In this document: one piece after another, positions 1-64,000 of the stretch | How positions within the stretch are numbered: position 1 is the stretch's first letter | Layout: every line of letters starts with the position of its first letter | Assembly (NCBI RefSeq): GCF_009688945.1 | Contig: NZ_AP021874.1 | Span: 2,852,001 to 2,916,000 of the forward strand | From: Desulfosarcina alkanivorans | GTDB taxonomy: Bacteria > Desulfobacterota > Desulfobacteria > Desulfobacterales > Desulfosarcinaceae | Length of the DNA: 64,000 nt | Direction of reading: 5' to 3' | The notes under the pieces: model-generated | What the model saw: the letters and a program-made list of their open reading frames with translations, nothing else | Told to the model about the DNA's origin: nothing | Databases searched by the model: none | Program-made: the position numbers and the translations under genes

Positions 1-81
1 ATATAAATTGCGGGCGCGCTCCCGGATACTTGCAATCAGGGCGTCGGCATCGGGCTCTGATTTTTCTCTCTGATCATTCAT
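1..81 (-). CDS. Partial N-terminus of an unidentified protein running off the window
   Basis: On the minus strand an ATG at 81 opens a frame (MNDQREKSEPDADALIAS and on) that reads to the window edge without a stop. Only 27 residues are visible. The tail RERARNLY resembles the start of small cysteine-rich C_GCAxxG_C_C proteins common in sulfate reducers, but this is a weak recollection from a few residues. No good ribosome binding site is visible, so the gene itself is uncertain. Confidence 0.35.
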   Translation of the reverse strand, partial: MNDQREKSEPDADALIASIRERARNLY

Positions 82-116
82 GCAAATTTTCACTCATTTA
101 TGAAGTGCGTGTCAGC

Positions 117-243
117 CCGGAAATGGTAGCTTGGGGTTCAGATCAAGGCCGCAGCTTTTTGGAAACCACAGGCGTAGCTGCGCTACGTCGAGGATTTCCA
201 AAAAGCGAGAACGCAGATCTGGACCCCGAGATGCCGTTTCCAG
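117..243. repeat. Long imperfect palindrome E1
   Basis: Two arms of about 50 bases pair with each other (117-168 with 192-243), around a smaller palindrome CGTAGCTGCGCTACG. The arms contain GATCAAGGCCGC on one side and AACGCAGATC on the other, the same layout seen in the repeats at 21466, 28916 and 36796. It lies between the gene leaving the window and the end of the rhodanese gene, where it could fold in RNA and act as a terminator or processing site. Confidence 0.75.
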
Positions 244-247
244 TTGT

Positions 248-784
248 CTATTCGACTTTTTCCAGCGGGTACTTAGCCCCCTTCCAGGCAAAAACGCCAC
301 CCGAATAGCGGTAGACGTTCCTGTAGCCCAGCTTGACTGCCCATGCTGCACCGTTGTGGCTTCGGGTACACTTGACGAAACCGCAGTAAATAACGACGGT
401 CTTGTCTTTATCGCTTCCCAGCATGCGGATGAAATCCTCCCGGGTCTTGCCGTCGGTCTCCTTCGTGTCCCAGGCATTCATGTCCGGGATGGGAAACAGA
501 AACTGAAGGGCACCGGGCACGTGATTCTTTTTGTAACTGGCTTCGTAGGGCATGGTGTCGACGATCACCATATCTTTTCCGCTGTCCATCCATTGCCTGA
601 GCTCTTCGGTGGTCACCAGATCATAGTCGCCGCGCTGTACTTCTCTGACGAGCTTGACCGCCCCGATCTCCTTTTCGACTTCTTTTTCGAATTTGTTGCC
701 GAGCAACGCCATCGCAGGATCGGTCAGGCCAAAAACAAGGACCCCGACCATTGTCAGTTTCAGCACCCATTTTCCCATACGCAT
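248..784 (-). CDS. Periplasmic rhodanese-like sulfurtransferase
   Basis: A 178-residue protein with an N-terminal hydrophobic segment (about residues 4-27, ending in AMA) that looks like a signal peptide, followed by one rhodanese domain. The loop IYCGFVKCTRSHNG carries the expected catalytic cysteine, and VIVDTMPYEASYKKNHVPGA is the family's substrate-entry region. Rhodaneses move sulfane sulfur to thiol or cyanide acceptors. The start is ATG 784, three bases past the stop of the upstream MauE-like gene and preceded by GAGGAG, so the two are probably co-transcribed. The natural sulfur acceptor is unknown. Confidence 0.85.
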   Translation of the reverse strand: MRMGKWVLKLTMVGVLVFGLTDPAMALLGNKFEKEVEKEIGAVKLVREVQRGDYDLVTTEELRQWMDSGKDMVIVDTMPYEASYKKNHVPGALQFLFPIPDMNAWDTKETDGKTREDFIRMLGSDKDKTVVIYCGFVKCTRSHNGAAWAVKLGYRNVYRYSGGVFAWKGAKYPLEKVE

Positions 785-786
785 TC

Positions 787-1317
787 TCAACTCTCCTCAT
801 TTTTTAACGTTGGCATGATGTTTATTTTCGCGAATCGGCCATTGACCAACCGCCTGATCGTCCGGGGCCTGACATCACAATATCGGCGCCATCCATAGAG
901 GAAACCGACGGCCGCCATCATGAGCATATCGCGATAAAGGGCTGCCCTGAGCCCGTGGAATGCCTCGGCTTCGGGATCTTCCGGCCCGAAACAGCCGCAA
1001 TCCACATCCAGCCCCATTAAGATGCCGTACCCCAGAATGGTGATGAACAACACCAGCAGACCGGCAATCACGGTCAGGCTGCCCCGGATGTCGACCATCA
1101 GGCCGGCACCGGCAACGACCTCCATGACCGGCAGGATCATGGCCACGGGCATGATCAGCCCGTCAGGAACCAGCCCGTATGCCTCGATCAACACGGCAAA
1201 CGTTTTCGGAGCCAGGAGTTTGGTCGTACCGGAGTAAATGAAAATGCAGCCGAGAATCCAGCGAAAGAATCGATACATCCAGGCCAGCACAGGCATGCTA
1301 TGAGTGTCGGCATACAT
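787..1317 (-). CDS. MauE/DoxX-like membrane protein
   Basis: A membrane protein of about 176 residues with four predicted transmembrane helices. GCIFIYSGTTKLLAP near the N-terminus and DCGCFGP after the third helix are typical of the MauE/DoxX group, whose members have been linked to disulfide or quinone redox work in the membrane. It lies directly upstream of the rhodanese gene, suggesting a sulfur or thiol redox pair. ATG 1317 is chosen, with TTG 1323 and ATG 1290 as alternatives; none has a strong ribosome binding site. The exact reaction cannot be told from sequence. Confidence 0.75.
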   Translation of the reverse strand: MYADTHSMPVLAWMYRFFRWILGCIFIYSGTTKLLAPKTFAVLIEAYGLVPDGLIMPVAMILPVMEVVAGAGLMVDIRGSLTVIAGLLVLFITILGYGILMGLDVDCGCFGPEDPEAEAFHGLRAALYRDMLMMAAVGFLYGWRRYCDVRPRTIRRLVNGRFAKINIMPTLKNEES

Positions 1318-1883
1318 AATCAAACTATCTGTTTTAGAAACGAATGGGGCAAGCGGTTCGATCTTTGCCGATCCCAGCTAAGAACCGTCTGTCCCATGGC
1401 GTGAATCGGCTCCGGCTCCCCGCCGATGGTACCTGAGAGGCCATCACTGATATCAGCCTGATTGAATAGATTGAGATTATAAATTAATCAAACTGTTATT
1501 CTCTATACGAGAGCAGGATCGCATTGGTATTTTAAATTTGATTTTCCCAGGCGATTGAGGCATGGATAACCGGTATTCTTAACCTCATATCCCAAGGTCT
1601 CATCCATGTTTCGGTTTTTCGGTTTCACATGACAGTGCCCAGGTTTGCTGCCCGGGTTGGTATGCACTGGACAAGACTGAAAGACCGCATTTCTGAGCGA
1701 CATTCTGTAATTTAAGCCGAGTAATATTCAGGGAAGCGCCGTGCCGAGCCCCTTTAATATAAGGTTCGCCTCAAACGCAGGCCTGCTCACGGCGATGTTT
1801 GAAATTGGCGCATGTCCTGATGGCAATGGATTTATGCAGAGCGAGTCTAAACCACTTCCAAATGATGCTTGAGAGGAATAAAC
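1318..1883. other. Intergenic region between divergent genes
   Basis: About 560 bases between the MauE-like gene (minus) and the HdrD-like operon (plus), so it should hold both promoters. It is AT-rich around 1460-1500. A stem ATCGGC/GCCGAT lies near 1407-1432. A 66-codon minus-strand frame at 1503-1703 has no recognisable motif and was not called. An AGAGGAAT motif just before 1884 is the ribosome binding site of the next gene. Confidence 0.5.
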
Positions 1884-3278
1884 ATGAGTGAAGCCAAAGC
1901 GATTAAAATCCAGTCCAACCGCAAGAGCACCTTCATAGATAAAGTGAAGGCAATTCTTCCCGCAGGAGGAAATCTGAATCTATGCCTCACCTGCGGGGCC
2001 TGCGCCTCGGGTTGTCCGGCCACCGGCCTGGAAGGTATGGATCCACGCAAATTCCTACGTTTGGCAGCCCTGGGACTGGACGACGAAATAAACGGCCACC
2101 CCTGGGTCTGGATGTGTTCTTTGTGTCAGCGCTGCGTTTATGTCTGTCCCATGGAAATCAACATACCGACCCTTGTTTATGAGGCACGCACGCTCTGGCC
2201 CCGGGAAAAAAGACCCAAAGGCATTCTGGGATCCTGCGACATGGCCTTGCGCAATGACAGTTGCAGCGCCATGGGGTCGCCCCCGGAGGATTTCATTTTC
2301 GTGGTGGCGGATGTGTGCGAGGAAGTCCAAGGCGATCAGCCGGGATGGGAAAACCTGCAGGCCCCCATGGACAAAGAGGGCTCCCACTTCTTTCTCAGTC
2401 AGAACTCGCGGGAGCCGGTCACCGAACCCGAAGAGATGGTGCCCCTATGGAAAATTCTTCATCTGGTTGGGGCGGACTGGACCTATGGAAGCACCGGCTG
2501 GGGCGGCGAAAATTACTGCATGTTCCTGTCCGACGATAAAAACTGGAAAGCCATCACCGAAAAAACGGTTCGCAAGGCCGAATCCTTAGGGTGCAAGGTC
2601 TACCTGAACACCGAGTGCGGGCATTCGACCTATTCCGTATGGATGGGTGTCCAGCGACACAAAATTGAAACCGGCCTGGAAATCGCCCCGATTGTTCCTT
2701 ATTACGCCCGCTGGATTCGGGAAGGTAAAATCAGGCCCGAAAGCAATTGGAACAAAGACCTGAAAATCAAATTCACCGTTCAGGATCCCTGCCAGCAGGT
2801 GCGCAAAAGCTTCGGCGATCCCCTGGCCGAGGATCTCCGGTTCGTGGTCAAAACCTGTGTGGGAGAGGAGAACTTCGTGGACATGACCCCCAACCGGTCC
2901 AACAACTTCTGCTGCGGAGGCGGTGGCGGCTACCTGCAGTCCGGTTACAATGAAGCCCGGCGGCAGTATGGCAAACTCAAATTCGATCAGATCAAGGCCA
3001 CCGGCGCCACGTATGTGGTGACCCCCTGCCACAACTGCCACGCCCAGATTCATGATCTGGAAGAGCATTATGAAGGCGGCTACAAAACCATTCACCTGTG
3101 GACCCTGATCGCCCTTTCCCTGGGCGTGCTTGCCGACACCGAACGCGTCTATCTGGGGCCGGACCTGGCCGAGGTGTGGCTGCCCGGGGAACCGGGGACA
3201 CCGATCCTTTCGTGGATAAATAGAAGATCCCGGGCAATTGTCGCGTCCGGAAAAATTCAAAACGCTTCGCTTGAATAA
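1884..3278 (+). CDS. HdrD/TmcB-like iron-sulfur oxidoreductase
   Basis: A 464-residue cytoplasmic protein. Residues 34-45 (CLTCGACASGCP) and 78-89 (CSLCQRCVYVCP) are two ferredoxin-type 4Fe-4S motifs. The C-terminal half has a CCG domain: DPCQQ, then FCCGGGGGY, then PCHNCH, the cysteine set that in HdrB/HdrD binds a noncubane cluster. An earlier cysteine (TECGHSTYS) may be what is left of a first CCG repeat. Such proteins pass electrons to or from thiols or membrane partners in sulfate reducers. ATG 1884 is preferred over TTG 1869 because AGAGGAAT sits just before it. It starts an operon with two MvhD-like genes, which in related complexes connect Hdr to a hydrogenase or another electron donor. 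The true partner is unknown. Confidence 0.85.
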   Translation: MSEAKAIKIQSNRKSTFIDKVKAILPAGGNLNLCLTCGACASGCPATGLEGMDPRKFLRLAALGLDDEINGHPWVWMCSLCQRCVYVCPMEINIPTLVYEARTLWPREKRPKGILGSCDMALRNDSCSAMGSPPEDFIFVVADVCEEVQGDQPGWENLQAPMDKEGSHFFLSQNSREPVTEPEEMVPLWKILHLVGADWTYGSTGWGGENYCMFLSDDKNWKAITEKTVRKAESLGCKVYLNTECGHSTYSVWMGVQRHKIETGLEIAPIVPYYARWIREGKIRPESNWNKDLKIKFTVQDPCQQVRKSFGDPLAEDLRFVVKTCVGEENFVDMTPNRSNNFCCGGGGGYLQSGYNEARRQYGKLKFDQIKATGATYVVTPCHNCHAQIHDLEEHYEGGYKTIHLWTLIALSLGVLADTERVYLGPDLAEVWLPGEPGTPILSWINRRSRAIVASGKIQNASLE

Positions 3279-3288
3279 GGAGGACACC

Positions 3289-3720
3289 ATGGCCCCTGAA
3301 CGCTTCGAGCCCCGGATCGTCGCTTTCTGCTGCAAATACTGCGCGTATGCCGCAGCCGACCTGGCCGGCTCCATGCGCCTGAACTATCCGCCGAACATGA
3401 AAATCATTCAGCTGCCCTGCAGCGGCCGGGTGGACATGCTGCACCTGCTCAGGGCCATCGAGGAAGGCGCCGACGGCGTCTGTGTCGCCGGATGCCTGGA
3501 AGGCGAATGCCACTTTGTGGAAGGCAACCTCAAGACCCGGAAGAAGGTCGAGGCCGTTAAAAAAGCCCTGGTGTCGGCCGGCATCGAACCGGAGCGGGTC
3601 GAGATGTTCAACCTGTCATCCGCCATGGGTGCCCGGTTCGCCGAAATCGCCACGCAGATGACCGAACAGATCCGGGCGTTGGGGCCAACCCCGGTAGTCG
3701 AAGCCTTGACTGCCATCTGA
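3289..3720 (+). CDS. MvhD/FlpD-like electron-transfer protein, first copy
   Basis: A 143-residue protein of the methyl-viologen-reducing hydrogenase delta subunit family. The opening RIVAFCCKYCAYAAADLAG, the central LPCSGRVDMLHLL and the later GCLEGECHF are the conserved cysteine segments that hold a 2Fe-2S cluster. In Hdr-Mvh and Hdr-Flp complexes this subunit delivers electrons to the Hdr module, which fits its place 10 bases after the HdrD-like gene. ATG 3289 follows AAGGAGG; the frame is open further upstream but overlaps the previous gene. Confidence 0.88.
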   Translation: MAPERFEPRIVAFCCKYCAYAAADLAGSMRLNYPPNMKIIQLPCSGRVDMLHLLRAIEEGADGVCVAGCLEGECHFVEGNLKTRKKVEAVKKALVSAGIEPERVEMFNLSSAMGARFAEIATQMTEQIRALGPTPVVEALTAI

Positions 3721-3743
3721 GTCCATTCGCCGGAGGAGTAAAA

Positions 3744-4193
3744 ATGTCCGCCTGGGAGCCTGTAATCGTCGCTTTCTTCTGCAACTGGTGCACCTACGCC
3801 GCCGCCGATCTGGCCGGCGTCGGCCGGATGCAGTATCCGGCCAACATCCGTGTCATCCGCCTGCCATGCAGTGGGCGCATGAGCCCGAAATTCATCCTGG
3901 CGGCCCTCATGCAGGGTGCCGACGGGGTCTGGGTGTCGGGCTGTCACCCGGGCGACTGCCACTATATCTCTGGCAATTATTACGCCCGCAGAAAATTCGC
4001 CTTGTTGACCCGCCTGCTCACTTTCATGGGCGTCGAACCGGACCGGGTCCGGTTCTCGTGGATCTCGTCGGCCGAATCCACCAAATTCATCCGGGTGGTC
4101 AACGAGGTGACTGAACATATCCGCATGCTCGGACCGTCCGACCGTTTTGTCAAACACCCCGCGTCCCACCCCCTTGAGGAGGCTGCATCATGA
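3744..4193 (+). CDS. MvhD/FlpD-like electron-transfer protein, second copy
   Basis: A 149-residue paralogue of the preceding gene with the same three cysteine segments (FFCNWCTYAAADLAG, LPCSGRMSP, GCHPGDCHY). GGAGGAG stands before the ATG. Two adjacent MvhD genes in one operon suggest either a heterodimer or two alternative electron inputs to the HdrD-like protein. Its stop overlaps the start of the next gene (ATGA at 4190-4193), which suggests translational coupling. Confidence 0.88.
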   Translation: MSAWEPVIVAFFCNWCTYAAADLAGVGRMQYPANIRVIRLPCSGRMSPKFILAALMQGADGVWVSGCHPGDCHYISGNYYARRKFALLTRLLTFMGVEPDRVRFSWISSAESTKFIRVVNEVTEHIRMLGPSDRFVKHPASHPLEEAAS

Positions 4194-4690
4194 TTGAACG
4201 GATACACCTGGATCCAAAACTGGAAAAATGCCTGGCAACGCTGAGGAAAGGAAGTCGCCGAACCTGCCTGGCCGCCAATCGGGTGGCGGCCATTATCATG
4301 GAAGTCAAACGCGGAAAACTGCCGCCGGAAGAAATGTGTACCTTTACCCGCAATGGTGAGGCACGCATCAAGGGATGCCGTAAATACAATCTGGGCGCCG
4401 GGTACCGTCTTGTCTCCCTGAAGCAGGGCGATGACCTGTATTTGCTGTTTGTCGGCACCCACGATGAATGCGACCGCTGGATCGAAAACAACCGGGAGCA
4501 CCTGCCGCTGCAAAGGATTGCCGGGCGCTGCAGCACGGTAAAACGAACGGCCCGCAAAAAAAGCGATTCGGAAACGTCACCCCTGATGCCGGAGATGGAA
4601 CCGGATGAAGACTGGATCCCCCCGCTGAGTGACCGCGACCTGCGACGGGTCTTCAGTGGGTTGGTGGGGGACAAACAGGTTGAATCCTGA
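4190..4690 (+). CDS. RelE/HigB-fold-like protein in the redox operon
   Basis: A 166-residue protein. The central part, around GEARIKGCRKYNLG and GYRLVSLKQGDDLYLLFVGT followed by HDECDRWIENN, resembles the RelE/HigB toxin fold. No antitoxin-like gene lies next to it, and it overlaps the second MvhD gene by four bases. The acidic C-terminal 50 residues are extra to the toxin fold. It may have been taken on as a regulatory or RNA-binding subunit, or it may be a solitary toxin. The fold assignment comes from motif memory only. Confidence 0.6.
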   Translation: MIERIHLDPKLEKCLATLRKGSRRTCLAANRVAAIIMEVKRGKLPPEEMCTFTRNGEARIKGCRKYNLGAGYRLVSLKQGDDLYLLFVGTHDECDRWIENNREHLPLQRIAGRCSTVKRTARKKSDSETSPLMPEMEPDEDWIPPLSDRDLRRVFSGLVGDKQVES

Positions 4691-4745
4691 GAATCACAGG
4701 ATCTTGAAATACGGGGATTAACCGGCTTTACGAAAGGATAAGACC

Positions 4746-5057
4746 ATGCTGACCGTCACCGGATCCGCCGCCCAGGCGGTGGCCGAATACTTCAAAACCA
4801 TGGAGGTCAAACCCGTGAGAATTTTTCTCTCCCAGGGATGCGGCGGCCGGCAACTGGCCATGGCCCTCGACGAGGCTAAGCCTTCGGATGCGGTCGTGGA
4901 AACGGGCGGGTTCCAGTTTATCATGGATCGGACGCTGCTTGATCAGGCGCAATCGGTGCAGATCGACTACGCCGACATGGGGTTCAGGATCTCGTCCAGC
5001 CTTGAACTTGCCGGCGGATGCCGGGGCTGCGATACCACCGGTTGCTGCTGCTCTTGA
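4746..5057 (+). CDS. HesB/IscA-like iron-sulfur protein with cysteine-rich tail
   Basis: A 103-residue A-type carrier-like protein. The family has one central cysteine and a C-terminal CxC; here SQGCGGRQLAMAL supplies the first and the end reads GGCRGCDTTGCCCS, with more cysteines than usual. It could deliver or store Fe-S clusters for the HdrD and MvhD proteins encoded just upstream. The gene follows the RelE-fold gene by 55 bases and has a modest AAAGGATAAG before its ATG. Confidence 0.75.
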   Translation: MLTVTGSAAQAVAEYFKTMEVKPVRIFLSQGCGGRQLAMALDEAKPSDAVVETGGFQFIMDRTLLDQAQSVQIDYADMGFRISSSLELAGGCRGCDTTGCCCS

Positions 5058-5087
5058 GGCGGTTTTCAGTCGCAAGTAAATATCCGG

Positions 5088-5349
5088 GCCCGGAGGACCA
5101 GGTTTTGTTTTTCCCTTGAAAAGGGCGGTCGCCGCTTGATTGATTATCACTCAAGCAACAAGTAGTCAGAATTCAGGAGTCAGAAGCCAGAAGCGAAAGG
5201 ACGTCGCTACGCGCCTGCGGTTATATATACGAAGGAATGAGCCAATGGCGAAACCTTCTTCTGGATGCTGAATTCTGACTCCTGGATTCTTTTGTAATGC
5301 CTGCAGGCATAACCCGCTGCCCTGGACCTGGCCCGGAGGACCCGGTTTT
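5088..5349. repeat. Inverted repeat flanked by 19-bp direct repeats
   Basis: CCCGGAGGACCAGGTTTT at 5089-5106 recurs with one change at 5332-5349. Between them lies an inverted pair based on GAATTCAGGAGTCAGAA (about 5169-5200 and 5255-5291). The gap from 5058 to 5427 holds no gene. The structure could be a small non-autonomous mobile element or a transcript-end structure. Confidence 0.55.
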
Positions 5350-5360
5350 CTGGACCGAAT

Positions 5361-5388
5361 AAAAAAAGCCCCGACCTGTCCGGATCGG
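5361..5388 (-). terminator. Intrinsic terminator of the chemoreceptor gene
   Basis: On the minus strand CCGATCCGGACAGGTCGG forms a short stem with one wobble pair and is followed by GGCTTTTTTT. It sits 40 bases past the chemoreceptor stop codon, in the right direction to end that transcript. Confidence 0.7.
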
Positions 5389-5427
5389 AGACTTCTTTTC
5401 ATTCTGAGAGCTATGGCCCGACGAAGA

Positions 5428-7116
5428 TCACACCTTGAAACTGGCGACCACGGAATTGAGCGTCTGGGCAATCCGGCGCAAATCTTCCGCACTGACCTGG
5501 ACCTGTCCGCTGCTGCCGGCCATTTCCCCGGCGGACTGGTTGACGGTGCCGATATCCCGGGAGATCTGCGCCGCCACGCTTGAACTCTGGTTGACGTTTT
5601 CGTTGACCTCTTGGACACCGCTGGAAACCTGGGCAATATTGTTGGCAATTTCCTGTGTGGCAGCGGACTGCTCTTCCACGGCCGATGCAATGGTGGCCAC
5701 AATGTCGTTGATCGTCTTGATCACCTTGGAAATCTCATCGATACCGGACACCGCGCCATCCGTGCTTTCCTGGATGTTGGCGATCTTGCCTTTTATGTCC
5801 AGCGTGGCGTCGGAGGTCTGCTTGGCCAGTTCCTTGATCTCGTTGGCCACCACGGCAAACCCTTTCCCGGCGTCGCCTGCCCGCGCCGCTTCGATGGTGG
5901 CGTTCAATGCCAGCAGGTTCACCTGTTCGGAAATTTCCGTTATGGTTTCAACCACCTTGCCGACACCTGTGGCGGCATTGCCTAAAGCGTCCATCTGTTC
6001 CGAAGCGCCCGTGGCAGTGTCGACGGCCCGGTCGGAAATGCTCCTGGCTTTTCCCGCATTCTGAGCGATTTCGTTGATCGTGGAGCTCATTTCCTCAGCC
6101 GAAGCGGCCACGACGCCGACATTGGTGCTCGACTGCTCCATGGCGGCGGCAACATTGTTGATGTTCGAACTCATCTCTTCCACGGCTGAATAGACGGTAT
6201 CGGATCTTCCGGACATGTCTTCGGCGCTGGCGGACATGCCCGTGGACAGCTCGGCAAGGGTGTTGGATGCGGTGCCGAGGGATGTGGCATTTTGCGCCAT
6301 TTCCTTCATGAGCCCCTGCAGTTTCTCCATGAAGGTATTGAACCAGGCGGCCAGTTCCCCCAGTTCATCCCTGTCGCCCTCTTCCAGGCGTTTGGTCAGG
6401 TCCCCCTCACCCTGGGCGATATCCTTGAGGCCATCGACCATGGCATTGACCGGCCGGGTAATCATTCGGGAAATAAACCAGGCCAGCGAGACACCGACCG
6501 AAACGCCGAACAGGATGGCCACCAGCAATATCGTCTTGGCAGACTTATAGGTAGCCGTGGCACTCTCACTGGCGCGTTGGGCCAGATCGAGATTGATTTC
6601 CGTCAGCTTGTCCAGCTGATCGCGCATCTGTTCAAAATGTTTCTTGGCGCTCCCCAATGTCAACGCCGTGGCCTGTCCGGAGGCCTCGTCAGTGGCCTTT
6701 TGGGCAAGTTCGACCACCTGGCGGGAGTCGATTTGCCATGCTTTCCTGGCCGTTTCGTATACTTCGAAAAGTTCTTTTTCCCTGGCCGTTGTTGCCAGCG
6801 CCTTGTATTTATTCCAACGCGTATCGGATTGACTGAGGCTGGTTTCGTACTCTTTAACGAACTGTTCGAACATGGTGGAGTTGGGATCGGTAAAGATCAT
6901 GGATCGTTCGGCGACCAACAGCTGCTGAAGATCGCGATCGGCTTCGATCAGAAAATCGATGCTGGGCATCTGAACGGAAAAGATCGTTTCCAGCTCCCGT
7001 TGAACGCCGCCCAGGCTGCTGAAGCCGGCATATCCGACAACCCCCATAAAAAGAACCATGATGCCGAAACCGGCCATCAGTTTAACCCGAATCTTCATAT
7101 TTCTGACAAAACCCAT
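5428..7116 (-). CDS. Methyl-accepting chemotaxis protein with four-helix-bundle sensor
   Basis: A 562-residue inner-membrane receptor. A transmembrane helix at about 10-32 is followed by a helical periplasmic sensor of the 4HB_MCP type (about 35-190), a second helix (about 193-215), a HAMP linker containing [19 protein letters not shown], and a long cytoplasmic coiled coil. The signalling tip [20 protein letters not shown] is intact, so it should bind CheA and CheW. No receptor methylation enzymes or other chemotaxis genes lie nearby. No ligand can be inferred. The ATG at 7116 has AGAAGGAGAA just upstream. Confidence 0.92.
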
Positions 7117-7307
7117 CGGCTTCTCCTTCTATTAATGATTGGCAGAAGACGCTTCTGATAATACCTCGGTCCCGTTGGAAAATAGTTTAGGGAAATATTA
7201 AATCACGACTTTCAGCAGCGATGGTTATCCTGGTTTCCGCCACCATGGGTTCTGGAACAATGCCGAATCCCATTGCCCATAAAGGCAACATTTTCCTGTC
7301 GATCATC

Positions 7308-7336
7308 TTGACAAACGAACTGGACCCACCTATAGA
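7308..7336 (+). promoter_or_regulatory. Sigma-70-type promoter
   Basis: TTGACA at 7308-7313, a 17-base spacer and TATAGA at 7331-7336 give an almost ideal sigma-70 promoter. It points towards the repeat-protein/TonB cluster, leaving a leader of about 145 bases before the first start codon. The rest of 7117-7489 shows no gene. Confidence 0.65.
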
Positions 7337-7431
7337 TAATGGACCCGCCCACACCCCGGGTCCACACCGGCATTATGAAAATGCCTTTTCCTCATTGATT
7401 CACCACCAAGCTGACTGAACGATTAAACCAG

Positions 7432-7477
7432 GCCAGGAAGGCTCACGGACAGGAGTCCGTTTTCTTCCCGGCTTTTT
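7432..7477 (+). terminator. Terminator-like hairpin just before the repeat-protein gene (attenuator candidate)
   Basis: An outer stem GCC-A-GGAAG pairs with CTTCC-C-GGC and encloses an inner stem ACGGAC/GTCCGT; the whole is followed by five T. This is the form of an intrinsic terminator, yet it ends only 12 bases before the ATG at 7490. Transcripts from the promoter at 7308 would have to read through it, so it may act as an attenuator or block the ribosome binding site. Confidence 0.6.
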
Positions 7478-7489
7478 AATTTATGGATC

Positions 7490-9253
7490 ATGACATTTCG
7501 TAAAATAACCTTGCGTTCAATTTTTTCGATTGTTTTCTGTCTCCTCTGGTTCTCAGCGGCGTTGGCGCATGAAAGAATTCTGGAACGCGACACGAACAAA
7601 GACGGAAAGATCGATCAGATCGCCCATGTCGATAAAAAGGGAAACCCGATCCGTCTGGAGATCGACAGCAATGGCGACAGTCGTTTCGACAAATTCCAGG
7701 TGTACATGGACGGAAAGCTGGTTACCGTTGAAAGAGACCGGAACCACGATGGAACCATCGACATACGGGATACGTTTCAACAGGACAAACGGATCCGTCA
7801 CGAACGGTTTTCGACCGAAACCGGGCAATTGGAGCAGATCATCCGGTTTGACGACCAGGAGCGCCCCCTGACGATGGAGCGGGATACCACCGCCGACGGT
7901 CGTCTCGATACCCGCCATGAATTCGTGGCCGGGCGCCTGGTCCGATCCACGCGGGATACGAATGGGGATGGCCAGGCAAATGTCTGGCAGGCTTACCGCA
8001 ACGATCTTCCCGTGGAGCAGACGACCGACGGCGATGGCGACGGACGGGTTGAAAGAATCGTTCTTTTCGACGACCGGGGCCAACCCCGACTCAGCCGTCA
8101 TGACCTGGACGCCGACGGCACCTTCGAAACGGCCCGGCACTATGCCGGCGGCGAAATCGTCCGCCAGGAAAAGGATGCGGACAACGACGGCACTCCCGAC
8201 ACCGTTCTGCACTTCCAGAAGACGCAGCCCATTCTTCAGAAACGGGACACCAACCTCGACGGCCGGTTCGACGTCACCACCCGCTACCGTGAAGGACAGC
8301 CGGAAAAAGAGGAGAAGGACACCAATTTCGACGGCACCAGCGACGTATTTATCCACTTCGACGAAAACGGCCAGCTGTTGAAAATGGAGGAAGACACCCG
8401 CTTCAGCGGACGCATCGACCGCGTCCGGAACTACCGGAGCGGCATCGTCGAGCGGGTCGTCAACGATGGTGACGGAGACGGTTTCATGGAAACCTGCACC
8501 AATTACAAAAAAGGCAAAATCGACACCCAGACCCAGGATGAGAACAAGGACGGCCATGCCGACAGCACGATCTTCTTCAATGCAAAGGGAGAAAAGGTCC
8601 GCGTGGCCAGCGACACGGATCTTTCGGGCCGGCCGGATGCCTGGGAATACTATCGGAATCAAGTCCTGATGCGGGCGGAGCGGGACAGCAACGGTGACGG
8701 GACGGTGGACCTGAAGGTCGTTTACCACGACGCGGTACGACAAAAACTCATCCGGGACCGTGATTTCGACGGCCGCTTCGAAACCACCCAGTGGTTCGAC
8801 CGCCGCCCCTGGTCCATGGTGATGGAACTGGACACGGACCTGGACGGAAAGCCCGAGGGCCGCTACTGCTACATGGACGGTGTCCTTCGCGAAAAGAGGG
8901 TCGACGAGAACGCCGACGGCCGTTTCGATTTAAAGGAGATCTACGACGACCGGGGCAGGATCACCCGTAGCGAGGAGGAACCCAATGGCAGCGACCGGTT
9001 CGCCCTGGCCTGGATTTACGATGAATCCGAAACCGCCGTCCGCGCGGAAAAGGACCGCGACGCCGATGGCCGCCCCGACATCTGGTACGACTATCTCGAA
9101 AACCGGCTGGCCGCCGTGGCGGAAGACACCAATGGCGACGGCCGGGCCGACGTGTGGGAAACCTACGACACGGCCGAGGCCCTTCTCGAACGATCGAAGG
9201 ATCTTAACTTCGACGGGAAGGTGGATTTCACGGAAAGTGCGGGGGGCGGTTAG
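7490..9253 (+). CDS. Secreted protein of about 23 calcium-loop (EF-hand-like) repeats
   Basis: A 587-residue protein. Residues 1-26 form a signal peptide ending in AALAHE. The rest is a tandem array of about 23 units of roughly 24 residues, each with a loop like DTNKDGKID or DSNGDGTVD followed by a short strand-turn-strand (YxxGxLxxxE). The Asp/Asn spacing matches calcium-binding loops of dockerin or EF-hand type; a few units are degenerate (ETGQLEQ, PNGSDRFA). It probably forms an elongated, calcium-stabilised periplasmic or surface rod. It precedes ExbB, ExbD and TonB, so it may work with the TonB motor. The ATG has no clear ribosome binding site and lies right after a terminator-like hairpin. 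Confidence 0.8.
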   Translation: MTFRKITLRSIFSIVFCLLWFSAALAHERILERDTNKDGKIDQIAHVDKKGNPIRLEIDSNGDSRFDKFQVYMDGKLVTVERDRNHDGTIDIRDTFQQDKRIRHERFSTETGQLEQIIRFDDQERPLTMERDTTADGRLDTRHEFVAGRLVRSTRDTNGDGQANVWQAYRNDLPVEQTTDGDGDGRVERIVLFDDRGQPRLSRHDLDADGTFETARHYAGGEIVRQEKDADNDGTPDTVLHFQKTQPILQKRDTNLDGRFDVTTRYREGQPEKEEKDTNFDGTSDVFIHFDENGQLLKMEEDTRFSGRIDRVRNYRSGIVERVVNDGDGDGFMETCTNYKKGKIDTQTQDENKDGHADSTIFFNAKGEKVRVASDTDLSGRPDAWEYYRNQVLMRAERDSNGDGTVDLKVVYHDAVRQKLIRDRDFDGRFETTQWFDRRPWSMVMELDTDLDGKPEGRYCYMDGVLREKRVDENADGRFDLKEIYDDRGRITRSEEEPNGSDRFALAWIYDESETAVRAEKDRDADGRPDIWYDYLENRLAAVAEDTNGDGRADVWETYDTAEALLERSKDLNFDGKVDFTESAGGG

Positions 9254-9362
9254 GTGTTAAGCGGTTCAGGGGGAACGGCTCCAGATCGTCAATGGATAAT
9301 ATTCCGCCGGCCCTATAGTCTTCAGCCTTCAGTCTATTTATCTATATTCAAGGAGCAACACG

Positions 9363-10028
9363 ATGTTCGATTTTCTTGCCAAAGGGGGCGTTCTGGTGGG
9401 GCCCATTTTGCTGTGTTCGGTGATCGCCCTGGCCCTGTTCCTGGAACGCCTCGTCCGGCTCAGCCGGGTAACCATACGCGGCAACGGCCTGGTATCCAAT
9501 GTTTCCACGCATCTTAAAAAGGGTCAAGATCACCAGGCCTATGAGGTCGCCAGCCGGGACACCTCTCCCATGGGAAGAATTTTCACCCAGGCCATGGAAG
9601 TCAAAAACCAGGACCGGGAGACCCTGGAGGCGGTTCTGGTGCACGCGACCGAGGCGGAAACCCGGGAACTGTCCCGCTATCTTCAGGCCCTGGCCACCAT
9701 CGGCAACATCACGCCCCTGCTGGGATTGCTCGGCACGGTACTGGGGATGATCAAGGCCTTCATGGTCATCCAGGAAATGGGGGGCAAGGTCAATGCGGCA
9801 GTGCTGGCCGGCGGTATCTGGGAAGCCATGCTGACCACGGCGTTGGGACTGGCCGTGGCCCTGCCCACCATGGTGGCCCACAGCTATCTGACTGCCCGGG
9901 TGGACCGATACGAAGCCCAGCTCCAGGACGGCACCGTGACCTTTCTCAAGTCCATCGGATTCCGGATTCATGGGCACACCCACACGGGAAAAGCCCATAC
10001 GCACACGCACACCCATGCACACCCGTAA
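9363..10028 (+). CDS. exbB: ExbB/TolQ-family motor protein with histidine-rich tail
   Basis: A 221-residue inner-membrane protein of the MotA/TolQ/ExbB family with three transmembrane helices: one near the N-terminus (VGPILLCSVIALALFLERL) and two in the second half, around TPLLGLLGTVLGMIKAF and TTALGLAVALPTMV. With ExbD it uses the proton gradient to drive TonB. The C-terminus is unusual: after the last helix it ends GKAHTHTHTHAHP, preceded by HGHTHT, encoded by a CA-rich stretch. Such a tail could bind nickel, zinc or cobalt. AAGGAGC precedes the ATG. Confidence 0.9.
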   Translation: MFDFLAKGGVLVGPILLCSVIALALFLERLVRLSRVTIRGNGLVSNVSTHLKKGQDHQAYEVASRDTSPMGRIFTQAMEVKNQDRETLEAVLVHATEAETRELSRYLQALATIGNITPLLGLLGTVLGMIKAFMVIQEMGGKVNAAVLAGGIWEAMLTTALGLAVALPTMVAHSYLTARVDRYEAQLQDGTVTFLKSIGFRIHGHTHTGKAHTHTHTHAHP

Positions 10029-10047
10029 ACCCATCAGGAGTTGCCCC

Positions 10048-10455
10048 ATGCTCGTCCATGCCAGGCCCAAAGCGCGCTACCCGGTACAGATGCCCATGAC
10101 GTCGCTGATCGACATCGTTTTCATGCTGTTGATCTATTTTCTGCTCACCACCAACTTTATGGTGGATGAAGGCATCAAGATCAAACTGCCCCAGGCCCGG
10201 GCCGCGGCCCCCCAGACCGAGGAAACCATCACCATTTTCGTCGATTCCCGGGGGCGGGCCTTTCTGGGCGAGGAAGCCATATCCCTTGACCGGCTGTTCG
10301 ATCGGATCAAGGAGAAGATTGGGGACAAAGAAGATGAACTGGTCGTCGTTCGGGCCGACCGGGCGGTGATCCTCAACAAGGCGGTCAAGGTCATGGACAT
10401 TGCCAAGGCAGCCGGTGCCGGCCGGCTCTGCCTGGCCACGGAAAAGGAATTGTAG
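10048..10455 (+). CDS. exbD: ExbD/TolR-family motor protein
   Basis: A 135-residue protein with one transmembrane helix (about residues 16-36, IDIVFMLLIYFLLTT) carrying the conserved aspartate in SLIDIVF that takes part in proton transfer, then a periplasmic domain. The start at 10048 follows CAGGAG; the frame is open upstream, but that part overlaps the end of exbB. It lies between exbB and tonB. Confidence 0.9.
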   Translation: MLVHARPKARYPVQMPMTSLIDIVFMLLIYFLLTTNFMVDEGIKIKLPQARAAAPQTEETITIFVDSRGRAFLGEEAISLDRLFDRIKEKIGDKEDELVVVRADRAVILNKAVKVMDIAKAAGAGRLCLATEKEL

Positions 10456-10460
10456 CGGCC

Positions 10461-11180
10461 ATGGAATCGCAACAGCATCCGTCATCGGTGCAGCGCACAT
10501 CGGAACCCAATTGGCTCCTGCGAACACTGATCATCTTCTCATTGGTGGTCCATGCCGGAATTTTTATCCAGGTATCCGGCGTTTACCAATCCAGCACCTT
10601 GAGCTATATCGAAATGACCCTTCAGAACATCGCCCGGCCGGCAACCCGGGACATTCCCCGCCCCCGGCCGCGCCCCAGAATGCCCGCACCCACGAATCCG
10701 GTTAAAAAGCTGGACGTAGTCCAGCGCCCCCTGCCCCGCTTCCGGCCGCTGGCCATGGCCCCGGTAGAGAACAACCTGCCGGACACCCTGGTGGAGGACA
10801 TCAGCGCACCGGACATGCCCCAGACGCCGGGCGTGGACAGTGCCGACTGGGTTCCCGGCCCCCAGGTCTCGGAAACGGCCGATGAATTCATGACCGCGTC
10901 CAGCTACCTGGACATGGTGCGCATGAAGATCGAGAGGCGCAAACGCTACCCGGAGGCCGCCAAGGCCAGAAGCATCGAAGGCCGGGTCACCATCCGTTTC
11001 GTCCTGTCCACCGACGGGAGTGTCTGGAAAGTGGCCGTCACCAAGGGCTCCAGAAGCAAAGCCCTGAATATGGCCGCCCTGGATGCGGTGAAAAACGCCG
11101 CCCCCTTCCCCCGGCTGCCCGCCAATCTGTTCAAGGGAGACCTGCCCCTGGAACTGACCATTGTTTTTGAACTGACTTGA
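10461..11180 (+). CDS. tonB: TonB-family energy transducer
   Basis: A 239-residue protein with an N-terminal transmembrane helix (about 20-40), a proline-rich periplasmic linker (RPRPRPRMPAPTNP) and a C-terminal TonB domain containing RRKRYPEAAKARSIEGRVTI and LDAVKNAAPFPRLP. It carries energy from ExbBD to outer-membrane receptors. No TonB-dependent receptor gene is in the window, so the transported substrate is unknown. It begins five bases after the exbD stop. Confidence 0.9.
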   Translation: MESQQHPSSVQRTSEPNWLLRTLIIFSLVVHAGIFIQVSGVYQSSTLSYIEMTLQNIARPATRDIPRPRPRPRMPAPTNPVKKLDVVQRPLPRFRPLAMAPVENNLPDTLVEDISAPDMPQTPGVDSADWVPGPQVSETADEFMTASSYLDMVRMKIERRKRYPEAAKARSIEGRVTIRFVLSTDGSVWKVAVTKGSRSKALNMAALDAVKNAAPFPRLPANLFKGDLPLELTIVFELT

Positions 11181-11212
11181 GATAAACCATCCTGGATAAA
11201 AGGTCGGGTGTG

Positions 11213-11401
11213 TCAGGGTTCAAATAAAATACGGTGGTCCACCAGGTTCATGCGCCTGATCTTCCCCTTGATGGTAATCTGGTCGCCGAAGATTCCTACC
11301 AGGCGGAAAGTACCGTCAGCTTCGGGCTCCACCAGGTCGACCGACTCCATGAGCAGGGTTTCCTCTCCATCTTTAACCATGTAAGCATTGGCTTCACACA
11401 T
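11213..11401 (-). CDS. cooT: CooT-type nickel-binding protein
   Basis: A 62-residue protein starting MCEANAYMVKDGEE, the hallmark opening of the CooT family, in which Cys2 of a small dimer binds nickel. CooT helps mature carbon monoxide dehydrogenase in Rhodospirillum; related proteins occur with corrinoid or nickel enzymes in anaerobes. It overlaps the end of the upstream DUF3842 gene by eight bases, so the two are co-transcribed. The nearby exbB with a histidine tail also suggests metal handling, but that link is inference. Confidence 0.85.
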   Translation of the reverse strand: MCEANAYMVKDGEETLLMESVDLVEPEADGTFRLVGIFGDQITIKGKIRRMNLVDHRILFEP

Positions 11402-11819
11402 GATCGAGTACCTCCTTTAATCGTTTCTCCACCAGGATCTGGACCAGATGGGGCAGCGGTTCGGCGGCCACCCCGATGATTTCTGCATTTTCCTGGAACA
11501 GGGGCAACAGCAGCTTGACTGCGCGACTGGTGGTCACCGCTTCGGCCATCCGGGGCGTTACTTCACCGAGCATGGCGTTGGCCCAGGTGATGGTCACCGG
11601 CCCGACGATGCAGTGGGCGCGGCCCGCCGTCTGACAGATGGCGTTTTCACCGGAGGCGCAGCGGTTGGCGCCTGCCCGCAGCATCTGGGAGGCGGCGATG
11701 GCGTTGGTTCCCAGGGCGATCAGTTCGATCGTTTCGCCATGGGCGGCCCTGAGGTATTTGATCAGTGTCGAGCCGATACCGCCGCCCTGACCGTCAATGA
11801 CACAAACACGTTTTCTCAC
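11394..11819 (-). CDS. DUF3842 family protein
   Basis: A protein of about 142 residues beginning VRKRVCVIDGQGGGIGS, a glycine-rich Rossmann-like opening typical of DUF3842, followed by LIALGTNAIAASQMLRAGA. It has several conserved cysteines (RCASGENAICQTAGRAHC) that could bind a metal. I place the start at GTG 11819 because homologues begin near this motif; the frame extends to 11924 without family support. Function is unknown; its overlap with cooT points to a nickel- or corrinoid-related role. Confidence 0.75.
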   Translation of the reverse strand: MRKRVCVIDGQGGGIGSTLIKYLRAAHGETIELIALGTNAIAASQMLRAGANRCASGENAICQTAGRAHCIVGPVTITWANAMLGEVTPRMAEAVTTSRAVKLLLPLFQENAEIIGVAAEPLPHLVQILVEKRLKEVLDHV

Positions 11820-12371
11820 GATTATCTTTTCTATGTATTGGGGACCGGGGTATTCCGGATCATGACATTCAGCCAGGGAAGATGGGCAACCGGTTTTAAC
11901 AGGCTCCCCGGTTGAGCCTCCCATCTCCGAAGGCGAATTCTCAAAATCCGGCCACCCGCTTCAGAAACAAAAAAACCACGAATGCAGCAGTGGTTTCAAT
12001 TCCTGCCGATGCCTTCGTGGCCTGAAAACGGATTCGATTTTCGGTTTACCGCAACACCTTCTTGGCGCCTTGTTTCAATACCTGAACAAATAGCCCAAAA
12101 GGAATCATCAAGTCAAGCCTATTCAGTATCCGAACCAAACCGATATCGACAACAGATGCCTGGTCAAAGGTGAGGTCGGTTTTTATAGGATAGCCATAGG
12201 ACCTTGATCAAAGCCGGCAACCCTCACTTTTTCAAGTGCGGTGTCAGATCAAATCGAAACTGATCTGGATACGGGCATGTTAAAAATGCTTCAGATGGCT
12301 CTGTAACTACGGGCAAGCCTTCCAATTTCTGCAGTCTATCAGCAATTCGACATCGGCCTGCTGATACCGGT
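11820..12371. other. Intergenic region, no gene seen
   Basis: About 550 bases with no supportable coding frame. A stem TATCAGCA/TGCTGATA at 12337-12366 lies just past the stop of the next minus-strand gene and may help end its transcript, although no run of T follows. Confidence 0.5.
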
Positions 12372-14933
12372 CTATTGTTTTTGAAAAACGACTGAATAGG
12401 TCTGTTCAGAAAATTCCGATTTGTCTTTGGCTGATGCGCTCATGTGGTCAGGTGCATCCAGCGTAAGCTTATATGTGCTTGCCAGCTCGGGATCTTCTTC
12501 ATCGATCTCGGTAATGGTAACGCTATTTCCAGACGTTGAGATCGAAACTGGGTACTCCCATTTCTCACCGGCACTGGATCTAAAAGATGAGGCCTCGGCG
12601 TCAGGCGCTAACTTATGAATGCTGTCTGCCGTCATTAGATAAACCATTTGGCCGGACTTTTCGTCTTCATTGATATTCAGGGTCAGCTTGAGCTCTTGAT
12701 GGTTTTTCAGCTGCTCTTCAAAATAGATTACATCAGTTATGGCCTTGCCCTCCCACACTCCAGCGACCCCTTTGTTTTCAGTCTCTTCCGACAAGTCTAT
12801 ATTAAAATTCACCTCCCTTCGATCAGAAGGGCCTTTAAGAATCTTCCCGTCCCGTTCCAGTTCAATACTAACGACAAGCGCAACCTGATGATTTCCTGCA
12901 ACCTTTTTTGCCGGTATTTCCAAAGCGATATCATCATTGAAAGAACTGCTCCCCGGTTCTAGATCCCTTGTTTTCCGGACCTGTTCAATCCCATCCATGC
13001 CAATTGAGACGATTGCCCGTCCTTGCATCGGAACGAACAGATTGTATCCTGCATTCGCTTTAACACCCAGTGGCGCATCCTTGGAAGCGGGTGCCATCGG
13101 AGCAGCAGAAAAATTATCGATTGAAAGACTGCACTTGGATAGCAACGCTTTTAGTCCTGTTTCATTGTCTTTCTTCTTGCTGTCACTGACTACTGTGACG
13201 GTCGCGACCTGTTTTGCACCCAAAACAGCTCGGGAAGATAGGACCCCGAATTCGGAAAAACCACGAAAAGAAGCATTCAGTTTATATTCGCCAGGCACAT
13301 TAGGTGCGTGCCAGGCCGCCCAACCGTTTCCACTGCCTTTGTCAATCCAGCGAGGGCTTTCGACCAGCAATCCATCAGAGCCATTCATGATGATAAGTTC
13401 ATCAGCGGTCTTACCCTCAGCGGCGGCAACAGGGTTACCATTGCCGTCGAGCAGTGAAAAATAAACTTGTCCATCCCCCAGAGGTTGGCAAACGGCCGGT
13501 TCTACGCGAATTTTCAGTTGGCTTGGATTGCCTGTGGCAACCTCGATAACGGCACTACCCACCTGGATCAGCCCTTTGTCGTCATTGTCTCCGCTCAGAG
13601 TCGCACTTATTTCAAACACCGTGTTGCTGTTGTTAGGCGCTCGCCATACGGCTTTTTCAGGTTCCGACAAGTCAATCAGCGATGGTTCGATGATTCCATA
13701 TCGGCTGCTGATCAGCGTTTCCGAAATGTTCGATTTAGGTTTGGCTCGTAGTTTTGCCAAAATAATCGGTCGCTGATCGCCGCTCATGGTCATTGCCGTG
13801 AGGTTAAGTTGTATATTTCCACCCGGCCCGACAACTTCACGGTCAGATCTGAGTGACAATGCAACGACCTTGGTTGGATCGGCCAATACGGTAAGCGGAG
13901 ATGGGGCCTGATCTCCATTCTGTTTTAAGAAAATGTACCGTTGCAACACTTGTTCGGGGGACAAAACGGTGGCATCAGGCCCCAAATTAGTTATATTAGG
14001 CAAGCTGGCCTTTTCAGGACGGTTCGGGTGGGTGCGGTACCAAATTTTATATTGGCGATCCCAAATCAAGACACCGCCGTCACCGCTTTCATAGACATCC
14101 GGCAATCCGGGGATCTGTGGTTTTACGATATCCATTCGGTCCGCCAACCGAGGAAATTGTTTTTCGAAAGCATTATACCGGCCGTCATCACCGTGGCGGC
14201 CGGGCAGCAGCTGGTTGTCATCTCGATCCAGGATTCTTCGGTATATCCTCTCTGACGCACCGACCATGGCGGTACCGGCATCGCCGTAGTGTTGTATGAA
14301 ATCGCTGACAACCGGCAATCCAGATTTGTCGCCGAATGTCTTCATCAACCAAAACAAGCCATTCAGTCCGTCTCGCATTTTTCTGAAAGCAGGCGTTGGC
14401 GCCTTTAGGTCCATTTTTTGGATGAGTGTTTGCAGAGATAGCAGGCGCTGACCATAGTCTATTCCCTTGTTCGCAACCTGAAGATCACGATGATACCTGG
14501 CCAGCAAACCGCCGGTGGATTTATCCATCCACGCTTCGTCACTTGACCAAGTATCTACTTGGTTCATGCTGTTCTCCACGTGATGAAGTGTTTGATACAT
14601 GACGCGAACGGATTCAAATGCCTTCCATGTGCGATCCGATCCTAATACTGTCGATTTTTTCTCACTTAGTTCCTTAAGTTCACGGTTGATTTCGGCAATA
14701 CGGTCAAGATTATCTGAAGGTATCTCTCCGTTTTCATCCCGTGCAGCCGAAAGTCGCTTTCGTTCTTCTATCAAGGAAGTCATGCGGCTTGTGTAAACCT
14801 GTGCCGCTTCTTGGGACAACTGGCGTGTCAAGGCTAAAGAATCGAACGATGCCTGCCCGATGGTAGAGCCGGCATTTGAATATTCGATGAAAGTGAAACA
14901 GATCAGAACCGTGATGAGGGCCCTTTGTAACAT
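12372..14933 (-). CDS. Large secreted protein of unknown function with beta-sandwich-like regions
   Basis: An 853-residue protein with a signal peptide (about 1-21, ending in SNAGS). Residues about 25-260 are helical, with charged heptad-like stretches (LIEERKRLSAARDENGE, INRELKELSEKKS) suggesting a coiled coil. The middle and C-terminal parts are rich in alternating beta residues, with phrases such as NGNPVAAAEGKTADELIIMN that resemble bacterial Ig-like or carboxypeptidase-regulatory domains. The final 130 residues, starting near GVAGVWEGKAI, may form a lipocalin-like module. ATG 14933 is chosen because AGGAG stands before it. No known family is claimed; it is probably periplasmic or surface-exposed. 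Confidence 0.7.
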   Translation of the reverse strand: MLQRALITVLICFTFIEYSNAGSTIGQASFDSLALTRQLSQEAAQVYTSRMTSLIEERKRLSAARDENGEIPSDNLDRIAEINRELKELSEKKSTVLGSDRTWKAFESVRVMYQTLHHVENSMNQVDTWSSDEAWMDKSTGGLLARYHRDLQVANKGIDYGQRLLSLQTLIQKMDLKAPTPAFRKMRDGLNGLFWLMKTFGDKSGLPVVSDFIQHYGDAGTAMVGASERIYRRILDRDDNQLLPGRHGDDGRYNAFEKQFPRLADRMDIVKPQIPGLPDVYESGDGGVLIWDRQYKIWYRTHPNRPEKASLPNITNLGPDATVLSPEQVLQRYIFLKQNGDQAPSPLTVLADPTKVVALSLRSDREVVGPGGNIQLNLTAMTMSGDQRPIILAKLRAKPKSNISETLISSRYGIIEPSLIDLSEPEKAVWRAPNNSNTVFEISATLSGDNDDKGLIQVGSAVIEVATGNPSQLKIRVEPAVCQPLGDGQVYFSLLDGNGNPVAAAEGKTADELIIMNGSDGLLVESPRWIDKGSGNGWAAWHAPNVPGEYKLNASFRGFSEFGVLSSRAVLGAKQVATVTVVSDSKKKDNETGLKALLSKCSLSIDNFSAAPMAPASKDAPLGVKANAGYNLFVPMQGRAIVSIGMDGIEQVRKTRDLEPGSSSFNDDIALEIPAKKVAGNHQVALVVSIELERDGKILKGPSDRREVNFNIDLSEETENKGVAGVWEGKAITDVIYFEEQLKNHQELKLTLNINEDEKSGQMVYLMTADSIHKLAPDAEASSFRSSAGEKWEYPVSISTSGNSVTITEIDEEDPELASTYKLTLDAPDHMSASAKDKSEFSEQTYSVVFQKQ

Positions 14934-15291
14934 CTGGCATCTCCTGTCATTTTGAGCATTCGCATGAAGGCAACAGTCAGCAGTTTGAATGCAATCCAGA
15001 AAACCTACCAATTAAACCAAATGTAGTTTTGGCTCAATGCCAAAATTGCAGTTCGTCTGTCCCCTGCCGGCCAGGCTGAAATTGCGTGTTTATCCTGAAA
15101 AGAGGCGCGTTAGATGAGGGACCGATTCGTAACCGCATCTCAATTACCCCCAGGTCGGCTGATTGACGCGACATGGAAAAGTTTGGAAGTGCAATCGCAG
15201 CCGGGCCTGCCAGCTGCCCGGCCCCAACATCCTGATGGGTGCCAAATCCCACTGTATCTGAGCGTCCATTTCATTTATACTGTCCACCACG
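14934..15291. other. Intergenic region between divergent genes
   Basis: About 360 bases separating the secreted-protein gene (minus) from the membrane-protein gene (plus). It should hold both promoters, but no consensus promoter or structure stands out. Confidence 0.5.
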
Positions 15292-16572
15292 ATGGATTGG
15301 TGGTGGATCATAAAACTGTTCTGGGGCGGCGTCGGTCTGGGCCTCGCCTGCCTGCTGCTGATTGCGGTGTGGCGGGCCCAGGGGATTTTCGCCTGGAACC
15401 GTTCCCTGCAAAGGGAACTGAAATCCCTGGCCGAGGGGGCGGAAACCGTTTCCTTGAACCGCAGAAACGGCATTCGGGTGATCCAGGACCGCTGCGATGA
15501 AATTCGCTACTCCCTGTCGCCCGGCCGCGGTGGTCTGGATCAGCTGGTGGACTATGTCCGCGCCATCGCAGCCTGTTTTTTTCCGGACGCCCGGCGCCCC
15601 GAGCTCCAGGTATCGTTAGGGTATCTGGTTCAATGCATGAACGATTCCCTGGTCCGGTTTGACCGGATTCTCCAGCGACCGGAACTGAATCGTCTGAAAT
15701 CGATGAATATCAAGACCATCCGCAACCTGTTTCGGTGGTCCACCGAGGTGATGCAGCACCCGTCGGTGAAGTGGTACGCGGAACATCGAATCCTGATACG
15801 GAGAATCAGCCGTATTCGCTTTCTTTTCTTTATCGATCCATTCTCCTGGATTTTTTTATTGTCGCGAAAGGTTGTGGTCCTTTTGCTGATACGGACGCTG
15901 GTCCTGGATATCACCGTTTATGTAGGCAAGGTGGCCCTGAATGCATACGACCAGGGCCATGGCAGGTCAGAGGAAGAAGATGTTGTCCTCCTGGAAGAGA
16001 CCCTGGAAGATCTCTCCCATGTGCAGATGCCACCGGCCATGGAGGCCGATCCGGCCCTTCTTGAAATCCGCCGGGAACTGGTTGGATTTTCTACGGTGAT
16101 GCTGTCCAGCCCAACCTGGGAGAAATGGAAAGTGGCTGTACGGAAAGCGGCAGACCATATTGCCCGAAATTATTTTCCCGATTCCGACACGCCTGTGGAA
16201 GAGGCCGCTATCGGTCCGCTGCTTTATCGGACACGGTCCTGGCTGGACACGCTGGGAAAGGGAGAGACGATTGCCATCGTTCGCTATGCATACCGCACAC
16301 GACTTGAAACCCTGTTTCAAGCCAGGGATGTCTCCGAACTGATTCTCACCCCAACGGTTCGCCGCGCAATGCGGACCGCATTGGGTACGTACGGTTGGCT
16401 CAAATGGCCGCTGTTCATCTACCGGCATGCCAAACGATTCTCCCTTCCCCGTATGGCCGTGGACCTCGGGTGGTTCGCGGGCAAGAAAACGATTCTGGTT
16501 TTGATCCATGGCCGCACATTTGACCAGGTGTGCCGGGAATTGGACTGGGTCTACCGGATTTCATCCAGGTAA
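15292..16572 (+). CDS. Membrane protein of unknown function
   Basis: A 426-residue protein. There is one transmembrane helix at residues 5-27 (tryptophan-rich MDWWWIIKLFWGG start) and a second hydrophobic region around 175-215 (FLFFIDPFSWIFLLSRK, then VVLLLIRTLVLDITVYVG). The rest is a largely helical cytoplasmic part with many Arg and Glu. I recognise no catalytic motif. The start is the first ATG of the open frame. It stands alone between a divergent gene and the HU genes. Confidence 0.65.
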   Translation: MDWWWIIKLFWGGVGLGLACLLLIAVWRAQGIFAWNRSLQRELKSLAEGAETVSLNRRNGIRVIQDRCDEIRYSLSPGRGGLDQLVDYVRAIAACFFPDARRPELQVSLGYLVQCMNDSLVRFDRILQRPELNRLKSMNIKTIRNLFRWSTEVMQHPSVKWYAEHRILIRRISRIRFLFFIDPFSWIFLLSRKVVVLLLIRTLVLDITVYVGKVALNAYDQGHGRSEEEDVVLLEETLEDLSHVQMPPAMEADPALLEIRRELVGFSTVMLSSPTWEKWKVAVRKAADHIARNYFPDSDTPVEEAAIGPLLYRTRSWLDTLGKGETIAIVRYAYRTRLETLFQARDVSELILTPTVRRAMRTALGTYGWLKWPLFIYRHAKRFSLPRMAVDLGWFAGKKTILVLIHGRTFDQVCRELDWVYRISSR

Positions 16573-16814
16573 ACAGGACGGTGCCATAAAAACCCGATAT
16601 CTTGTGTTTCAGCGCTGCTCAAAATGGCCATGTTCCAATGCATGGTTGTGCTTCCTGAACAGTTTCTTGGAGTCTGTGGACGACAAGGACCGGCGATTCC
16701 ACACAGTCATGGATAAATCACTTTAATCATTGACAGATTAATTCGTCAAAGACTATTCTTCATCAACATCACCCCCCTGCCACTTCCAAGAAGATATTCA
16801 GGAAAGAAGAGCGC

Positions 16815-17093
16815 ATGAACAGGTTCGGACTGATCCAAGCCCTGAAGGCCGCCGATGGCCGTTCCAGAACAGAGGCCGAATCGGTGGTGAACCTGCTTTT
16901 CAACACAATAATCGATGCATTGATGGAAGGAGGTCGAGTCGAAATTCGTGGACGCCGTTCCATTTTTGTCAAAGAGTACCAATCCGACACCGGGCCTAAT
17001 CCCAAAACGGGTGAGCCGTTTCGGATCACACCGGAGTAACTGCCCTTTTTCGATGCGGGTAAGGAATTGAAAGAAAGGGTCGATCGCCGATAA
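16815..17093 (+). pseudogene. HU/IHF-family DNA-binding protein interrupted by an in-frame TAA
   Basis: The first 74 codons encode an IHF/HU-type protein (VEIRGRRSIFVKEYQSDTG, then PNPKTGEPFRITPE). A TAA at 17037-17039 stops it just before the expected C-terminal strand. Reading on in the same frame gives LPFFDAGKELKERVDRR and a stop at 17091-17093, which is the normal family ending. A single base change of a lysine codon (AAA to TAA) would explain it. The truncated product lacks the last strand and helix and may fold poorly. UAA is not a known recoding signal in bacteria, so this is a nonsense mutation or a sequencing error. Confidence 0.8.
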
Positions 17094-17184
17094 TCCAGAG
17101 CCCGGATGCCGATTGGTGCAGCCCATGACTCAAGTATGCGGCGACCTGATAACCATTAACCCGAACCCAGACCAAGGAGGCCAC

Positions 17185-17448
17185 ATGACCAAAGCTGAAC
17201 TTATCGAGAAAATTGCCAGGGAGGCCGACATTCCGAAAGCCACCGCAAAAGTGGCGTTCGACTCAGCGCTGGATGGCATCAAAAAAGGACTCAAGAAAAG
17301 AAACAGCAAGGTCACCCTGGTCGGATTCGGGACATTCAAAAATGTTTACCGCAAAACCCGGATGGGCCGGAATCCCCAAACCGGTGAAAAGATCAAAATC
17401 AAAGGGCGCAACGTGGTAACGTTCAAGCCGGGTAAACACCTTCCATAG
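17185..17448 (+). CDS. HU-family DNA-binding protein
   Basis: An 87-residue HU protein: MTKAELIEKIAREADIPKAT, then VGFGTFKNVYRKTRMGRNPQ and TGEKIKIKGRNVVTFKPGK. The DNA-binding arm with the Arg-Asn-Pro motif is present. ATG 17185 follows AAGGAGG; the frame is open to 17113, but that part is unlike the family. It bends DNA as a dimer. It may supply the function lost by the broken neighbour upstream. Confidence 0.92.
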   Translation: MTKAELIEKIAREADIPKATAKVAFDSALDGIKKGLKKRNSKVTLVGFGTFKNVYRKTRMGRNPQTGEKIKIKGRNVVTFKPGKHLP

Positions 17449-17554
17449 CCGCCCGCCATCCTGTAATTCGGTGTGTGCATTTTTCCGGGGTACTTTATCT
17501 GCAGCGCATATGGACCGCGGCAGGACGCTGTCGCACAAAGGGGGAGGAAACGTC

Positions 17555-19348
17555 ATGGAGTTCATCGACTATGCCGGCATGCACGCCATGCTCAAACAAA
17601 CGGTCGACCGATATGGTGATAACAGTGCCTACAAATGGTTTACGGAGCCCGGGCAGACGGATTCGGTGACCTGGAACCAGTTTTACGGTCAGGTCCGGAA
17701 GGTGGGCAAATCGCTCATGGCGCTGGGGGTGGGCAAAGGCGACAAGGTCAACATTCTCAGTTATTCGCGCTATCAGTGGGTGCTCTGCGACATGGGCATC
17801 GCCAGCATCGGAGCGGTGACAGTGGGCATTTACCAGTCCAACCTGCCCAAAGATGTCCGTTATATCGTCGATCACTCGGATGCGGTGGTAATTTTCGCCG
17901 AGGACAATGCCCAGCTGGCCAAGCTGATGGAAATCCGGGCCGAGATTCCCGACATCCGCAAGGTGGTTCTGTTTTCCGGAGACGAACCGGCAGACGATTG
18001 GGTCATCAGCTTCGAAGGCTTTCTGGCGTTGGGCAAAGATGTCGCCGATGCCGATTTCGACTCAAGGGCGGACGCCGTGACATCGTCAGACCCGGCTGGC
18101 ATCGTATACACATCCGGTACGACAGGGGTTCCCAAAGGCGCGGTGCTGACCCACGACAACATCACCTTTACGGCCCAGTCGGTGAAAGGCAGCACCAATA
18201 TCAGCGAAGGAGAGGAAGTATTTTTGTTCCTGCCGCTGGCCCACGTGTTTGCCCGCACCTGTGTCTACGCCACCCTGCTCACCGGGTGCGCAACGACATT
18301 CACGCGCAGCATGGACACCATCGTCGAGGATATCGGCGCGGCCAGTCCGCACTGGTTTGCCAGCGTGCCCCGCATCTACGAAAAAGTCTACTCCAAGGTC
18401 ATCAGCGGCGCGGAAGCCAAGGGCGGCGCAGCGCTGAAAATCTTCCGGTGGGCCTGTGAAGTGGGGGAGGCGGTCAGTGACTGCAAGCTCAACAAGCAGC
18501 CTATTCCCTTCGGGTTGGGAATCAAATATGCCTTGGCCAACAAGCTGGTCTTCAGCAAGGTGAAGGCAGCCCTGGGGGGCAGGGTCAAGTGGTGCATCAG
18601 CGGCGCAGCACCGTTGAACCCCTCCATTGCCAGGTTCTTCCACGCCGCCGACATTCTGATTCTCGAGGGCATCGGCATGACGGAAAACACATCGTTTACC
18701 AATCTCAACCGCTACGACAGCTATCGTTTCGGTTGGGTCGGCCCTCCAGGTCCCGGGATCGAGCAGAAACTTGCCGACGACGGTGAAGTGATGTATCGCG
18801 GGAGAAACGTCATGAAGGAATATTACAAAATGCCGGAAGAGACGGCTGAAACGATTACACCCGACGGGTGGCTGTACACCGGCGATCTGGGTGAGATCGA
18901 CAGCGAGAACTTCCTGAAAATCACCGGGCGGAAAAAGGACCTCATTATCACTGCCGGCGGTAAAAACATAGCACCGTCCGCCATAGAAGGGGTCATCGCC
19001 ACATCCAAGTACATCAATCAGATATGCATCATCGGGGACAAGCGCAAATTCCTCAGCGCGCTCGTCACCATCGATCCTGACAATGTGCCGGAATGGGCAC
19101 AGGCCCGGGGCATCTCCTTCGACTCACTGGAAGCGTTGATGGCCAACGACAAGGTACAGGCAATGATCGAAAGGGAAGTGGCCATGAAAAACAAGGAATT
19201 CGCCAGCTTCGAAACGATCAAGAAGATCACCATCGTACCCGAGTTCACCATCGAAAACGGCCTGCTGACGCCAACGATGAAACTCAAAAAGAATGTGGCA
19301 ATCGCCCAATACGAGGAAGCCATCAACGCAATGTATAGTGATGATTAG
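17555..19348 (+). CDS. Long-chain acyl-CoA synthetase (AMP-forming)
   Basis: A 597-residue adenylate-forming enzyme that activates fatty acids to acyl-CoA. The ATP-binding loop YTSGTTGVPKG is at about residue 188, the Mg/adenine motif ILEGIGMTENTSF at about 370, and GWLYTGDLGEID at about 437, followed by the hinge GRKKDLIITAGGKNIAPSAIE with its catalytic C-terminal domain. The length and the long-chain-type motifs match the FadD15/ACSL-like group. ATG 17555 follows GGGGAGGAAA. Confidence 0.92.
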   Translation: MEFIDYAGMHAMLKQTVDRYGDNSAYKWFTEPGQTDSVTWNQFYGQVRKVGKSLMALGVGKGDKVNILSYSRYQWVLCDMGIASIGAVTVGIYQSNLPKDVRYIVDHSDAVVIFAEDNAQLAKLMEIRAEIPDIRKVVLFSGDEPADDWVISFEGFLALGKDVADADFDSRADAVTSSDPAGIVYTSGTTGVPKGAVLTHDNITFTAQSVKGSTNISEGEEVFLFLPLAHVFARTCVYATLLTGCATTFTRSMDTIVEDIGAASPHWFASVPRIYEKVYSKVISGAEAKGGAALKIFRWACEVGEAVSDCKLNKQPIPFGLGIKYALANKLVFSKVKAALGGRVKWCISGAAPLNPSIARFFHAADILILEGIGMTENTSFTNLNRYDSYRFGWVGPPGPGIEQKLADDGEVMYRGRNVMKEYYKMPEETAETITPDGWLYTGDLGEIDSENFLKITGRKKDLIITAGGKNIAPSAIEGVIATSKYINQICIIGDKRKFLSALVTIDPDNVPEWAQARGISFDSLEALMANDKVQAMIEREVAMKNKEFASFETIKKITIVPEFTIENGLLTPTMKLKKNVAIAQYEEAINAMYSDD

Positions 19349-19525
19349 GTGGACGGTGCAAAAGATGATGTCGTCAAAGAAAATCTAACAATTTTGCCAT
19401 ATTCAAGCTGACGACACCCTGTTGGCATTATTCCTCGCGCTGGCGTCGTCGATTCAGTGCGGTTTACCCTTTCGCTCCAATTTGATATTTCGGTTTTTAA
19501 TGAACATCCATGAAAGGCTGATTCC

Positions 19526-21427
19526 ATGCCCTCAGATCGTAGAAAACGCAAACTGAGCGCTATTCTCAGTGCTGATGTAAAAGGGTACAGCCGCCTTATG
19601 GGAGAAGATGAGATCGCAACCGTTGACACGCTAAAAGAATACAGAAAGGTGTTGGCAACCCATATCAGCCAGTACAATGGACGGGTGGTAGACTCTCCGG
19701 GAGACAACCTGCTGGCACAATTTTCAAGCGTTGTGGATGCGGTGGAGTGCGCCGTTACGATACAGGGGGACATCAGCGCAAGGAATACGGCGTTTTCTGA
19801 AAATCGCAAAATGGAGTTTCGTATCGGCATCAACCTCGGAGATGTCATCGAGGATGGAGACCGCATTTACGGTGATGGAATCAACATTGCGGCCCGGATA
19901 GAAGGGATTGCCGACGGTGGCGGAATCTGCATATCCGGCACCGCCTATGACCAGGTCAAGAACAAGCTGAACCTGGTTTTCGCGTTCCTCGGAGAACAGC
20001 CTGTCAAGAATATTTCTGATCCGGTAAGGGTATATCGATTTTGTCCCGGGTCTGAAACCAGTGGCGAGTCACCGGGCCAAAAGCGGAAACAACTGGGGCC
20101 GTGGCACAAAGCGATTCTGTGCGGGGTTTCCTTCCTGGTGATTACAGGTGCTGCATGGGTGATGTTGACTTTTTTTCTTCATCCGGTTCCTGAAGACGTC
20201 GCTTCCGTCGAAAAAATGCTGTTTCCCCTGCCCGACAAACCGTCTATTGCCGTGCTGCCCTTCGTCAACATGAGCCGCGATCAGGAACAGGAGTACTTTG
20301 CCGACGGCATCAGCGAAACCATCATTTCAGCCCTTTCCCATATCCCCCAGATGTTCGTCATCGCCCGCAACTCGACGTTTACATACAAAGGCAAACCCGT
20401 AAAGGTTCAGCAGGTGAGCGAAGAACTGGGGGTGCAGTACGTCCTGGAAGGAAGCGTCCAGAGGTCCGGCGACCAAATCCGGGTGACGGCTCAACTGATA
20501 GATGCCACGACGGGACATCATCTATGGGCCGAACGCTATGATCGAGAACTGAAAGATATCTTTGCACTGCAAGATGAAATCACACTGAAGATACTTACGG
20601 CCCTGCAGGTGAAGCTTACCGAAGGTGAGCAGGCCCGACTGTGGGGCACGACGGACAACCTTGAGGCCTGGGGCAATCTCATCAGAGGATCCACCCTTTT
20701 TGAGCAGTTTACCAGGCAAAGCAACGCCAGGGCCCAGCAGTTCTTTGAACGGGCCGCAAAACTGGATCCGAATTGGGATATTGCCTGGACCATGCTGGCC
20801 TGGACGCACTGGGCCGAAGCAAGTCTGGGATGGAGCGAGTCTCCTGCCGAATCAATCAAGCAGGCGATTGACATTGCCACAAAGGCCGCAGGGATCAACA
20901 ATACCCTTCCCGAGGTCCATTCGCTCTGGAGCAATATCTACCTGGCCCAGGGGGAGTATGACAAGGCCATTGGCGCGGGCCAGAAGGCAATTGCCCTTGG
21001 CCCCAACAATGCTTTGTGCCATATCCTTTTGTCGCATACCATGACCTGTGCGGGAAGATTCGACGAGGCGATCGAACTTGCGGAAAAAGCGATGCGCCTC
21101 AGCCCCTATAGTTCGGCCTGGTATTTAATGATGATTGACGATGCCTACCGAATGGCCGGCCGTTATGAGGAGGCGCTCGCCATAGGGAAACAGCACCTCG
21201 ATCGTTGCCTTAACGGCGAGTGTGAGCCCTTCACGGCACATATGGGCCTGGCAGCGACTTACGTTGGCCTTGGGCGTATGGAAGCGGCTCGACGCCATGT
21301 CTCGGAGCTATTGAAAATCATGCCCGACCTCTCGGTGGGACAGGCTCGAAAGATCATCTTATTCAAAGACCCGGCCCACGTGGAACATTCTCTCGACGTC
21401 CTGCGCCAGGCAGGACTGCCTGAATGA
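19526..21427 (+). CDS. Class III adenylate/guanylate cyclase with TolB-like and TPR domains
   Basis: A 633-residue protein. Residues 8-180 form a class III cyclase domain (ILSADVKGYSRLMGEDE with metal-binding aspartate, GDNLLAQF, FRIGINLGDVIEDGDRIYGDGINIAARI). A transmembrane helix follows at about 195-218, then a TolB N-terminal-like domain (IAVLPFVNMSRDQEQEYFAD) and TPR repeats to the end. This architecture is common in soil and sediment bacteria, probably linking second-messenger synthesis to a periplasmic or protein-binding sensor. It is not clearly in an operon. Confidence 0.88.
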   Translation: MPSDRRKRKLSAILSADVKGYSRLMGEDEIATVDTLKEYRKVLATHISQYNGRVVDSPGDNLLAQFSSVVDAVECAVTIQGDISARNTAFSENRKMEFRIGINLGDVIEDGDRIYGDGINIAARIEGIADGGGICISGTAYDQVKNKLNLVFAFLGEQPVKNISDPVRVYRFCPGSETSGESPGQKRKQLGPWHKAILCGVSFLVITGAAWVMLTFFLHPVPEDVASVEKMLFPLPDKPSIAVLPFVNMSRDQEQEYFADGISETIISALSHIPQMFVIARNSTFTYKGKPVKVQQVSEELGVQYVLEGSVQRSGDQIRVTAQLIDATTGHHLWAERYDRELKDIFALQDEITLKILTALQVKLTEGEQARLWGTTDNLEAWGNLIRGSTLFEQFTRQSNARAQQFFERAAKLDPNWDIAWTMLAWTHWAEASLGWSESPAESIKQAIDIATKAAGINNTLPEVHSLWSNIYLAQGEYDKAIGAGQKAIALGPNNALCHILLSHTMTCAGRFDEAIELAEKAMRLSPYSSAWYLMMIDDAYRMAGRYEEALAIGKQHLDRCLNGECEPFTAHMGLAATYVGLGRMEAARRHVSELLKIMPDLSVGQARKIILFKDPAHVEHSLDVLRQAGLPE

Positions 21428-21465
21428 TCTCACTGTCAATACAGACCCAAACCGTATTTAGCGCC

Positions 21466-21596
21466 CATCCATAAATGGCCAAGTTGCCCGATATCTTTGT
21501 TGCGCTCAAAATTGTATCCTCGGAATATCAACCCTATGCCTGCGGTACAATTTTTCGCGCGCCTTGATCTCGAACAAATTTTCCTATTTCTGGATG
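21466..21596 (+). repeat. 131-bp imperfect palindrome E2
   Basis: Runs from CATCCATAAATGGCC to TTTCTGGATG, with arms of about 47 bases that pair with each other. Its left arm holds GATATC followed by TTGTTGCGCTC, and its right arm CGCGCGCCTTGATCTCG. It is highly similar to the copies at 28916 and, inverted, at 36796. Confidence 0.85.
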
Positions 21597-21933
21597 CACA
21601 CTATTTAACGGCTCCCCCTCTTCCATTAAAAAATCAGCTCGCCATTCTGGGTATTCCATAAAGCCAACATAGTTTGCGTTATAACTATCAGCATGTTAAT
21701 CAGATGACAGTGCTTCTTCCGACAAAGAAAAGAGGGGTAAATGCCATTTGAAGATTGCCTGTGTCATCAGCTGGGGAAAACGGTAAGGAAGGTAACAAGG
21801 GCCTACCGCAATGAGATTGCTGCATAACCCGTAACATCCAAACTCATGGCGATAGACCATAAACAGACAATGCGTGAAGTCGTCGATTACGGTTCAGGGG
21901 AAAAACCACCGTCCAAATTCGTCAGGGAATGTT
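21597..21933. other. Intergenic region upstream of the FMN-reductase gene
   Basis: About 340 bases following repeat E2. Several short frames are open here, but none has family features. The 60 bases before 21934 continue the downstream frame without a credible start. Confidence 0.45.
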
Positions 21934-22584
21934 ATGCCGTATAAAATCATCGGGATATCTGGAAGCCCGGTAAAAAATGGGAACGCAGACAAGTTTCTGG
22001 GATCGATCACGGATTCGGCTTCAGAAAAAGGACTCGATGCGGAAACGATCAACCTATCCACCATTGAAATCAAAAATTGCGTGCACTGCAATTTTTGTCT
22101 CGCAAAACAGAAACAGGGACGATACTGTTCACTGAAAGATGACGCACAGCTGGTATTCGAGAAACTGGAACGTGCCGATATCATCGTGTTGGCCAGCCCT
22201 GTTTACTTCATGCGCACCAGCGGAATGATGGCGACCTTAATGGACAGGCTGCGGGTTTTTATATTCGGGAACATCGCCGGAGGAAACCTGCGAAACAAAA
22301 TTGGAATCACTGCCGGTGTCTCCTGGTTAAGGCATGGCGGAATGGAAACGACACACCTTTCACATCTGTATGCATTTTATACATTGGACATGATCCCGGC
22401 CACAGTCCACTCCTGCATCAGTCCCATGGGAGCGTCAGCTGTCTCCAGCAGACATGGCGAAGCCAGGTTTGATCCCTCCATTCGTATCGGTATAAAACAG
22501 GATCGAGCAGGTATTGAATCGGCAAGGGCCCGCCTTTCCCGCGCGCTGGAACTGACGGCGTTGATCAATGGGGGCCGGCCTTGA
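21934..22584 (+). CDS. NADPH-dependent FMN reductase/flavodoxin-fold protein
   Basis: A 216-residue flavoprotein. It opens YKIIGISGSPVKNGNADKF (flavin phosphate loop) and has the cysteine pair NCVHCNFCLAKQ and the motif ADIIVLASPVYFMRTSGMM typical of iron-sulfur flavoprotein-like or multimeric flavodoxin reductases. The cysteines CVHCNFC may bind a cluster. ATG 21934 is preferred, with AGGGAA upstream. It overlaps the open frame of the following MBL-fold gene, suggesting one transcript. Confidence 0.8.
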   Translation: MPYKIIGISGSPVKNGNADKFLGSITDSASEKGLDAETINLSTIEIKNCVHCNFCLAKQKQGRYCSLKDDAQLVFEKLERADIIVLASPVYFMRTSGMMATLMDRLRVFIFGNIAGGNLRNKIGITAGVSWLRHGGMETTHLSHLYAFYTLDMIPATVHSCISPMGASAVSSRHGEARFDPSIRIGIKQDRAGIESARARLSRALELTALINGGRP

Positions 22585-22610
22585 ATTACCAGGACCAGCA
22601 TAATAATGAA

Positions 22611-23540
22611 ATGGGCACAACAATGAACAGGTCTTTTCCTGAGCAACTGACCGACCATGTGACCGTCTTTGGAAACGATCATTTCCGACATTATCTGGTC
22701 GGTGAATACCAGGAGGTACTGATCGAGTGCGGTGTGACATCCAGCGTCAGGGATTTCGCCGAACAGCTATCGGATTCGGCCCGGCAGGGGCCTGAAAAAC
22801 TGCTGGCGATGCATGCCCACTTCGATCATGTCTGCGGCATTCCCGAGTTAAAACGGCATTTCCCTGATGCCAAAGTCCTCGCTTCGCCTGCGGCTGCCAG
22901 GGTTCTGGACAATCCGAAAGTTGTCGCCGGGTTTTTTGATCAGGACAGAAAACTCCCCGGGCGTTTCGAAACCGGGTTGTCCGAAGCGCCTGCCGGCCGA
23001 TCGCCCCAGCCAAACCGGATTCCCGTTGATCGAACCGTCAGCGGTGGTGATCGAATTGCACTGAAAGGCGGTGGAGACCTGGAACTGATCGCTGCACCGG
23101 GCCACAGTCCCTGCGGCTTGGCTGCCTGGTTCGAAAGGGACCGTGTGCTTTTCATCTCAGATGCCCTTGGATTTCCAATTTCCGAAGATACGATCTTTCC
23201 GGTATTCTTTCACACCTATCGGCCATATATGGAAACCATCGAAAAGCTGGCGAAATATCCGGCCGAGGTCCTGGCATTTCCGCACAAGCGCATCTGGCAG
23301 GGAAAAGATGTGAAGGCCGTTTTTTCACGAGCGCTTTCTGCAGCTCAAAATATCCGGGAAGAGATTGTGTCGGGGGTGGCCAAGGGCAGGAAGCTGTCCG
23401 ACCTCAAGCAAATGCTGTTCGATAGATTTTATCGCGAACACCTGCGGACCTATACCCCGGAGAACATTCGGCTCTGCGTGGATCTGCTGGTTCGCAGAAG
23501 CATCGAAGACCGCTGCACTGACAATGCTCACCCCTCGTAA
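22611..23540 (+). CDS. MBL-fold metallo-hydrolase
   Basis: About 309 residues of metallo-beta-lactamase fold. The metal motif HAHFDHVCGIPEL, a second histidine in APGHSPCGLAAW, an aspartate in FISDALG and a later histidine in FPHKRIW give the usual two-metal site. Many such proteins are lactonases, glyoxalase-like thioesterases or flavo-diiron partners; being next to a flavoprotein suggests redox work, though no flavodoxin domain is fused. The start is uncertain: ATG 22611, ATG 22623 or TTG 22581 (which overlaps the previous stop). Confidence 0.8.
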   Translation: MGTTMNRSFPEQLTDHVTVFGNDHFRHYLVGEYQEVLIECGVTSSVRDFAEQLSDSARQGPEKLLAMHAHFDHVCGIPELKRHFPDAKVLASPAAARVLDNPKVVAGFFDQDRKLPGRFETGLSEAPAGRSPQPNRIPVDRTVSGGDRIALKGGGDLELIAAPGHSPCGLAAWFERDRVLFISDALGFPISEDTIFPVFFHTYRPYMETIEKLAKYPAEVLAFPHKRIWQGKDVKAVFSRALSAAQNIREEIVSGVAKGRKLSDLKQMLFDRFYREHLRTYTPENIRLCVDLLVRRSIEDRCTDNAHPS

Positions 23541-23705
23541 ACGCCCCTTAACGATATAATGCCCGGATGCAGGTGAAATTGGCTCTTCGGCATAAAAAAT
23601 CAAGCCGTTAATTTCTAAAACAGTCGACATTGGTATTGACTATTTTTATTAATGAAATTATCCAGCTTTATATTTTTTGACCATACATTCAGCGAGGGAG
23701 TGATT

Positions 23706-24182
23706 TTGGACAGAACGATTCTTGACACCCTGGATAACGAGATAATTCAACTGTTGGTGGTAGATGGGCGCATGCCGATTGGTGAGATGGCCAAAAAGCT
23801 CAATGTGACCGCGCCGACCATTCGAAGCAGAATCAAGATTCTCGAGGATAAAGGGTTGTTCAAGGTTTCCGGTCTTGTCGACCCCGACCGGCATCCGGAC
23901 ATGATCACCGCTTTGGTCGCCATGAGCATTCAATCCAAAGGACAGTTGGATAAGATTCTGGATAAAATATCCCAGCTCCCGAATGTTACCTGGGCAGGGG
24001 TTGTTGCCGGACGCTATGACATCATTGCACAGGTTGTCTGCGTAGGAGGAAGAAACGAACTGTATCAATTTACCACTGAAACGATCCTGAAACTCGGCAA
24101 TGTTGTCAGAAGTGAATCGTTTATCATCATGAAATCCAGGCAAAACTGGCTGCGCCTCCCCAAGGATGTGGGGAATATATAA
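23706..24182 (+). CDS. Lrp/AsnC-family transcriptional regulator, copy 1
   Basis: A protein of about 158 residues with an N-terminal helix-turn-helix (IGEMAKKLNVTAPTIRSRIKIL) and a C-terminal RAM ligand-binding domain (WAGVVAGRYDIIAQVVCVGG). TTG 23706 is the likely start: GGGAG lies five bases before it, and the paralogue at 30449 also begins with TTG at the same point. Only about 20 residues differ between the two copies. Such regulators respond to amino acids, which fits the amino-acid transport genes downstream. It follows the MBL-fold gene by about 165 bases. Confidence 0.9.
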   Translation: MDRTILDTLDNEIIQLLVVDGRMPIGEMAKKLNVTAPTIRSRIKILEDKGLFKVSGLVDPDRHPDMITALVAMSIQSKGQLDKILDKISQLPNVTWAGVVAGRYDIIAQVVCVGGRNELYQFTTETILKLGNVVRSESFIIMKSRQNWLRLPKDVGNI

Positions 24183-24457
24183 TTGAGATATCGAGATGAG
24201 AACTTCCGGCCTGCGGTTAAAACCGGAATTCGCATTTCACAAAATTTCTGGCTGTTACTTTCAGGTCCCACACCAGCTTTGCTGCTTTCGGCAAAGAAAA
24301 AACCGCAAAATCTATCATGTAAATTTAACGGATTCGTAAAAAGCCGATCTCTGCGTTATGCGTCATCCCTGCGAAACCAGAACCCGCCAGGAAAATCATC
24401 GGAGTTGGAATTACAACAGGTGTCAGGGCTTAAAAACCGGGGGTACCAATTGCCTGT

Positions 24458-25129
24458 TTATTCCATGGTCCTGCGAACCGGTAAAATATGCCCGGCCTTA
24501 TTTGTGACGCCTTCATAGCAAGTGGTGCCGGATTCGAAGTATACTATCCAGGCCATTCCGGAATGAGAATCAAGCGTTGTCGCCGACCAATGGTAGCCCG
24601 TTGGGACAGCTGAAAACTTATGGTCGACGGGAAAGGCAGGATCTCTCCTGCTATAATCGATAAGGGTGCATAGTTCTCTCATTGACGGCAATCGCCAGTT
24701 GCCGGCGGATGATCCGTCAGAGAGGACAAGATCCGGGTTCGGGCCACAGTCACCGTCTTTTAGCGATGCGACCGCATGCGAAGTGCTCTTCCAATCCAGC
24801 ATTCCAAAGCAATTGGTATTTTTTAACCAGATGAGGGTTGTTAGCGTGTCGGTCACGGTGCCATCATTATTGTCTATAAATCGGGAAATGGGGATGGCTT
24901 CATCCAGCAATAGTAGCGCATACTGTCGATGAAAGATACATGGCAGACGGTCCCCTTTCCAATCATAGCAGTCAGAATTATAAGGGTTTACGATTCCGCC
25001 CCATTCCCCGTCGATTTGAGAATTTGACAGCGAACTGTTTTCATCGGCATATGCACCACTGCCGGGCAGCAAAAAGACAAAAAATGCGAAAACAGTATTC
25101 CGAGCCAGTCTGAGGGCATTGGTTATCAT
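24458..25129 (-). CDS. Secreted DUF1566 (Lcl C-terminal) domain protein
   Basis: A 223-residue protein with a signal peptide (about 1-28, ending in GAYA). The body follows the DUF1566 pattern: FIDNNDGTVTDTLTTLIWLK, then GNWRLPSMRELCTLIDY, then YHWSATTLDSHSGMAWIVYF and ILPVRR at the end. These domains are surface or periplasmic carbohydrate- or collagen-binding-like modules of unclear function. It is downstream of and parallel to the broken BlaR1-like locus. Confidence 0.8.
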   Translation of the reverse strand: MITNALRLARNTVFAFFVFLLPGSGAYADENSSLSNSQIDGEWGGIVNPYNSDCYDWKGDRLPCIFHRQYALLLLDEAIPISRFIDNNDGTVTDTLTTLIWLKNTNCFGMLDWKSTSHAVASLKDGDCGPNPDLVLSDGSSAGNWRLPSMRELCTLIDYSRRDPAFPVDHKFSAVPTGYHWSATTLDSHSGMAWIVYFESGTTCYEGVTNKAGHILPVRRTME

Positions 25130-25254
25130 CGATCAATCCCCATGGCCCTATTTTATTCCGATGGTGCTCGATGCGGCACGTTGACGATGCCGGCTCTGAC
25201 CGAACCTCCATAGGCGATGGAAAATACGGCCTGCTGCTTCGATGAATGGTAGAA

Positions 25255-25956
25255 TTATTTTCGAGATGCAGCTTCATAAACCGATCGATTATCCTTTTCC
25301 CATTCTCTTTGGGTTCCCAACAGCGACGGGTCGGTTGCCTCCTGAATTGTATAATCTGTATAGGCCCTAAGATAGTGTGTGCCCGACCAAAACCACACCG
25401 TAGAGCCCCATGCCAGGCTGACACGGTCGTCATCGATCCCGTTTAATATATCGGCTCTCCATCCTTCTTCGATCTCATAGCGTCCATTTACTTTTGAGCG
25501 TTCTGTAATATACGTCGACAGGTTGCGACTATTAAAAACGAGCTTCAACTTGTTCCGTTCCATGATGAAGTGAAAATTGGGGCGATACACGCCTTTTCGC
25601 GAACCGGAGAGCAGGTAGAAGACATAGACTTTCTGGCCGTCTCCAATGTTTGCGACAATGTCACAGTCTGTTGCTGAGGCGAGCCGTGAGAAATCAGCCT
25701 CCTGGGCCCCCTCTTTAATGTGATCTCCCCAGATTATACGCGACACTTCTTCCGGGTTTTGGCATTGGACACACTTCAAGATGTACTGAACCAGCGCATT
25801 GTCGTCAATTTGGCTGCGCTTTGGACCTTGAATTCGGGACGCTTGCAATTCCTGCGCGATGTTCCCCTGACTCGACGATGCCATCGGTGCCATGGGCAAT
25901 AGAAACGATCCCAGAATCAGGGCCGCCAGATAGACAATGAATGGATTTGATTTCAT
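25255..25956 (-). CDS. Secreted or membrane-anchored protein of unknown function, coupled to the BlaR1-like gene
   Basis: A 233-residue protein with an N-terminal hydrophobic segment (about 5-27). AAGGAGG stands before ATG 25956, and its ATG overlaps the TGA of the upstream M56 peptidase remnant (ATGA at 25953-25956). The body (CDIVANIGDGQKVYVFYLLSG and FNSRNLSTYITE) is unrecognised. The frame stays open upstream, and the part just before the ATG (MAFRLRHIKKEDY) looks like the membrane-proximal end of an M56 protein. It could therefore be the C-terminal part of that protein after a frameshift, rather than a separate gene. Confidence 0.6.
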   Translation of the reverse strand: MKSNPFIVYLAALILGSFLLPMAPMASSSQGNIAQELQASRIQGPKRSQIDDNALVQYILKCVQCQNPEEVSRIIWGDHIKEGAQEADFSRLASATDCDIVANIGDGQKVYVFYLLSGSRKGVYRPNFHFIMERNKLKLVFNSRNLSTYITERSKVNGRYEIEEGWRADILNGIDDDRVSLAWGSTVWFWSGTHYLRAYTDYTIQEATDPSLLGTQREWEKDNRSVYEAASRK

Positions 25957-26208
25957 ATAGTCCTCCTTTTTGATGTGTCTGAGGCGAAAGGCCATCCCCC
26001 TGGCAGTGGATGTGAACACCGCCAACGCCGGGAAGACTGCTCCCGAAAGGATTGGTTTCGACCGAATGCGATCAATAGTTGGCCATAGGTCCTGGGCGAG
26101 AGGGTTCCGTGGAAGAGAACCGTTCCATCGCATATCGCTTCCCGTGTCCATCTGAGACGGGACATGGCAAACCAGACAACAGGGTGGAAGAAATAGACGA
26201 TTTTTACC
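25953..26208 (-). pseudogene. 3' part of an M56 (BlaR1-like) peptidase gene cut off by an IS
   Basis: Reading the minus strand from the IS edge gives VKIVYFFHPVVWFAMSRLRW, then TREAICDGTVLFHG and YGQLLIAFGRN. This is what follows the HELVH zinc motif in BlaR1/MecR1-type peptidases, and it continues exactly from the codons on the other side of the IS. The last 30 residues look unnatural in this frame; the neighbouring frame (ALAVFTSTARGMAFRLRHI) looks more like the family. A second lesion (frameshift) near 26050 is therefore possible. Confidence 0.8.
26200..26208. repeat. Left copy of the IS target-site duplication
   Basis: ATTTTTACC here is repeated at 27513-27521 on the other side of the IS. 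Confidence 0.9.
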
Positions 26209-27512
26209 CAGTAATTTCCGGTTAAGAAATTGCATGAAAATAATTTAAATTCAGCAGGTTAAAGGTATTTTTTACTTGACATAGGGTCGCTAATGTGGGC
26301 GGCGTTTTTGTATATCCTACTATTACAGGAGGTTATGCATGCCGCGCACATTCAAGCCCTTCCAAAAAGGTTGCAAGTTCGAATTTCATTCTCTTTTTCG
26401 ACCAGCGATAAAGGCAACATCACAGATGCCAGCTCTCAATTCAAAAGGTAACCGACCCTTGCAGATGACTTTTGAAGAACATCTGCGGGCGCTTGTTTAC
26501 TTTCACCTTGAAGAACATCACTCCGCTCAACATCTGCTGCAAGTTCTCGAAGAAGATGATTTTGCCAAAAGTGAAATCGCACCGGAAAACGGAATCAAAA
26601 AAAGCAGCTTTTCAGAGGCCACCAACAGCCGGGGGCTTGAACAGTTCATGCATGTCTTTCAAAACCTGCAAGCCCAGGCCGCTGAAATTTTACCCAAACA
26701 ACATCCCGAACTTGGCAATCTGATGGGCATTGATGGTTCCCTGATCAATGCCTCCTTATCCATGCACTGGGCCGACTATCGTAAAAAATCAAAAAAGGCC
26801 AAGGTCCATGTCGGTTTTGACCTGAATCAGGCGATTCCAAGAAGGATTTATCTTACCGATGGTAAAGGTGCCGAAAGACCTTTCGTCAACTTAATCCTTT
26901 CCGAAGGACAAACCGGCGTTATGGACCGCGGTTACCAAAGCCACAAACACTTTGACCAATGGCAGCGCGACAGAAAATCGTTTATGTGCCGGATCAAGGC
27001 CAGTACTAAAAAAACGATCATTAGGGAAAGCCCGACTGCCCCTGGTAGCATCGTCTTTTTTGATGCCATCGTTATTCTGGGAACTACTGAAATCAATCGA
27101 ACCAAAGAACCGTTGCGCCTGGTAGGATACGAAGTCGATCGTGTCAAATACTGGATCGCCACCAATCGTGTCGACTTAACCGCCGAACAAATCGCTGCTG
27201 CGTATAAGCTTCGCTGGGACATCGAAAACTTTTTCGCTTGGTGGAAACGGCACCTGAAAGTCTATCATCTCATCGCCAGAAGCGAGCATGGACTGATGGT
27301 GCAAATTCTGGCCGGCCTGATCACCTATTTGTTGTTGGCGATCTATTGCCATCGCGAATTTAACGAGCGGGTTTCAATCAAACGCGTTCGCCAACTACGC
27401 ATAAAAATACAAAATGAATTACGCGCGAGCATGTATGATAAGCCGCCTGATTCAAATTCCAAAGAACAACAATTACGAGAAGTTAATGCAAAAACTTAAC
27501 CGGAAATTACTG
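26209..27512 (+). mobile_element. IS4-family insertion sequence, complete
   Basis: A 1304-bp element bounded by perfect 18-bp inverted repeats, CAGTAATTTCCGGTTAAG at the left end and its complement at the right, with further partial matching inward. It is flanked by the 9-bp duplication ATTTTTACC. It encodes one transposase, whose stop codon lies within the right inverted repeat. It sits inside a BlaR1-like gene. Intact ends, duplication and frame suggest a recent, possibly still active insertion. Confidence 0.93.
26339..27499 (+). CDS. IS4-family DDE transposase
   Basis: A 386-residue transposase. The catalytic aspartates are in MGIDGSLINA and VMDRGYQSHK, and the family signature Y-x2-R-x3-E-x6-K appears as YKLRWDIENFFAWWK. 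It cuts and rejoins the element's ends. The gene fills most of the IS; GGAGG precedes the ATG. Confidence 0.93.
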   Translation: MPRTFKPFQKGCKFEFHSLFRPAIKATSQMPALNSKGNRPLQMTFEEHLRALVYFHLEEHHSAQHLLQVLEEDDFAKSEIAPENGIKKSSFSEATNSRGLEQFMHVFQNLQAQAAEILPKQHPELGNLMGIDGSLINASLSMHWADYRKKSKKAKVHVGFDLNQAIPRRIYLTDGKGAERPFVNLILSEGQTGVMDRGYQSHKHFDQWQRDRKSFMCRIKASTKKTIIRESPTAPGSIVFFDAIVILGTTEINRTKEPLRLVGYEVDRVKYWIATNRVDLTAEQIAAAYKLRWDIENFFAWWKRHLKVYHLIARSEHGLMVQILAGLITYLLLAIYCHREFNERVSIKRVRQLRIKIQNELRASMYDKPPDSNSKEQQLREVNAKT

Positions 27513-27521
27513 ATTTTTACC
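27513..27521. repeat. Right copy of the IS target-site duplication
   Basis: ATTTTTACC, identical to 26200-26208; the two copies frame the IS. Confidence 0.9.
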
Positions 27522-28288
27522 AACTCCTGCAGGCAGATTGCAAGATCGTCCCAACGTTTCACATGCACCAGTTCATGGGCCAGGATTGATTCCAGGGCAG
27601 CATGCCCGGACGAGGCGATCAGATGCTCCGGCAGTATGATTACAGGCCGAAAGCGCCTTATGGTATAGGCGGGCGTCTTTGATATGACGGTCTTTACTTT
27701 CACCGCTCTATGGATATGCAATCGCCTGCGCCAGGTGTTGACGATAGTTAACACAGCGGGATCCTGAGACGTTTCTCCCCGCCATACAAATTTCCGATAT
27801 CGACGGCGTGTGCGAAGAAACAGCACCAGCAGCGAGGTGACAATTGTGAAATAGGTGCAGAAGACAACAAGGCGGAGCGACTTCAACACGGCTGGAGTCG
27901 GGACCGCGACCCACCTGCTGGTAACCGTCGCGCCACCCCAGGAGGGATTGAGGACCTCAGACAGGACTGTGCCGGATATAAAGGCGGAGGTCGGATTTTG
28001 GTGTCCCTGGTAAAGATGGGATCCAGTTGGAAAGGCTATGTTTTGCTGCGGAACCGCACGTGGGGGAACAGACCGAATCAACCGGCTGGCACTCCAGGGC
28101 GCGGCCATATCAGGCGGCAGCAGCAGACGCAACAGGACCAGCAGCCACAAAGCGTGCTGCCAGCGGGGATATCTTCCCCGGCAGCATTTTACCATTGCCC
28201 AGATCAGGGGGAAGAGGACAAGCGCATAGAAAGATTGCCGCGCCAGGATGGCAAGAACTGTTTGGGCGATTGGGTCAGGAGGTATCAT
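27513..28288 (-). pseudogene. 5' part of an M56 (BlaR1-like) membrane peptidase gene
   Basis: About 258 native codons before the IS edge. It has transmembrane helices near the N-terminus (FYALVLFPLIWAMVKC, HALWLLVLLRLLLP), another near LRLVVFCTYFTIVTSLLVLF, and the zinc-protease motif LAHELVHVKRWDDL. The reading frame runs into the IS and stops at 27473. BlaR1-type proteins sense a signal outside the cell and cleave a BlaI-type repressor; that repressor gene lies just upstream and overlaps it. Start ATG 28288 has GGAGG upstream. Loss of the last helix and sensor domain should abolish signalling. Confidence 0.88.
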
Positions 28289-28676
28289 GGCGCGCCTCCG
28301 TTTCATCCGCCAGGAGCTTTTCCAATTCCCGGACCTCCTCCGCCTTCAGGACCTTGCTCCTGGAAAAAAGGGCCACGACCTCCCCGTAGTCCAGTTCCAG
28401 GACATGGTCCGCAAAAAACTGGACGATCCGGGTAAATCCCGTCGGCCGGGATATGAGCGGGCGATATAGGAAAACACCGTGGAATTTTTCCCTTGCCAGC
28501 AACTGCTTTCGGACCATCCGGTCCATCATGTTTTTGGTTGTGGAATAGGCCCAGTCATGTGCAGCGGTTATTTGATCGTGAACTTCCCGTACACTGAGCT
28601 TTCCGTTTTTCCAGATGATTCTCAGGATATTAAATTCCGCCTTGGTCAAATCCGGCATGGGTGGATTCTTGGTCAT
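28275..28676 (-). CDS. BlaI/MecI-family repressor
   Basis: A 133-residue winged-helix protein: DLTKAEFNILRIIWKNGKLS, then VREVHDQITAAHDWAYSTTK and NMMDRMVRKQLLAREK, matching the BlaI DNA-binding domain. The C-terminal half should form the dimerisation region containing the site cut by the BlaR1-like protease. ATG 28676 is chosen because GAGGTG precedes it. With the protease gene broken, the repressor may be locked on its target. Confidence 0.88.
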   Translation of the reverse strand: MTKNPPMPDLTKAEFNILRIIWKNGKLSVREVHDQITAAHDWAYSTTKNMMDRMVRKQLLAREKFHGVFLYRPLISRPTGFTRIVQFFADHVLELDYGEVVALFSRSKVLKAEEVRELEKLLADETEARHDTS

Positions 28677-28707
28677 GAGCACCTCAATGCTAATAGTTAA
28701 TTTAACT

Positions 28708-28720
28708 GTTACATTGTAAC
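28708..28720. promoter_or_regulatory. Probable BlaI-type operator
   Basis: GTTACATTGTAAC is a perfect palindrome containing TACA and TGTA, the core recognised by BlaI/MecI repressors. It lies between the promoter-like sequence at 28734-28761 and the repressor start codon, as expected for autoregulation. Confidence 0.65.
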
Positions 28721-28733
28721 GATTATAAATGAA

Positions 28734-28761
28734 TATATATATAACCAAGGTAGAATGTCAA
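28734..28761 (-). promoter_or_regulatory. Promoter of the BlaI/BlaR1-like operon
   Basis: On the minus strand TTGACA (28756-28761), a 16-base spacer and TATATA (28734-28739) form a good sigma-70-type promoter immediately before the putative operator. Confidence 0.5.
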
Positions 28762-28915
28762 GCCTTTTTACCGGAAGTTGACGCTTTGTCGTTGTATGGT
28801 TCGCACGGCGAAGGATGGCCTTTCAGCAAGTTTCAAAATCACGAACAACATCATTGGATTTCAGCCTGACTGCGAAGCGATAGGTAAAAAATTCATGATG
28901 CACCTGGATAGTCCC

Positions 28916-29045
28916 CACCCATAAATTGCCAATTCGCCAGCTATCTGCGTTCCGCTCAAAATTTTATCCCTCGAATATCAACCATACGCCTGCGGTACTA
29001 TTTCTCGCGTGTCGCATCTCGAACAAATTTGCCAATTTCTGGAAG
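28916..29045 (+). repeat. 131-bp-class imperfect palindrome E3
   Basis: Same family and orientation as the copy at 21466, from CACCCATAAATTGCC to TTTCTGGAAGG, but more diverged. It fills much of the 28762-29123 gap before the NhaC-like gene; the rest of that gap shows no gene. Confidence 0.8.
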
Positions 29046-29123
29046 GACTCTGAATCACGGGCTGAATGATTCGCTGTTATATGTACGCCAACCCAATAAA
29101 ACTTAGTAGAGGAGGGACTCGTC

Positions 29124-30148
29124 ATGGAAATGGATTATGGCATTCTTTCATTATTGCCGCCTTTGTTGGCGATTATTTTGGCCGTGATTACTAAACAGGT
29201 ATTGCTGTCTCTTTTTGCCGGTATCTGGGTTGGGGCCACAATGGCAGCCGGATGGAACCCCGTCATGGGATGGATTGAGACTTTCCGCGTTTTTATTTTC
29301 AAGGCACTGGGAGACAGTTGGAATGCTTCGGTTCTCATCATGCTCATGCTTGTCGGAGCTTTCGCAGCCATGATCGAAAGAGGGGGAGGCGCCCATGCGT
29401 TTGCTGATGCCTTGAGCAAGAAAATCAAAACCAGGAAACAGGGACAGCTTACCGCCTGGGCGGGAGGACTGGTGGTTTTCTTCAGTGACTCAAGCAACGC
29501 GGTTATTGTTGGACCGATCTTCAGAACCATTACAGATAAGTTGAAGATTTCCCGGGAAAAGCTGGCTTATATCGTCGACTCGACCAGTGCCGCCGTTCCT
29601 GCATTACTGCCAATAACTGCATGGGGTGCCTTTTTAGTGGGTCTCATAGCGGATCAATTTGAAGAAGCATCCCACCCGGTCGATCCGTTTAATGCTTTTG
29701 TATCCAGCATACCCTATATGTTTTATTTGATCGGGTGTATTCTGCTCGTATTTTTGATCGCATATTTCGGCAAGGATTTCGGTCCGATGAGCAAAGCGGA
29801 ACGAAGGGCTAACGAAGAAGGCAAACTGATTGCCGACGGTGCTAAGCCGATCAGAAAAGAGGTTGCCATCAAACTACCGGAAGATTCCCAACCTACGGTC
29901 TGGAACATGATTACTCCGGTCATCATTCTGATCGTTATGATATTAGGTATGTTTTTAGGGACGGGGGGGGCCCGGAAAAAGGTGTCCTGGCAGCCCTTGG
30001 TTCCGGCAGTTCAATTATTTCTCTCACAATGGCTTTTTTTATCGCCACGATAGTAGCCGCCTATTATGACAATCGCGGGCGTCTCAAACCCGGCGTAGCC
30101 GACCGTTGGGACATTGATCCGGACAACTCACCGGTGAAAAGCAGATAA
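29124..30148 (+). pseudogene. NhaC-like Na+/H+ antiporter gene, frameshifted at a G8 tract and short
   Basis: The first 280 codons encode a multi-helix membrane protein of the NhaC type (LAIILAVITKQVLLSLFAGI, VFFSDSSNAVIVGPIFRTI, VPALLPITAWGAFL). At a run of eight G near 29963-29970 the frame is lost. One extra G restores a family-like continuation: PEKGVLAALGSGSSIISLTM, then AFFIATIVAAYYDNRG, ending at 30148. Even then the protein is about 340 residues, well short of NhaC proteins such as the 476-residue one at 37599. The G run could vary in length between cells or be a sequencing error. A start with GGAGGGA at 29124 is clear. Confidence 0.75.
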
Positions 30149-30448
30149 CAACCTATTCAAACGACGGGTAGCGGTTTAAAAGGCTTATTCAACAAGATCA
30201 TTCAACCGCAAACCAGGGACGGGCGAAGGGTTTGACTGTTTTTTGGCTATTCGGCGCCTGATCCTGCACCGGCTCACCTCACCAGCTGCAATTCCAAAAA
30301 AAGAAAATGACCTCGCCCCGTTCGGAGCATTTTTAAAAATTATAATCATTACATTTTTCTAAAAGATAAATTTAAGCGTTGACAATTTTTTATGATGAAA
30401 CTATACAGGTTAAAGTTTCTTAAAAGAAAATATAAAAGAGGCTAATTT
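30149..30448. other. AT-rich intergenic region before Lrp copy 2
   Basis: About 300 bases without a gene. The part from 30340 on is strongly AT-rich, as expected of a promoter region for the regulator that follows. Confidence 0.45.
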
Positions 30449-30925
30449 TTGAATAAGAAAATACTTGATGTCTTGGACAATGAATTGATCGCTCTCCTGA
30501 CCGAGGACGGGCGCATGCCGATTGGCGAGATGGCCAGAAAGCTCAATGTAACGGCGCCAACCATTCGAAACAGAATCAAGATTCTCGGAGAAAAAGGGTT
30601 GTTCAAGGTTTCCGGGCTTGTCGATCCCGACCAGCATCCGGACATGATCACCGCTTTGGTCGCCATAAGCATTCAATCCAAAGGACAGTTGGATAAGATT
30701 TTAGACAAGATATCCCAGCTCCCCAATGTTACCTGGGCAGGAGTGGTCGCCGGGCGCTATGACATCATTGCCGAGGTTGTCTGTGTGGGGGGAAGAAAGG
30801 AATTATACCAGTTTACAACGGAAACGATCCTAAAGCTCGGCAATGTTGTCAGAAGTGAATCGTTTATCATCATGAAATCCAGGCAGAAGTGGCTGCGCCT
30901 GCCTGAAGGTGTGCGAGAAATCTAA
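30449..30925 (+). CDS. Lrp/AsnC-family transcriptional regulator, copy 2
   Basis: A 158-residue paralogue of the regulator at 23706. It has the same helix-turn-helix (IGEMARKLNVTAPTIRNRIK) and RAM domain, and an identical stretch through VVRSESFIIMKSRQ. The start is TTG 30449 with GAGG a few bases upstream. It leads the amino-acid transporter/opine dehydrogenase segment and is likely its local regulator, probably responding to an amino acid. Confidence 0.9.
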   Translation: MNKKILDVLDNELIALLTEDGRMPIGEMARKLNVTAPTIRNRIKILGEKGLFKVSGLVDPDQHPDMITALVAISIQSKGQLDKILDKISQLPNVTWAGVVAGRYDIIAEVVCVGGRKELYQFTTETILKLGNVVRSESFIIMKSRQKWLRLPEGVREI

Positions 30926-30966
30926 CCGAAGGTCAATCAGTAATCATACGGTGGAGGGGATAGATA

Positions 30967-31764
30967 ATGAAAAAAATAATTATCGCCATTCAATTCGCCA
31001 TGATCCTTTTGTGCATTGCATCCAATGGATACGCCGGCCAGGAAGAAGCGTCCGTTACCAACAGCCTGGGGATGAAATTTATTCTCATAACACCCGGCAA
31101 ATTTATGATGGGAAGCCCCGAAGAGGAGCCTGGACGGTATGCCGGCGAAAAATTACATCCCGTCAACCTGACGAAACCTTTTTACATGCAGACGACCGAG
31201 ACGACACAGGAACAATGGGTGTCCTTGATGGGAAAAAACCCTTCAAGCCATATCGGATGCGGGGCCAACTGTCCGGTGGAGCAGGTTTCATGGGAGGATG
31301 TGCAGCAATTTATTCAAAAGCTGAACGAGATAGAAGGAACCGATAAATACAGGCTGCCTACCGAGGCCGAATGGGAATATGCCTGCCGGGCGGGAAGTAC
31401 AACGGCGTTTCCCAACGGCAGTATCAGCAGCCTCCAATGTGGTGTTGACGACAACCTGGATGCCATCGGCTGGTACTGCGGGAACTCCCAAAACCTGATT
31501 AAGCCGGTCGCTGGAAAAAAGCCGAATGCATGGGGACTCTACGACATGCTCGGGAATGTCCAGGAATGGTGCCATGACTGGTTTGGGGCCTATCCGGACG
31601 ATGAGGTGGTCAATCCGAAAGGGCCCAGGAAAGGTTCCTACCGTGTGATGCGTGGCGGCGTCTGGTACAGCCCGGCCCGTGATGCCCGGTGTGCAAGCCG
31701 TTTTGGGAGCCCTCCGCATTACCGGTTCCAACATATCGGTTTCAGGTTGTGCATGGCCCAATAA
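30967..31764 (+). CDS. Secreted SUMF1/FGE-sulfatase domain protein, probably non-catalytic
   Basis: A 265-residue protein with a signal peptide (about 1-23, ending in GYAG) and one formylglycine-generating-enzyme-like domain: NSLGMKFILITPGKFMMGSP, then YRLPTEAEWEYACRAG and YDMLGNVQEWCHDW, ending IGFRLCM. The place of the first catalytic cysteine of true FGE is taken by serine (VWYSPARDARCASRF), so sulfatase activation is unlikely. These domains often serve as binding modules. It lies between the Lrp regulator and the transporter genes and may be a periplasmic sensor or accessory. Confidence 0.85.
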   Translation: MKKIIIAIQFAMILLCIASNGYAGQEEASVTNSLGMKFILITPGKFMMGSPEEEPGRYAGEKLHPVNLTKPFYMQTTETTQEQWVSLMGKNPSSHIGCGANCPVEQVSWEDVQQFIQKLNEIEGTDKYRLPTEAEWEYACRAGSTTAFPNGSISSLQCGVDDNLDAIGWYCGNSQNLIKPVAGKKPNAWGLYDMLGNVQEWCHDWFGAYPDDEVVNPKGPRKGSYRVMRGGVWYSPARDARCASRFGSPPHYRFQHIGFRLCMAQ

Positions 31765-31867
31765 TAATGAACGCACGACTCACGCCCGGGGGGAGGTGGT
31801 ACGGTCACCGGAATAAATTCATCATGTTAAATGCAATGTGAACGGATACTGGATAACGGGAGGGAAA

Positions 31868-32662
31868 ATGAAAAAGTTTAAATTCGTTTCGGTGTTGGCT
31901 GCGGCGGTTCTCGTTCTCGGTTCCTGGGGCATGGCCTCGGCGGGAACCCTCGACGAAATTTCAAAGCGGGGAGAAATCCGCATCGCCTGTCAGACGCAGG
32001 GCGCGCCATTCAGCTTTGTGGACAGAAATGGCGACCGAACCGGCAGTTCCGTCGAGCTCTGCAATCTGATTGCCAAGGAAATGGGGGTCAAGGTCAAATA
32101 CCTCAATTATGATTGGGACGGCCTGACTCCGGCCCTGCTTTCAAAGAAGGCTGACATGCTCGCCGCCGACATGACACCGACGCTGAAACGGGCCATGAGA
32201 ATCGCGTTTACCGACCCGTACATGTATGTCGGCAGTGTGGTGTTCGTGAAACAGGACAGCCCGATCAAAACACTGGAAGACATTAAGGCCGGGACAAAGA
32301 TGGCCGTGCTTCTGGGCTCGACCGGTGAAAGCGACGCCAGAAAAGTTTTTCCGGATGCAAAATACAAGACGTATAAAGGCGGCGGCCCGCTGTTGATCAA
32401 TGCCGTCATTGCCGGACACGTCGAGGCCGCGGTGAACGACGGTTCATCTGTTCGCAGCCAGATATCCAATTTCCCGCCCAACAGCGTCCGGATTCTGGAA
32501 GGCCAGTTGTCCCGGTCCCCGCTGGCCTTTGCCGTTCGATATGATTCTCCCGATCTTAAAAACTGGCTCAACCTGTTTTTCCTGCACAAAAAGCTGGACG
32601 GCAGTCTTGATGAGAATCTGGACTACTGGGTCAATTCACTGGACTGGAAGAAAGATCATTAA
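31868..32662 (+). CDS. Amino-acid ABC transporter substrate-binding protein
   Basis: A 264-residue periplasmic binding protein of the family 3 type (polar amino acids). Signal peptide about 1-25 (ending in MASA), then GTLDEISKRGEIRIACQTQG and the typical DMLAADMTPTLKRAMRIAFT and DPYMYVGSVVFVK. ATG 31868 follows GGAGGGAAA. It delivers its ligand to the permease pair and ATPase encoded next. The ligand is not certain; the opine dehydrogenase downstream suggests an opine or basic amino acid. Confidence 0.9.
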   Translation: MKKFKFVSVLAAAVLVLGSWGMASAGTLDEISKRGEIRIACQTQGAPFSFVDRNGDRTGSSVELCNLIAKEMGVKVKYLNYDWDGLTPALLSKKADMLAADMTPTLKRAMRIAFTDPYMYVGSVVFVKQDSPIKTLEDIKAGTKMAVLLGSTGESDARKVFPDAKYKTYKGGGPLLINAVIAGHVEAAVNDGSSVRSQISNFPPNSVRILEGQLSRSPLAFAVRYDSPDLKNWLNLFFLHKKLDGSLDENLDYWVNSLDWKKDH

Positions 32663-32698
32663 GCAGCCTTTTACTTCACGGGCGGGTGGCAGTTTACC

Positions 32699-32727
32699 GA
32701 TGTGAGCCGGGTGCTCCGGCTCACATC
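32699..32727 (+). terminator. Stem-loop between binding-protein and permease genes
   Basis: GATGTGAGCCGG and CCGGCTCACATC form a perfect 12-bp stem with loop GTGCT. There is no run of T. Such hairpins between binding-protein and permease genes commonly stabilise the upstream message, giving more binding protein than permease. Confidence 0.65.
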
Positions 32728-32771
32728 TCCGCCAAATCGAATCCCTGACTGGGAAATTAAGGGCTAAAGAT

Positions 32772-33440
32772 ATGCTTGAAGCTTTCAATTTCAGAGCCAT
32801 CCTGGAATACATGCCAACCTATGGGCAATGCTTTTTGGCCACCCTCTGGCTGTCTGCCTTGTCGCTGTTTGGCGCGATACTGGTGGGAATCGCCGCCTGC
32901 GCCATGCGGCTGAGCCATTCACGGCTCCTGTCCGGCGCAGCCGGTGTTTACATCGAAAGCATCCGCTCCACCCCACTTCTGGCGCAGCTCTATTTTTTCT
33001 ATTTTGGCCTGCCGACTTTCGGGGTCATGCTTCCCGAATGGGTCACCGGGGTGATTGCCCTGACCCTGAACAGCGGTGCCTACTACGCCGAAATCATTCG
33101 GGCGGGTATCCAGGCCATTCACTCCGGGCAGATCGAAGCCGGAATTGCTTCCGGTTTCAGCTATCTGCAGCGGATGCGCTATATCATCCTGCCCCAGGCA
33201 CTGGGGATGACGATCCGGCCCATGCTGGGGCAAGCCATCGTTTTGGTAAAAGACTCGTCGCTGCTCTCGCTGATTTCGATATTGGAATTGACGAGGGCCG
33301 GCCAGCTGCTGACATCGGAGCGATTCATGCCTGCTGAAGGGTTTCTGACCACGGCCGTTTTTTATCTGATCATTTACTACATGCTCAAGGCTTTCTCGGG
33401 CTGGTCCGAAAAAAAGCTGATTTTTCGGGAAGCGCATTGA
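32772..33440 (+). CDS. Amino-acid ABC transporter permease, first subunit
   Basis: A 222-residue inner-membrane protein of the HisM/GlnP type with about five helices. The ATPase-contact loop EAGIASGFSYLQRMRYIILPQ is clear. It pairs with the next permease to form the membrane channel of the importer. Confidence 0.92.
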   Translation: MLEAFNFRAILEYMPTYGQCFLATLWLSALSLFGAILVGIAACAMRLSHSRLLSGAAGVYIESIRSTPLLAQLYFFYFGLPTFGVMLPEWVTGVIALTLNSGAYYAEIIRAGIQAIHSGQIEAGIASGFSYLQRMRYIILPQALGMTIRPMLGQAIVLVKDSSLLSLISILELTRAGQLLTSERFMPAEGFLTTAVFYLIIYYMLKAFSGWSEKKLIFREAH

Positions 33441-33457
33441 GATGCGAGGAATGAAAT

Positions 33458-34126
33458 ATGTGGGGTTTCTATTTTAACGAACTGATACGCAGCCTACCCT
33501 CTTTTCTCGAAGGCCTTTGGATGACCGTCGCCGTCTCCGGGCTGAGCCTGTTGGCAGGGACCGTCATCGGATTCATCTGTGGCATCTTCAGGGCCGGTAA
33601 AAACAGGATTCTCCGAACCATCATCGGTGCATGGGTAGACCTAATTCGGGGAACACCATTCCTGGTGCAGGTATTCATCATTTTCTTTATTCTGCCCAGC
33701 GCCGGCATAGAACTTGAGGCGTTCTCCGCAGCGGTTATCGCATTGAGCAATTTAACGGCCAGTTTTATCTGCGAAATCGTCGCCTCAGGGATCATTGCCG
33801 TGCCCAAAGGGCAGAGTGAAGCGGCGACCGCCGCCGGACTGTCTCCGTTTCAACAGCTCTGGTACATTGTCCTGCCCCAGGCCATGCGTTCGATCTTGCC
33901 GCCTCTGGTGGGACAGTATGTTCTCCTGGTGAAAGATTCATCCGTTGTCTCGGCAATTGGCGTGGTCGATATAACCAGAGTCGGCTGGCTGACGGTGCAG
34001 CGCATTCCGGAAGGGTTGATGGTGTTCGGCCTTGTCGGGCTTTTGTATTTTGCCATCTGCTATCCGTTGATTAATCTGTCAGGCTACCTGGAAAGGCGCA
34101 TGACGGTTGTGTCAACCAAGCTTTAA
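33458..34126 (+). CDS. Amino-acid ABC transporter permease, second subunit
   Basis: A 222-residue partner of the preceding permease, with the contact loop EAATAAGLSPFQQLWYIVLP and the usual helices (WMTVAVSGLSLLAGTVIGFI). The two genes are 17 bases apart. Confidence 0.92.
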   Translation: MWGFYFNELIRSLPSFLEGLWMTVAVSGLSLLAGTVIGFICGIFRAGKNRILRTIIGAWVDLIRGTPFLVQVFIIFFILPSAGIELEAFSAAVIALSNLTASFICEIVASGIIAVPKGQSEAATAAGLSPFQQLWYIVLPQAMRSILPPLVGQYVLLVKDSSVVSAIGVVDITRVGWLTVQRIPEGLMVFGLVGLLYFAICYPLINLSGYLERRMTVVSTKL

Positions 34127-34183
34127 AGCGGTCTATGCAACGGTGTTGTCGGAAACGGTGCATGTCAGAAGGGGAATAGCGCA

Positions 34184-34912
34184 ATGATATCTTTCAAGAA
34201 TGTAAACAAATGGTACGGGGACCTTCACGTCCTGAAAAATATCGACCTGGAGGTTGCTGAAGGGGAAGTGGTGGTGGTCTGCGGCCCCAGCGGATCGGGC
34301 AAAAGCACCCTGATTCGATGTATCAACCGGTTGGAACCCATCCAGGAAGGCGAACTTGTCGTCGATTCCATGGCGGTGCATGACAAAAAGATCAATATGA
34401 CCAAAGTCAGGGCGGATATCGGGTTTGTTTTTCAGTCCTTCAACCTCTATCCTCACATGACAGCGTTGCAGAATACAATCATCGCGCCGGTCAAAGTCAG
34501 GAAAATGAACAAGGATGAAGCTGAAAGACTCGGCCGTGAGATGCTCGTCCGGGTGGGACTGGAGGAGCGGATCGATCACTATCCGGCCCAACTCTCAGGA
34601 GGACAGCAGCAGCGCGTGGCGATTGCGCGGGGCTTGTGCATGCAACCCAAGATCATGCTTTTCGATGAACCCACATCGGCTCTGGATCCGGAAATGATCA
34701 ATGAAGTTCTCGATGTGATGCGCGGACTGGCCAGAGAGGGCATGACGATGATGGTGGTCACCCACGAGATGGGATTCGCCCGGGAAGTGGCCAGCCGGGT
34801 CGTTTTCATGGATGAGGGGCAAATCATAGAAATGGCGCCTCCGGACGATTTTTTTACCAATCCCCAAACCGATCGGGGAAAATTTTTCCTGAAATCGATT
34901 CTGACCCACTGA
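34184..34912 (+). CDS. Amino-acid ABC transporter ATP-binding protein
   Basis: A 242-residue GlnQ/HisP-type ATPase. Walker A is GPSGSGKST, the signature [15 protein letters not shown], and Walker [16 protein letters not shown]. It powers uptake by the permease pair. Confidence 0.94.
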
Positions 34913-35256
34913 CGGGTTGTTCAGTTAAAACCCGATTCGGGGCGCTTTATCTTAATTTCAGGAAAACGGGACTCATTTTCATACGGATTCGCCTTGCTGG
35001 GCCGGAATAATTTTTTTTGTTTCCAACAGATTCAGGATCCATTAAATGGTTATTTCCCATTGATTTGGGTCTTCACGAAATCAGTGCTGATAAACGGCTT
35101 ACCCATATCCGTGCGTCGACGCTGATACATGGCTGTTGTGCAAATGTATTGGGGGTTGAACGACCGGTTAATGGAAATTGGGTCAAAGACGCTGTAAAAG
35201 ACGGATTAAAAAACGAAGTGAACCAATTCACTGAAAAAAAACCAGGAGACACCAAT

Positions 35257-36339
35257 ATGAAAATCGCGGTATTAGGCTCGGGAAATGGAGGCTGCGCGGT
35301 CGCATTCGACTGTGCGGCCTATGGGCATCAGGTTGCCTTGTTTGATTTTGAACAATTTCCTGCAAGTATCGGGGCGGTCCGGGACAATGGCGGCATCCAC
35401 TGCGAGGGTGAACTTGAAGGGTTTCAACCGGTGGCCTATGCCGGACACGACATTGAAAAAGCCCTGGATGGGGCGGACATCATCTATGCCGTTGGTCCGG
35501 CCTACAGCACCAGGCCCTTTGCCGAAGCTTGCAGGCCGCACCTCAGGAAAGGGCAGATCGTTATCGTCTGCCCGAGTTCGTGCGGGGGTGCCATCGAGTT
35601 CAAAAACGGAGCGGGACGCGATCTTCGGGATGAGGGTGTCCTTGTGGCAGAAACCTCGACACTGCCCTACGCGGTGCGACTGCTCGAACCCGGTAAAATC
35701 CGTATTTTCAACAAGCTCGGCGGCGGACTGTTTCTGGCGGCCGTTCCGGCGAAAAACACCCATTCCGTGTTGGCGCGGATAAAAGATGTGTACCCGGCAA
35801 TGTGTGCAGCCAGGAACATCCTCCAGACCAGCTTGCAGAACGGCAATCCGGTCATTCACCCGGCCATTACCCTCATGAATGTCGCCCACATAGAACGCAC
35901 CCGGGGGGATTTCGATTTTTATCACGAAGGCGTCACCCCGGCGGTTGGCAGGCTGGTCGAAGCGGTGGATAAGGAAAGGATCGCCATAGGAAACAAACTG
36001 GGCGTGACGGTCATTCCCGATCCGGAACTGGGCGTCATCCAGGGCTATATGACCGAAGCCACCTATGACACCGGATTTAACAACGCACCGGGGTTCGCGG
36101 GGGTCAAAGCCCAGCCCAGTCTGGATTACCGGTATTTCAACGAGGATGTGGGGTACGGCCTGGTGTTTCTCCAGAAACTCGGGGAACAGGTCGGGGTAGC
36201 GACACCGGTCATGTCGGCCGTGATCACCCTGGCTTCCCAGCTGATGAACCGGGATTATGTGGGCGAAGCCCTCCGTACGATGGAATCGCTGGGACTTTCA
36301 GGACACGACGCGAAGGAATTGGAAGAACTGCTGGCGTAG
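35257..36339 (+). CDS. NAD/NADP octopine/nopaline dehydrogenase family protein
   Basis: A 360-residue opine dehydrogenase-type oxidoreductase. The N-terminal Rossmann fold opens [20 protein letters not shown]; the C-terminal domain (about 180-360) has [19 protein letters not shown] with the histidine typical of the catalytic site. Opine dehydrogenases join or split an amino acid and an oxo acid using NAD(P)H. Following the ABC transporter, it probably acts on the imported compound or its product. ATG 35257 with AGGAGAC is chosen; the longer frame from 35017 has no family similarity. Confidence 0.88.
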
Positions 36340-36341
36340 TA

Positions 36342-36620
36342 AATTCACAAATTTGCAGCCGTCACCGGGCCACCCTGATTTTCGACGAGATCCAGACCGG
36401 GCTCGGCCGCACAGGACAACTGCCTGTTGATTGTCATGAGGATGCCGAGACGGATGCCACCCTGACCGGCAAAGCCCTGTCGGGTGGCTTCTGTCCCGTT
36501 TCGGCCGTTCTCTCCAATTCAGAAGTCCCGGGAGTTTTGATCCCCGGTGAGCATGGCAGCACTTCCGGAGGCAATCCCCCGGCCTGTGCCGTTACCCGCA
36601 CCGGCGCCCTGGCGCCGAAT
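36342..36620 (+). pseudogene. Remnant of an ornithine/acetylornithine aminotransferase-like gene
   Basis: Directly after the opine dehydrogenase stop, a frame with no start codon reads [20 protein letters not shown], then [20 protein letters not shown] and [18 protein letters not shown]. These are the PLP-lysine and phosphate-binding segments of class III (ornithine-type) aminotransferases, including the lysine of GKALSGG. The N-terminal half and the C-terminus are missing, and the frame dissolves after about 36620. It is a fragment left by a deletion, and suggests the locus once also transaminated ornithine or a similar product. Confidence 0.82.
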
Positions 36621-36795
36621 ATCGGCGACCGGGTCAGCGGCAAAGACATCTGGATCTTTCAGCTTGATTGCGTTATCGTTACCGGTGGTGTGTGTACCCT
36701 TCCCCATTGCCGGCCGGTTGGATGCCTCGCAAACCGTCAACCGGGGGGTACACCGCCCACTTTCCTGAACACAGCTTTGGATTACAGCTCGTGTT

Positions 36796-36926
36796 CATCC
36801 AGAAACAGGCAATTTGGGTCGAGATCAAGGCGCGCGAAAAATTTTACCGCAGGCATATGGCTGATACTCCGAGGATAAAATTTTGAGCGCAACGCAGATA
36901 TCGGACAAATTGGCCATTTATGGATG
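36796..36926 (-). repeat. 131-bp imperfect palindrome E4, inverted copy
   Basis: The reverse complement matches the copy at 21466 closely over the whole 131 bases (CATCCATAAATGGCC at its minus-strand start). It lies in the gap 36621-37094, which contains no gene, between the aminotransferase remnant and the UspA gene. Confidence 0.88.
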
Positions 36927-37094
36927 GGCAACAGCTCACTTCGATCTTACAGACCGTACCTGAAGGGCCTGTCATCGGCAATTCCCTGAGATCTATCCGG
37001 GAAGACGCGATCATTCTCGAACTCTGGTTTTAGCTCATACGTTCCACGATCCGGACACGCATAATAAAAACCGCCCACCCAGAAGGAGGCTGCT

Positions 37095-37547
37095 ATGGAA
37101 GATTTTAAGAGCATTCTCTACCCCGTCGCACTCACCGACATTTCACCCAAGGTCGCCCCCTATGTGGTGACCCTGGCGCGACAACTCGGCGCACAGGTCC
37201 ATCTGCTGCATGTGCTGCGTCGCTTCGACTGGTTCGTGGACACCTACGTGTCCGATCCCCCGGAGCCGGACTTCAAGCGCATTGCCAGCGACTTCGAAAG
37301 CCAGGTTCTGTCCCAGGCGAAACAGAAGCTCAAAGCGTTTCACAAGAAGTATTTGAGCGACATCCAGGTTGCCAACAGGGCCGTGGTCTCCGGAACCCAC
37401 TACAAGCAGATTTTAAACTATGTGAAATCCGAGGGGATCGACCTCATCATCATGGGCACGGGGACCCCGGTGCAGAAAGTGATTTTCGGTTCGGTTGCAG
37501 AAAAAGTTTCCAGACTGGCCAGTGTCCCCGTGATGCTGGTCAAATAA
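37095..37547 (+). CDS. Universal stress protein, UspA family
   Basis: A 150-residue UspA-fold protein. It opens FKSILYPVALTDISPK and ends IIMGTGTPVQKVIFGSVAEK. The nucleotide-binding glycine motif is nearly standard but about one residue short and lacks the usual HG. It may sense ATP or energy state and often accompanies transporters; the NhaC gene starts 51 bases downstream. AGAAGGAGG precedes the ATG. Confidence 0.88.
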   Translation: MEDFKSILYPVALTDISPKVAPYVVTLARQLGAQVHLLHVLRRFDWFVDTYVSDPPEPDFKRIASDFESQVLSQAKQKLKAFHKKYLSDIQVANRAVVSGTHYKQILNYVKSEGIDLIIMGTGTPVQKVIFGSVAEKVSRLASVPVMLVK

Positions 37548-37598
37548 GCCGAAAGCAAACGCCATTCGTCTCACCCTAAGATTAAAGGGAGGAAAACC

Positions 37599-39029
37599 AT
37601 GGAAACCAAACGGACAAAGCGCGATCCTTATTTCTGGGAGGCATTGATCTCGATTCTGGGGTTGATTGTTTTCATCAGCCTGGCGATCGTGCGCTATGAA
37701 ACCGATGCCCATGTCCCCATCCTGCTCGGTGTGCTCGTAGCCGCCGTAGTCGGTCTCAAGGCCGGTTTCAGCTGGAAAGAAATCGAGACCGGAATGCTCA
37801 ACGGCATCACCAATTCGCTCCAGGCCATCGTGATCCTGGCCATTATCGGTATTCTCATCGGTGTCTGGATATTGAGCGGGGTGGTTCCCACCCTGCTGTA
37901 CTACGGCCTGAAAATACTGCATCCGAAAATTTTCCTGCCGGCAACCCTGATCATCTGTTCGATTACCTCTCTGGCCACGGGGACGTCCTGGGGCACCGCC
38001 GGCACCATCGGCATCGCCCTGATCGGTATTGGCGAAGGGTTGGGATTTCCACTGCCGGTCGTTGCCGGCGCGGTGCTTTCCGGGGCCTATTTCGGCGACA
38101 AAATGTCACCCCTGTCCGACACCACCAACATGGCGCCGGCAATGGTGGGCACCGACCTGTATACGCATATCAAGCACATGGCCTATACCACCGGTGTCAG
38201 CTACGCGCTGACCCTGGTCATCGAAATCGTACTGGGCTTTTTCTACGGCGGCGGCCAGGCGAATCTGGAAAAAGTCAATCAGATCCTGTCTGGCATCGAT
38301 GCGCAATTCAGCGTCAATCCGCTGCTGCTGATTCCTCCGGTGATTATCATTGTACTGGCGTTTCGAAAGATTCCGGCGGTCCCGGGCATTGTGATCGGCA
38401 TACTGGCGGCCGGTTTTCTGGGGGCGATTTTCCAGGGCAACACCTTCGGCGACCTGCTGTCGGCAGCCTATGGCGGCTATACCAGCAGCAGTGGTGTGGA
38501 GGCGGTTGACAACCTGCTGACCAAAGGCGGGTTCGAATCCATGATGTACACCGTGTCTCTGGTGATCTGCGCCATGATGTTCGGCGGCATCATGGAAAAG
38601 ACCAACCAGGTGCGCGTCGTTGTCAACGTCATCCTTAAAAAGGCCGAGTCCACCGGTTCCCTGATTACAGCCACCGTCCTGACCGCGATCGGATCCAACC
38701 TGATCCTGTGCGAACAGTACATGGCCATCGTGATGACCAGCAAGATGTACGCCCAATCTTACAAAGACAAGGGCCTGCACCCAAAGAACCTGTCCAGGGC
38801 CGTCGAGGACAGCGCCACGGTGACGGCCAACCTGGTGCCCTGGAACTCGGGCGGTGCCTACATGGCCGCCACATTGGGGGTGGCCACCATCGCCTATCTG
38901 CCGTTCAATTTCTTCTGCTGGATTTCTCCGATAGTGTCCATGCTCTACGGCTGGCTCAATATCACCATCGATCCCCTGGAGGAAGAAGATGAACTGCCCG
39001 GCATGACGGCCGAGCAAGGTGCCGTTTAA
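37599..39029 (+). CDS. nhaC: NhaC-family Na+/H+ antiporter
   Basis: A 476-residue inner-membrane transporter with about 11 helices. SLATGTSWGTAGTIGIALIG and GAYFGDKMSPLSDTTNMAPA are typical NhaC segments, and the late ATVTANLVPWNSGGAYMAAT completes the transport core. It exchanges sodium for protons or, in some members, moves organic anions. It is probably co-transcribed with the UspA gene before it and the binding-protein gene after it. GGGAGG precedes the ATG. Confidence 0.92.
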   Translation: METKRTKRDPYFWEALISILGLIVFISLAIVRYETDAHVPILLGVLVAAVVGLKAGFSWKEIETGMLNGITNSLQAIVILAIIGILIGVWILSGVVPTLLYYGLKILHPKIFLPATLIICSITSLATGTSWGTAGTIGIALIGIGEGLGFPLPVVAGAVLSGAYFGDKMSPLSDTTNMAPAMVGTDLYTHIKHMAYTTGVSYALTLVIEIVLGFFYGGGQANLEKVNQILSGIDAQFSVNPLLLIPPVIIIVLAFRKIPAVPGIVIGILAAGFLGAIFQGNTFGDLLSAAYGGYTSSSGVEAVDNLLTKGGFESMMYTVSLVICAMMFGGIMEKTNQVRVVVNVILKKAESTGSLITATVLTAIGSNLILCEQYMAIVMTSKMYAQSYKDKGLHPKNLSRAVEDSATVTANLVPWNSGGAYMAATLGVATIAYLPFNFFCWISPIVSMLYGWLNITIDPLEEEDELPGMTAEQGAV

Positions 39030-39091
39030 AACACGGGTACGCTGCTGTTGATTCGCCGCCACGGGGATAAAGGGATAAAGGAGAAAAGGAC

Positions 39092-39988
39092 ATGGGTATG
39101 CTTAGCTGCTGTAAAGCAATCATTGCCTTGATTCTGTCAGGGATATGGCTGGGGCTGGGGGCTGCGCCCGCGCCTGCCGCAGACGTGGCGTTCTCAAAAG
39201 GCTCAGCTTTGGAGGGTATTCTAAAACGGGGTGAACTTCGCATCGGCCTGGAAGTGGGCTATATGCCGTTTGAAATGATCGACAAACGCAGCGGACTTCG
39301 CCAGAAAGCGATCCGGCACGGAGGGACTCGGCGCAGGGGCCGGCAACTCAGCCTGATGGGGTTCGACATCGATGTGGGAATTGAGATGGCCAAGGCGTTG
39401 GGGGTCAAACCGGTGTTTGTCGACACCATGTGGCCCAGCATCATTCCGGCCCTGAATCTGGGCCGCTTCGATATCATTTTCGGCGGGATGTCCGTTACCG
39501 AATCACGCAAGGAAAAGGTCGATTTTGCCGATCCGTTTATGACCGTGGGACAGACAATCCTGCTGAATGCCAGGCACAAGGAAACCGTTCAGTCATACAA
39601 AGACCTGAATAATCCCGGATTTGTCGTGGTATCCAAACCCGGTACGACCGGTGAAGAGGCGGTACAGCGCCTGATTCCCAAGGCCGCCTATGAGACCGCG
39701 GATACGGAAATCGAGGGTGCCATGCGGGTGCTGGAAGGCACGGCGGACGCTTTTGTCTATGACTTTCCTTTCAATGCCGTGTTCCGCGCCTTACATCCAT
39801 CGAATGAGCTGGTCTTTCTGGACGAACCCTTTACCGAAGAGCCCATCGCCTGGGCGATACGCAAGAACGACCCGGATTTCATGAAATTCTTAAATGGTTT
39901 TTTAGCCCGGTTGAAAGCCGATGGCCGCTTCGATCAGATTTATTTCAAGTGGTTTCTCAGCTCGACGTGGCATCGATTCGTGCGATAA
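39092..39988 (+). CDS. Family 3 amino-acid-binding protein with a basic insert
   Basis: A 298-residue periplasmic binding protein. Signal peptide about 1-30 (ending in PAAD); then LEGILKRGELRIGLEVGYMP and FGGMSVTESRKEKVDFADPF, the signature of polar-amino-acid binding proteins. Between GYMPFEMIDK and MGFDIDVG there is an insert of about 20 residues rich in Arg and His (RQKAIRHGGTRRRGRQLSL) that is unusual for the fold. No permease or ATPase follows; it may work with the transporter at 32772 or with the receptor channel downstream. Confidence 0.85.
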   Translation: MGMLSCCKAIIALILSGIWLGLGAAPAPAADVAFSKGSALEGILKRGELRIGLEVGYMPFEMIDKRSGLRQKAIRHGGTRRRGRQLSLMGFDIDVGIEMAKALGVKPVFVDTMWPSIIPALNLGRFDIIFGGMSVTESRKEKVDFADPFMTVGQTILLNARHKETVQSYKDLNNPGFVVVSKPGTTGEEAVQRLIPKAAYETADTEIEGAMRVLEGTADAFVYDFPFNAVFRALHPSNELVFLDEPFTEEPIAWAIRKNDPDFMKFLNGFLARLKADGRFDQIYFKWFLSSTWHRFVR

Positions 39989-40237
39989 ACTGCGGGCGAC
40001 TGCGGGATTGACGCCTTTGGGTTGGATTTTGCCCTTCGGTGCCATCGACACCGCGATAACACGGCAGGCGGCGTAATGGTACCGCATGGTTCCAATACGC
40101 TCGATGAAATGGAACAAAGGGGTTGATTCTCGCAGCAGCGATAACAGTTGCTGCGAGGTTTCCACTGCACCGGTTATCGGATTCAAGGCCATAGCGCAGT
40201 CGCATTCTTTCGACTTTCCGGAAACAGCGATAGAAAA

Positions 40238-41323
40238 ATGGGAGAAGACAGAAAACACCGGGGAAAGTCTGTCCTTCTTGTTTGCGCACTTTGTGTCCTG
40301 ATGGTTGGCATCGCCGATCGGGCTCAACCCAAAGAGACCGTTTTGACGGTAGATGTCGAGATAACACCGCCTTGTGTCATGTCTGAAGAGACCCGTTTTA
40401 CCGGTTTTGACATTGAGCTGTGGGAAGAGATCGCCAAAGATTTAGGATTGGCATATGTATATCATGAGACCGATCTGAAGGGTATCTTCAGGGATTTGGT
40501 CGATGGTCATGCAGACGTCGCATTATCATGCATCACCATTACCAACGAGCGCGAAAAAATCATCGACTTTTCCCACCACTACATGGATTCCGGCTTGCGT
40601 ATCATGGTCTTGAACAAGACCAAATTCAGCCTGGCCGAATCCGTAAAATCCATTTACTCACCAATCGTATTCAAGGCCTTCGCTTATATCGGGTTGTTTA
40701 TCATTATTTGCGGTCATGTTTTTTGGTGGGTTGAAAAAGGGCACAAGTATATCAGCACCAGCTATTTTCCAGGGATATTTCAAGCATATTGGTATGTTCT
40801 GGTGACCATGACCACTGTCGGCTACGGGGACATTGTGCCTCGCAGCTGGGTTGGCCGGCTGATGGCTTTTCTCGTAATGATTATCGGAATCGGGATTTTT
40901 GGATGGACGATTGCGCAACTGTCTTCGGCAATAACGCTGCAGACACTTCACTCTGACATCACCAGTCACTGGGATCTTCGGGACAGATGGGTTGCAACGG
41001 TTGAAGGAACAACAAGCGTACCGGCACTTGAAAAATTAGGCGCCGTTGTCGTTCCAGCCAGGACCATAGACCAGGCCTACGAGAAACTCTTGAACAGCGA
41101 AGTGAATGCAGTCGTTTTCGATTCGCCAACCATCCTCTACTATGCCAGGAACAAAGGGGCGGGAAAGGTTTCGGTCGTCGGCCCGCTGTTTGATATTCAG
41201 TATTACGGTTTTTTGTTCCCTCAAGGAAGCGAACTTCGTGAATCGGTTAATCGGGCCCTTTTGAAGCTAAGAAATGACGGCACATATGATAAACTTCACA
41301 ATAAATGGTTCGGCTCACACTAG
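40238..41323 (+). CDS. GluR0-like ionotropic amino-acid receptor with potassium-type filter
   Basis: A 361-residue membrane protein. After a signal anchor (about 10-28) comes the first lobe of a periplasmic binding domain, with LSCITITNEREKIIDFSHHY resembling the agonist-binding arginine region of glutamate receptors. A helix (IVFKAFAYIGLFIIICGHVF), a pore loop and a second helix follow; residues 192-198 (TTVGYGD) are a potassium selectivity filter. The second binding lobe continues to the end (VVFDSPTILYYARNKGAGK). This is the layout of GluR0 of Synechocystis: ligand binding would open a potassium channel. The ligand is presumably an amino acid. The frame is open to 40148, but the ATG at 40238 gives a normal signal sequence. 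Confidence 0.88.
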   Translation: MGEDRKHRGKSVLLVCALCVLMVGIADRAQPKETVLTVDVEITPPCVMSEETRFTGFDIELWEEIAKDLGLAYVYHETDLKGIFRDLVDGHADVALSCITITNEREKIIDFSHHYMDSGLRIMVLNKTKFSLAESVKSIYSPIVFKAFAYIGLFIIICGHVFWWVEKGHKYISTSYFPGIFQAYWYVLVTMTTVGYGDIVPRSWVGRLMAFLVMIIGIGIFGWTIAQLSSAITLQTLHSDITSHWDLRDRWVATVEGTTSVPALEKLGAVVVPARTIDQAYEKLLNSEVNAVVFDSPTILYYARNKGAGKVSVVGPLFDIQYYGFLFPQGSELRESVNRALLKLRNDGTYDKLHNKWFGSH

Positions 41324-41491
41324 CGTCGCGACATCTTAACGCCAACCTGCCTGCCTCAACTATCGGGGCTGAGGCTTATTTCTTGATCCGCCGCAATATC
41401 TTGAGCCGCCTGGCATTCAACCCATTCGTCATGCGTTGGCACGATTTCACACGAATCCCCGGGGGCCGTTTTCGAGTATGGCCAACCGCCG

Positions 41492-42588
41492 TTAACCGGG
41501 CTGCAAAAGGGCATACACTTCAACCTGTTCTTTTCTTCCCCGGATCGCCATACGCTCCATTTTCTCAAAAATAGCGTTTCCGCGATCCGTCTCCCGGACG
41601 TGGGCGTATGTCTGTGCGGAAATCAGCATCTCCGTCTCGACCTTTTTGGTCAGATCCTGGAGGCGGGATGCCAAATTGACGGTGTCACCCACAAGCAGGT
41701 AGGATTGGCGGTCAGGGCTGCCGATAGTGGCAGCGATCACCGTCCCGGAATGAACGCCGATCCCGTGCCTGAGCCGGGGATAGCCCTTGGCTTTGAAAGA
41801 CCGATTCTACGCCTTCAGGCGCCGGCCCATCTCCATGCCGGCCTTAAAGGCACTAGTGTGATGACGCCGCCGCCGTATGGGCGCACCGAAAACCGCATAG
41901 ACCTGATCTCCGACAAACTGAAGCACCAGGCCACCATGTGCCTGCACGGCTTCGGCCATCTCCTTGAAATAGGCGTTCATGATCTTCACGATCATTTTCG
42001 GATCATTGTGTTCCGTCATGGGGGTAAAATCCCGGATGTCCGCAAACAGCACGGAAACATCCTTGAATTCGCCATCGAGGGGGATTCTGCCCGACAGCAC
42101 TTCGTCTCTCACCTCCCTGGCCACATGGCGTCCGAACGCGTCTTTGATCCGCTCTCGCTCCCTGAGGCCTTCGGTCATGCGGTTGATCACATCGCCATTG
42201 TATCCGATTTCATCGCTGGTCGTCACCCGCACCCGTTCGTTGTAGAAGCCTTTGGCCACCCGGCGCAGCACATGAATGATGTCGCCAAAGGGTTTGCTGA
42301 GGTTGCCGGACACCACCAGCGTCAGTACAAGTGCAGCGGCAATAAAGACAAACGACTGGATAATCACCACCCGGTTTAAATCTGACAGCACCCTGGCGGC
42401 ATCCATTCCTCTTTCTGAGAGGTGCAGTGACGAGTAGTGCAAAATGATGATGTTCATCCAAGGCACCAGGTTGATGGCGAAGGCCAAATGAGAATCCGCC
42501 CCCGAATCCTCAGCGACGTCATGACAGCCAGGAAATTGGCGATTATCATGGCGTTGGAAATGGCCAGCAAACGTATTCGGTCAGACAT
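41492..42588 (-). pseudogene. Class III adenylate cyclase gene with frameshift and amber stop
   Basis: Minus strand. ATG 42588 starts a typical N-terminal helix (MSDRIRLLAISNAMIIANFL), but the frame changes near 42490-42530 before FAINLVPWMNIII continues. Then come a HAMP-like region and a cyclase domain (VSVLFADIRDFTPMTEHND, FVGDQVYAVFGAP). A TAG at 41807-41809 interrupts the domain after RRLKA; in the same frame the sequence resumes NRSFKAKGYPRLRHGIGVHS and SYLLVGDTVNLASRLQ to 41492. Two lesions make loss of function the simplest reading. Confidence 0.82.
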
Positions 42589-42847
42589 ACCTCACCTTTT
42601 CCTGAACGTTAACGACGGCAGAGCATAAAACGGCAGCCAGAGGGAGCAGAGTCCGTCCGTAAACAAGCGGTTTGGGTCGTGCAGGGCGTGCGGGAAATGT
42701 TGCCACGGGCACACGGTGGCCGTCCTGCGAATACAATTTCAAGTCTGATGCCGTATCGCCGCGGCATGACCGGACAATTTGGCACGATTTGGATGGGCAC
42801 GGCTTATCGACAGATTGAGATTAGCTTGCGGCGCCATCCCTTGTCAA

Positions 42848-43469
42848 ATGTCGGGGGAAAACGGGTTTTGGCGCGCCCGTCGCCGGCAAAGACAAGCGTG
42901 CACGTTCACCGCCCTTTCGGGAAGGAATCGGCAACACACGGCTGAATCGGTTCGTCTATGACATCATTGCGCCACAGAACGGTGATCACATCCTCGAGGT
43001 CGGATGCGGCACCGGGAAACTGGTAGACAGGATAGCCGGGCGCGTTGACGGCTGTGTCGTGGAAGGCATCGATTTCTCGGCTTCGATGGTGTCGGTTGCC
43101 CGGCGGAAAAACCAAAAGCACATTGCACATAGCAAAGTTTTCATTCACCAGGGCAATGTCGACCCTATGCCGGTTCATACAGCGACCTTTGAAAAAATCT
43201 GCAGCGTCAACACGATCTACTTCTGGACGGCCCCCGAAGCCACCATAAAGAAAATGGGGCGTCTCTTAAAGCCGGGGGGAATGCTGGCTTTGGGTTACGA
43301 GGATATCGCCCAGCTGAAAAAGCGTCGATTGGACACAGATGTGTTCCGGTTTTATTCTCATTCCGATGTCGAAACGCTTGTGAAAAATGCCGGATTTTCA
43401 ATGGATATCAGGACGCGATCGATTGGATTCGGCCCATCTGTCTTTCACTGCACCATCGCAATTAAATAG
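42848..43469 (+). pseudogene. Class I SAM-dependent methyltransferase with damaged 5' end
   Basis: From 42942 the frame reads LNRFVYDIIAPQNGDHILEV, then GCGTGK (SAM-binding motif I), GIDFSASMVSVARRKN, SVNTIYFWTAPEATIKKMGR and LLKPGGMLALGYED. It ends properly at 43469. There is no ATG, GTG or TTG in frame before motif I after the upstream stop at about 42826; the first is GTG 43059, which would remove the SAM site. An ATG at 42848 (MSGENGFW) lies in another frame, so a frameshift near 42870-42900 is likely. The substrate is unknown. Confidence 0.65.
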
Positions 43470-43485
43470 TGGCGGTCCAGAATCG

Positions 43486-43522
43486 AAAAAAGCCGTCAGG
43501 ACATTGTCCTGACGGCTTTTTT
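43486..43522. terminator. Bidirectional intrinsic terminator
   Basis: GCCGTCAGGACA and its exact complement form a perfect 12-bp stem around one base, with a run of A before and a run of T after. It serves both the methyltransferase (plus) and the TPR gene (minus). Confidence 0.92.
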
Positions 43523-43546
43523 CATTGGTAAGCACTGGCCTGCCGA

Positions 43547-44059
43547 TCAGCGCTCCAGCTCAGTTTCCAAACAGTCCTCCACACGCATGTGATGCGTCTG
43601 CCAGACGTTGTTCTCGTTCATGAAGGACGCCATGTTCCGGTTTCCCAGATGGGCCACCATGGCGATGTCGTCCTGTGCTTTTTCCGTGTGCGCCATCTTG
43701 GCGTGCAGGGTGGCCCGGCTGTAATAGGCGGCGCCATACTCCGGGTTCAGTTCAATGGCCCGGTCGAAATCAGCCAGGGCGGCATGGTCGTCCCCCTGCT
43801 TCTCGCCCACCAGCCCGCGCATGTGATAGGCGCGGGCATAGCCGGGTTCAATCTCGACGGCACGGCTGAAATCATCCCGCGCCCGGTCGAGCATGTCCAG
43901 CTTGAGATAGGCCGCGCCACGGCTGACCAGGGTCAAGGCCTGCCCCGCGTCCTGTTCAATGGACAGGGTAAACCGTTCGATGCTTTTATCATATCGGGTT
44001 TCGGCGAACGCCGTCATTCCCGATTCAAACCATTGTGTGGCGGTATGGGTTTCTGTCAT
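43547..44059 (-). CDS. TPR-repeat protein
   Basis: A 170-residue protein made of about four tetratricopeptide repeats (YDKSIERFTLSIEQDAGQAL, ARDDFSRAVEIEPGYARAYH, HAALADFDRAIELNPEYGAA). It has no signal peptide and probably scaffolds protein contacts in the cytoplasm. AGGAGGA precedes its ATG. No partner is evident. Confidence 0.88.
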   Translation of the reverse strand: MTETHTATQWFESGMTAFAETRYDKSIERFTLSIEQDAGQALTLVSRGAAYLKLDMLDRARDDFSRAVEIEPGYARAYHMRGLVGEKQGDDHAALADFDRAIELNPEYGAAYYSRATLHAKMAHTEKAQDDIAMVAHLGNRNMASFMNENNVWQTHHMRVEDCLETELER

Positions 44060-44210
44060 TGGAGAGTCCTCCTGTATGTCAACATCATTTCAGATGATGG
44101 TTCACTGAGTTTACCTGCGCTGGCAGCGGCCAGCCGCAGCATTTGCGCGATTGAAGCGTGTTATCGAATAAATCCGGTAATAGTTAACAATAAGGCTCCG
44201 GGCTCTTTTT

Positions 44211-46412
44211 TCAACCTATCTTGAACTGCGCCAGTTTGGCATTCAGATTCTCGGCCAATGCGGAAAGGTTTTCGGCGCTTTCATGAACTTTGGAGCTGTT
44301 GCGGGACACCTCCTGGGATGCCTGCGTGACCTCCATAATGTCCCGGGAGATGGTTCCCGAGAGCTGAGATCCATGAACGGCGCTGTTGTTGACCTCCTGG
44401 ATGCCATGCACCGCGTGATTGACATTGGATGCAATCTCTTCGGTAGTGGCGGTCTGTTCTTCCATGTTCGATGAGATGGTGGTCACGATTTCGCTGATGT
44501 CACTGATGACCTGGACGATCTGTTCTATTTCACCGACCGTATCCCGGGTGGTGGATTGAATGCCGTTGATCTTGCGATTGATCTCCTGGGTGGCGTCGGC
44601 GGTCTGACTGGCCAGCTGCTTGATTTCGTTGGCCACGACGGCAAAGCCCTTGCCGGCGTCTCCGGCCCTGGCAGCCTCTATGGTCGCATTCAGAGCCAGC
44701 AGATTGGTCTGCTCGGAAATCTCAGCGATGGTATCGGTAATATTGCCGACATCCCTGGTCGCCCGCCCCAGTTCACTTACTTTTCGGGTCACATTCCGGG
44801 CCTGTTTTACCGCGTTCCGGGTAATCATGCTTCCTTGTTCGGTGTTGGCGGCAATGCCTTTGATGGTGGCGCTCATCTGTTCCGCGGCGGCGGCCACGGT
44901 TTGCACATTGGCGGCGGCCTGTTCGGAGGCTGTGGCGACGCTGCCCAGGCTGGTGTCCATCGATTCGGTGGCCCGGGCAACCGTATCGGCCTTGTCCGAT
45001 GATTGCCGTGCCCCGGTGGCCAGTTGCTCCGAGATGGTCGACAGTTCCGTGGAGGAAGCGGTTACCGTTTGCGTGCTGTCTGCCACATTGATCAACATTT
45101 TGCGCAGATTGGTCACCATCCCGTTAAGCGCCTGGGCCAGAATGCCGATTTCATCCTTCTGGCGCACCTCGAGGGACTGGGTGAAATCCCCGGCGGCCAT
45201 CGCCTTGGCAAAATCAACGCCCCGGATCAGGGGAGCGGTAATATTTTTGGCCACAAAATACCATATGGCGGCCACCACCGTTAAAGCGGCAGCAATCAGA
45301 GAAAGCTGCAGGATTCCCTTTTTATGATTGATGGCGTCAATTTTATGAATAACGGCCTCGAACTCATCGGCGTATGCTCCGGCGATAATAATCCAGTCCC
45401 AGGGTTTAAAATATATAAAGCGCGACACTTTTTCCCGTTCCCCCTCCTGGTCGCTGTTCTTCCAGCGGTATCTGATTTCACTGCTTTGCCCGGAAGCTAA
45501 CTGATGCGCGGCACCGATCAGGTGCTTGATGGGATAGGAGCCGTCTGCGGACTGATGAGAGAGGATATTCTCTCCGTCCCGTTCGCCATTTTTTGAGATC
45601 ACGTAATTCCCTGCAGAGTCGATGACCGTAATGTACCCGGTCCGGCCGACCCGGGTGTCCATGATCGCTTTTCTGAGGCTGGAAACACTTTCCTGGGGCA
45701 CGCCCACATAGAGCATGCCCACAATGCGCCTGCTGCTGTCGTAGATCGGTTCATAGGCGGTGATGTACCAGCGGTCGACCACGAAAGCCCTGCCTTTGAA
45801 CGTCCGGCCGTCGAGAACCGCGGAGACGACCGGGTTGGCCTGGCCGTCGGGGTTGACTGCAGGAATATACGTCCCCACGGCGCGCTTGCCGTCTTTTTTA
45901 ACCACATTGGTTGCCACCCTGAGCATACTGCCGGAATCATCGAGCTTCTGAAAGATGGTGCATGTCCCGCCGACCAGGGCCTTGACCCTGTCGACGATTG
46001 AGGATGCGACCCTCATATCGTCGGTTTTGCCGATCCAGTTGCCACCGACAAGCAGCTTCGGAAGCGATAGGGTTTGATTTTCTTTGGTGTATTGGTTGGT
46101 GGCCCGCCATTGGGTGCTCTCGCTTGACAACCCGACGGCACCCGGCTGGGTGAAAACGTCACGGGCCACATTCAACGCGGTGTTGACTTCGTTTTGGACC
46201 TGCTCCTGGACGGCATTGCAGGTGGCATAGACCCCGCTAACGATATGCTCGAGGTCGGAGACGGCCATCCGGGTCGTCTCTTCAATAACCATGTTGCCGG
46301 TACGGATGTCCTGAAAAAAGGAAATGGAGAAAGTCAGAATCAGCGGGATAAAACTCAATATAATACCATAAAGCAGCAATCTGACCTTTAACCGCAGTTT
46401 CCGGAAAAGCAT
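44211..46412 (-). CDS. Methyl-accepting chemotaxis protein with Cache-type sensor
   Basis: A 733-residue receptor. Helix 1 (about 8-30), then a large periplasmic region with Cache3/Cache2-like features ([20 protein letters not shown] and [17 protein letters not shown]), helix 2 ([20 protein letters not shown]), HAMP and a signalling domain with the tip [20 protein letters not shown]. Cache sensors bind small organic molecules such as acids. ATG 46412 is preferred over 46418 because AAGGAG is well spaced from it. Confidence 0.92.
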
Positions 46413-46767
46413 CACCATCTCCTTTGTGAAGGGTCCATTTGATTACAAAACGACGAAGGCATCATGCCTGAAGGCGCTTTCATTGTCGCCAGCCTGGTCC
46501 CTGCGTCAAAACGCATCCCCGTGTACATCATCGGCAAAACTAATTTTCCTTCTGACCTTTATCGTCATAAGAAAAAAAAAGTTTAGCCGCGGATGGCCTC
46601 GAATCATTTGCGGGATGTCACTGCCCAAAGAAGGAAGGAGGTAAAGCGCCGTCGGCATGCTATGGGGCAACCCGGGGGAGGAACCGATTCCCCGTGACCG
46701 GTCACGGGGAATCGTCAGGGGATAAATGCTGCGTCTTTAAACATCGGTGAAGGGGAGCCCCCAGGGA
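46413..46767. other. Intergenic region between the chemoreceptor and ferritin-like genes
   Basis: About 355 bases. It holds an A-rich stretch near 46570 and the perfect palindrome at 46685-46714; the 72-codon plus-strand frame at 46426 has no family features and is not called. Confidence 0.5.
46685..46714. repeat. 30-bp perfect palindrome
   Basis: CGATTCCCCGTGACC is followed at once by its exact complement. It lies 54 bases past the stop of the ferritin-like gene. With no run of T on either side it is not a standard terminator; in RNA it would form a loopless-looking stem, and in DNA it could be a dimeric protein site. Confidence 0.8.
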
Positions 46768-47265
46768 TCAGAAGGGCCAGAACCCGCTGTCGTTCCAGAT
46801 GCGTTCCTTTAGCTCGGCATCGATGGCGGCGAGGAATTCCAGATGCTCCTTTTCCCAGTCGGCCAGCCACTGGTAGAGTTTCTGTTCTTCCGGGTCCTGG
46901 GCCTCTTTTCCCCGGTTGGCATAGAGGGCGATGGCCCGTTCTTCCATGAGCATGGCCGCTGAAATGGCCGCGGCTTCGAAATCGGCGGCGGCAATGCGCG
47001 ATTTGACTTCCGGGGTCAATACATTATGCGAGATGGTGCCCGTTTCCGAGGTGTCCGGTGCCTTGAACCGGCCGGTTTCCTTGAACGCCTTGAACTGCTC
47101 GGAAAGAATCTTGACGTGCTGGACTTCTTCGGCGGCCATGGTTTCAAAAAAGTCTTTCACGTCAGCGTTCGTGGATTGCGCTGCCGCCGTCCGGTAAAAG
47201 GCTTTCCCCCGCTTTTCCAGCAGGATCGCATTTTTAAGAATATCCAGCGTAGTGTTTTCCGTCAT
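46768..47265 (-). CDS. Rubrerythrin/ferritin-like diiron protein
   Basis: A 165-residue four-helix-bundle protein with two metal-binding halves: EKRGKAFYR with AAEEVQHVKIL, and EERAIALYANRGKE with DWEKEHLEFL. No rubredoxin domain is attached. It probably detoxifies peroxide or stores iron. AGGAGGAA lies before the ATG. It is divergent from the DtxR-type gene, which may regulate it. Confidence 0.88.
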   Translation of the reverse strand: MTENTTLDILKNAILLEKRGKAFYRTAAAQSTNADVKDFFETMAAEEVQHVKILSEQFKAFKETGRFKAPDTSETGTISHNVLTPEVKSRIAAADFEAAAISAAMLMEERAIALYANRGKEAQDPEEQKLYQWLADWEKEHLEFLAAIDAELKERIWNDSGFWPF

Positions 47266-47483
47266 TGGTTCCTCCTTGTTGATTTAAAAACGTGGCAAGC
47301 CCTCACTTGACGGGCAGGATTATCGAGCCTCCTTGATTTTTTAGGAAAGCCAAAATCATCTTGACACCTTTTCGGAGACCCGTGTAGACTTCGGAAGAGA
47401 TCGACGGCCATGGTTACCGGCCCTTTCGAAAGAACAATGAGGGGTGACACCCCCTTTTCTCCTACAGGAAACTAAGCGATACC

Positions 47484-48251
47484 ATGCCGAAAAGCAAGCG
47501 CCTGAGTGCCAATATGGAAGATTACCTGGAGACCATATACCATATTGTCTCCGAAAAAAAGGCCGCCCGGGCCAAGGACATCGCCGTTCGCATGGCCGTC
47601 AACAGTGCATCGGTGACCGGGGCCCTGCGGTTGCTGGGGGAAAAGGGCCACATCAACTACGCCCCATACGATGTGATCACCCTGACCCCCAGCGGGGAGA
47701 CCCTGGCCCGGGACATCGTGCGTCGCCACGAGATTCTCAAGGATTTTTTCACCAAAGTGCTGGATGTCGACGAGCAGGAGGCGGAAGACACCGCCTGCAA
47801 GATGGAGCATGCCGTCTCTCCGACCATCATCGACCGGCTGGTTCGTTTTGTGGAGTTTGTTCAGATCTGCCCCCGGGGGGGGGAGGAGTGGATCGGCGGG
47901 TTCCGCCAGTTCTGCGAAAAAGACGACGCCCTATCCGGATGCGAAAACGCGATTTCAAAATGCCTGGATGACCTGAAAAAAAGGCAACGGCAGTTCAGCC
48001 GGGCCAAACGCGAAACGATCACTCTGGAAAGCCTCGAAGCCGGCCAGGTCGCCCGTTTGATCCGGGTCAAGGGAAAAGGCACCATCGTGAAACGGCTGAA
48101 GGAACTGGACATCACCCCGGGCAGCATCATCGAACTGGAAAACGAGGACGCCGACGCCGACAGGATCAACATCAAGGTCCGCGGCTATCACCTGTCCCTG
48201 CGCAAAGACGACTTCTCAAAGATCGAACTGGAAGTGATCCCCCAGACGTAA
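47484..48251 (+). CDS. DtxR/MntR-family metal-dependent regulator with FeoA domain
   Basis: A 255-residue protein. An N-terminal winged helix (NMEDYLETIYHIVSEKKAAR and MAVNSASVTGALRLLGEKG) is followed by the metal-binding dimerisation domain (DIVRRHEILKDFFTKVLDVD, ACKMEHAVS) and a C-terminal SH3-like FeoA domain from about 175. It probably represses iron- or manganese-uptake genes when metal is plentiful. It is divergent from the ferritin-like gene across about 220 bases. Confidence 0.9.
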   Translation: MPKSKRLSANMEDYLETIYHIVSEKKAARAKDIAVRMAVNSASVTGALRLLGEKGHINYAPYDVITLTPSGETLARDIVRRHEILKDFFTKVLDVDEQEAEDTACKMEHAVSPTIIDRLVRFVEFVQICPRGGEEWIGGFRQFCEKDDALSGCENAISKCLDDLKKRQRQFSRAKRETITLESLEAGQVARLIRVKGKGTIVKRLKELDITPGSIIELENEDADADRINIKVRGYHLSLRKDDFSKIELEVIPQT

Positions 48252-48283
48252 CACCCACCCTTTGATGGTTCAACCCGCCATTG

Positions 48284-48387
48284 ATAGGCTTCAAGACAAT
48301 GGTTTTGGCAAGGCCAGAGGGAGAAAGCCGTATAGATAATACTGCGACGACCGATAACGCAGCCAAAAGTATTGTCTTAAAGCCTAT
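48284..48387. repeat. Long palindrome E5 between convergent genes
   Basis: ATAGGCTTCAAGACAATGG at 48284 pairs with GTATTGTCTTAAAGCCTAT ending at 48387. The centre has GCCTTG-like and GCGTTA-like features as in the other palindromes. It separates the DtxR-type gene from the convergent nucleosidase gene and touches the latter's stop codon, so it may end both transcripts. Confidence 0.75.
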
Positions 48388-49172
48388 TACCACTCGCTGT
48401 GCAGCTGGCGCTCCACATCCGGCCATCGGGCTTTGAGATTGGAGATGGCATCCAGGGCGATCTCAAGATGGATGTTCATGTGATTCTTGTAGATTTCCTC
48501 GTGCAGTTTCTTGTCCTTGATGCCGCGCCGCTGCAGGGGCATGTCCGACACCAGCATGATCGAACCGATGGGCACTTCGTAACGGTAGGCCACGGAAAAC
48601 AGCGTGGCCAGTTCCATCTCGATGGCCAGAATGCGCTGGCAACGCAGGTAATCCACGAAATCGTTGTCAAACTCCCACAGCCGCCGGTCGGTGGTATACA
48701 CGATGCCGCAGCGGGGAATCATCCGGCGGGCCTTGACGGCCCCGATGCACAGCAGGTTCACGGACATGGCCGGCAGGGCGGGAAATTCCATGGGCAGGTA
48801 ATGGCGGCTGGTTCCCTCACCTCGGATAGCCGCTGTGGGCACCACGAAGTCGCCCACTTCCAGGATGTCGTCAATCCCGCCGCACATGCCCAGCATGACC
48901 ACGGATTTCAGGTTGTCCAGATAGGCCAGGCCGTTGATCACCAGGGCCGCCTGGGGCGACCCGATGCCGAAATCGATCATGGTGCAGTCCAGTTCCGGTG
49001 CATTGACGATCCGGAACATGCCCTCATGGATCTCGCTGCCGGTTCGATCGGCAAAGGCCTTGATGTATTGGCGAAAATTGGTGATCAGCACATGGCCGCA
49101 AAAATCTTCCAGTTTGCAGTTGGTATAGCGCTCCAGTGTCTGCCGGATGTATTCGTGTTCCTTGAGCCCCAT
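48387..49172 (-). CDS. AMP nucleosidase-like phosphorylase-fold protein
   Basis: A 261-residue protein of the nucleoside phosphorylase superfamily, most like the catalytic half of AMP nucleosidase. VVMLGMCGGIDDILEVGDFV, then AAIRGEGTSRHYLP, and LAIEMELATLFSVAYRYEVP mark the ribose- and base-binding regions. It probably splits AMP into adenine and ribose 5-phosphate, or handles a similar nucleoside. ATG 49172 is chosen because GGGAGG precedes it; the frame is open to 49187. Confidence 0.82.
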   Translation of the reverse strand: MGLKEHEYIRQTLERYTNCKLEDFCGHVLITNFRQYIKAFADRTGSEIHEGMFRIVNAPELDCTMIDFGIGSPQAALVINGLAYLDNLKSVVMLGMCGGIDDILEVGDFVVPTAAIRGEGTSRHYLPMEFPALPAMSVNLLCIGAVKARRMIPRCGIVYTTDRRLWEFDNDFVDYLRCQRILAIEMELATLFSVAYRYEVPIGSIMLVSDMPLQRRGIKDKKLHEEIYKNHMNIHLEIALDAISNLKARWPDVERQLHSEW

Positions 49173-49440
49173 CGTGCCTCCCATCATGTTGGAATAAAAG
49201 CAATAAATGAAAGTCTAATAGACCCGTTCCGCAAGCGGTTGTCAAGGTTTTGTAAGGGATTGGCCAGCCATCGACTGTCGGCTGCAACACCGGCAAAGAT
49301 TGACATCCGTTCAATTTCAAGCCTATTGCTTTTCAACCGGGGCCGGTATCGGGTTGCCGCCGTGAAGGTCTTAAACCAAACATGAACCGGACCCGGTCAG
49401 ATGGCCCCGTGAAAAATCGCATTTCTGACGAATTCGTAAA

Positions 49441-50037
49441 ATGAATAACATGCCCCCCACGCACCTGCTGACATTTATCGTCCTTGCAACCGCTGCCTAT
49501 CTGGCCGGATCGGTGAATTTCTCCATTCTGGCATTTCGGTTCACCGGTCGGGAGGACCCGCGTCAGCACGGCAGCGGGAACCCCGGTGCCACCAATGTCT
49601 ACCGGCAGGCAGGGCTCGGCTGGGCCGTGACGGTCCTTCTGCTGGATGTGGGTCGGGCGGTCGGCGTGGGCCTGGCGGCCCGTGCGATGCTTCCTTTCTG
49701 GCAGGTACCCTGGGTGGGACTCGGGCTGATCCTGGGCAACCACTTTCCCCTCTTCCACGGCTTCAAAGGAGGCAAGGGAGTGGCCAACTACCTGGGATTC
49801 ACCCTGGCCCTCGCACCGGCGTGGGCCGGCCTCGGTGCCCTGGCCTGGGGAGCGGCCCACCTGATCTGGCACACACCGTTTCTGTCATCCTTTGCCATGG
49901 TTGCAGTTCTGGCCGCCGGAACAGCCGTCGCCGAGGGTGCCCATTGGTGGGGCGCTGCCGGCGCCGCGGCGACCGCCTTGTTCATCATGGCCTGCCACCA
50001 CCGCAACATCCGCGAGCGATGGGGCGGTCAACGGTAG
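49441..50037 (+). CDS. plsY: Acyl-phosphate glycerol-3-phosphate acyltransferase
   Basis: A 198-residue inner-membrane enzyme that makes lysophosphatidic acid from acyl phosphate. The three family motifs are present: GSVNFSILA, GSGNPGATNVYR and GNHFPLFHGFKGGKGVA. It has about five helices. No typical ribosome binding site precedes ATG 49441; ATG 49450 is an alternative. It is followed 145 bases later by the exporter-methyltransferase gene, giving a possible lipid theme. Confidence 0.9.
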   Translation: MNNMPPTHLLTFIVLATAAYLAGSVNFSILAFRFTGREDPRQHGSGNPGATNVYRQAGLGWAVTVLLLDVGRAVGVGLAARAMLPFWQVPWVGLGLILGNHFPLFHGFKGGKGVANYLGFTLALAPAWAGLGALAWGAAHLIWHTPFLSSFAMVAVLAAGTAVAEGAHWWGAAGAAATALFIMACHHRNIRERWGGQR

Positions 50038-50182
50038 CCGGCAGCGAGCCATGGGAGGGTCCTTGCCCCGTGAGCCCCGCCTTGCCTCCATCAGCGGATG
50101 ACCGGCACGATGTTGCGCCGGAAATCGCCGCCGATGGCAGCCCCCCGTTTTCCAGGGCCCTGTTGCGGCCTGAAAGACGACC

Positions 50183-52954
50183 ATGATGCGACCGAACGTT
50201 TCCATTAACCCGTTTGCACTGGCAGCCGTTACGATCATCGCTGCGACCCTGCTCCTGGTCGCCGTCGGTCGCATGACCATTGTTACCGACATGACAGGGG
50301 CCGCACCCGGAAATGGCCCGGTAGCCGCAGACGGACACCACCGCTCACCCGCCCTTCCCATTGTGGATCCCATCCGCATCGACATCGGCGCCACCGGAGG
50401 GGATGGGGCACGGCTGCTCGCCGCCGCGGAGTGGGTCGAAACGCGGTTGCAGCAAAACGATCTGTTCCCCCGGGCACGGAATCAGCCGATGCCAAAACGC
50501 CTGGCCGACCTGTCGGATCAGGTCATCCCCCATCTGCCGGTGCTGTTCACCGCCGGCGAGCTGCAAGTCCAGGTCGCCCCGCTGCTGACAGACCGGGCGA
50601 TTCGGCAGGCCATGACCCGGTTCCGGACGGACGCCCCCGGGCAGGCGTCGTCAATGGCCATGGACCCGCTGGGACTTCACCGCATGGTCCTGGCCAGACT
50701 GGCCGCCATGAGTCAGGAACCCGGGGCCGCCATCCACCGCGGACGACTTTTCTCCGCGGACCGGCGCCACGTTCTGATCCTGGCCATCCCGATCGGTTCC
50801 GGCACGGATGCGACCGTGGCACGCGCCCTGACCCGGTTCTTCCACGACCTGGACAGGGACCTGGAAAAAAAATTCGGCCGGGAGATCACCCTGACTGCCG
50901 CCGGTACCTTTCGGACCACCCTGGACAACGCGTCCATGGTCAAGGGCGACGTGCAGCGCATCATCCTGTGGAGTGCAACAGGAATCGTCGTGCTGCTGGC
51001 GGCCTGTATTCGTCCCCTGGCTGGGATGCTGTCCCTGATGCCGCCACTGGCCGGGATGATTTCGGCCTTTTTCATTTTCTCATTGACCCACGACAGCATC
51101 TCGATCCTGGTGCTGGGATTCGGGGGCCTGATCGTCTCCATCAGCGTGAACCACGGCATCGCCATCATGGGACTGGCCGACGATGACGCCATAAACGGAG
51201 CAAGGCATGCCGCCCGGGAAATCCGGGCCGTTGGCCTGCCGGCCGTCCTGGCCGCCGTCGGTGCCTTCGGAGCCCTGGCTTTCAGCGGAATTGCCGTTTT
51301 CGAAGAACTGGGACGATTCGCCGCCATGGGCATCGGGTTTTCCTTCCTGTTCGCCCAGACCGTGTTCCCCCTGCTCCTGACAACCGGCCGGCATGGCCCG
51401 ACGCCTGCCGGACGCCGTTTGGCAGGGTTCACGGACCGTCTGACCTCGGCCGGTTGGTCCGGGCTGGCACTGGCCCTGCTGGCTGCGGCCGTGCTGGCCG
51501 TTTTCATCCGGCCGCCTGTTGCCACGGACCGGAAGGCTCCCCAACCCGCCAGCCGGGAAACGAATACGGCCGAAGTCCGGGACAACCGCTTTTCGGATAC
51601 GGTTGTGATGACCGAGGCCGCTGACCTGGCCGCCCTTCAGGCCAAAAACGACCGGCTGCTGGAACTTCTCGAAACCGAAACCCACGCCGGCGGCATTCTA
51701 AAGGCGCTGACGCCCTCCCTCTTTTTCCCCGGCCACCGACGCAGCGCGGAAAATGCCGATGCTTGGAGCCGATTCTGGACCGCAGAACGCGTCCAGCTGC
51801 TCTCCTCGGTGCTCGAGCGGCAAGGCGCAGCCCTGGGATTTGCCGACGGCGAATTCGACCCGTTCCTGAAAATGATAACCACCCCTTCATCCCGCCCTCC
51901 GGCCATCCCGCCCGACCTGCAAGCGCTGCTGGGCATCTCCAGGGATGAAATCGGCGGCCGGTGGGTTCAGACCACCCGCATCACCCCCCGTGAGCACTTT
52001 GACCGTCGTCGGTTCAACGACCGGATGTCCGCCATCTCGACGGTAGCCGACCCGGCACGCCGCTTCCCCGCCATGGGAAAACGGCCCTTCCAAAAAACGG
52101 CCGCCATGCTGCTGATCCTCGGTGCGGGCCTGATCCTCCTGCTGGTCCTCTTTCTGGCCGACGCGGGCCTGTCGTTTACGGCCCTCCTGCCCCCGGCCTT
52201 CGCCGTTGTCTGCACCGCGGGCACCCTGGGCATGACGGGACGCCCCCCGGACATCCCGGCAACAGTGCTGCTGTCGGTCTTCATTGCAGGCCCGGGCGCG
52301 GGCTACGGCCTGTTCCTGATCCGGGGCTGCCAACGCTACCAGCGCTTCGACCACCCCCATTTTTCGGCAGTCCGAACGGCCATGATAATGGGTGCCGCCG
52401 CCACCCTGGTGGTCGTTTGGGTTCTTCCGGCCGCAGACCACCACCTGTTCGAAAAAGCCGGGTGGATCGCCTGCTGCACCATCGGCTACAGCCTGGCCGG
52501 TGCACTGCTGATTCTGCCGCCCCTGCTGAAGCGTCGGTTCGAAGCCACGCCCACGGACACCGGCGGCATCCGACGGCGCTATCGTAATATGGCACCCTGC
52601 CCGAGACTCATGGCCGGCTCCGGGCGGCGTCTGGGCCCGCTGATCGGGGAACTGTCGGCACGGCTGCCGGCCGAAACGGACGCGGCAAACATCCTGGATG
52701 TGGGCTGCGGATATGGGGCCCCGGCCTGCTGGATGGCCGACCGCTATCCCTATGCGATTATCCACGGCATCGACCCGGACCCGGAGCGGGTAAGGGCAGC
52801 GGCCCTGGCATTGGGCCCCCGGGGACGCATCATCAGGGGATCGGCGCCCGATCTGCCGCCCATGGATGTACTGGTGAACCTGGCGACGATGCTTGACGTG
52901 AGCCACCACCTGCAGGACTGGGAACTGGAAAAAAACCCTGGAACGCATCCATGA
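50183..52954 (+). CDS. MMPL/RND-type exporter fused to a methyltransferase, frame broken near the end
   Basis: A 923-residue product. Two sets of helices (about 15-37, 255-410 and 640-780) with periplasmic loops between them match COG4258-like predicted exporters of the MMPL superfamily (GFGGLIVSISVNHGIAIMGL). From about residue 840 a class I methyltransferase begins (AANILDVGCGYGAPACWMAD, then YAIIHGIDPDPERVRAAAL). The frame ends early at 52954 after a run of seven A. One A fewer restores the rest of the methyltransferase up to 53189. Related exporters move lipids or aryl polyenes; the combination suggests export and methylation of a lipid-like product. Confidence 0.75.
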   Translation: MMRPNVSINPFALAAVTIIAATLLLVAVGRMTIVTDMTGAAPGNGPVAADGHHRSPALPIVDPIRIDIGATGGDGARLLAAAEWVETRLQQNDLFPRARNQPMPKRLADLSDQVIPHLPVLFTAGELQVQVAPLLTDRAIRQAMTRFRTDAPGQASSMAMDPLGLHRMVLARLAAMSQEPGAAIHRGRLFSADRRHVLILAIPIGSGTDATVARALTRFFHDLDRDLEKKFGREITLTAAGTFRTTLDNASMVKGDVQRIILWSATGIVVLLAACIRPLAGMLSLMPPLAGMISAFFIFSLTHDSISILVLGFGGLIVSISVNHGIAIMGLADDDAINGARHAAREIRAVGLPAVLAAVGAFGALAFSGIAVFEELGRFAAMGIGFSFLFAQTVFPLLLTTGRHGPTPAGRRLAGFTDRLTSAGWSGLALALLAAAVLAVFIRPPVATDRKAPQPASRETNTAEVRDNRFSDTVVMTEAADLAALQAKNDRLLELLETETHAGGILKALTPSLFFPGHRRSAENADAWSRFWTAERVQLLSSVLERQGAALGFADGEFDPFLKMITTPSSRPPAIPPDLQALLGISRDEIGGRWVQTTRITPREHFDRRRFNDRMSAISTVADPARRFPAMGKRPFQKTAAMLLILGAGLILLLVLFLADAGLSFTALLPPAFAVVCTAGTLGMTGRPPDIPATVLLSVFIAGPGAGYGLFLIRGCQRYQRFDHPHFSAVRTAMIMGAAATLVVVWVLPAADHHLFEKAGWIACCTIGYSLAGALLILPPLLKRRFEATPTDTGGIRRRYRNMAPCPRLMAGSGRRLGPLIGELSARLPAETDAANILDVGCGYGAPACWMADRYPYAIIHGIDPDPERVRAAALALGPRGRIIRGSAPDLPPMDVLVNLATMLDVSHHLQDWELEKNPGTHP

Positions 52955-53189
52955 ACGCCTGCTTCCGGGCGGCCGCCTGATCATGCGCTCCCCGCCGCCA
53001 CCGTCGGCCGCCCGCCACTGGACAGGCCGCCTGGTGCGTTTCAAAAACAGGATCACGGGCCCCGACGCCTGTTACCGGGACCGAGAGGCCCTGAACCGCA
53101 TCCTGGACAAATGCGGCTTCGAGATCCTGGCCGCCCAGACCGCCGGCAGGCGCACCGCGGCCTTCTGGCACGTGGCCCGGCCCAGATAA
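52932..53189 (+). pseudogene. Detached C-terminal end of the exporter-methyltransferase fusion
   Basis: Starting at the A7 tract near 52929-52937, the next frame reads TLERIHERLLPGGRLIMRSP and goes on through AFWHVARPR to a stop at 53189. LLPGGRLIMRSP is the post-motif-IV segment of methyltransferases, so this belongs to the gene before it. A sequencing error, a mutation or slippage of RNA polymerase at the A run could account for it. Confidence 0.75.
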
Positions 53190-53304
53190 ATCCCCGGGGG
53201 ATCCAGCTTCCGGTGTCCGGTCAGGGGTCCTGACGGCGGGGAGAGAAAAGGCCATCATTTCCGGCATCACCCCGGACGATACCCCACGACGGGGCCCGCC
53301 CGCC

Positions 53305-54198
53305 TCAACGCCCTTTTCTGACCGTCAGGACCACATTGGCCCCGAAAATCAGCAGGGCGCCCATCCATCCGGCCCCCCCCAGTGACGGATCCCCAGCCAG
53401 CCAGGGTCCCAGCAGGGCGGCCAGCAAGATCCGGGTTGAGGAAATGACGCCGCCCTCCACAGCGGTCACGTAGCGGAAGCCGATGGTGATGAGAAACTGG
53501 CCGGCGATGCCGGCCCCGCCGCAAAGGGCCAGGTAGCTGAACTCACGGACGTCGGGCCAGAAGAAGTGATGGTGAAAAAAAAGAAACATCAGCACCGACC
53601 CCAGGCCGAACATGTAAAACAATACGGTATTGGCATCGTGGTGCTGCCGGCTGAGGTTCAGGTAGACGATGGCAAAGGCCGCACTGATCCCGGAGGCCAG
53701 CCCCCAGAGGCTGGTGAGGGTCAGCCCCAGGCGTCCCGGCTGCAGGATCAGCCAGACACCGGCAACCGCCAGCACCACCATGGCCACGGCCACCGGGTCC
53801 CGCTGGTGACGAAGAAGGACCCATGACAGGATGACCACGAAGATGGGGTAGGTCATGTTCAGAATATTGGCCTCGGCCACCGAGGTGTAGCGCACCGCCT
53901 GATAGAAGCAGTAGACGGCGATGCAGTTGCCGACGGTGCGGCCGATCAGCAGGTGGTAGCGCTTGGGGGCGGGCCCCTGCCGCTGGAAGCCCATGATGAC
54001 GCAGACCACCAGGAAACCCAGAAAAAAGCGGAAAAAGGCAAAATAGGCCGAATCGATGGCCACCACCTCCCGTGACCATCGGATCACCACCGTTGAAAAA
54101 TAGAAGCAGAACGCCGATGCAAAAACAGCCAGACACCCGAGGATACCCATCATTGCCGGGGCATGGACCGTGGTGGCGGGAGGGGGTGTTTGGGGCAT
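53305..54198 (-). CDS. EamA/DMT-family permease
   Basis: A 297-residue membrane protein with ten predicted helices in two five-helix repeats (FFRFFLGFLVVCVIMGFQRQ; NILNMTYPIFVVILSWVLLR; FSYLALCGGAGIAGQFLITI). It is a drug/metabolite transporter of unknown substrate. ATG 54198 is chosen; the longer frame to 54321 is unlike the family. It is convergent with the exporter-methyltransferase gene and divergent from the RACo fusion gene. Confidence 0.85.
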   Translation of the reverse strand: MPQTPPPATTVHAPAMMGILGCLAVFASAFCFYFSTVVIRWSREVVAIDSAYFAFFRFFLGFLVVCVIMGFQRQGPAPKRYHLLIGRTVGNCIAVYCFYQAVRYTSVAEANILNMTYPIFVVILSWVLLRHQRDPVAVAMVVLAVAGVWLILQPGRLGLTLTSLWGLASGISAAFAIVYLNLSRQHHDANTVLFYMFGLGSVLMFLFFHHHFFWPDVREFSYLALCGGAGIAGQFLITIGFRYVTAVEGGVISSTRILLAALLGPWLAGDPSLGGAGWMGALLIFGANVVLTVRKGR

Positions 54199-54395
54199 GA
54201 AGAGGCTTTCAGTTTTGATCCTGGTGATGATGCAGCCCGGCCGGAACCGATAGGTATTCAAATTATCCGGTCCTGTCAAGTCATTGCTCGGCGGTGGAAG
54301 ACCTTGACCCCGCCCGCGCATTGTATTAACTGGTGCCCAGCCAATACCCGCAGCGGCTCAGGCCGCCGTTAACGATTCAAGGATTCAACCCACCG

Positions 54396-57317
54396 ATGAC
54401 GCAACCAGATGAAAACAAGGACACGGTTTCCCTGATGACCGAACGCCTGCTTTGCGGCCCGGCCAGACCGGGTCAGGCGTTCTGCATGCCGGGCAGCAAT
54501 TATGACGAACTTTACCGCATGGCAAGACGGATCAAGGCTTTTTTCAGCAGCCGGAAGGACGACGGCAAACCGGTCTGCCTCTGTTCCGATGACCGCACGG
54601 TAATGGCGGCCGCCCTCCTGGCCTCTCTGGCCGGTGGACCGGAACTGCTGATCCCCCATACCCTGTCGGCCGCCGCCCTCGCGGACCTGCACCGGCTGAC
54701 CGGCTTCACCAGCGCCATCGGCCGGTCCGGCGACCATGTGCCGGCCGGGGTTGCATCAATCGACGTGGACACCCTGGTGGACGAGGCGGAGTCCCTGGCC
54801 GCCGGAGAGGTGCTGACCCCGGACAGCCCCTGGGTCCGTCTGTTCGCCGGCGGCTTCGGCGACAGCGCGCGCCTCTGGTCCAAAACCCCCCGCAACCTGC
54901 TGGGCGAAGTGGACTATCTGGTCAGGCGCTACGAAATAGGCAGCAGCGACCGTATCCTCTCCACTGACCCGCCCCTGCATATTCGCGGGCTGTTACACGC
55001 CGTGCTGATCCCCCTGGCGGTATCGGCGCGGGTGGCGGCAGTGACCCCGTCCCATCCCGAAGCGATCCGCCAGCAGATGGCCGCCGCGTCTCCGACCATT
55101 TTCGTGAGTGTCCCCGCCCACTACCGCGCCCTGGCGGACAACCCGCCGGAACGGGGCGCCCTGCGGCTGGCCTTTTGCGTGTCCGGCACCCTGGACGATG
55201 CCGACGGCGAGGCCTTTTCCCGTGCAACGGAAACGGACCTGGTGGAGATATACGGTTCCACGGCAACGGGCGGCATCGCCACCCGCTGCCGTGCCGGAGG
55301 CGAAGCGGGGTTCACCCCCTACGCCTGCATCCAATGGCGGGTGGCCGGCAACCGCCTGGACGTGCGTTCATCCTTTCTTTCCGACGCGTTGCCGGTGCGC
55401 GACAGCGGATGGTATACCATCGCCGACCGGGTGAAAGCGCATGCGGACGGGTTCGTGGTCTCCGACCCGGCAGCGCCTCGTGTGGTCAAATTCGAACCGG
55501 CCGGGCTGAACGTACCCGTGGATGAGACCAAAACCCTTCAGGAACTGGGAGCCGACCATGGCATCGACATCCGGGCCGACTGCGGCGGCATGGGGGTCTG
55601 CGGCAAATGCCGTGTGCTGGTCCATCCGCAGACGAATTTCTCGCCCCTCTCCGATGCGGAACTGGACGTACTCACACCGGACCAGATGGCCGACGGGTCG
55701 CGCCTTGCCTGCCAGGCCCGGGCCACCGGGACGGCAAGGGTCACCATCCCCGACACCCTGGCGGAAAGTGCCGAGACCCGCGGCAAGACGGGCATTGCCG
55801 GCAGCTATCCGGCGGACCCCATGATCCGGCGGTTCAGCGTGGACGGCCCTTCGCCGGGCCTGAAAACGGACCACACGCCCGAAAGCCTGGTGGACTGGCT
55901 GGCCGACCAGGTGGGGGAAAGGGCGGCCTCGATGGCCGATCCCGCGGCCCTGCGCCAGTTAAGCCGCTACCGCGACAGCCTGAAGGCCTTCACCCTGGTG
56001 GTGCACGGGGAGACCGGCATACGCCGCCTCCTAAAAGGGGATCACACCGTCAGCCTCGGGTTTGCCGTCGATCTGGGCACCACGTCGGTGGCAGGCTACC
56101 TGTGCGACTTGAGGACGGGAAAGCTGCTGGCCGCGGACGCCTGCGTCAACCCCCAGCGACGGTTCGGTGAGGATGTCATCAGCCGGATCAGCCGGATCAA
56201 CGAAAAGGAATCGCATCTGGAACAATTCCAGCGACTGGCCGCAGAAGGCATCAATATTCTCATGACCCGCTGCCTGGAGCAGGCCGGCGCCCCCCATGCC
56301 GCCATCGACGAGGTGGCCGTATGCGGCAACACCACCATGCAGCAGGTTTTTGCCGGATGGCACCCCAACGGGTTAGGGGTATTCCCCTATTTCCCCCTGA
56401 CGCTGACGCCGCCGGTGTTCAACGCCGGGGACCTGGGGTTGGCCACCGACCCGGCCGTGCCCGTATTTCTCATGCCGGTCGTATCGGGTTTTGTGGGCGG
56501 CGACACCATGGCCGCCATCCTGGCGGACCGTCCCCACGAACGGGACGAAACCAGCCTCATCGTGGACATTGGCACCAACGGCGAGGTGGTGCTGGGCAAC
56601 CGGGAGGGGTTGTGGGCCACCAGCTGCGCCACCGGCCCGGCGCTTGAGGGCGCCCAGATATCCTGCGGCATGCGGGCGGTGTCCGGCGCCATCCACCGCG
56701 CCTGGCCGGACGAAAACCTTGGCCGCGTTGCCTACGAGGTGCTGGGAAATGATGGCCGCAATCGGCCCATGGGGCTCTGCGGTTCGGGCATCATCGACGC
56801 CATCGCCGCCCTGCGCCAGCTCGGAGTGATCCGTCCCAATGGTCGACTGGACGAAGCGCGTGACGGCGTGGTGTCCGACCAAGGGGGCATCGGGAGATAT
56901 TACACCCTGGCCGACAAGGATCAGAGCGCCACCGGCAATGAGATTTCCGTCAGCCTGAAGGACGTTCGCCAGATTCAGCTGGCCAAGGGGGCCCTTTGCA
57001 CGGGCATTGAATTTCTCATGCGCAAGGCCGGCATCGGAAAAATCGACCGGACGATCCTCACCGGTGCCTTCGGAGCCCGCTTCAACTGGAAAAACGCCCT
57101 TGCCATCGGCATGCTGCCGCCGGCCGCCGCCCGGGGCGAGGTCATTCCCAGGGAGAACCTGGCCGGCGTGGGGGTGGTAATGGCCCTGCTGGACCAAAAC
57201 CTGAGATCGGAAGCGCGCACCCTCTGCCGCCGTATCCGCTATCTGGAGCTGGCCTCCGAGCCCGATTTTGCCATGGCGTTTGCCCTGGCTACGGGGTTTC
57301 CGGAAATTGAAGGATAG
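54396..57317 (+). CDS. Degenerate adenylate-forming domain fused to ferredoxin and RACo-type corrinoid activator
   Basis: A 973-residue protein. Residues about 1-355 resemble the large domain of adenylate-forming (ANL) enzymes: EIYGSTATGGIATR matches the A5 motif and GWYTIADRV the A7 motif. The ATP loop is degenerate (FAGGFGDSARLWSK), and the C-terminal ANL domain with the catalytic lysine is absent. At about 363-450 is a 2Fe-2S ferredoxin (ADCGGMGVCGKCRV with a later LACQA), then from about 530 a RACo-type ASKHA domain (FAVDLGTTSVAGY, IVDIGTNGEVVLGN, LTGAFGARFNW). RACo proteins reduce Co(II) corrinoids to the active state using ATP. No corrinoid methyltransferase gene is adjacent. ATG 54396 is chosen; GTG 54333 and ATG 54435 are alternatives. 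Confidence 0.85.
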   Translation: MTQPDENKDTVSLMTERLLCGPARPGQAFCMPGSNYDELYRMARRIKAFFSSRKDDGKPVCLCSDDRTVMAAALLASLAGGPELLIPHTLSAAALADLHRLTGFTSAIGRSGDHVPAGVASIDVDTLVDEAESLAAGEVLTPDSPWVRLFAGGFGDSARLWSKTPRNLLGEVDYLVRRYEIGSSDRILSTDPPLHIRGLLHAVLIPLAVSARVAAVTPSHPEAIRQQMAAASPTIFVSVPAHYRALADNPPERGALRLAFCVSGTLDDADGEAFSRATETDLVEIYGSTATGGIATRCRAGGEAGFTPYACIQWRVAGNRLDVRSSFLSDALPVRDSGWYTIADRVKAHADGFVVSDPAAPRVVKFEPAGLNVPVDETKTLQELGADHGIDIRADCGGMGVCGKCRVLVHPQTNFSPLSDAELDVLTPDQMADGSRLACQARATGTARVTIPDTLAESAETRGKTGIAGSYPADPMIRRFSVDGPSPGLKTDHTPESLVDWLADQVGERAASMADPAALRQLSRYRDSLKAFTLVVHGETGIRRLLKGDHTVSLGFAVDLGTTSVAGYLCDLRTGKLLAADACVNPQRRFGEDVISRISRINEKESHLEQFQRLAAEGINILMTRCLEQAGAPHAAIDEVAVCGNTTMQQVFAGWHPNGLGVFPYFPLTLTPPVFNAGDLGLATDPAVPVFLMPVVSGFVGGDTMAAILADRPHERDETSLIVDIGTNGEVVLGNREGLWATSCATGPALEGAQISCGMRAVSGAIHRAWPDENLGRVAYEVLGNDGRNRPMGLCGSGIIDAIAALRQLGVIRPNGRLDEARDGVVSDQGGIGRYYTLADKDQSATGNEISVSLKDVRQIQLAKGALCTGIEFLMRKAGIGKIDRTILTGAFGARFNWKNALAIGMLPPAAARGEVIPRENLAGVGVVMALLDQNLRSEARTLCRRIRYLELASEPDFAMAFALATGFPEIEG

Positions 57318-57350
57318 CCTTCAGCCTATTTACCTGATTCTTCTTTTGTA

Positions 57351-57431
57351 ACCGTTCACGGTTTACAGTTACCGGTTCACGGTTAAGAAAAAATGAAGGC
57401 AGCGGGTAACCGTAAACCGATAACCGTGAAC
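57351..57431. repeat. Inverted/direct short repeats of an ACCGTTCACGGTT motif
   Basis: GTTCACGGTTTACAGTTACC and GGTTCACGGTTA at 57354-57385 pair with GGTAACCGTAAACCG and TAACCGTGAAC at 57404-57431. It lies between convergent genes (RACo fusion and RidA) and may act as a transcription end or be a low-complexity repeat. Confidence 0.6.
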
Positions 57432-57489
57432 TAATACCTTTTCTTTCGCCACGGACCAACACAGACAAGGGCCATTTCAGTTACTGCTA

Positions 57490-57873
57490 TCAGTCTATCA
57501 ATGCCGTACACTTGATCTCCACGCACCCGCCCTTGGGCAGCGCACTCACCTCGACGGCGGCGCGCGCGGGTTTATGCGCTGGAAAATACTCGGCGTAGAT
57601 GGCGTTGAAGTCCATGAACCGGTCCATATCGGTGAGAAAAACTTCCACGACGGTCGCCTGCTCCAGGCTGCTGCCGGCGGCGACAAGGATCTGCTTCACG
57701 TTTTCGAGGGCCTGGCGCGCCTGGCTTTCCAGGTCCTCCCCCACCAGGTTCCCGGTAGCCGGGTCCATGCCCAGCTGGCCGCTGACAAAAACGAACGGTG
57801 CGGCAACCACGGCCTGTGAATAGGGGCCGATGGCCGCCGGGGCGCTGTCGGTGTGAACCGTTTTTAAACTCAT
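57490..57873 (-). CDS. RidA-family enamine/imine deaminase
   Basis: A 127-residue protein with the YjgF/RidA pattern: SAPAAIGPYSQAVVA, then FVSGQLGMDPATGNLVGEDL, and the C-terminal ARAAVEVSALPKGGCVEIKC with the key arginine. It clears reactive 2-aminoacrylate and similar imines formed by PLP enzymes. AAGGAG precedes the ATG. Confidence 0.92.
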   Translation of the reverse strand: MSLKTVHTDSAPAAIGPYSQAVVAAPFVFVSGQLGMDPATGNLVGEDLESQARQALENVKQILVAAGSSLEQATVVEVFLTDMDRFMDFNAIYAEYFPAHKPARAAVEVSALPKGGCVEIKCTALID

Positions 57874-58008
57874 GATAACGCTCCTTTATTCATCTTCGAA
57901 GTTGATGCCAACTTTTACGTGACGATTTCGGATGATGACGAATCGGTGCTGGCCGAGGCCGTGACCGCCTCCGATCTGACCCGGCGGCATCGTTGGCGAA
58001 CATGGACG

Positions 58009-58605
58009 CTACCCCTGGCGATTCGACAACGCCTGGACCATGGCCTTACCGGCTTCGTAGGCCTCTTTCAATGCGGCCGGGGATTCCTGAATCTGTCCTT
58101 CGGTTTCGATGTTCTTGTACAACAGGGATTTCCACAACTGCATATCCAGCGCATCCATGAAATATTTTACGCTCAACTGTGCGCCTTCAAACAGCCGTTT
58201 TCCCTTGGTGGACCCGACGGAGATAAACAGGCCTTTCCGGGGATAGTTTTTCTGGCCGAAGGGTTTTTTGTCTATCCAATATTTTTTTACCCAGAGGGAG
58301 TTGCAGCGATCCATCAGGATCTTGGTATGGGCGCTGACCGTGTAAAAAAAAATCGGTGACGCCAGCATCAACCCGTCGGTGCGCTGCAGCAGGGATTCGA
58401 CAGGCCCGAAATCATCCTTGATGACACAGGACCCGGCTTTTTTACACCCGTATATTTCCAGGCAGGGAGACATCTTCAAATCCCGCAACACGATTTCAGT
58501 GACCTGCGCACCGGCATCGCGCGCACCGGCGACGGCATGGTTGAGCAGGGTTGAGGTATTGCCTTTTCGGCGCGGGCTTCCAAATACGGCGGCGATCTCT
58601 ATCAT
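58009..58605 (-). CDS. NADPH-dependent FMN reductase/flavodoxin-fold protein
   Basis: A 198-residue flavoprotein: EIAAVFGSPRRKGNTSTLLN (flavin phosphate loop), cysteines in MSPCLEIYGCKKAGSCVIKD, and LMLASPIFFYTVSAHTKILM. It is the same family as the gene at 21934 but not a close copy. It probably reduces a quinone, metal or thiol-linked substrate. Confidence 0.88.
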   Translation of the reverse strand: MIEIAAVFGSPRRKGNTSTLLNHAVAGARDAGAQVTEIVLRDLKMSPCLEIYGCKKAGSCVIKDDFGPVESLLQRTDGLMLASPIFFYTVSAHTKILMDRCNSLWVKKYWIDKKPFGQKNYPRKGLFISVGSTKGKRLFEGAQLSVKYFMDALDMQLWKSLLYKNIETEGQIQESPAALKEAYEAGKAMVQALSNRQG

Positions 58606-58823
58606 GGTGCACGTCCTTTGGGTTACGTGGATTCAACGCAGGCGGCCGGGGAATATCGGGGCCGGAGGGTCACCGGGAGCCGGCGGCATGGCGGAGATCT
58701 ATCATTTTCAACCGCTAAAAATCAACCGGCGGCCCGGTCCGCCGGTCGAATCAGAACGCGACGGCGCTGGCGGGCATTTTTTTTCAGCTTTCATTCTCTA
58801 CCGTTTCAGGTAAGCTTAATGCA

Positions 58824-59891
58824 ATGAAAAACACCCCTTCCATTAAAGATGGCCTGTCACAGATTGGCCGTCTGAACCCGCATCTGGCAGACGAACTGGC
58901 CAAGATCCCCGAGATCCGGAAAGGACAGACAAGGTCATCACGCCTGGCCCTTCACACCCTCCTGGCCCTCTACCGGCTCGCCCCGGACCGATTCGATCGG
59001 ATGTTTGCGTGCATGGACACCATCGGCCTGCCTGCGCATCGGAATTTTTGTACGCCGCTTCAGGCCTTGTTCTGGATGGTCCAGGATAGACGGCTGGAGG
59101 CGTCCGGCCTGCTGCTGGGACTCAACATTGTTCAGACGGCGGGCCCCGATGGGGGCTGCCGGATCGGCATGCGCCCGGACCCGGACGACGGATGGACCGG
59201 CACCCCTTCAACCGGCACCGGTCCGGCATATACCCTGGAAAAAGTTCTTGACGCGGCCTGGAATGGCGAGACCGTGCTGATGCTCGGCCCCGTGATCCGT
59301 GAAATCATTCAACGCTTGACGACTGCGGCGGAAGCGGAAGAATACGCCGTGCTCGCGAAACGGCACAGCACCCGGCAGCTGCAGGGCTATATCATGGACG
59401 ATTTTCTGAGAAAAAAAGAGGTGTTCAACACCAGTGACTGGGGTACGATACAAACGGCCCTGAAACAGTCCCGCTGGAAACGGTTTTATACGGTTGCCGA
59501 CCGCCTGAATTCGCCGGAGCTCATCAGCTATTACATCAATAACTTCTTCTCATTTCGCAAAACCCCCGCCAGCGGCGTCTATTGCACCTTTTTCAAGAAA
59601 ACCGCCCAGTGCACCGGGGCGGCCTATTTTGCACAGTTCATGCTGAAGCGTGCCGGCTACCGGACCTTTCTGAGAAGTGTCAAATGGGACGAAGATCCCT
59701 GGGACGGTCTCCACACCGGGTCGGGCATCATCCTCGAGGACGGGCGTTACCTGCTTGTCGCCAACTATACGGGAATCAATGCCATGGACGGCCCCTTTGA
59801 CGACATTGAGAGCCTGGACCGTCGGCTGTCATGCAACAGGAGAATAATTGGCAGCAAATGGGGCGCCTATTTTCCACCACGCTACTTTTAA
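58824..59891 (+). CDS. Unrecognised protein, possibly transglutaminase-like fold
   Basis: A 355-residue soluble protein. The C-terminal half has KKTAQCTGAAYFAQFMLKRA, then DGLHTGSGIILEDGRYLLVA, a Cys...His...(Asp/Asn) order reminiscent of transglutaminase-like cysteine enzymes. The N-terminal half (about 1-150) has no known motif. No signal peptide. The start is the first ATG of the frame. The fold idea is tentative. Confidence 0.6.
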   Translation: MKNTPSIKDGLSQIGRLNPHLADELAKIPEIRKGQTRSSRLALHTLLALYRLAPDRFDRMFACMDTIGLPAHRNFCTPLQALFWMVQDRRLEASGLLLGLNIVQTAGPDGGCRIGMRPDPDDGWTGTPSTGTGPAYTLEKVLDAAWNGETVLMLGPVIREIIQRLTTAAEAEEYAVLAKRHSTRQLQGYIMDDFLRKKEVFNTSDWGTIQTALKQSRWKRFYTVADRLNSPELISYYINNFFSFRKTPASGVYCTFFKKTAQCTGAAYFAQFMLKRAGYRTFLRSVKWDEDPWDGLHTGSGIILEDGRYLLVANYTGINAMDGPFDDIESLDRRLSCNRRIIGSKWGAYFPPRYF

Positions 59892-60033
59892 GAGAAATGA
59901 AGCGGTCGATGGTTTCCGAATCCGGGATCGCCCCGGAAAAGACGGGATCACCGGCGCCGCAGGTCTCCGGCACCCTTTATGAATGGAAATGGGTTTCTTT
60001 TGCAGGCATTCGCCCGCTCTCGGTCTGAGCGCA

Positions 60034-60378
60034 TCAGCAGGTCAGATGAAAGCACGCACCGACCGACTCCCCCTTCGCCAGCCGATGGTTGTAAATGGCG
60101 ATGGCCCGGGAATTGGGTCTGGCGATGAATTCAATGCCCCGTTCGCCGAGAAAGGGCATCAGGTTGGCTTCCGGGCGCATTCGCCCGCTGGTGCCCGTGC
60201 CGGCCACAATCAATGCCGGGCCGGCGTCGACGAGGGAAAGGATATCGTCAACGGCCAGCACATGGCCCCGCTGCCGCCACCATCCCTCCTGGACACGGCC
60301 GTCGGGAAAGATGAACAGGTCGGACGTATAGGTCCGGCCGTCAATGGTCATCACACCGAATGCGGTGCTGTCGATCAT
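60034..60378 (-). CDS. Mth938/DUF498-like protein
   Basis: A 114-residue protein: DSTAFGVMTIDGRTYTSDLF, PALIVAGTGTSGRMRPEANL, and IARPNSRAIAIYNHRL match the Mth938/NDUFAF3-like fold. These are small proteins of unclear biochemical role, in eukaryotes linked to complex I assembly. ATG 60378 has AGGAG five bases before; the frame extends to 60393 without support. Confidence 0.82.
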   Translation of the reverse strand: MIDSTAFGVMTIDGRTYTSDLFIFPDGRVQEGWWRQRGHVLAVDDILSLVDAGPALIVAGTGTSGRMRPEANLMPFLGERGIEFIARPNSRAIAIYNHRLAKGESVGACFHLTC

Positions 60379-60583
60379 GGTCTCTCCTGTCAACGCATAT
60401 GATGAACCGGGCCACGGTCCATCGGAAGATTCGGTCGGGCGACCTCGTCACGCCAAAAATCCTTACACCCACAAGGTAACGAAGAAATCCTGTTTTTCAA
60501 CCCGTTTTGAATGTCCGTGACAAGGGGGTGAAAGGGAACGCAGGCGTCTGACTTTTCCGGAACGGTCAAGGCGTTGAAAAAGG

Positions 60584-63500
60584 TCAAGCGGTCGGGTTGC
60601 CCCCGTCCAGCACGCGGCGAACGATTCCGGCCAGATCCGCTTCCACGATGGGTTTGTAGATAAAGGCCTGGATCCCCCTTTCCTGCGCCTTCTCTGCGGA
60701 CATGTGGATGCTGTATCCCGTGCTGATGATGATGGGCAGCCCCGGCTTGATTTTCAACAGTTCGGCAGCCAGCCGGTCTCCGGTCATGTGGGGCATGGTC
60801 ATATCGGTAAGCACCAGATCGATGGCCTGGGGCGCATCCCGAAACAGGTCCAGGGCTTCCGTTCCGCTGCTGGCGGTTGACACCCGGTAGCCCAGCTTTT
60901 CCAGCAGGTGCCGACCCACATCGATCAGTGCCGGTTCGTCATCGACCAGCAGGATACGCTCACTGCCGCCGGGAAGTTCGGAATCCACCTCCTGCTCGAC
61001 GGCAACCGGTTGAACGGCTGACGGGATGTAAACATTGAATGTGGTGCCGGTGCCCGGTTCGCTGTATGCGTAAATGGCCCCGCCATAGCTCTTGACGATC
61101 CCGTGGACCACCGACAGTCCCAGCCCCGTGCCCTTGCCCTTCTCCTTGGTGGTGAAGTAGGGATCGTATATCTTTTGCATGATTTCAGGGGGAATGCCCC
61201 TGCCGGTGTCCTGAACGCTGAGTTTCAGATATTCGCCCGGATGCAGTCCGGGGTGCATCCGAATGTCCCGGTCGGAGAGCCGAACCTGCGAGACGCTGAC
61301 GGTCAGGCAGCCGCCATCGGAATCCATGGCATGGCCGGCGTTGGTGCTCAGGTTCATGACGATCTGATGGATCTGGGTCGGGTCGGCCATGACAGGGTCG
61401 ATGCCGGGGCTGATTTGCTGTTTTATGTCGATGGTGGCGGGCATCAATGACCGCAGCAGCCTCAGCGCCTCCTTGACCAGGGGAGCAACCTGCAGGGGAC
61501 GCAGGTCGCGCTCATCCTTGCGGCTGAAGGTCAGAATCTGTGCGACCAGATCCCGGGCGCGCAGTCCGGCTTTGAGAATCTGCCTCAAATGGCTGTGCAC
61601 CCTGGAATCCGGATCCACCTCCGGAAGGGACAGCTCGGAATATCCAATCACGGCCGCGAGGATATTGTTGAAATCATGGGCAATGCCGCCGGCCAGGGTT
61701 CCGATGGCCTCCATTTTCTGGGCTTGGAGCAACGCCTCACCCAAACGCTTGGTCTCCTTTTCCGCTTTTTTGCGCTCAGTGATGTCCTGCACAAATGCAA
61801 TTGAAAATTGCCGGTCGTCATATTCGAGCAGATTGGAAGAAATTACCACGGGTATTTCAAGGCCGTCTTTACGCCGGTGGATCGTATCAAACGAATCCGC
61901 TTTCTTCTTACAAAGGGTTTGCCATACGTCTTCCCAATTGTCACGGTTGACCTGCGGGTCGATGTCGAAAACGGACAGGGCGGTCAGTTCTTCCATGGAG
62001 TATCCGAGGGTGCGGGCGGCTTTCTCGTTTACATTGAGGATCCGGGCGTTCGAACCGATCCGAAAGATACCGATGGCAGCCTTATCAAAGCTGAACTGGG
62101 TGAGACGAAGAGCGGCCTCCAACCGGCGACGGTCGGTGACGTCCATCCACATGCCATTAAAAACGGTCTCTGCACCGGTCCTTTGGAAGGTTGCATGGGC
62201 CGAAAACCAGATGCGGTCTCCGGAAGGTTTGACCAACCGGCCTTCATATTGCCAGTTGTGCTGATGAGTGACCGCCCCGCGGATGGAGGCCATGAAACGG
62301 TTTCTTTCGCTGTCAGGCATACACCGGGTGAATTTATCGAAAAACGTGCCCTCGGCGCTCTCGACACCAAAAATTTCCAATGCCTTCGGGCTTACATAAC
62401 GACAGGTAAACACGTGGTCGTAAGTGGCGCTGAGCTGGAAGACCACCCCGGGGACATTGGCGGTAACGTCTTTGAGCTGTTTCTCGTTCTCACGGATTTT
62501 TTGTTGCTGGGCATATGCGTCGGTGACATCCCGGAACACCAGCACGACCCCGACCATGCGCCCGTCGGGATGGAGGATGGGCGCCCCGCTGTCGGCAATC
62601 TGGTATTCCCGGCCATCCCTGCGGATCAGCACGGTGTGATTGGCCAGACCGACGATCTTCCCGTTGGCCAGTACTTCCTCCACCGGACTGACAACCGGCT
62701 GTCGCGTGTGGGCGTTGACGATTTGAAAGACCTCTGACAGCCGCCGGCCGCTGGCTTCTGTCGACGACCACCCGGTCAACTGCTCGGCAATGGGGTTCAT
62801 CCGGACAACGGCCCCTGAGGCATCGGTGGCAATAACGGCATCACCGATGGAATCCAGGGTAATTCGCATGCGGGTCTCGCTGGCCACAAGGGCCTTTTCG
62901 CGCCGGCTGATCATCCGGGCCATGTGCTCGAGGCCCTGGGCCAGATGCATGAATTCTGCGGTTTTGGGCGGCGGCCAGTGCAGGTCATACCTTCCCCGGG
63001 CGATGCGTTGCGCCTGTTCGCCATAGGCGCGAAAGGTCCGGGAAAGATTGCCGGCCTGCAGCCAGGCCACCCCCAGGGCCAGCATCAGGGCCGAAACCAA
63101 TCCTAAACCAATCATTCCAAAAGCGGCGCGCAGGGGTTGATAGGCCGCCTGAATCGGCTGGGCGACCAGAACGTACCAGCCCAGCTCGCTGACATCGACC
63201 ATCGTTCCCAAAAACCGCTTGCCGTCCAGTTCGAAGGCACTGGATGCAAATACGCCATCGCCGCTGGCAGTGCCAGCGGGGAGCTCCGTCAAAGACAGCC
63301 GCTGCCCCCAGCGCAGCCGCTGTGAATCCGCCACGATGCGGCCCTGCCGGTCCAGAACCATGGTGAACAGGCCGGCTTCCAGCGGCAGGTGGCTGATGAA
63401 TTCGGAAAACCGGTCCAGTGTGATTTCGCCGATGACCGCGCTGCCTGACAATGGGATGGTCAGCGCCACCGCCAACCGGCTGCTGGCAGTGGAAAGAAAT

Positions 63501-63961
63501 GTTTCCGACCAGGCGGGCTTTCCCTGATGATGGGCCGGGTTCAGAAAGCCTCGACCGGAAAGATCCATGCCCAGCAGGTCATCGCGCTTTGACCGGCGCA
63601 GGAGGGCAAGACCGACGCTGTAAATGGTTTCATCCCGGTGGGAGGCAAGGTAGATGGTCTCGAAGATTTCACCGTTGCCGCATTGGGCATCCAGCAGGGC
63701 CGTCAACTGGGATGGCCGCTGGGGCCCCCGGGACTCCACGAAGTCGGCCAGGGCAGCCAGCTGACGCTCGCCGCCTTTCAGGTGGTCCGATACCTGGCCG
63801 GCTATGGCCCGGGCCAGGCCTTGATGCTGAACACCGATATTGGCGCGCATCTGGGGCATCAGGAACTGCCACACGAGAGCGGCGATAATCACCACCGGCA
63901 GGGCGGCCACCAATGCAAACTGCAGAGACAGATAGCGGCGAAGCGACATCGGTGATTTCAT
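60584..63961 (-). CDS. Hybrid histidine kinase with Cache-like sensor, PAS domains and receiver
   Basis: A 1125-residue membrane sensor. Helix 1 (LQFALVAALPVVIIAALVWQ), a periplasmic Cache-like sensor to about 280, helix 2 (GLGLVSALMLALGVAWLQAG), HAMP, and three PAS domains (the first containing ITLDSIGDAVIATDASGAVV). The phosphoacceptor motif LAGGIAHDFNNILAAVIG is at about 760, the ATPase has DTGRGIPPEIMQKIYDPYFT and GKGTGLGLS, and the receiver domain ends the protein (VLTDMTMPHM, aspartate near 1049). ATG 63961 has GGAG upstream, so the gene is complete, its 5' end 40 bases from the window edge. Confidence 0.92.
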   Translation of the reverse strand: MKSPMSLRRYLSLQFALVAALPVVIIAALVWQFLMPQMRANIGVQHQGLARAIAGQVSDHLKGGERQLAALADFVESRGPQRPSQLTALLDAQCGNGEIFETIYLASHRDETIYSVGLALLRRSKRDDLLGMDLSGRGFLNPAHHQGKPAWSETFLSTASSRLAVALTIPLSGSAVIGEITLDRFSEFISHLPLEAGLFTMVLDRQGRIVADSQRLRWGQRLSLTELPAGTASGDGVFASSAFELDGKRFLGTMVDVSELGWYVLVAQPIQAAYQPLRAAFGMIGLGLVSALMLALGVAWLQAGNLSRTFRAYGEQAQRIARGRYDLHWPPPKTAEFMHLAQGLEHMARMISRREKALVASETRMRITLDSIGDAVIATDASGAVVRMNPIAEQLTGWSSTEASGRRLSEVFQIVNAHTRQPVVSPVEEVLANGKIVGLANHTVLIRRDGREYQIADSGAPILHPDGRMVGVVLVFRDVTDAYAQQQKIRENEKQLKDVTANVPGVVFQLSATYDHVFTCRYVSPKALEIFGVESAEGTFFDKFTRCMPDSERNRFMASIRGAVTHQHNWQYEGRLVKPSGDRIWFSAHATFQRTGAETVFNGMWMDVTDRRRLEAALRLTQFSFDKAAIGIFRIGSNARILNVNEKAARTLGYSMEELTALSVFDIDPQVNRDNWEDVWQTLCKKKADSFDTIHRRKDGLEIPVVISSNLLEYDDRQFSIAFVQDITERKKAEKETKRLGEALLQAQKMEAIGTLAGGIAHDFNNILAAVIGYSELSLPEVDPDSRVHSHLRQILKAGLRARDLVAQILTFSRKDERDLRPLQVAPLVKEALRLLRSLMPATIDIKQQISPGIDPVMADPTQIHQIVMNLSTNAGHAMDSDGGCLTVSVSQVRLSDRDIRMHPGLHPGEYLKLSVQDTGRGIPPEIMQKIYDPYFTTKEKGKGTGLGLSVVHGIVKSYGGAIYAYSEPGTGTTFNVYIPSAVQPVAVEQEVDSELPGGSERILLVDDEPALIDVGRHLLEKLGYRVSTASSGTEALDLFRDAPQAIDLVLTDMTMPHMTGDRLAAELLKIKPGLPIIISTGYSIHMSAEKAQERGIQAFIYKPIVEADLAGIVRRVLDGGNPTA

Positions 63962-64000
63962 GATATTACTCCAGGACAACAAACTTCCGGTTCCGGACAA

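Follow-up and report, generated by a model that had tools for sequence, protein, structure and literature searches.

The window, that is, the whole 64,000-nucleotide stretch of Desulfosarcina alkanivorans DNA analysed here, carries a gene in which the N-terminal core of an ANL-type acyl/aryl ligase is joined to a RACo-type corrinoid activator, together with two remnants of a lipid/polyketide cluster (Table 1). The forward-strand frame is open to 57317 from either a GTG at 54333 (994 residues) or the ATG at 54396 (973 residues), and in the alignment with relatives the homologue starts cluster near the latter. Pfam searches of the 994-residue frame matched AMP-binding (PF00501, E 1e-13, covering only the stretch 198–318), Fer2, Raco_middle (E 2e-47) and RACo_C_ter (E 1e-70). 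The first-pass annotation, which proposed an acyl-CoA-synthetase-like domain ahead of a RACo-type activator, is thus borne out by Pfam, and the predicted fold and the structural matches described below agree with it.

Table 1 Features of the fusion gene and the cluster remnants in the window
Feature	Coordinates	Strand	Basis
PlsY-like acyltransferase, lipid/polyketide cluster remnant	49441..50037	+	a relative's copy scanned
Frameshifted gene for an MMPL-type membrane protein ending in a methyltransferase domain, cluster remnant	50183..53189	+	relative's copy scanned
ANL(N-core)-Fer2-RACo fusion gene, 973 aa	54396..57317	+	ORF call, Pfam, identity to relatives
Degenerate ANL N-terminal domain, residues 1–365, probable acyl/aryl ligase relic	54396..55490	+	Pfam, alignments, AlphaFold, Foldseek, VIA-align
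Degenerate ATP loop FAGGFGDSARLWSK, residues 150–163 (relatives FTGGSTGAPRLWSK)	54843..54884	+	alignment, model
A5-like motif YGSTATGG, E290A	55251..55274	+	alignment, near-invariant count
A7-like motif GWYTIADR, kept	55407..55430	+	alignment
RACo half, aligned with 3zyy residues 1–604 of 608	55491..57314	+	
2Fe-2S ferredoxin domain, CGGMGVCGKC...LAC	55503..55727	+	Pfam, 3zyy alignment
RACo middle region, PF17651	56055..56531	+	Pfam
RACo C-terminal ASKHA domain, PF14574	56547..57305	+	Pfam

The RACo half (residues 366–973) aligns end to end with the solved RACo 3zyy (E 4e-76), ferredoxin cysteines included, and all three of its domains pass the Pfam cutoffs (Fer2, 41.6 bits against 21; middle region, 161.6 against 26.8; ASKHA domain, 238.3 against 27). 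The domain order is that of a RACo except that the ANL N-core precedes it. Two curated NCBIfam cutoffs were missed, those of AcsV (NF040756, 340.4 of 800 bits) and Rama_corrin_act (TIGR04270, 83.9 of 500 bits). We infer by homology that this half is an activator reducing Co(II) to Co(I) with ATP.

The front part, modelled alone by AlphaFold, is predicted with confidence (pLDDT 88.6, pTM 0.90), and in Foldseek the model hits experimentally determined ANL structures (E 1e-19). VIA-align superposes it on benzoate-CoA ligase 6m2o over 356 residues (Z 37.3); the predicted model thus has the ANL N-domain fold. The full-length model has a pTM of only 0.62, and there is therefore no confident packing between the ligase and RACo halves. 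The active site of the front part is ruined at motifs A3, A5 and A10. The ATP-binding loop (A3) reads FAGGFGDSARLWSK against LFTGGSTGAPRLWSK in relatives, departing by T151A, S154F, T155G, G156D and P158A, with a pLDDT below 50 at residues 153–156, and the C-terminal subdomain with the catalytic lysine (A10), which the relatives G002, G003, G004 and G006 have, is missing between residues 365 and 366. The degenerate ATP loop and the absent C-terminal domain had both been noted in the first-pass annotation; its further claim that A5 and A7 are kept holds for the A7-like motif, but not for A5, where the glutamate of the relatives' YGSTETGG is replaced (E290A). When near-invariant N-core positions were defined by leaving one row out, the window's protein departed at 13 of 82, compared with 1–2 of 62–84 in those fusions whose ATP loop and C-terminal part are intact. 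The count alone is no proof of lost function because distant rows also diverge at such sites (L050, 13 of 89; L079, 18 of 92), and which positions have changed appears to say more about lost function than how many.

Among the matches listed, 8 of the 13 genomes covered from the Desulfosarcina-like genus contain a continuous ligase-RACo frame, and in the window's own genome (G000), G001 and G006 the fusion lies on single contigs. The window's front part is 55–69% identical to the same domain in the seven other fusions, 63% identical to an unfused copy in G009 and 34–45% identical to eleven stand-alone ligases, a resemblance beyond chance. Occurrence of the fusion in other phyla was addressed by a single contig scan with six peptide patterns, which gave 5 loci. 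A literature search found no report of an AMP-binding/RACo fusion, which may be published elsewhere; the domain order appears to be new, its component parts ordinary.

Comparison of these relatives reveals that either half can decay. A complete ligase, with the FTGGSTG.P..W.K loop, YGSTETGG and ...ATGK.DR, is present in the fusions of G002, G004 and G006, and in that of G003 where visible. G000, G001 and G011 have kept the RACo and lost the C-terminal subdomain of the ligase, by deletions whose starts all lie close to the hinge and which do not reach into the N-core; the ligase of G012 is short of about 29 residues of the same subdomain. Conversely, G004 has kept the ligase and lost the RACo ferredoxin domain, and G009 has the ligase only, with no RACo. 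In the tree, the unfused G009 ligase branches within the fused ones (support 82/87), but an AU test still allows the fused rows to form a clade of their own, G009 excluded (p 0.091); G009 may either have lost its RACo or have branched off before the fusion.

The ligase probably originates from a ladderane-type lipid/polyketide cluster. Its stand-alone homologues are open frames of 456–582 residues, and the one that was scanned (L047) has both AMP-binding and AMP-binding_C; they adjoin genes for a ketosynthase (KS), a PS-DH-PPTase protein, an MMPL protein, radical SAM proteins and a polysaccharide deacetylase. In such clusters the fusion occupies the place that a stand-alone ligase holds elsewhere. 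An aryl polyene cluster with histidine ammonia-lyase was considered and rejected: the gene of about 508 residues encodes PS-DH plus phosphopantetheinyl transferase, and the PF00221 matches sit elsewhere in the genomes. The cluster KS is found at 87–100% identity in G002, G004, G006 and G009. In the window's genome, the dedicated KS was not found (best match 38%), nor was PS-DH-PPTase (a distant match to the PPTase part only), and of the two genes left in the window, that for the MMPL-methyltransferase protein stops at 52954, and the rest of the methyltransferase is encoded in a different frame as far as about 53189. The correspondence between loss of the cluster and decay of the ligase is imperfect: G012 has kept PS-DH-PPTase although its ligase is shortened and no KS was found there, G003 (a bin that seems mixed) has no KS or PS-DH, yet an intact-looking ligase, and G001 has kept a cluster together with a separate stand-alone ligase.

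The two halves have also evolved at different rates. The ratio of branch dN between ligase and RACo is 2.2–2.5 in the three genomes without the C-terminal subdomain, with 2.43 on the window branch (95% interval 1.79–3.31), and 1.1–1.5 in G002, G006 and G012, although the intervals of G002 (0.89–2.31) and G012 (0.98–2.28) overlap that of the window. The test was run without L048 (partial), L034 (RACo broken) and L067 (no RACo); in a separate run that included L048, its ligase and RACo branch dN were 0.026 and 0.049 over 191 codons. The ligase-half dN/dS is 0.39 (0.26–0.62) on the window branch, below 1, and 0.28 in G011, no higher than in the intact ligases (0.19–0.28). The spared N-core and its confidently predicted fold suggest either a continuing need for a folded N-core or a recent relaxation.

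The window's genome has 10 corrinoid-domain (PF02607) matches, all of them outside the window. That genome has seven corrinoid loci, five of them with an MTTB gene by Pfam, and no RACo was found beside any of the seven in the 12-kb stretches read. Of 14 genomes with this RACo clade, 8 have a corrinoid protein of at least 70% identity, versus 1 of 21 without it; for a pterin methyltransferase of at least 60% identity the counts are 10 of 14 versus 0 of 9, 'without' meaning no such RACo among the matches listed. The Fisher values (0.0009 each) make the case look stronger than it is: the genomes are related, the cutoffs were picked after the matches were seen (G042 lies exactly at 60), and five RACo genomes outside the genus were picked because they hold the relative. 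The RACo clade occurs without the 70% corrinoid protein in G001, G003, G007, G033, G037 and G042, and the reverse holds for G016. Corrinoid proteins of the MttB-locus type at 82% identity or more number three in G006 and one in G004. Loss of the partner was considered as the cause of the RACo breakage in G004 and rejected, its one corrinoid protein sitting in a locus for MttB, corrinoid protein and pterin methyltransferase that has been retained despite the broken RACo. The seven corrinoid loci of the window's genome would be the likeliest targets of the orphan RACo.

On balance, we favour as probable the following course of events. Long ago, in the Desulfosarcina-like genus, a whole ANL acyl/aryl ligase from a ladderane-type cluster would have become joined to an equally complete RACo. 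In the lineage of the window, the cluster core would have disappeared, and the ATP loop, the A5 glutamate and the C-terminal subdomain would have gone from the ligase half; the RACo half alone would still be needed. The front 365 residues would remain folded but catalytically dead, a passenger that supplies the start codon. The RACo half may receive electrons via its 2Fe-2S cluster and use ATP at its ASKHA domain to return Co(II), formed by accidental oxidation, to Co(I). Its targets would be corrinoid proteins encoded at other places in the genome, those of the seven MttB-type corrinoid loci with no activator alongside being the likeliest. The front part is more likely a catalytically dead leftover than a new switch, because the halves of its relatives decay separately. 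Gene fusions are commonly taken as proof of linked functions; here, the decay of either half in sister species while the other stays argues that the fusion enforces no shared function, and accounts for the puzzling pseudo-enzyme domain. In a sulfate-reducing genus, moreover, a single orphan activator may act in trans on several corrinoid/MttB-type loci.

It is conceivable, though we hold it only tentatively, that the working RACo serves methionine synthase or a UroD-type methyltransferase rather than the MttB-type loci. In Phaeobacter and Desulfovibrio, it is related DUF4445 proteins that reactivate methionine synthase (PMC5764234), and some of the nearest unfused relatives adjoin UroD-like and DUF1638 genes. 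However, two further RACos of the window's genome already have adjoining partners, namely a UroD/corrinoid locus (L092) and a locus for CdhD and a pterin-binding protein (L097), and the co-occurrence of this RACo clade is with the MttB-type corrinoid protein and pterin methyltransferase. This alternative concerns the partner only and is compatible with a decayed ligase half.

We consider it unlikely that the N-core has instead been retained without catalysis, as a scaffold, a sensor or a docking site, binding a ligand or partner protein and tuning or localising the activator. The dN/dS below 1, the confidently predicted fold, the deletions that leave the N-core in three genomes, the kept A7-like motif and the 69 of 82 near-invariant positions preserved all accord with such a role. 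Against it, the coupling appears unneeded, as G004 and G009 lack a working linked RACo and several fusions have a complete ligase; the lost near-invariant positions include five in the ATP loop and A5, the ligase half has 2.4 times the dN of RACo on the window branch, and the halves show no confident packing. For a purpose-built ligand gate or methyltransferase dock, as suggested in the first-pass annotation, the complete ligases of other species' fusions and the independent loss of the halves are contrary evidence. That the dead N-core was kept folded after the cluster loss, as a ligand sensor or dock gating the activator, is distinctly improbable. If retention were true, a biosynthetic ligase would have become a regulatory domain of corrinoid reactivation.

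An ancestral coupling, with RACo working for the lipid/polyketide cluster, for instance as the re-reductant of the cobalamin in its B12-binding radical SAM enzyme, is very unlikely. The cluster of G002 does include a ladderane-associated B12-binding radical SAM protein that passes TIGR04072 (378.7 bits, cutoff 360), and the fusion sits where other clusters have the stand-alone ligase. However, no RACo was found in the clusters with stand-alone ligases, in the stretches read, and the nearest unfused RACos, at 6 of 10 loci, instead have recognised corrinoid-methyltransferase-type or DUF1638 genes alongside; we place this tie low because of the reciprocal losses, G009 retaining the cluster without RACo, and G000 and G011 retaining RACo without the cluster KS. 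An assembly or joining error has a negligible probability, given the recurrence of the frame in independent assemblies of the genus, three times on single contigs.

The fusion protein is worth comparing with known systems. From the ferredoxin domain through the middle region to the ASKHA domain it aligns with 3zyy, which like 4c1n is a structure of the RACo of Carboxydothermus hydrogenoformans. It differs from that RACo in the 365-residue ANL domain in front; the window has no corrinoid-domain gene, and the protein misses the AcsV cutoff. With benzoate-CoA ligase (6m2o, 4rlf), the front part shares the N-core fold at 18% identity, but not the ATP loop, the A5 glutamate or the C-terminal subdomain. 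The stand-alone cluster ligases of Desulfobacterota (e.g., L041–L047) have an N-core 34–45% identical, with PlsY, MMPL, deacetylase or radical SAM genes nearby in varying sets, but they retain the ATP loop and C-terminal subdomain. Ladderane-like FASII clusters occur in Kuenenia stuttgartiensis and Desulfotalea psychrophila and share fabF paralogues, SAM radical enzymes (one of them B12-binding), an acyl-CoA ligase, a polysaccharide deacetylase, a SAM methyltransferase and an Mmp-like membrane protein; the passages describing them mention no activator fusion (PMC2649909). In contrast to those clusters, the window retains only the PlsY-like gene and the frameshifted MMPL-methyltransferase gene.

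The gene of interest lies in a single-contig genome of 7.32 Mb (estimated 97% complete, 7.5% contamination), of which the window covers positions 2852001-2916000; the gene's ATG is near the start of most homologues, and a longer frame begins at GTG 54333. Pfam assigns AMP-binding, Fer2, Raco_middle and RACo_C_ter domains to the product. The AlphaFold model of residues 1-365 (pLDDT 88.6, pTM 0.90, with pLDDT below 50 at ATP-loop residues 153-156) matches solved enzymes of the ANL (acyl/aryl-CoA ligase) family, with a Foldseek E value of 1e-19 to MatB and, with 356 residues aligned to benzoate-CoA ligase, a VIA-align Z of 37.3, and the half comprising residues 366-973 aligns with RACo, the reductive activator of corrinoid proteins (3zyy), across 604 of 608 residues, including the ferredoxin cysteines. 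The full-length model has a pTM of 0.62 and so predicts no set placement of the two halves relative to each other.

Features of the fusion locus and of the compared loci
Feature	Position	Strand	Remark
ANL-RACo fusion gene, 973 residues	window, ATG 54396 to 57317	+	open frame, homologue starts
MMPL-type membrane protein, C-terminal methyltransferase domain	window 50183-53189		frameshifted in methyltransferase part
RidA-like gene	window 57490-57873	-	downstream of fusion in several species of genus
FMN-reductase-like gene	window 58009-58605	-	as preceding
G012 ligase	L035 9449-12574	+	internal in-frame deletion in C-terminal subdomain, despite cluster genes present
UroD-like methyltransferase fused to complete corrinoid protein	L063 4033-5940	+	adjoins second corrinoid gene; lactate-racemase-like gene and RACo downstream
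534-aa protein, pterin-binding methyltransferase domain and both B12-binding domains	L092 9318-10922	-	window's genome
Pterin methyltransferase broken into two frames	L091 6803-7653	+	window's genome, MttB/corrinoid locus
Fragment of another pterin methyltransferase copy	L095 6324-6629

The domain order described in the first-pass annotation is real and uncommon. In a survey of 13 genomes of the genus, 17 others of the family and a 395-genome sample of the phylum, an unbroken ligase-into-RACo frame was found in eight of the 13 (G000, which is the window's genome, G001, G002, G003, G004, G006, G011 and G012), G003 being counted although its contig begins within the ligase; the fusion is old and not a joining artefact. 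Database MAG records L026-L029 with the same fusion match contigs of G012, G011, G003 and G002 in length and add no cases. The G003 contigs also hold two different ligase starts (L048 and L074), the latter resembling the G011 lineage, so that this bin is probably mixed. G009 has an unfused ligase only, and G007, where the ligase and RACo pieces both lie at contig ends with frameshifts, is scored neither as fused nor as unfused. No fusion was found in G005, G008 (63% complete) or G010, in the 17 family genomes, 11 of which carry a stand-alone ligase (E <= 1e-90), or beyond the genus in the phylum sample (two candidates scored per genome), where long frames of G163 and G117 matched RACo without the ligase.

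The ligase half is complete in G002, G004 and G006, which keep the loop LFTGGSTG.P..W.K, YGSTETGG and a C-terminal subdomain with ATGK.DR, followed by the ferredoxin domain (in G004, by a RACo remnant). The same motifs are intact in the visible part of the G003 ligase, and G012 has both loop and lysine region, its C-terminal subdomain being short by about 29 residues. The degenerate ATP loop and absent catalytic C-terminal domain noticed at first pass are losses in the window, affecting five loop positions and the entire subdomain, of features that these relatives keep. The A5 motif, taken to be kept, has in fact lost its glutamate (E290A) where relatives have YGSTETGG. Similar losses, including E290A, occur in G001, and G011 has lost the subdomain and retained the loop. 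Because the junction remnants differ among G000, G001 and G011, at least two independent in-frame deletions of the subdomain are likely. In leave-one-out counts at near-invariant N-core (residues 1-365) positions, departures number 13/82 in the window, 20/82 in G001 and 9/82 in G011, 1-2 of 62-84 in G002, G003, G004, G006 and G012, 3/69 in the unfused G009 copy, and from 0/82 up to 18/92 in stand-alone ligases.

While G000, G001 and G011 retain RACo, G004 retains the ligase and its gene cluster with a RACo devoid of the ferredoxin domain and of a piece of the ASKHA domain. In G009, too, ligase and cluster are retained, but the frame stops immediately 3' of the ligase, after which no RACo match was found; a RidA-like gene follows (L067), as at fusion loci. 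The relatives' complete ligases and this separate decay change the meaning of the fusion, which appears to have joined two complete enzymes whose halves are now decaying separately. The branch non-synonymous rate of N-core relative to RACo is 2.2-2.5 in the three decayed ligases (window 2.43, 95% bootstrap 1.79-3.31) and 1.1-1.5 in G002, G006 and G012, with intervals partly overlapping the window's. The most likely state of the protein in the window's genome is a RACo preceded by a remnant of the ligase that is folded but dead. A pure relic would be at odds with the window N-core dN/dS of 0.39 (0.26-0.62; RACo 0.23, 0.16-0.31), well below 1, with the G011 value of 0.28, the same as in intact ligases, although such pairwise counts are rough at these distances (pS about 0.4-0.6), and with deletions that leave the N-core untouched. 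We regard retention of the N-core in a pseudo-enzyme role, such as the gate or dock first proposed, as unlikely.

Homology strongly suggests that the RACo half is an activator, and as a reasoned guess its partners may be MttB-type corrinoid systems. Among the ten nearest unfused relatives read (L037-L040 and L061-L066; 43-53% identical across most of RACo), six (L038, L039, L040, L063, L064 and L066) have MttB-like, UroD-like, pterin-binding, B12-binding or DUF1638 genes nearby; none of these was recognised on the L037, L061, L062 and L065 stretches. The window's genome has five RACo_C_ter matches, including the fusion and a short piece; of the others, one shares its stretch with a UroD-like gene and a fused pterin/corrinoid gene (L092, where the domain content indicates a methyltransferase fused to a corrinoid protein), one stands with CdhD and a pterin-binding gene (L097), and alongside the third (L098) no methyltransferase was recognised. 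Seven of its 10 PF02607 matches are corrinoid proteins that share 77-92% identity with a corrinoid protein from G006; an MTTB gene (Pfam) occurs at five of these seven loci, and RACo at none within the 12 kb read. Among the matches listed, the corrinoid protein at a level of at least 70% occurs in 8/14 genomes with this RACo clade versus 1/21 without, and the pterin methyltransferase at a level of at least 60% in 10/14 versus 0/9. One source describes demethylation of glycine betaine, proline betaine, carnitine and gamma-butyrobetaine by MttB-superfamily enzymes and states that the corrinoid proteins of these enzymes may need activators (PMC9768040); another has methionine synthase reactivated by related DUF4445 proteins in other organisms (PMC5764234).

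The stand-alone ligases, 34-45% identical to the window's N-core, are flanked by varying sets of genes for KS, a PS-DH and phosphopantetheinyl-transferase protein, a PlsY-like acyltransferase, a family-25 glycosyltransferase, an MMPL protein with methyltransferase domain, a polysaccharide deacetylase and radical SAM proteins; a B12-binding radical SAM protein of the G002 cluster scores 378.7 bits against TIGR04072 ('lipid biosynthesis B12-binding/radical SAM protein'), above the cutoff of 360. G002, G004, G006 and G009 have the cluster KS at 87-100% identity, and G001 and G005, both of which carry another, stand-alone ligase, have it at 73-78%; the best match is just 37-38% in G000, G003, G007, G010, G011 and G012, and G008 gave none at E 1e-60. 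The PS-DH-PPTase gene is distributed likewise, except for its presence at a contig start in G012. Only the PlsY-like and MMPL-methyltransferase genes remain in the window, the latter being unbroken in a relative (L036). 'Ladderane' clusters of unknown function are on record for Desulfobacterota MAGs (PMC9902471). In gene content, the stand-alone-ligase neighbourhoods resemble ladderane-like FASII clusters described in Kuenenia and Desulfotalea, whose acyl-CoA ligase, as the authors suggest, could serve glycerol attachment (PMC2649909).
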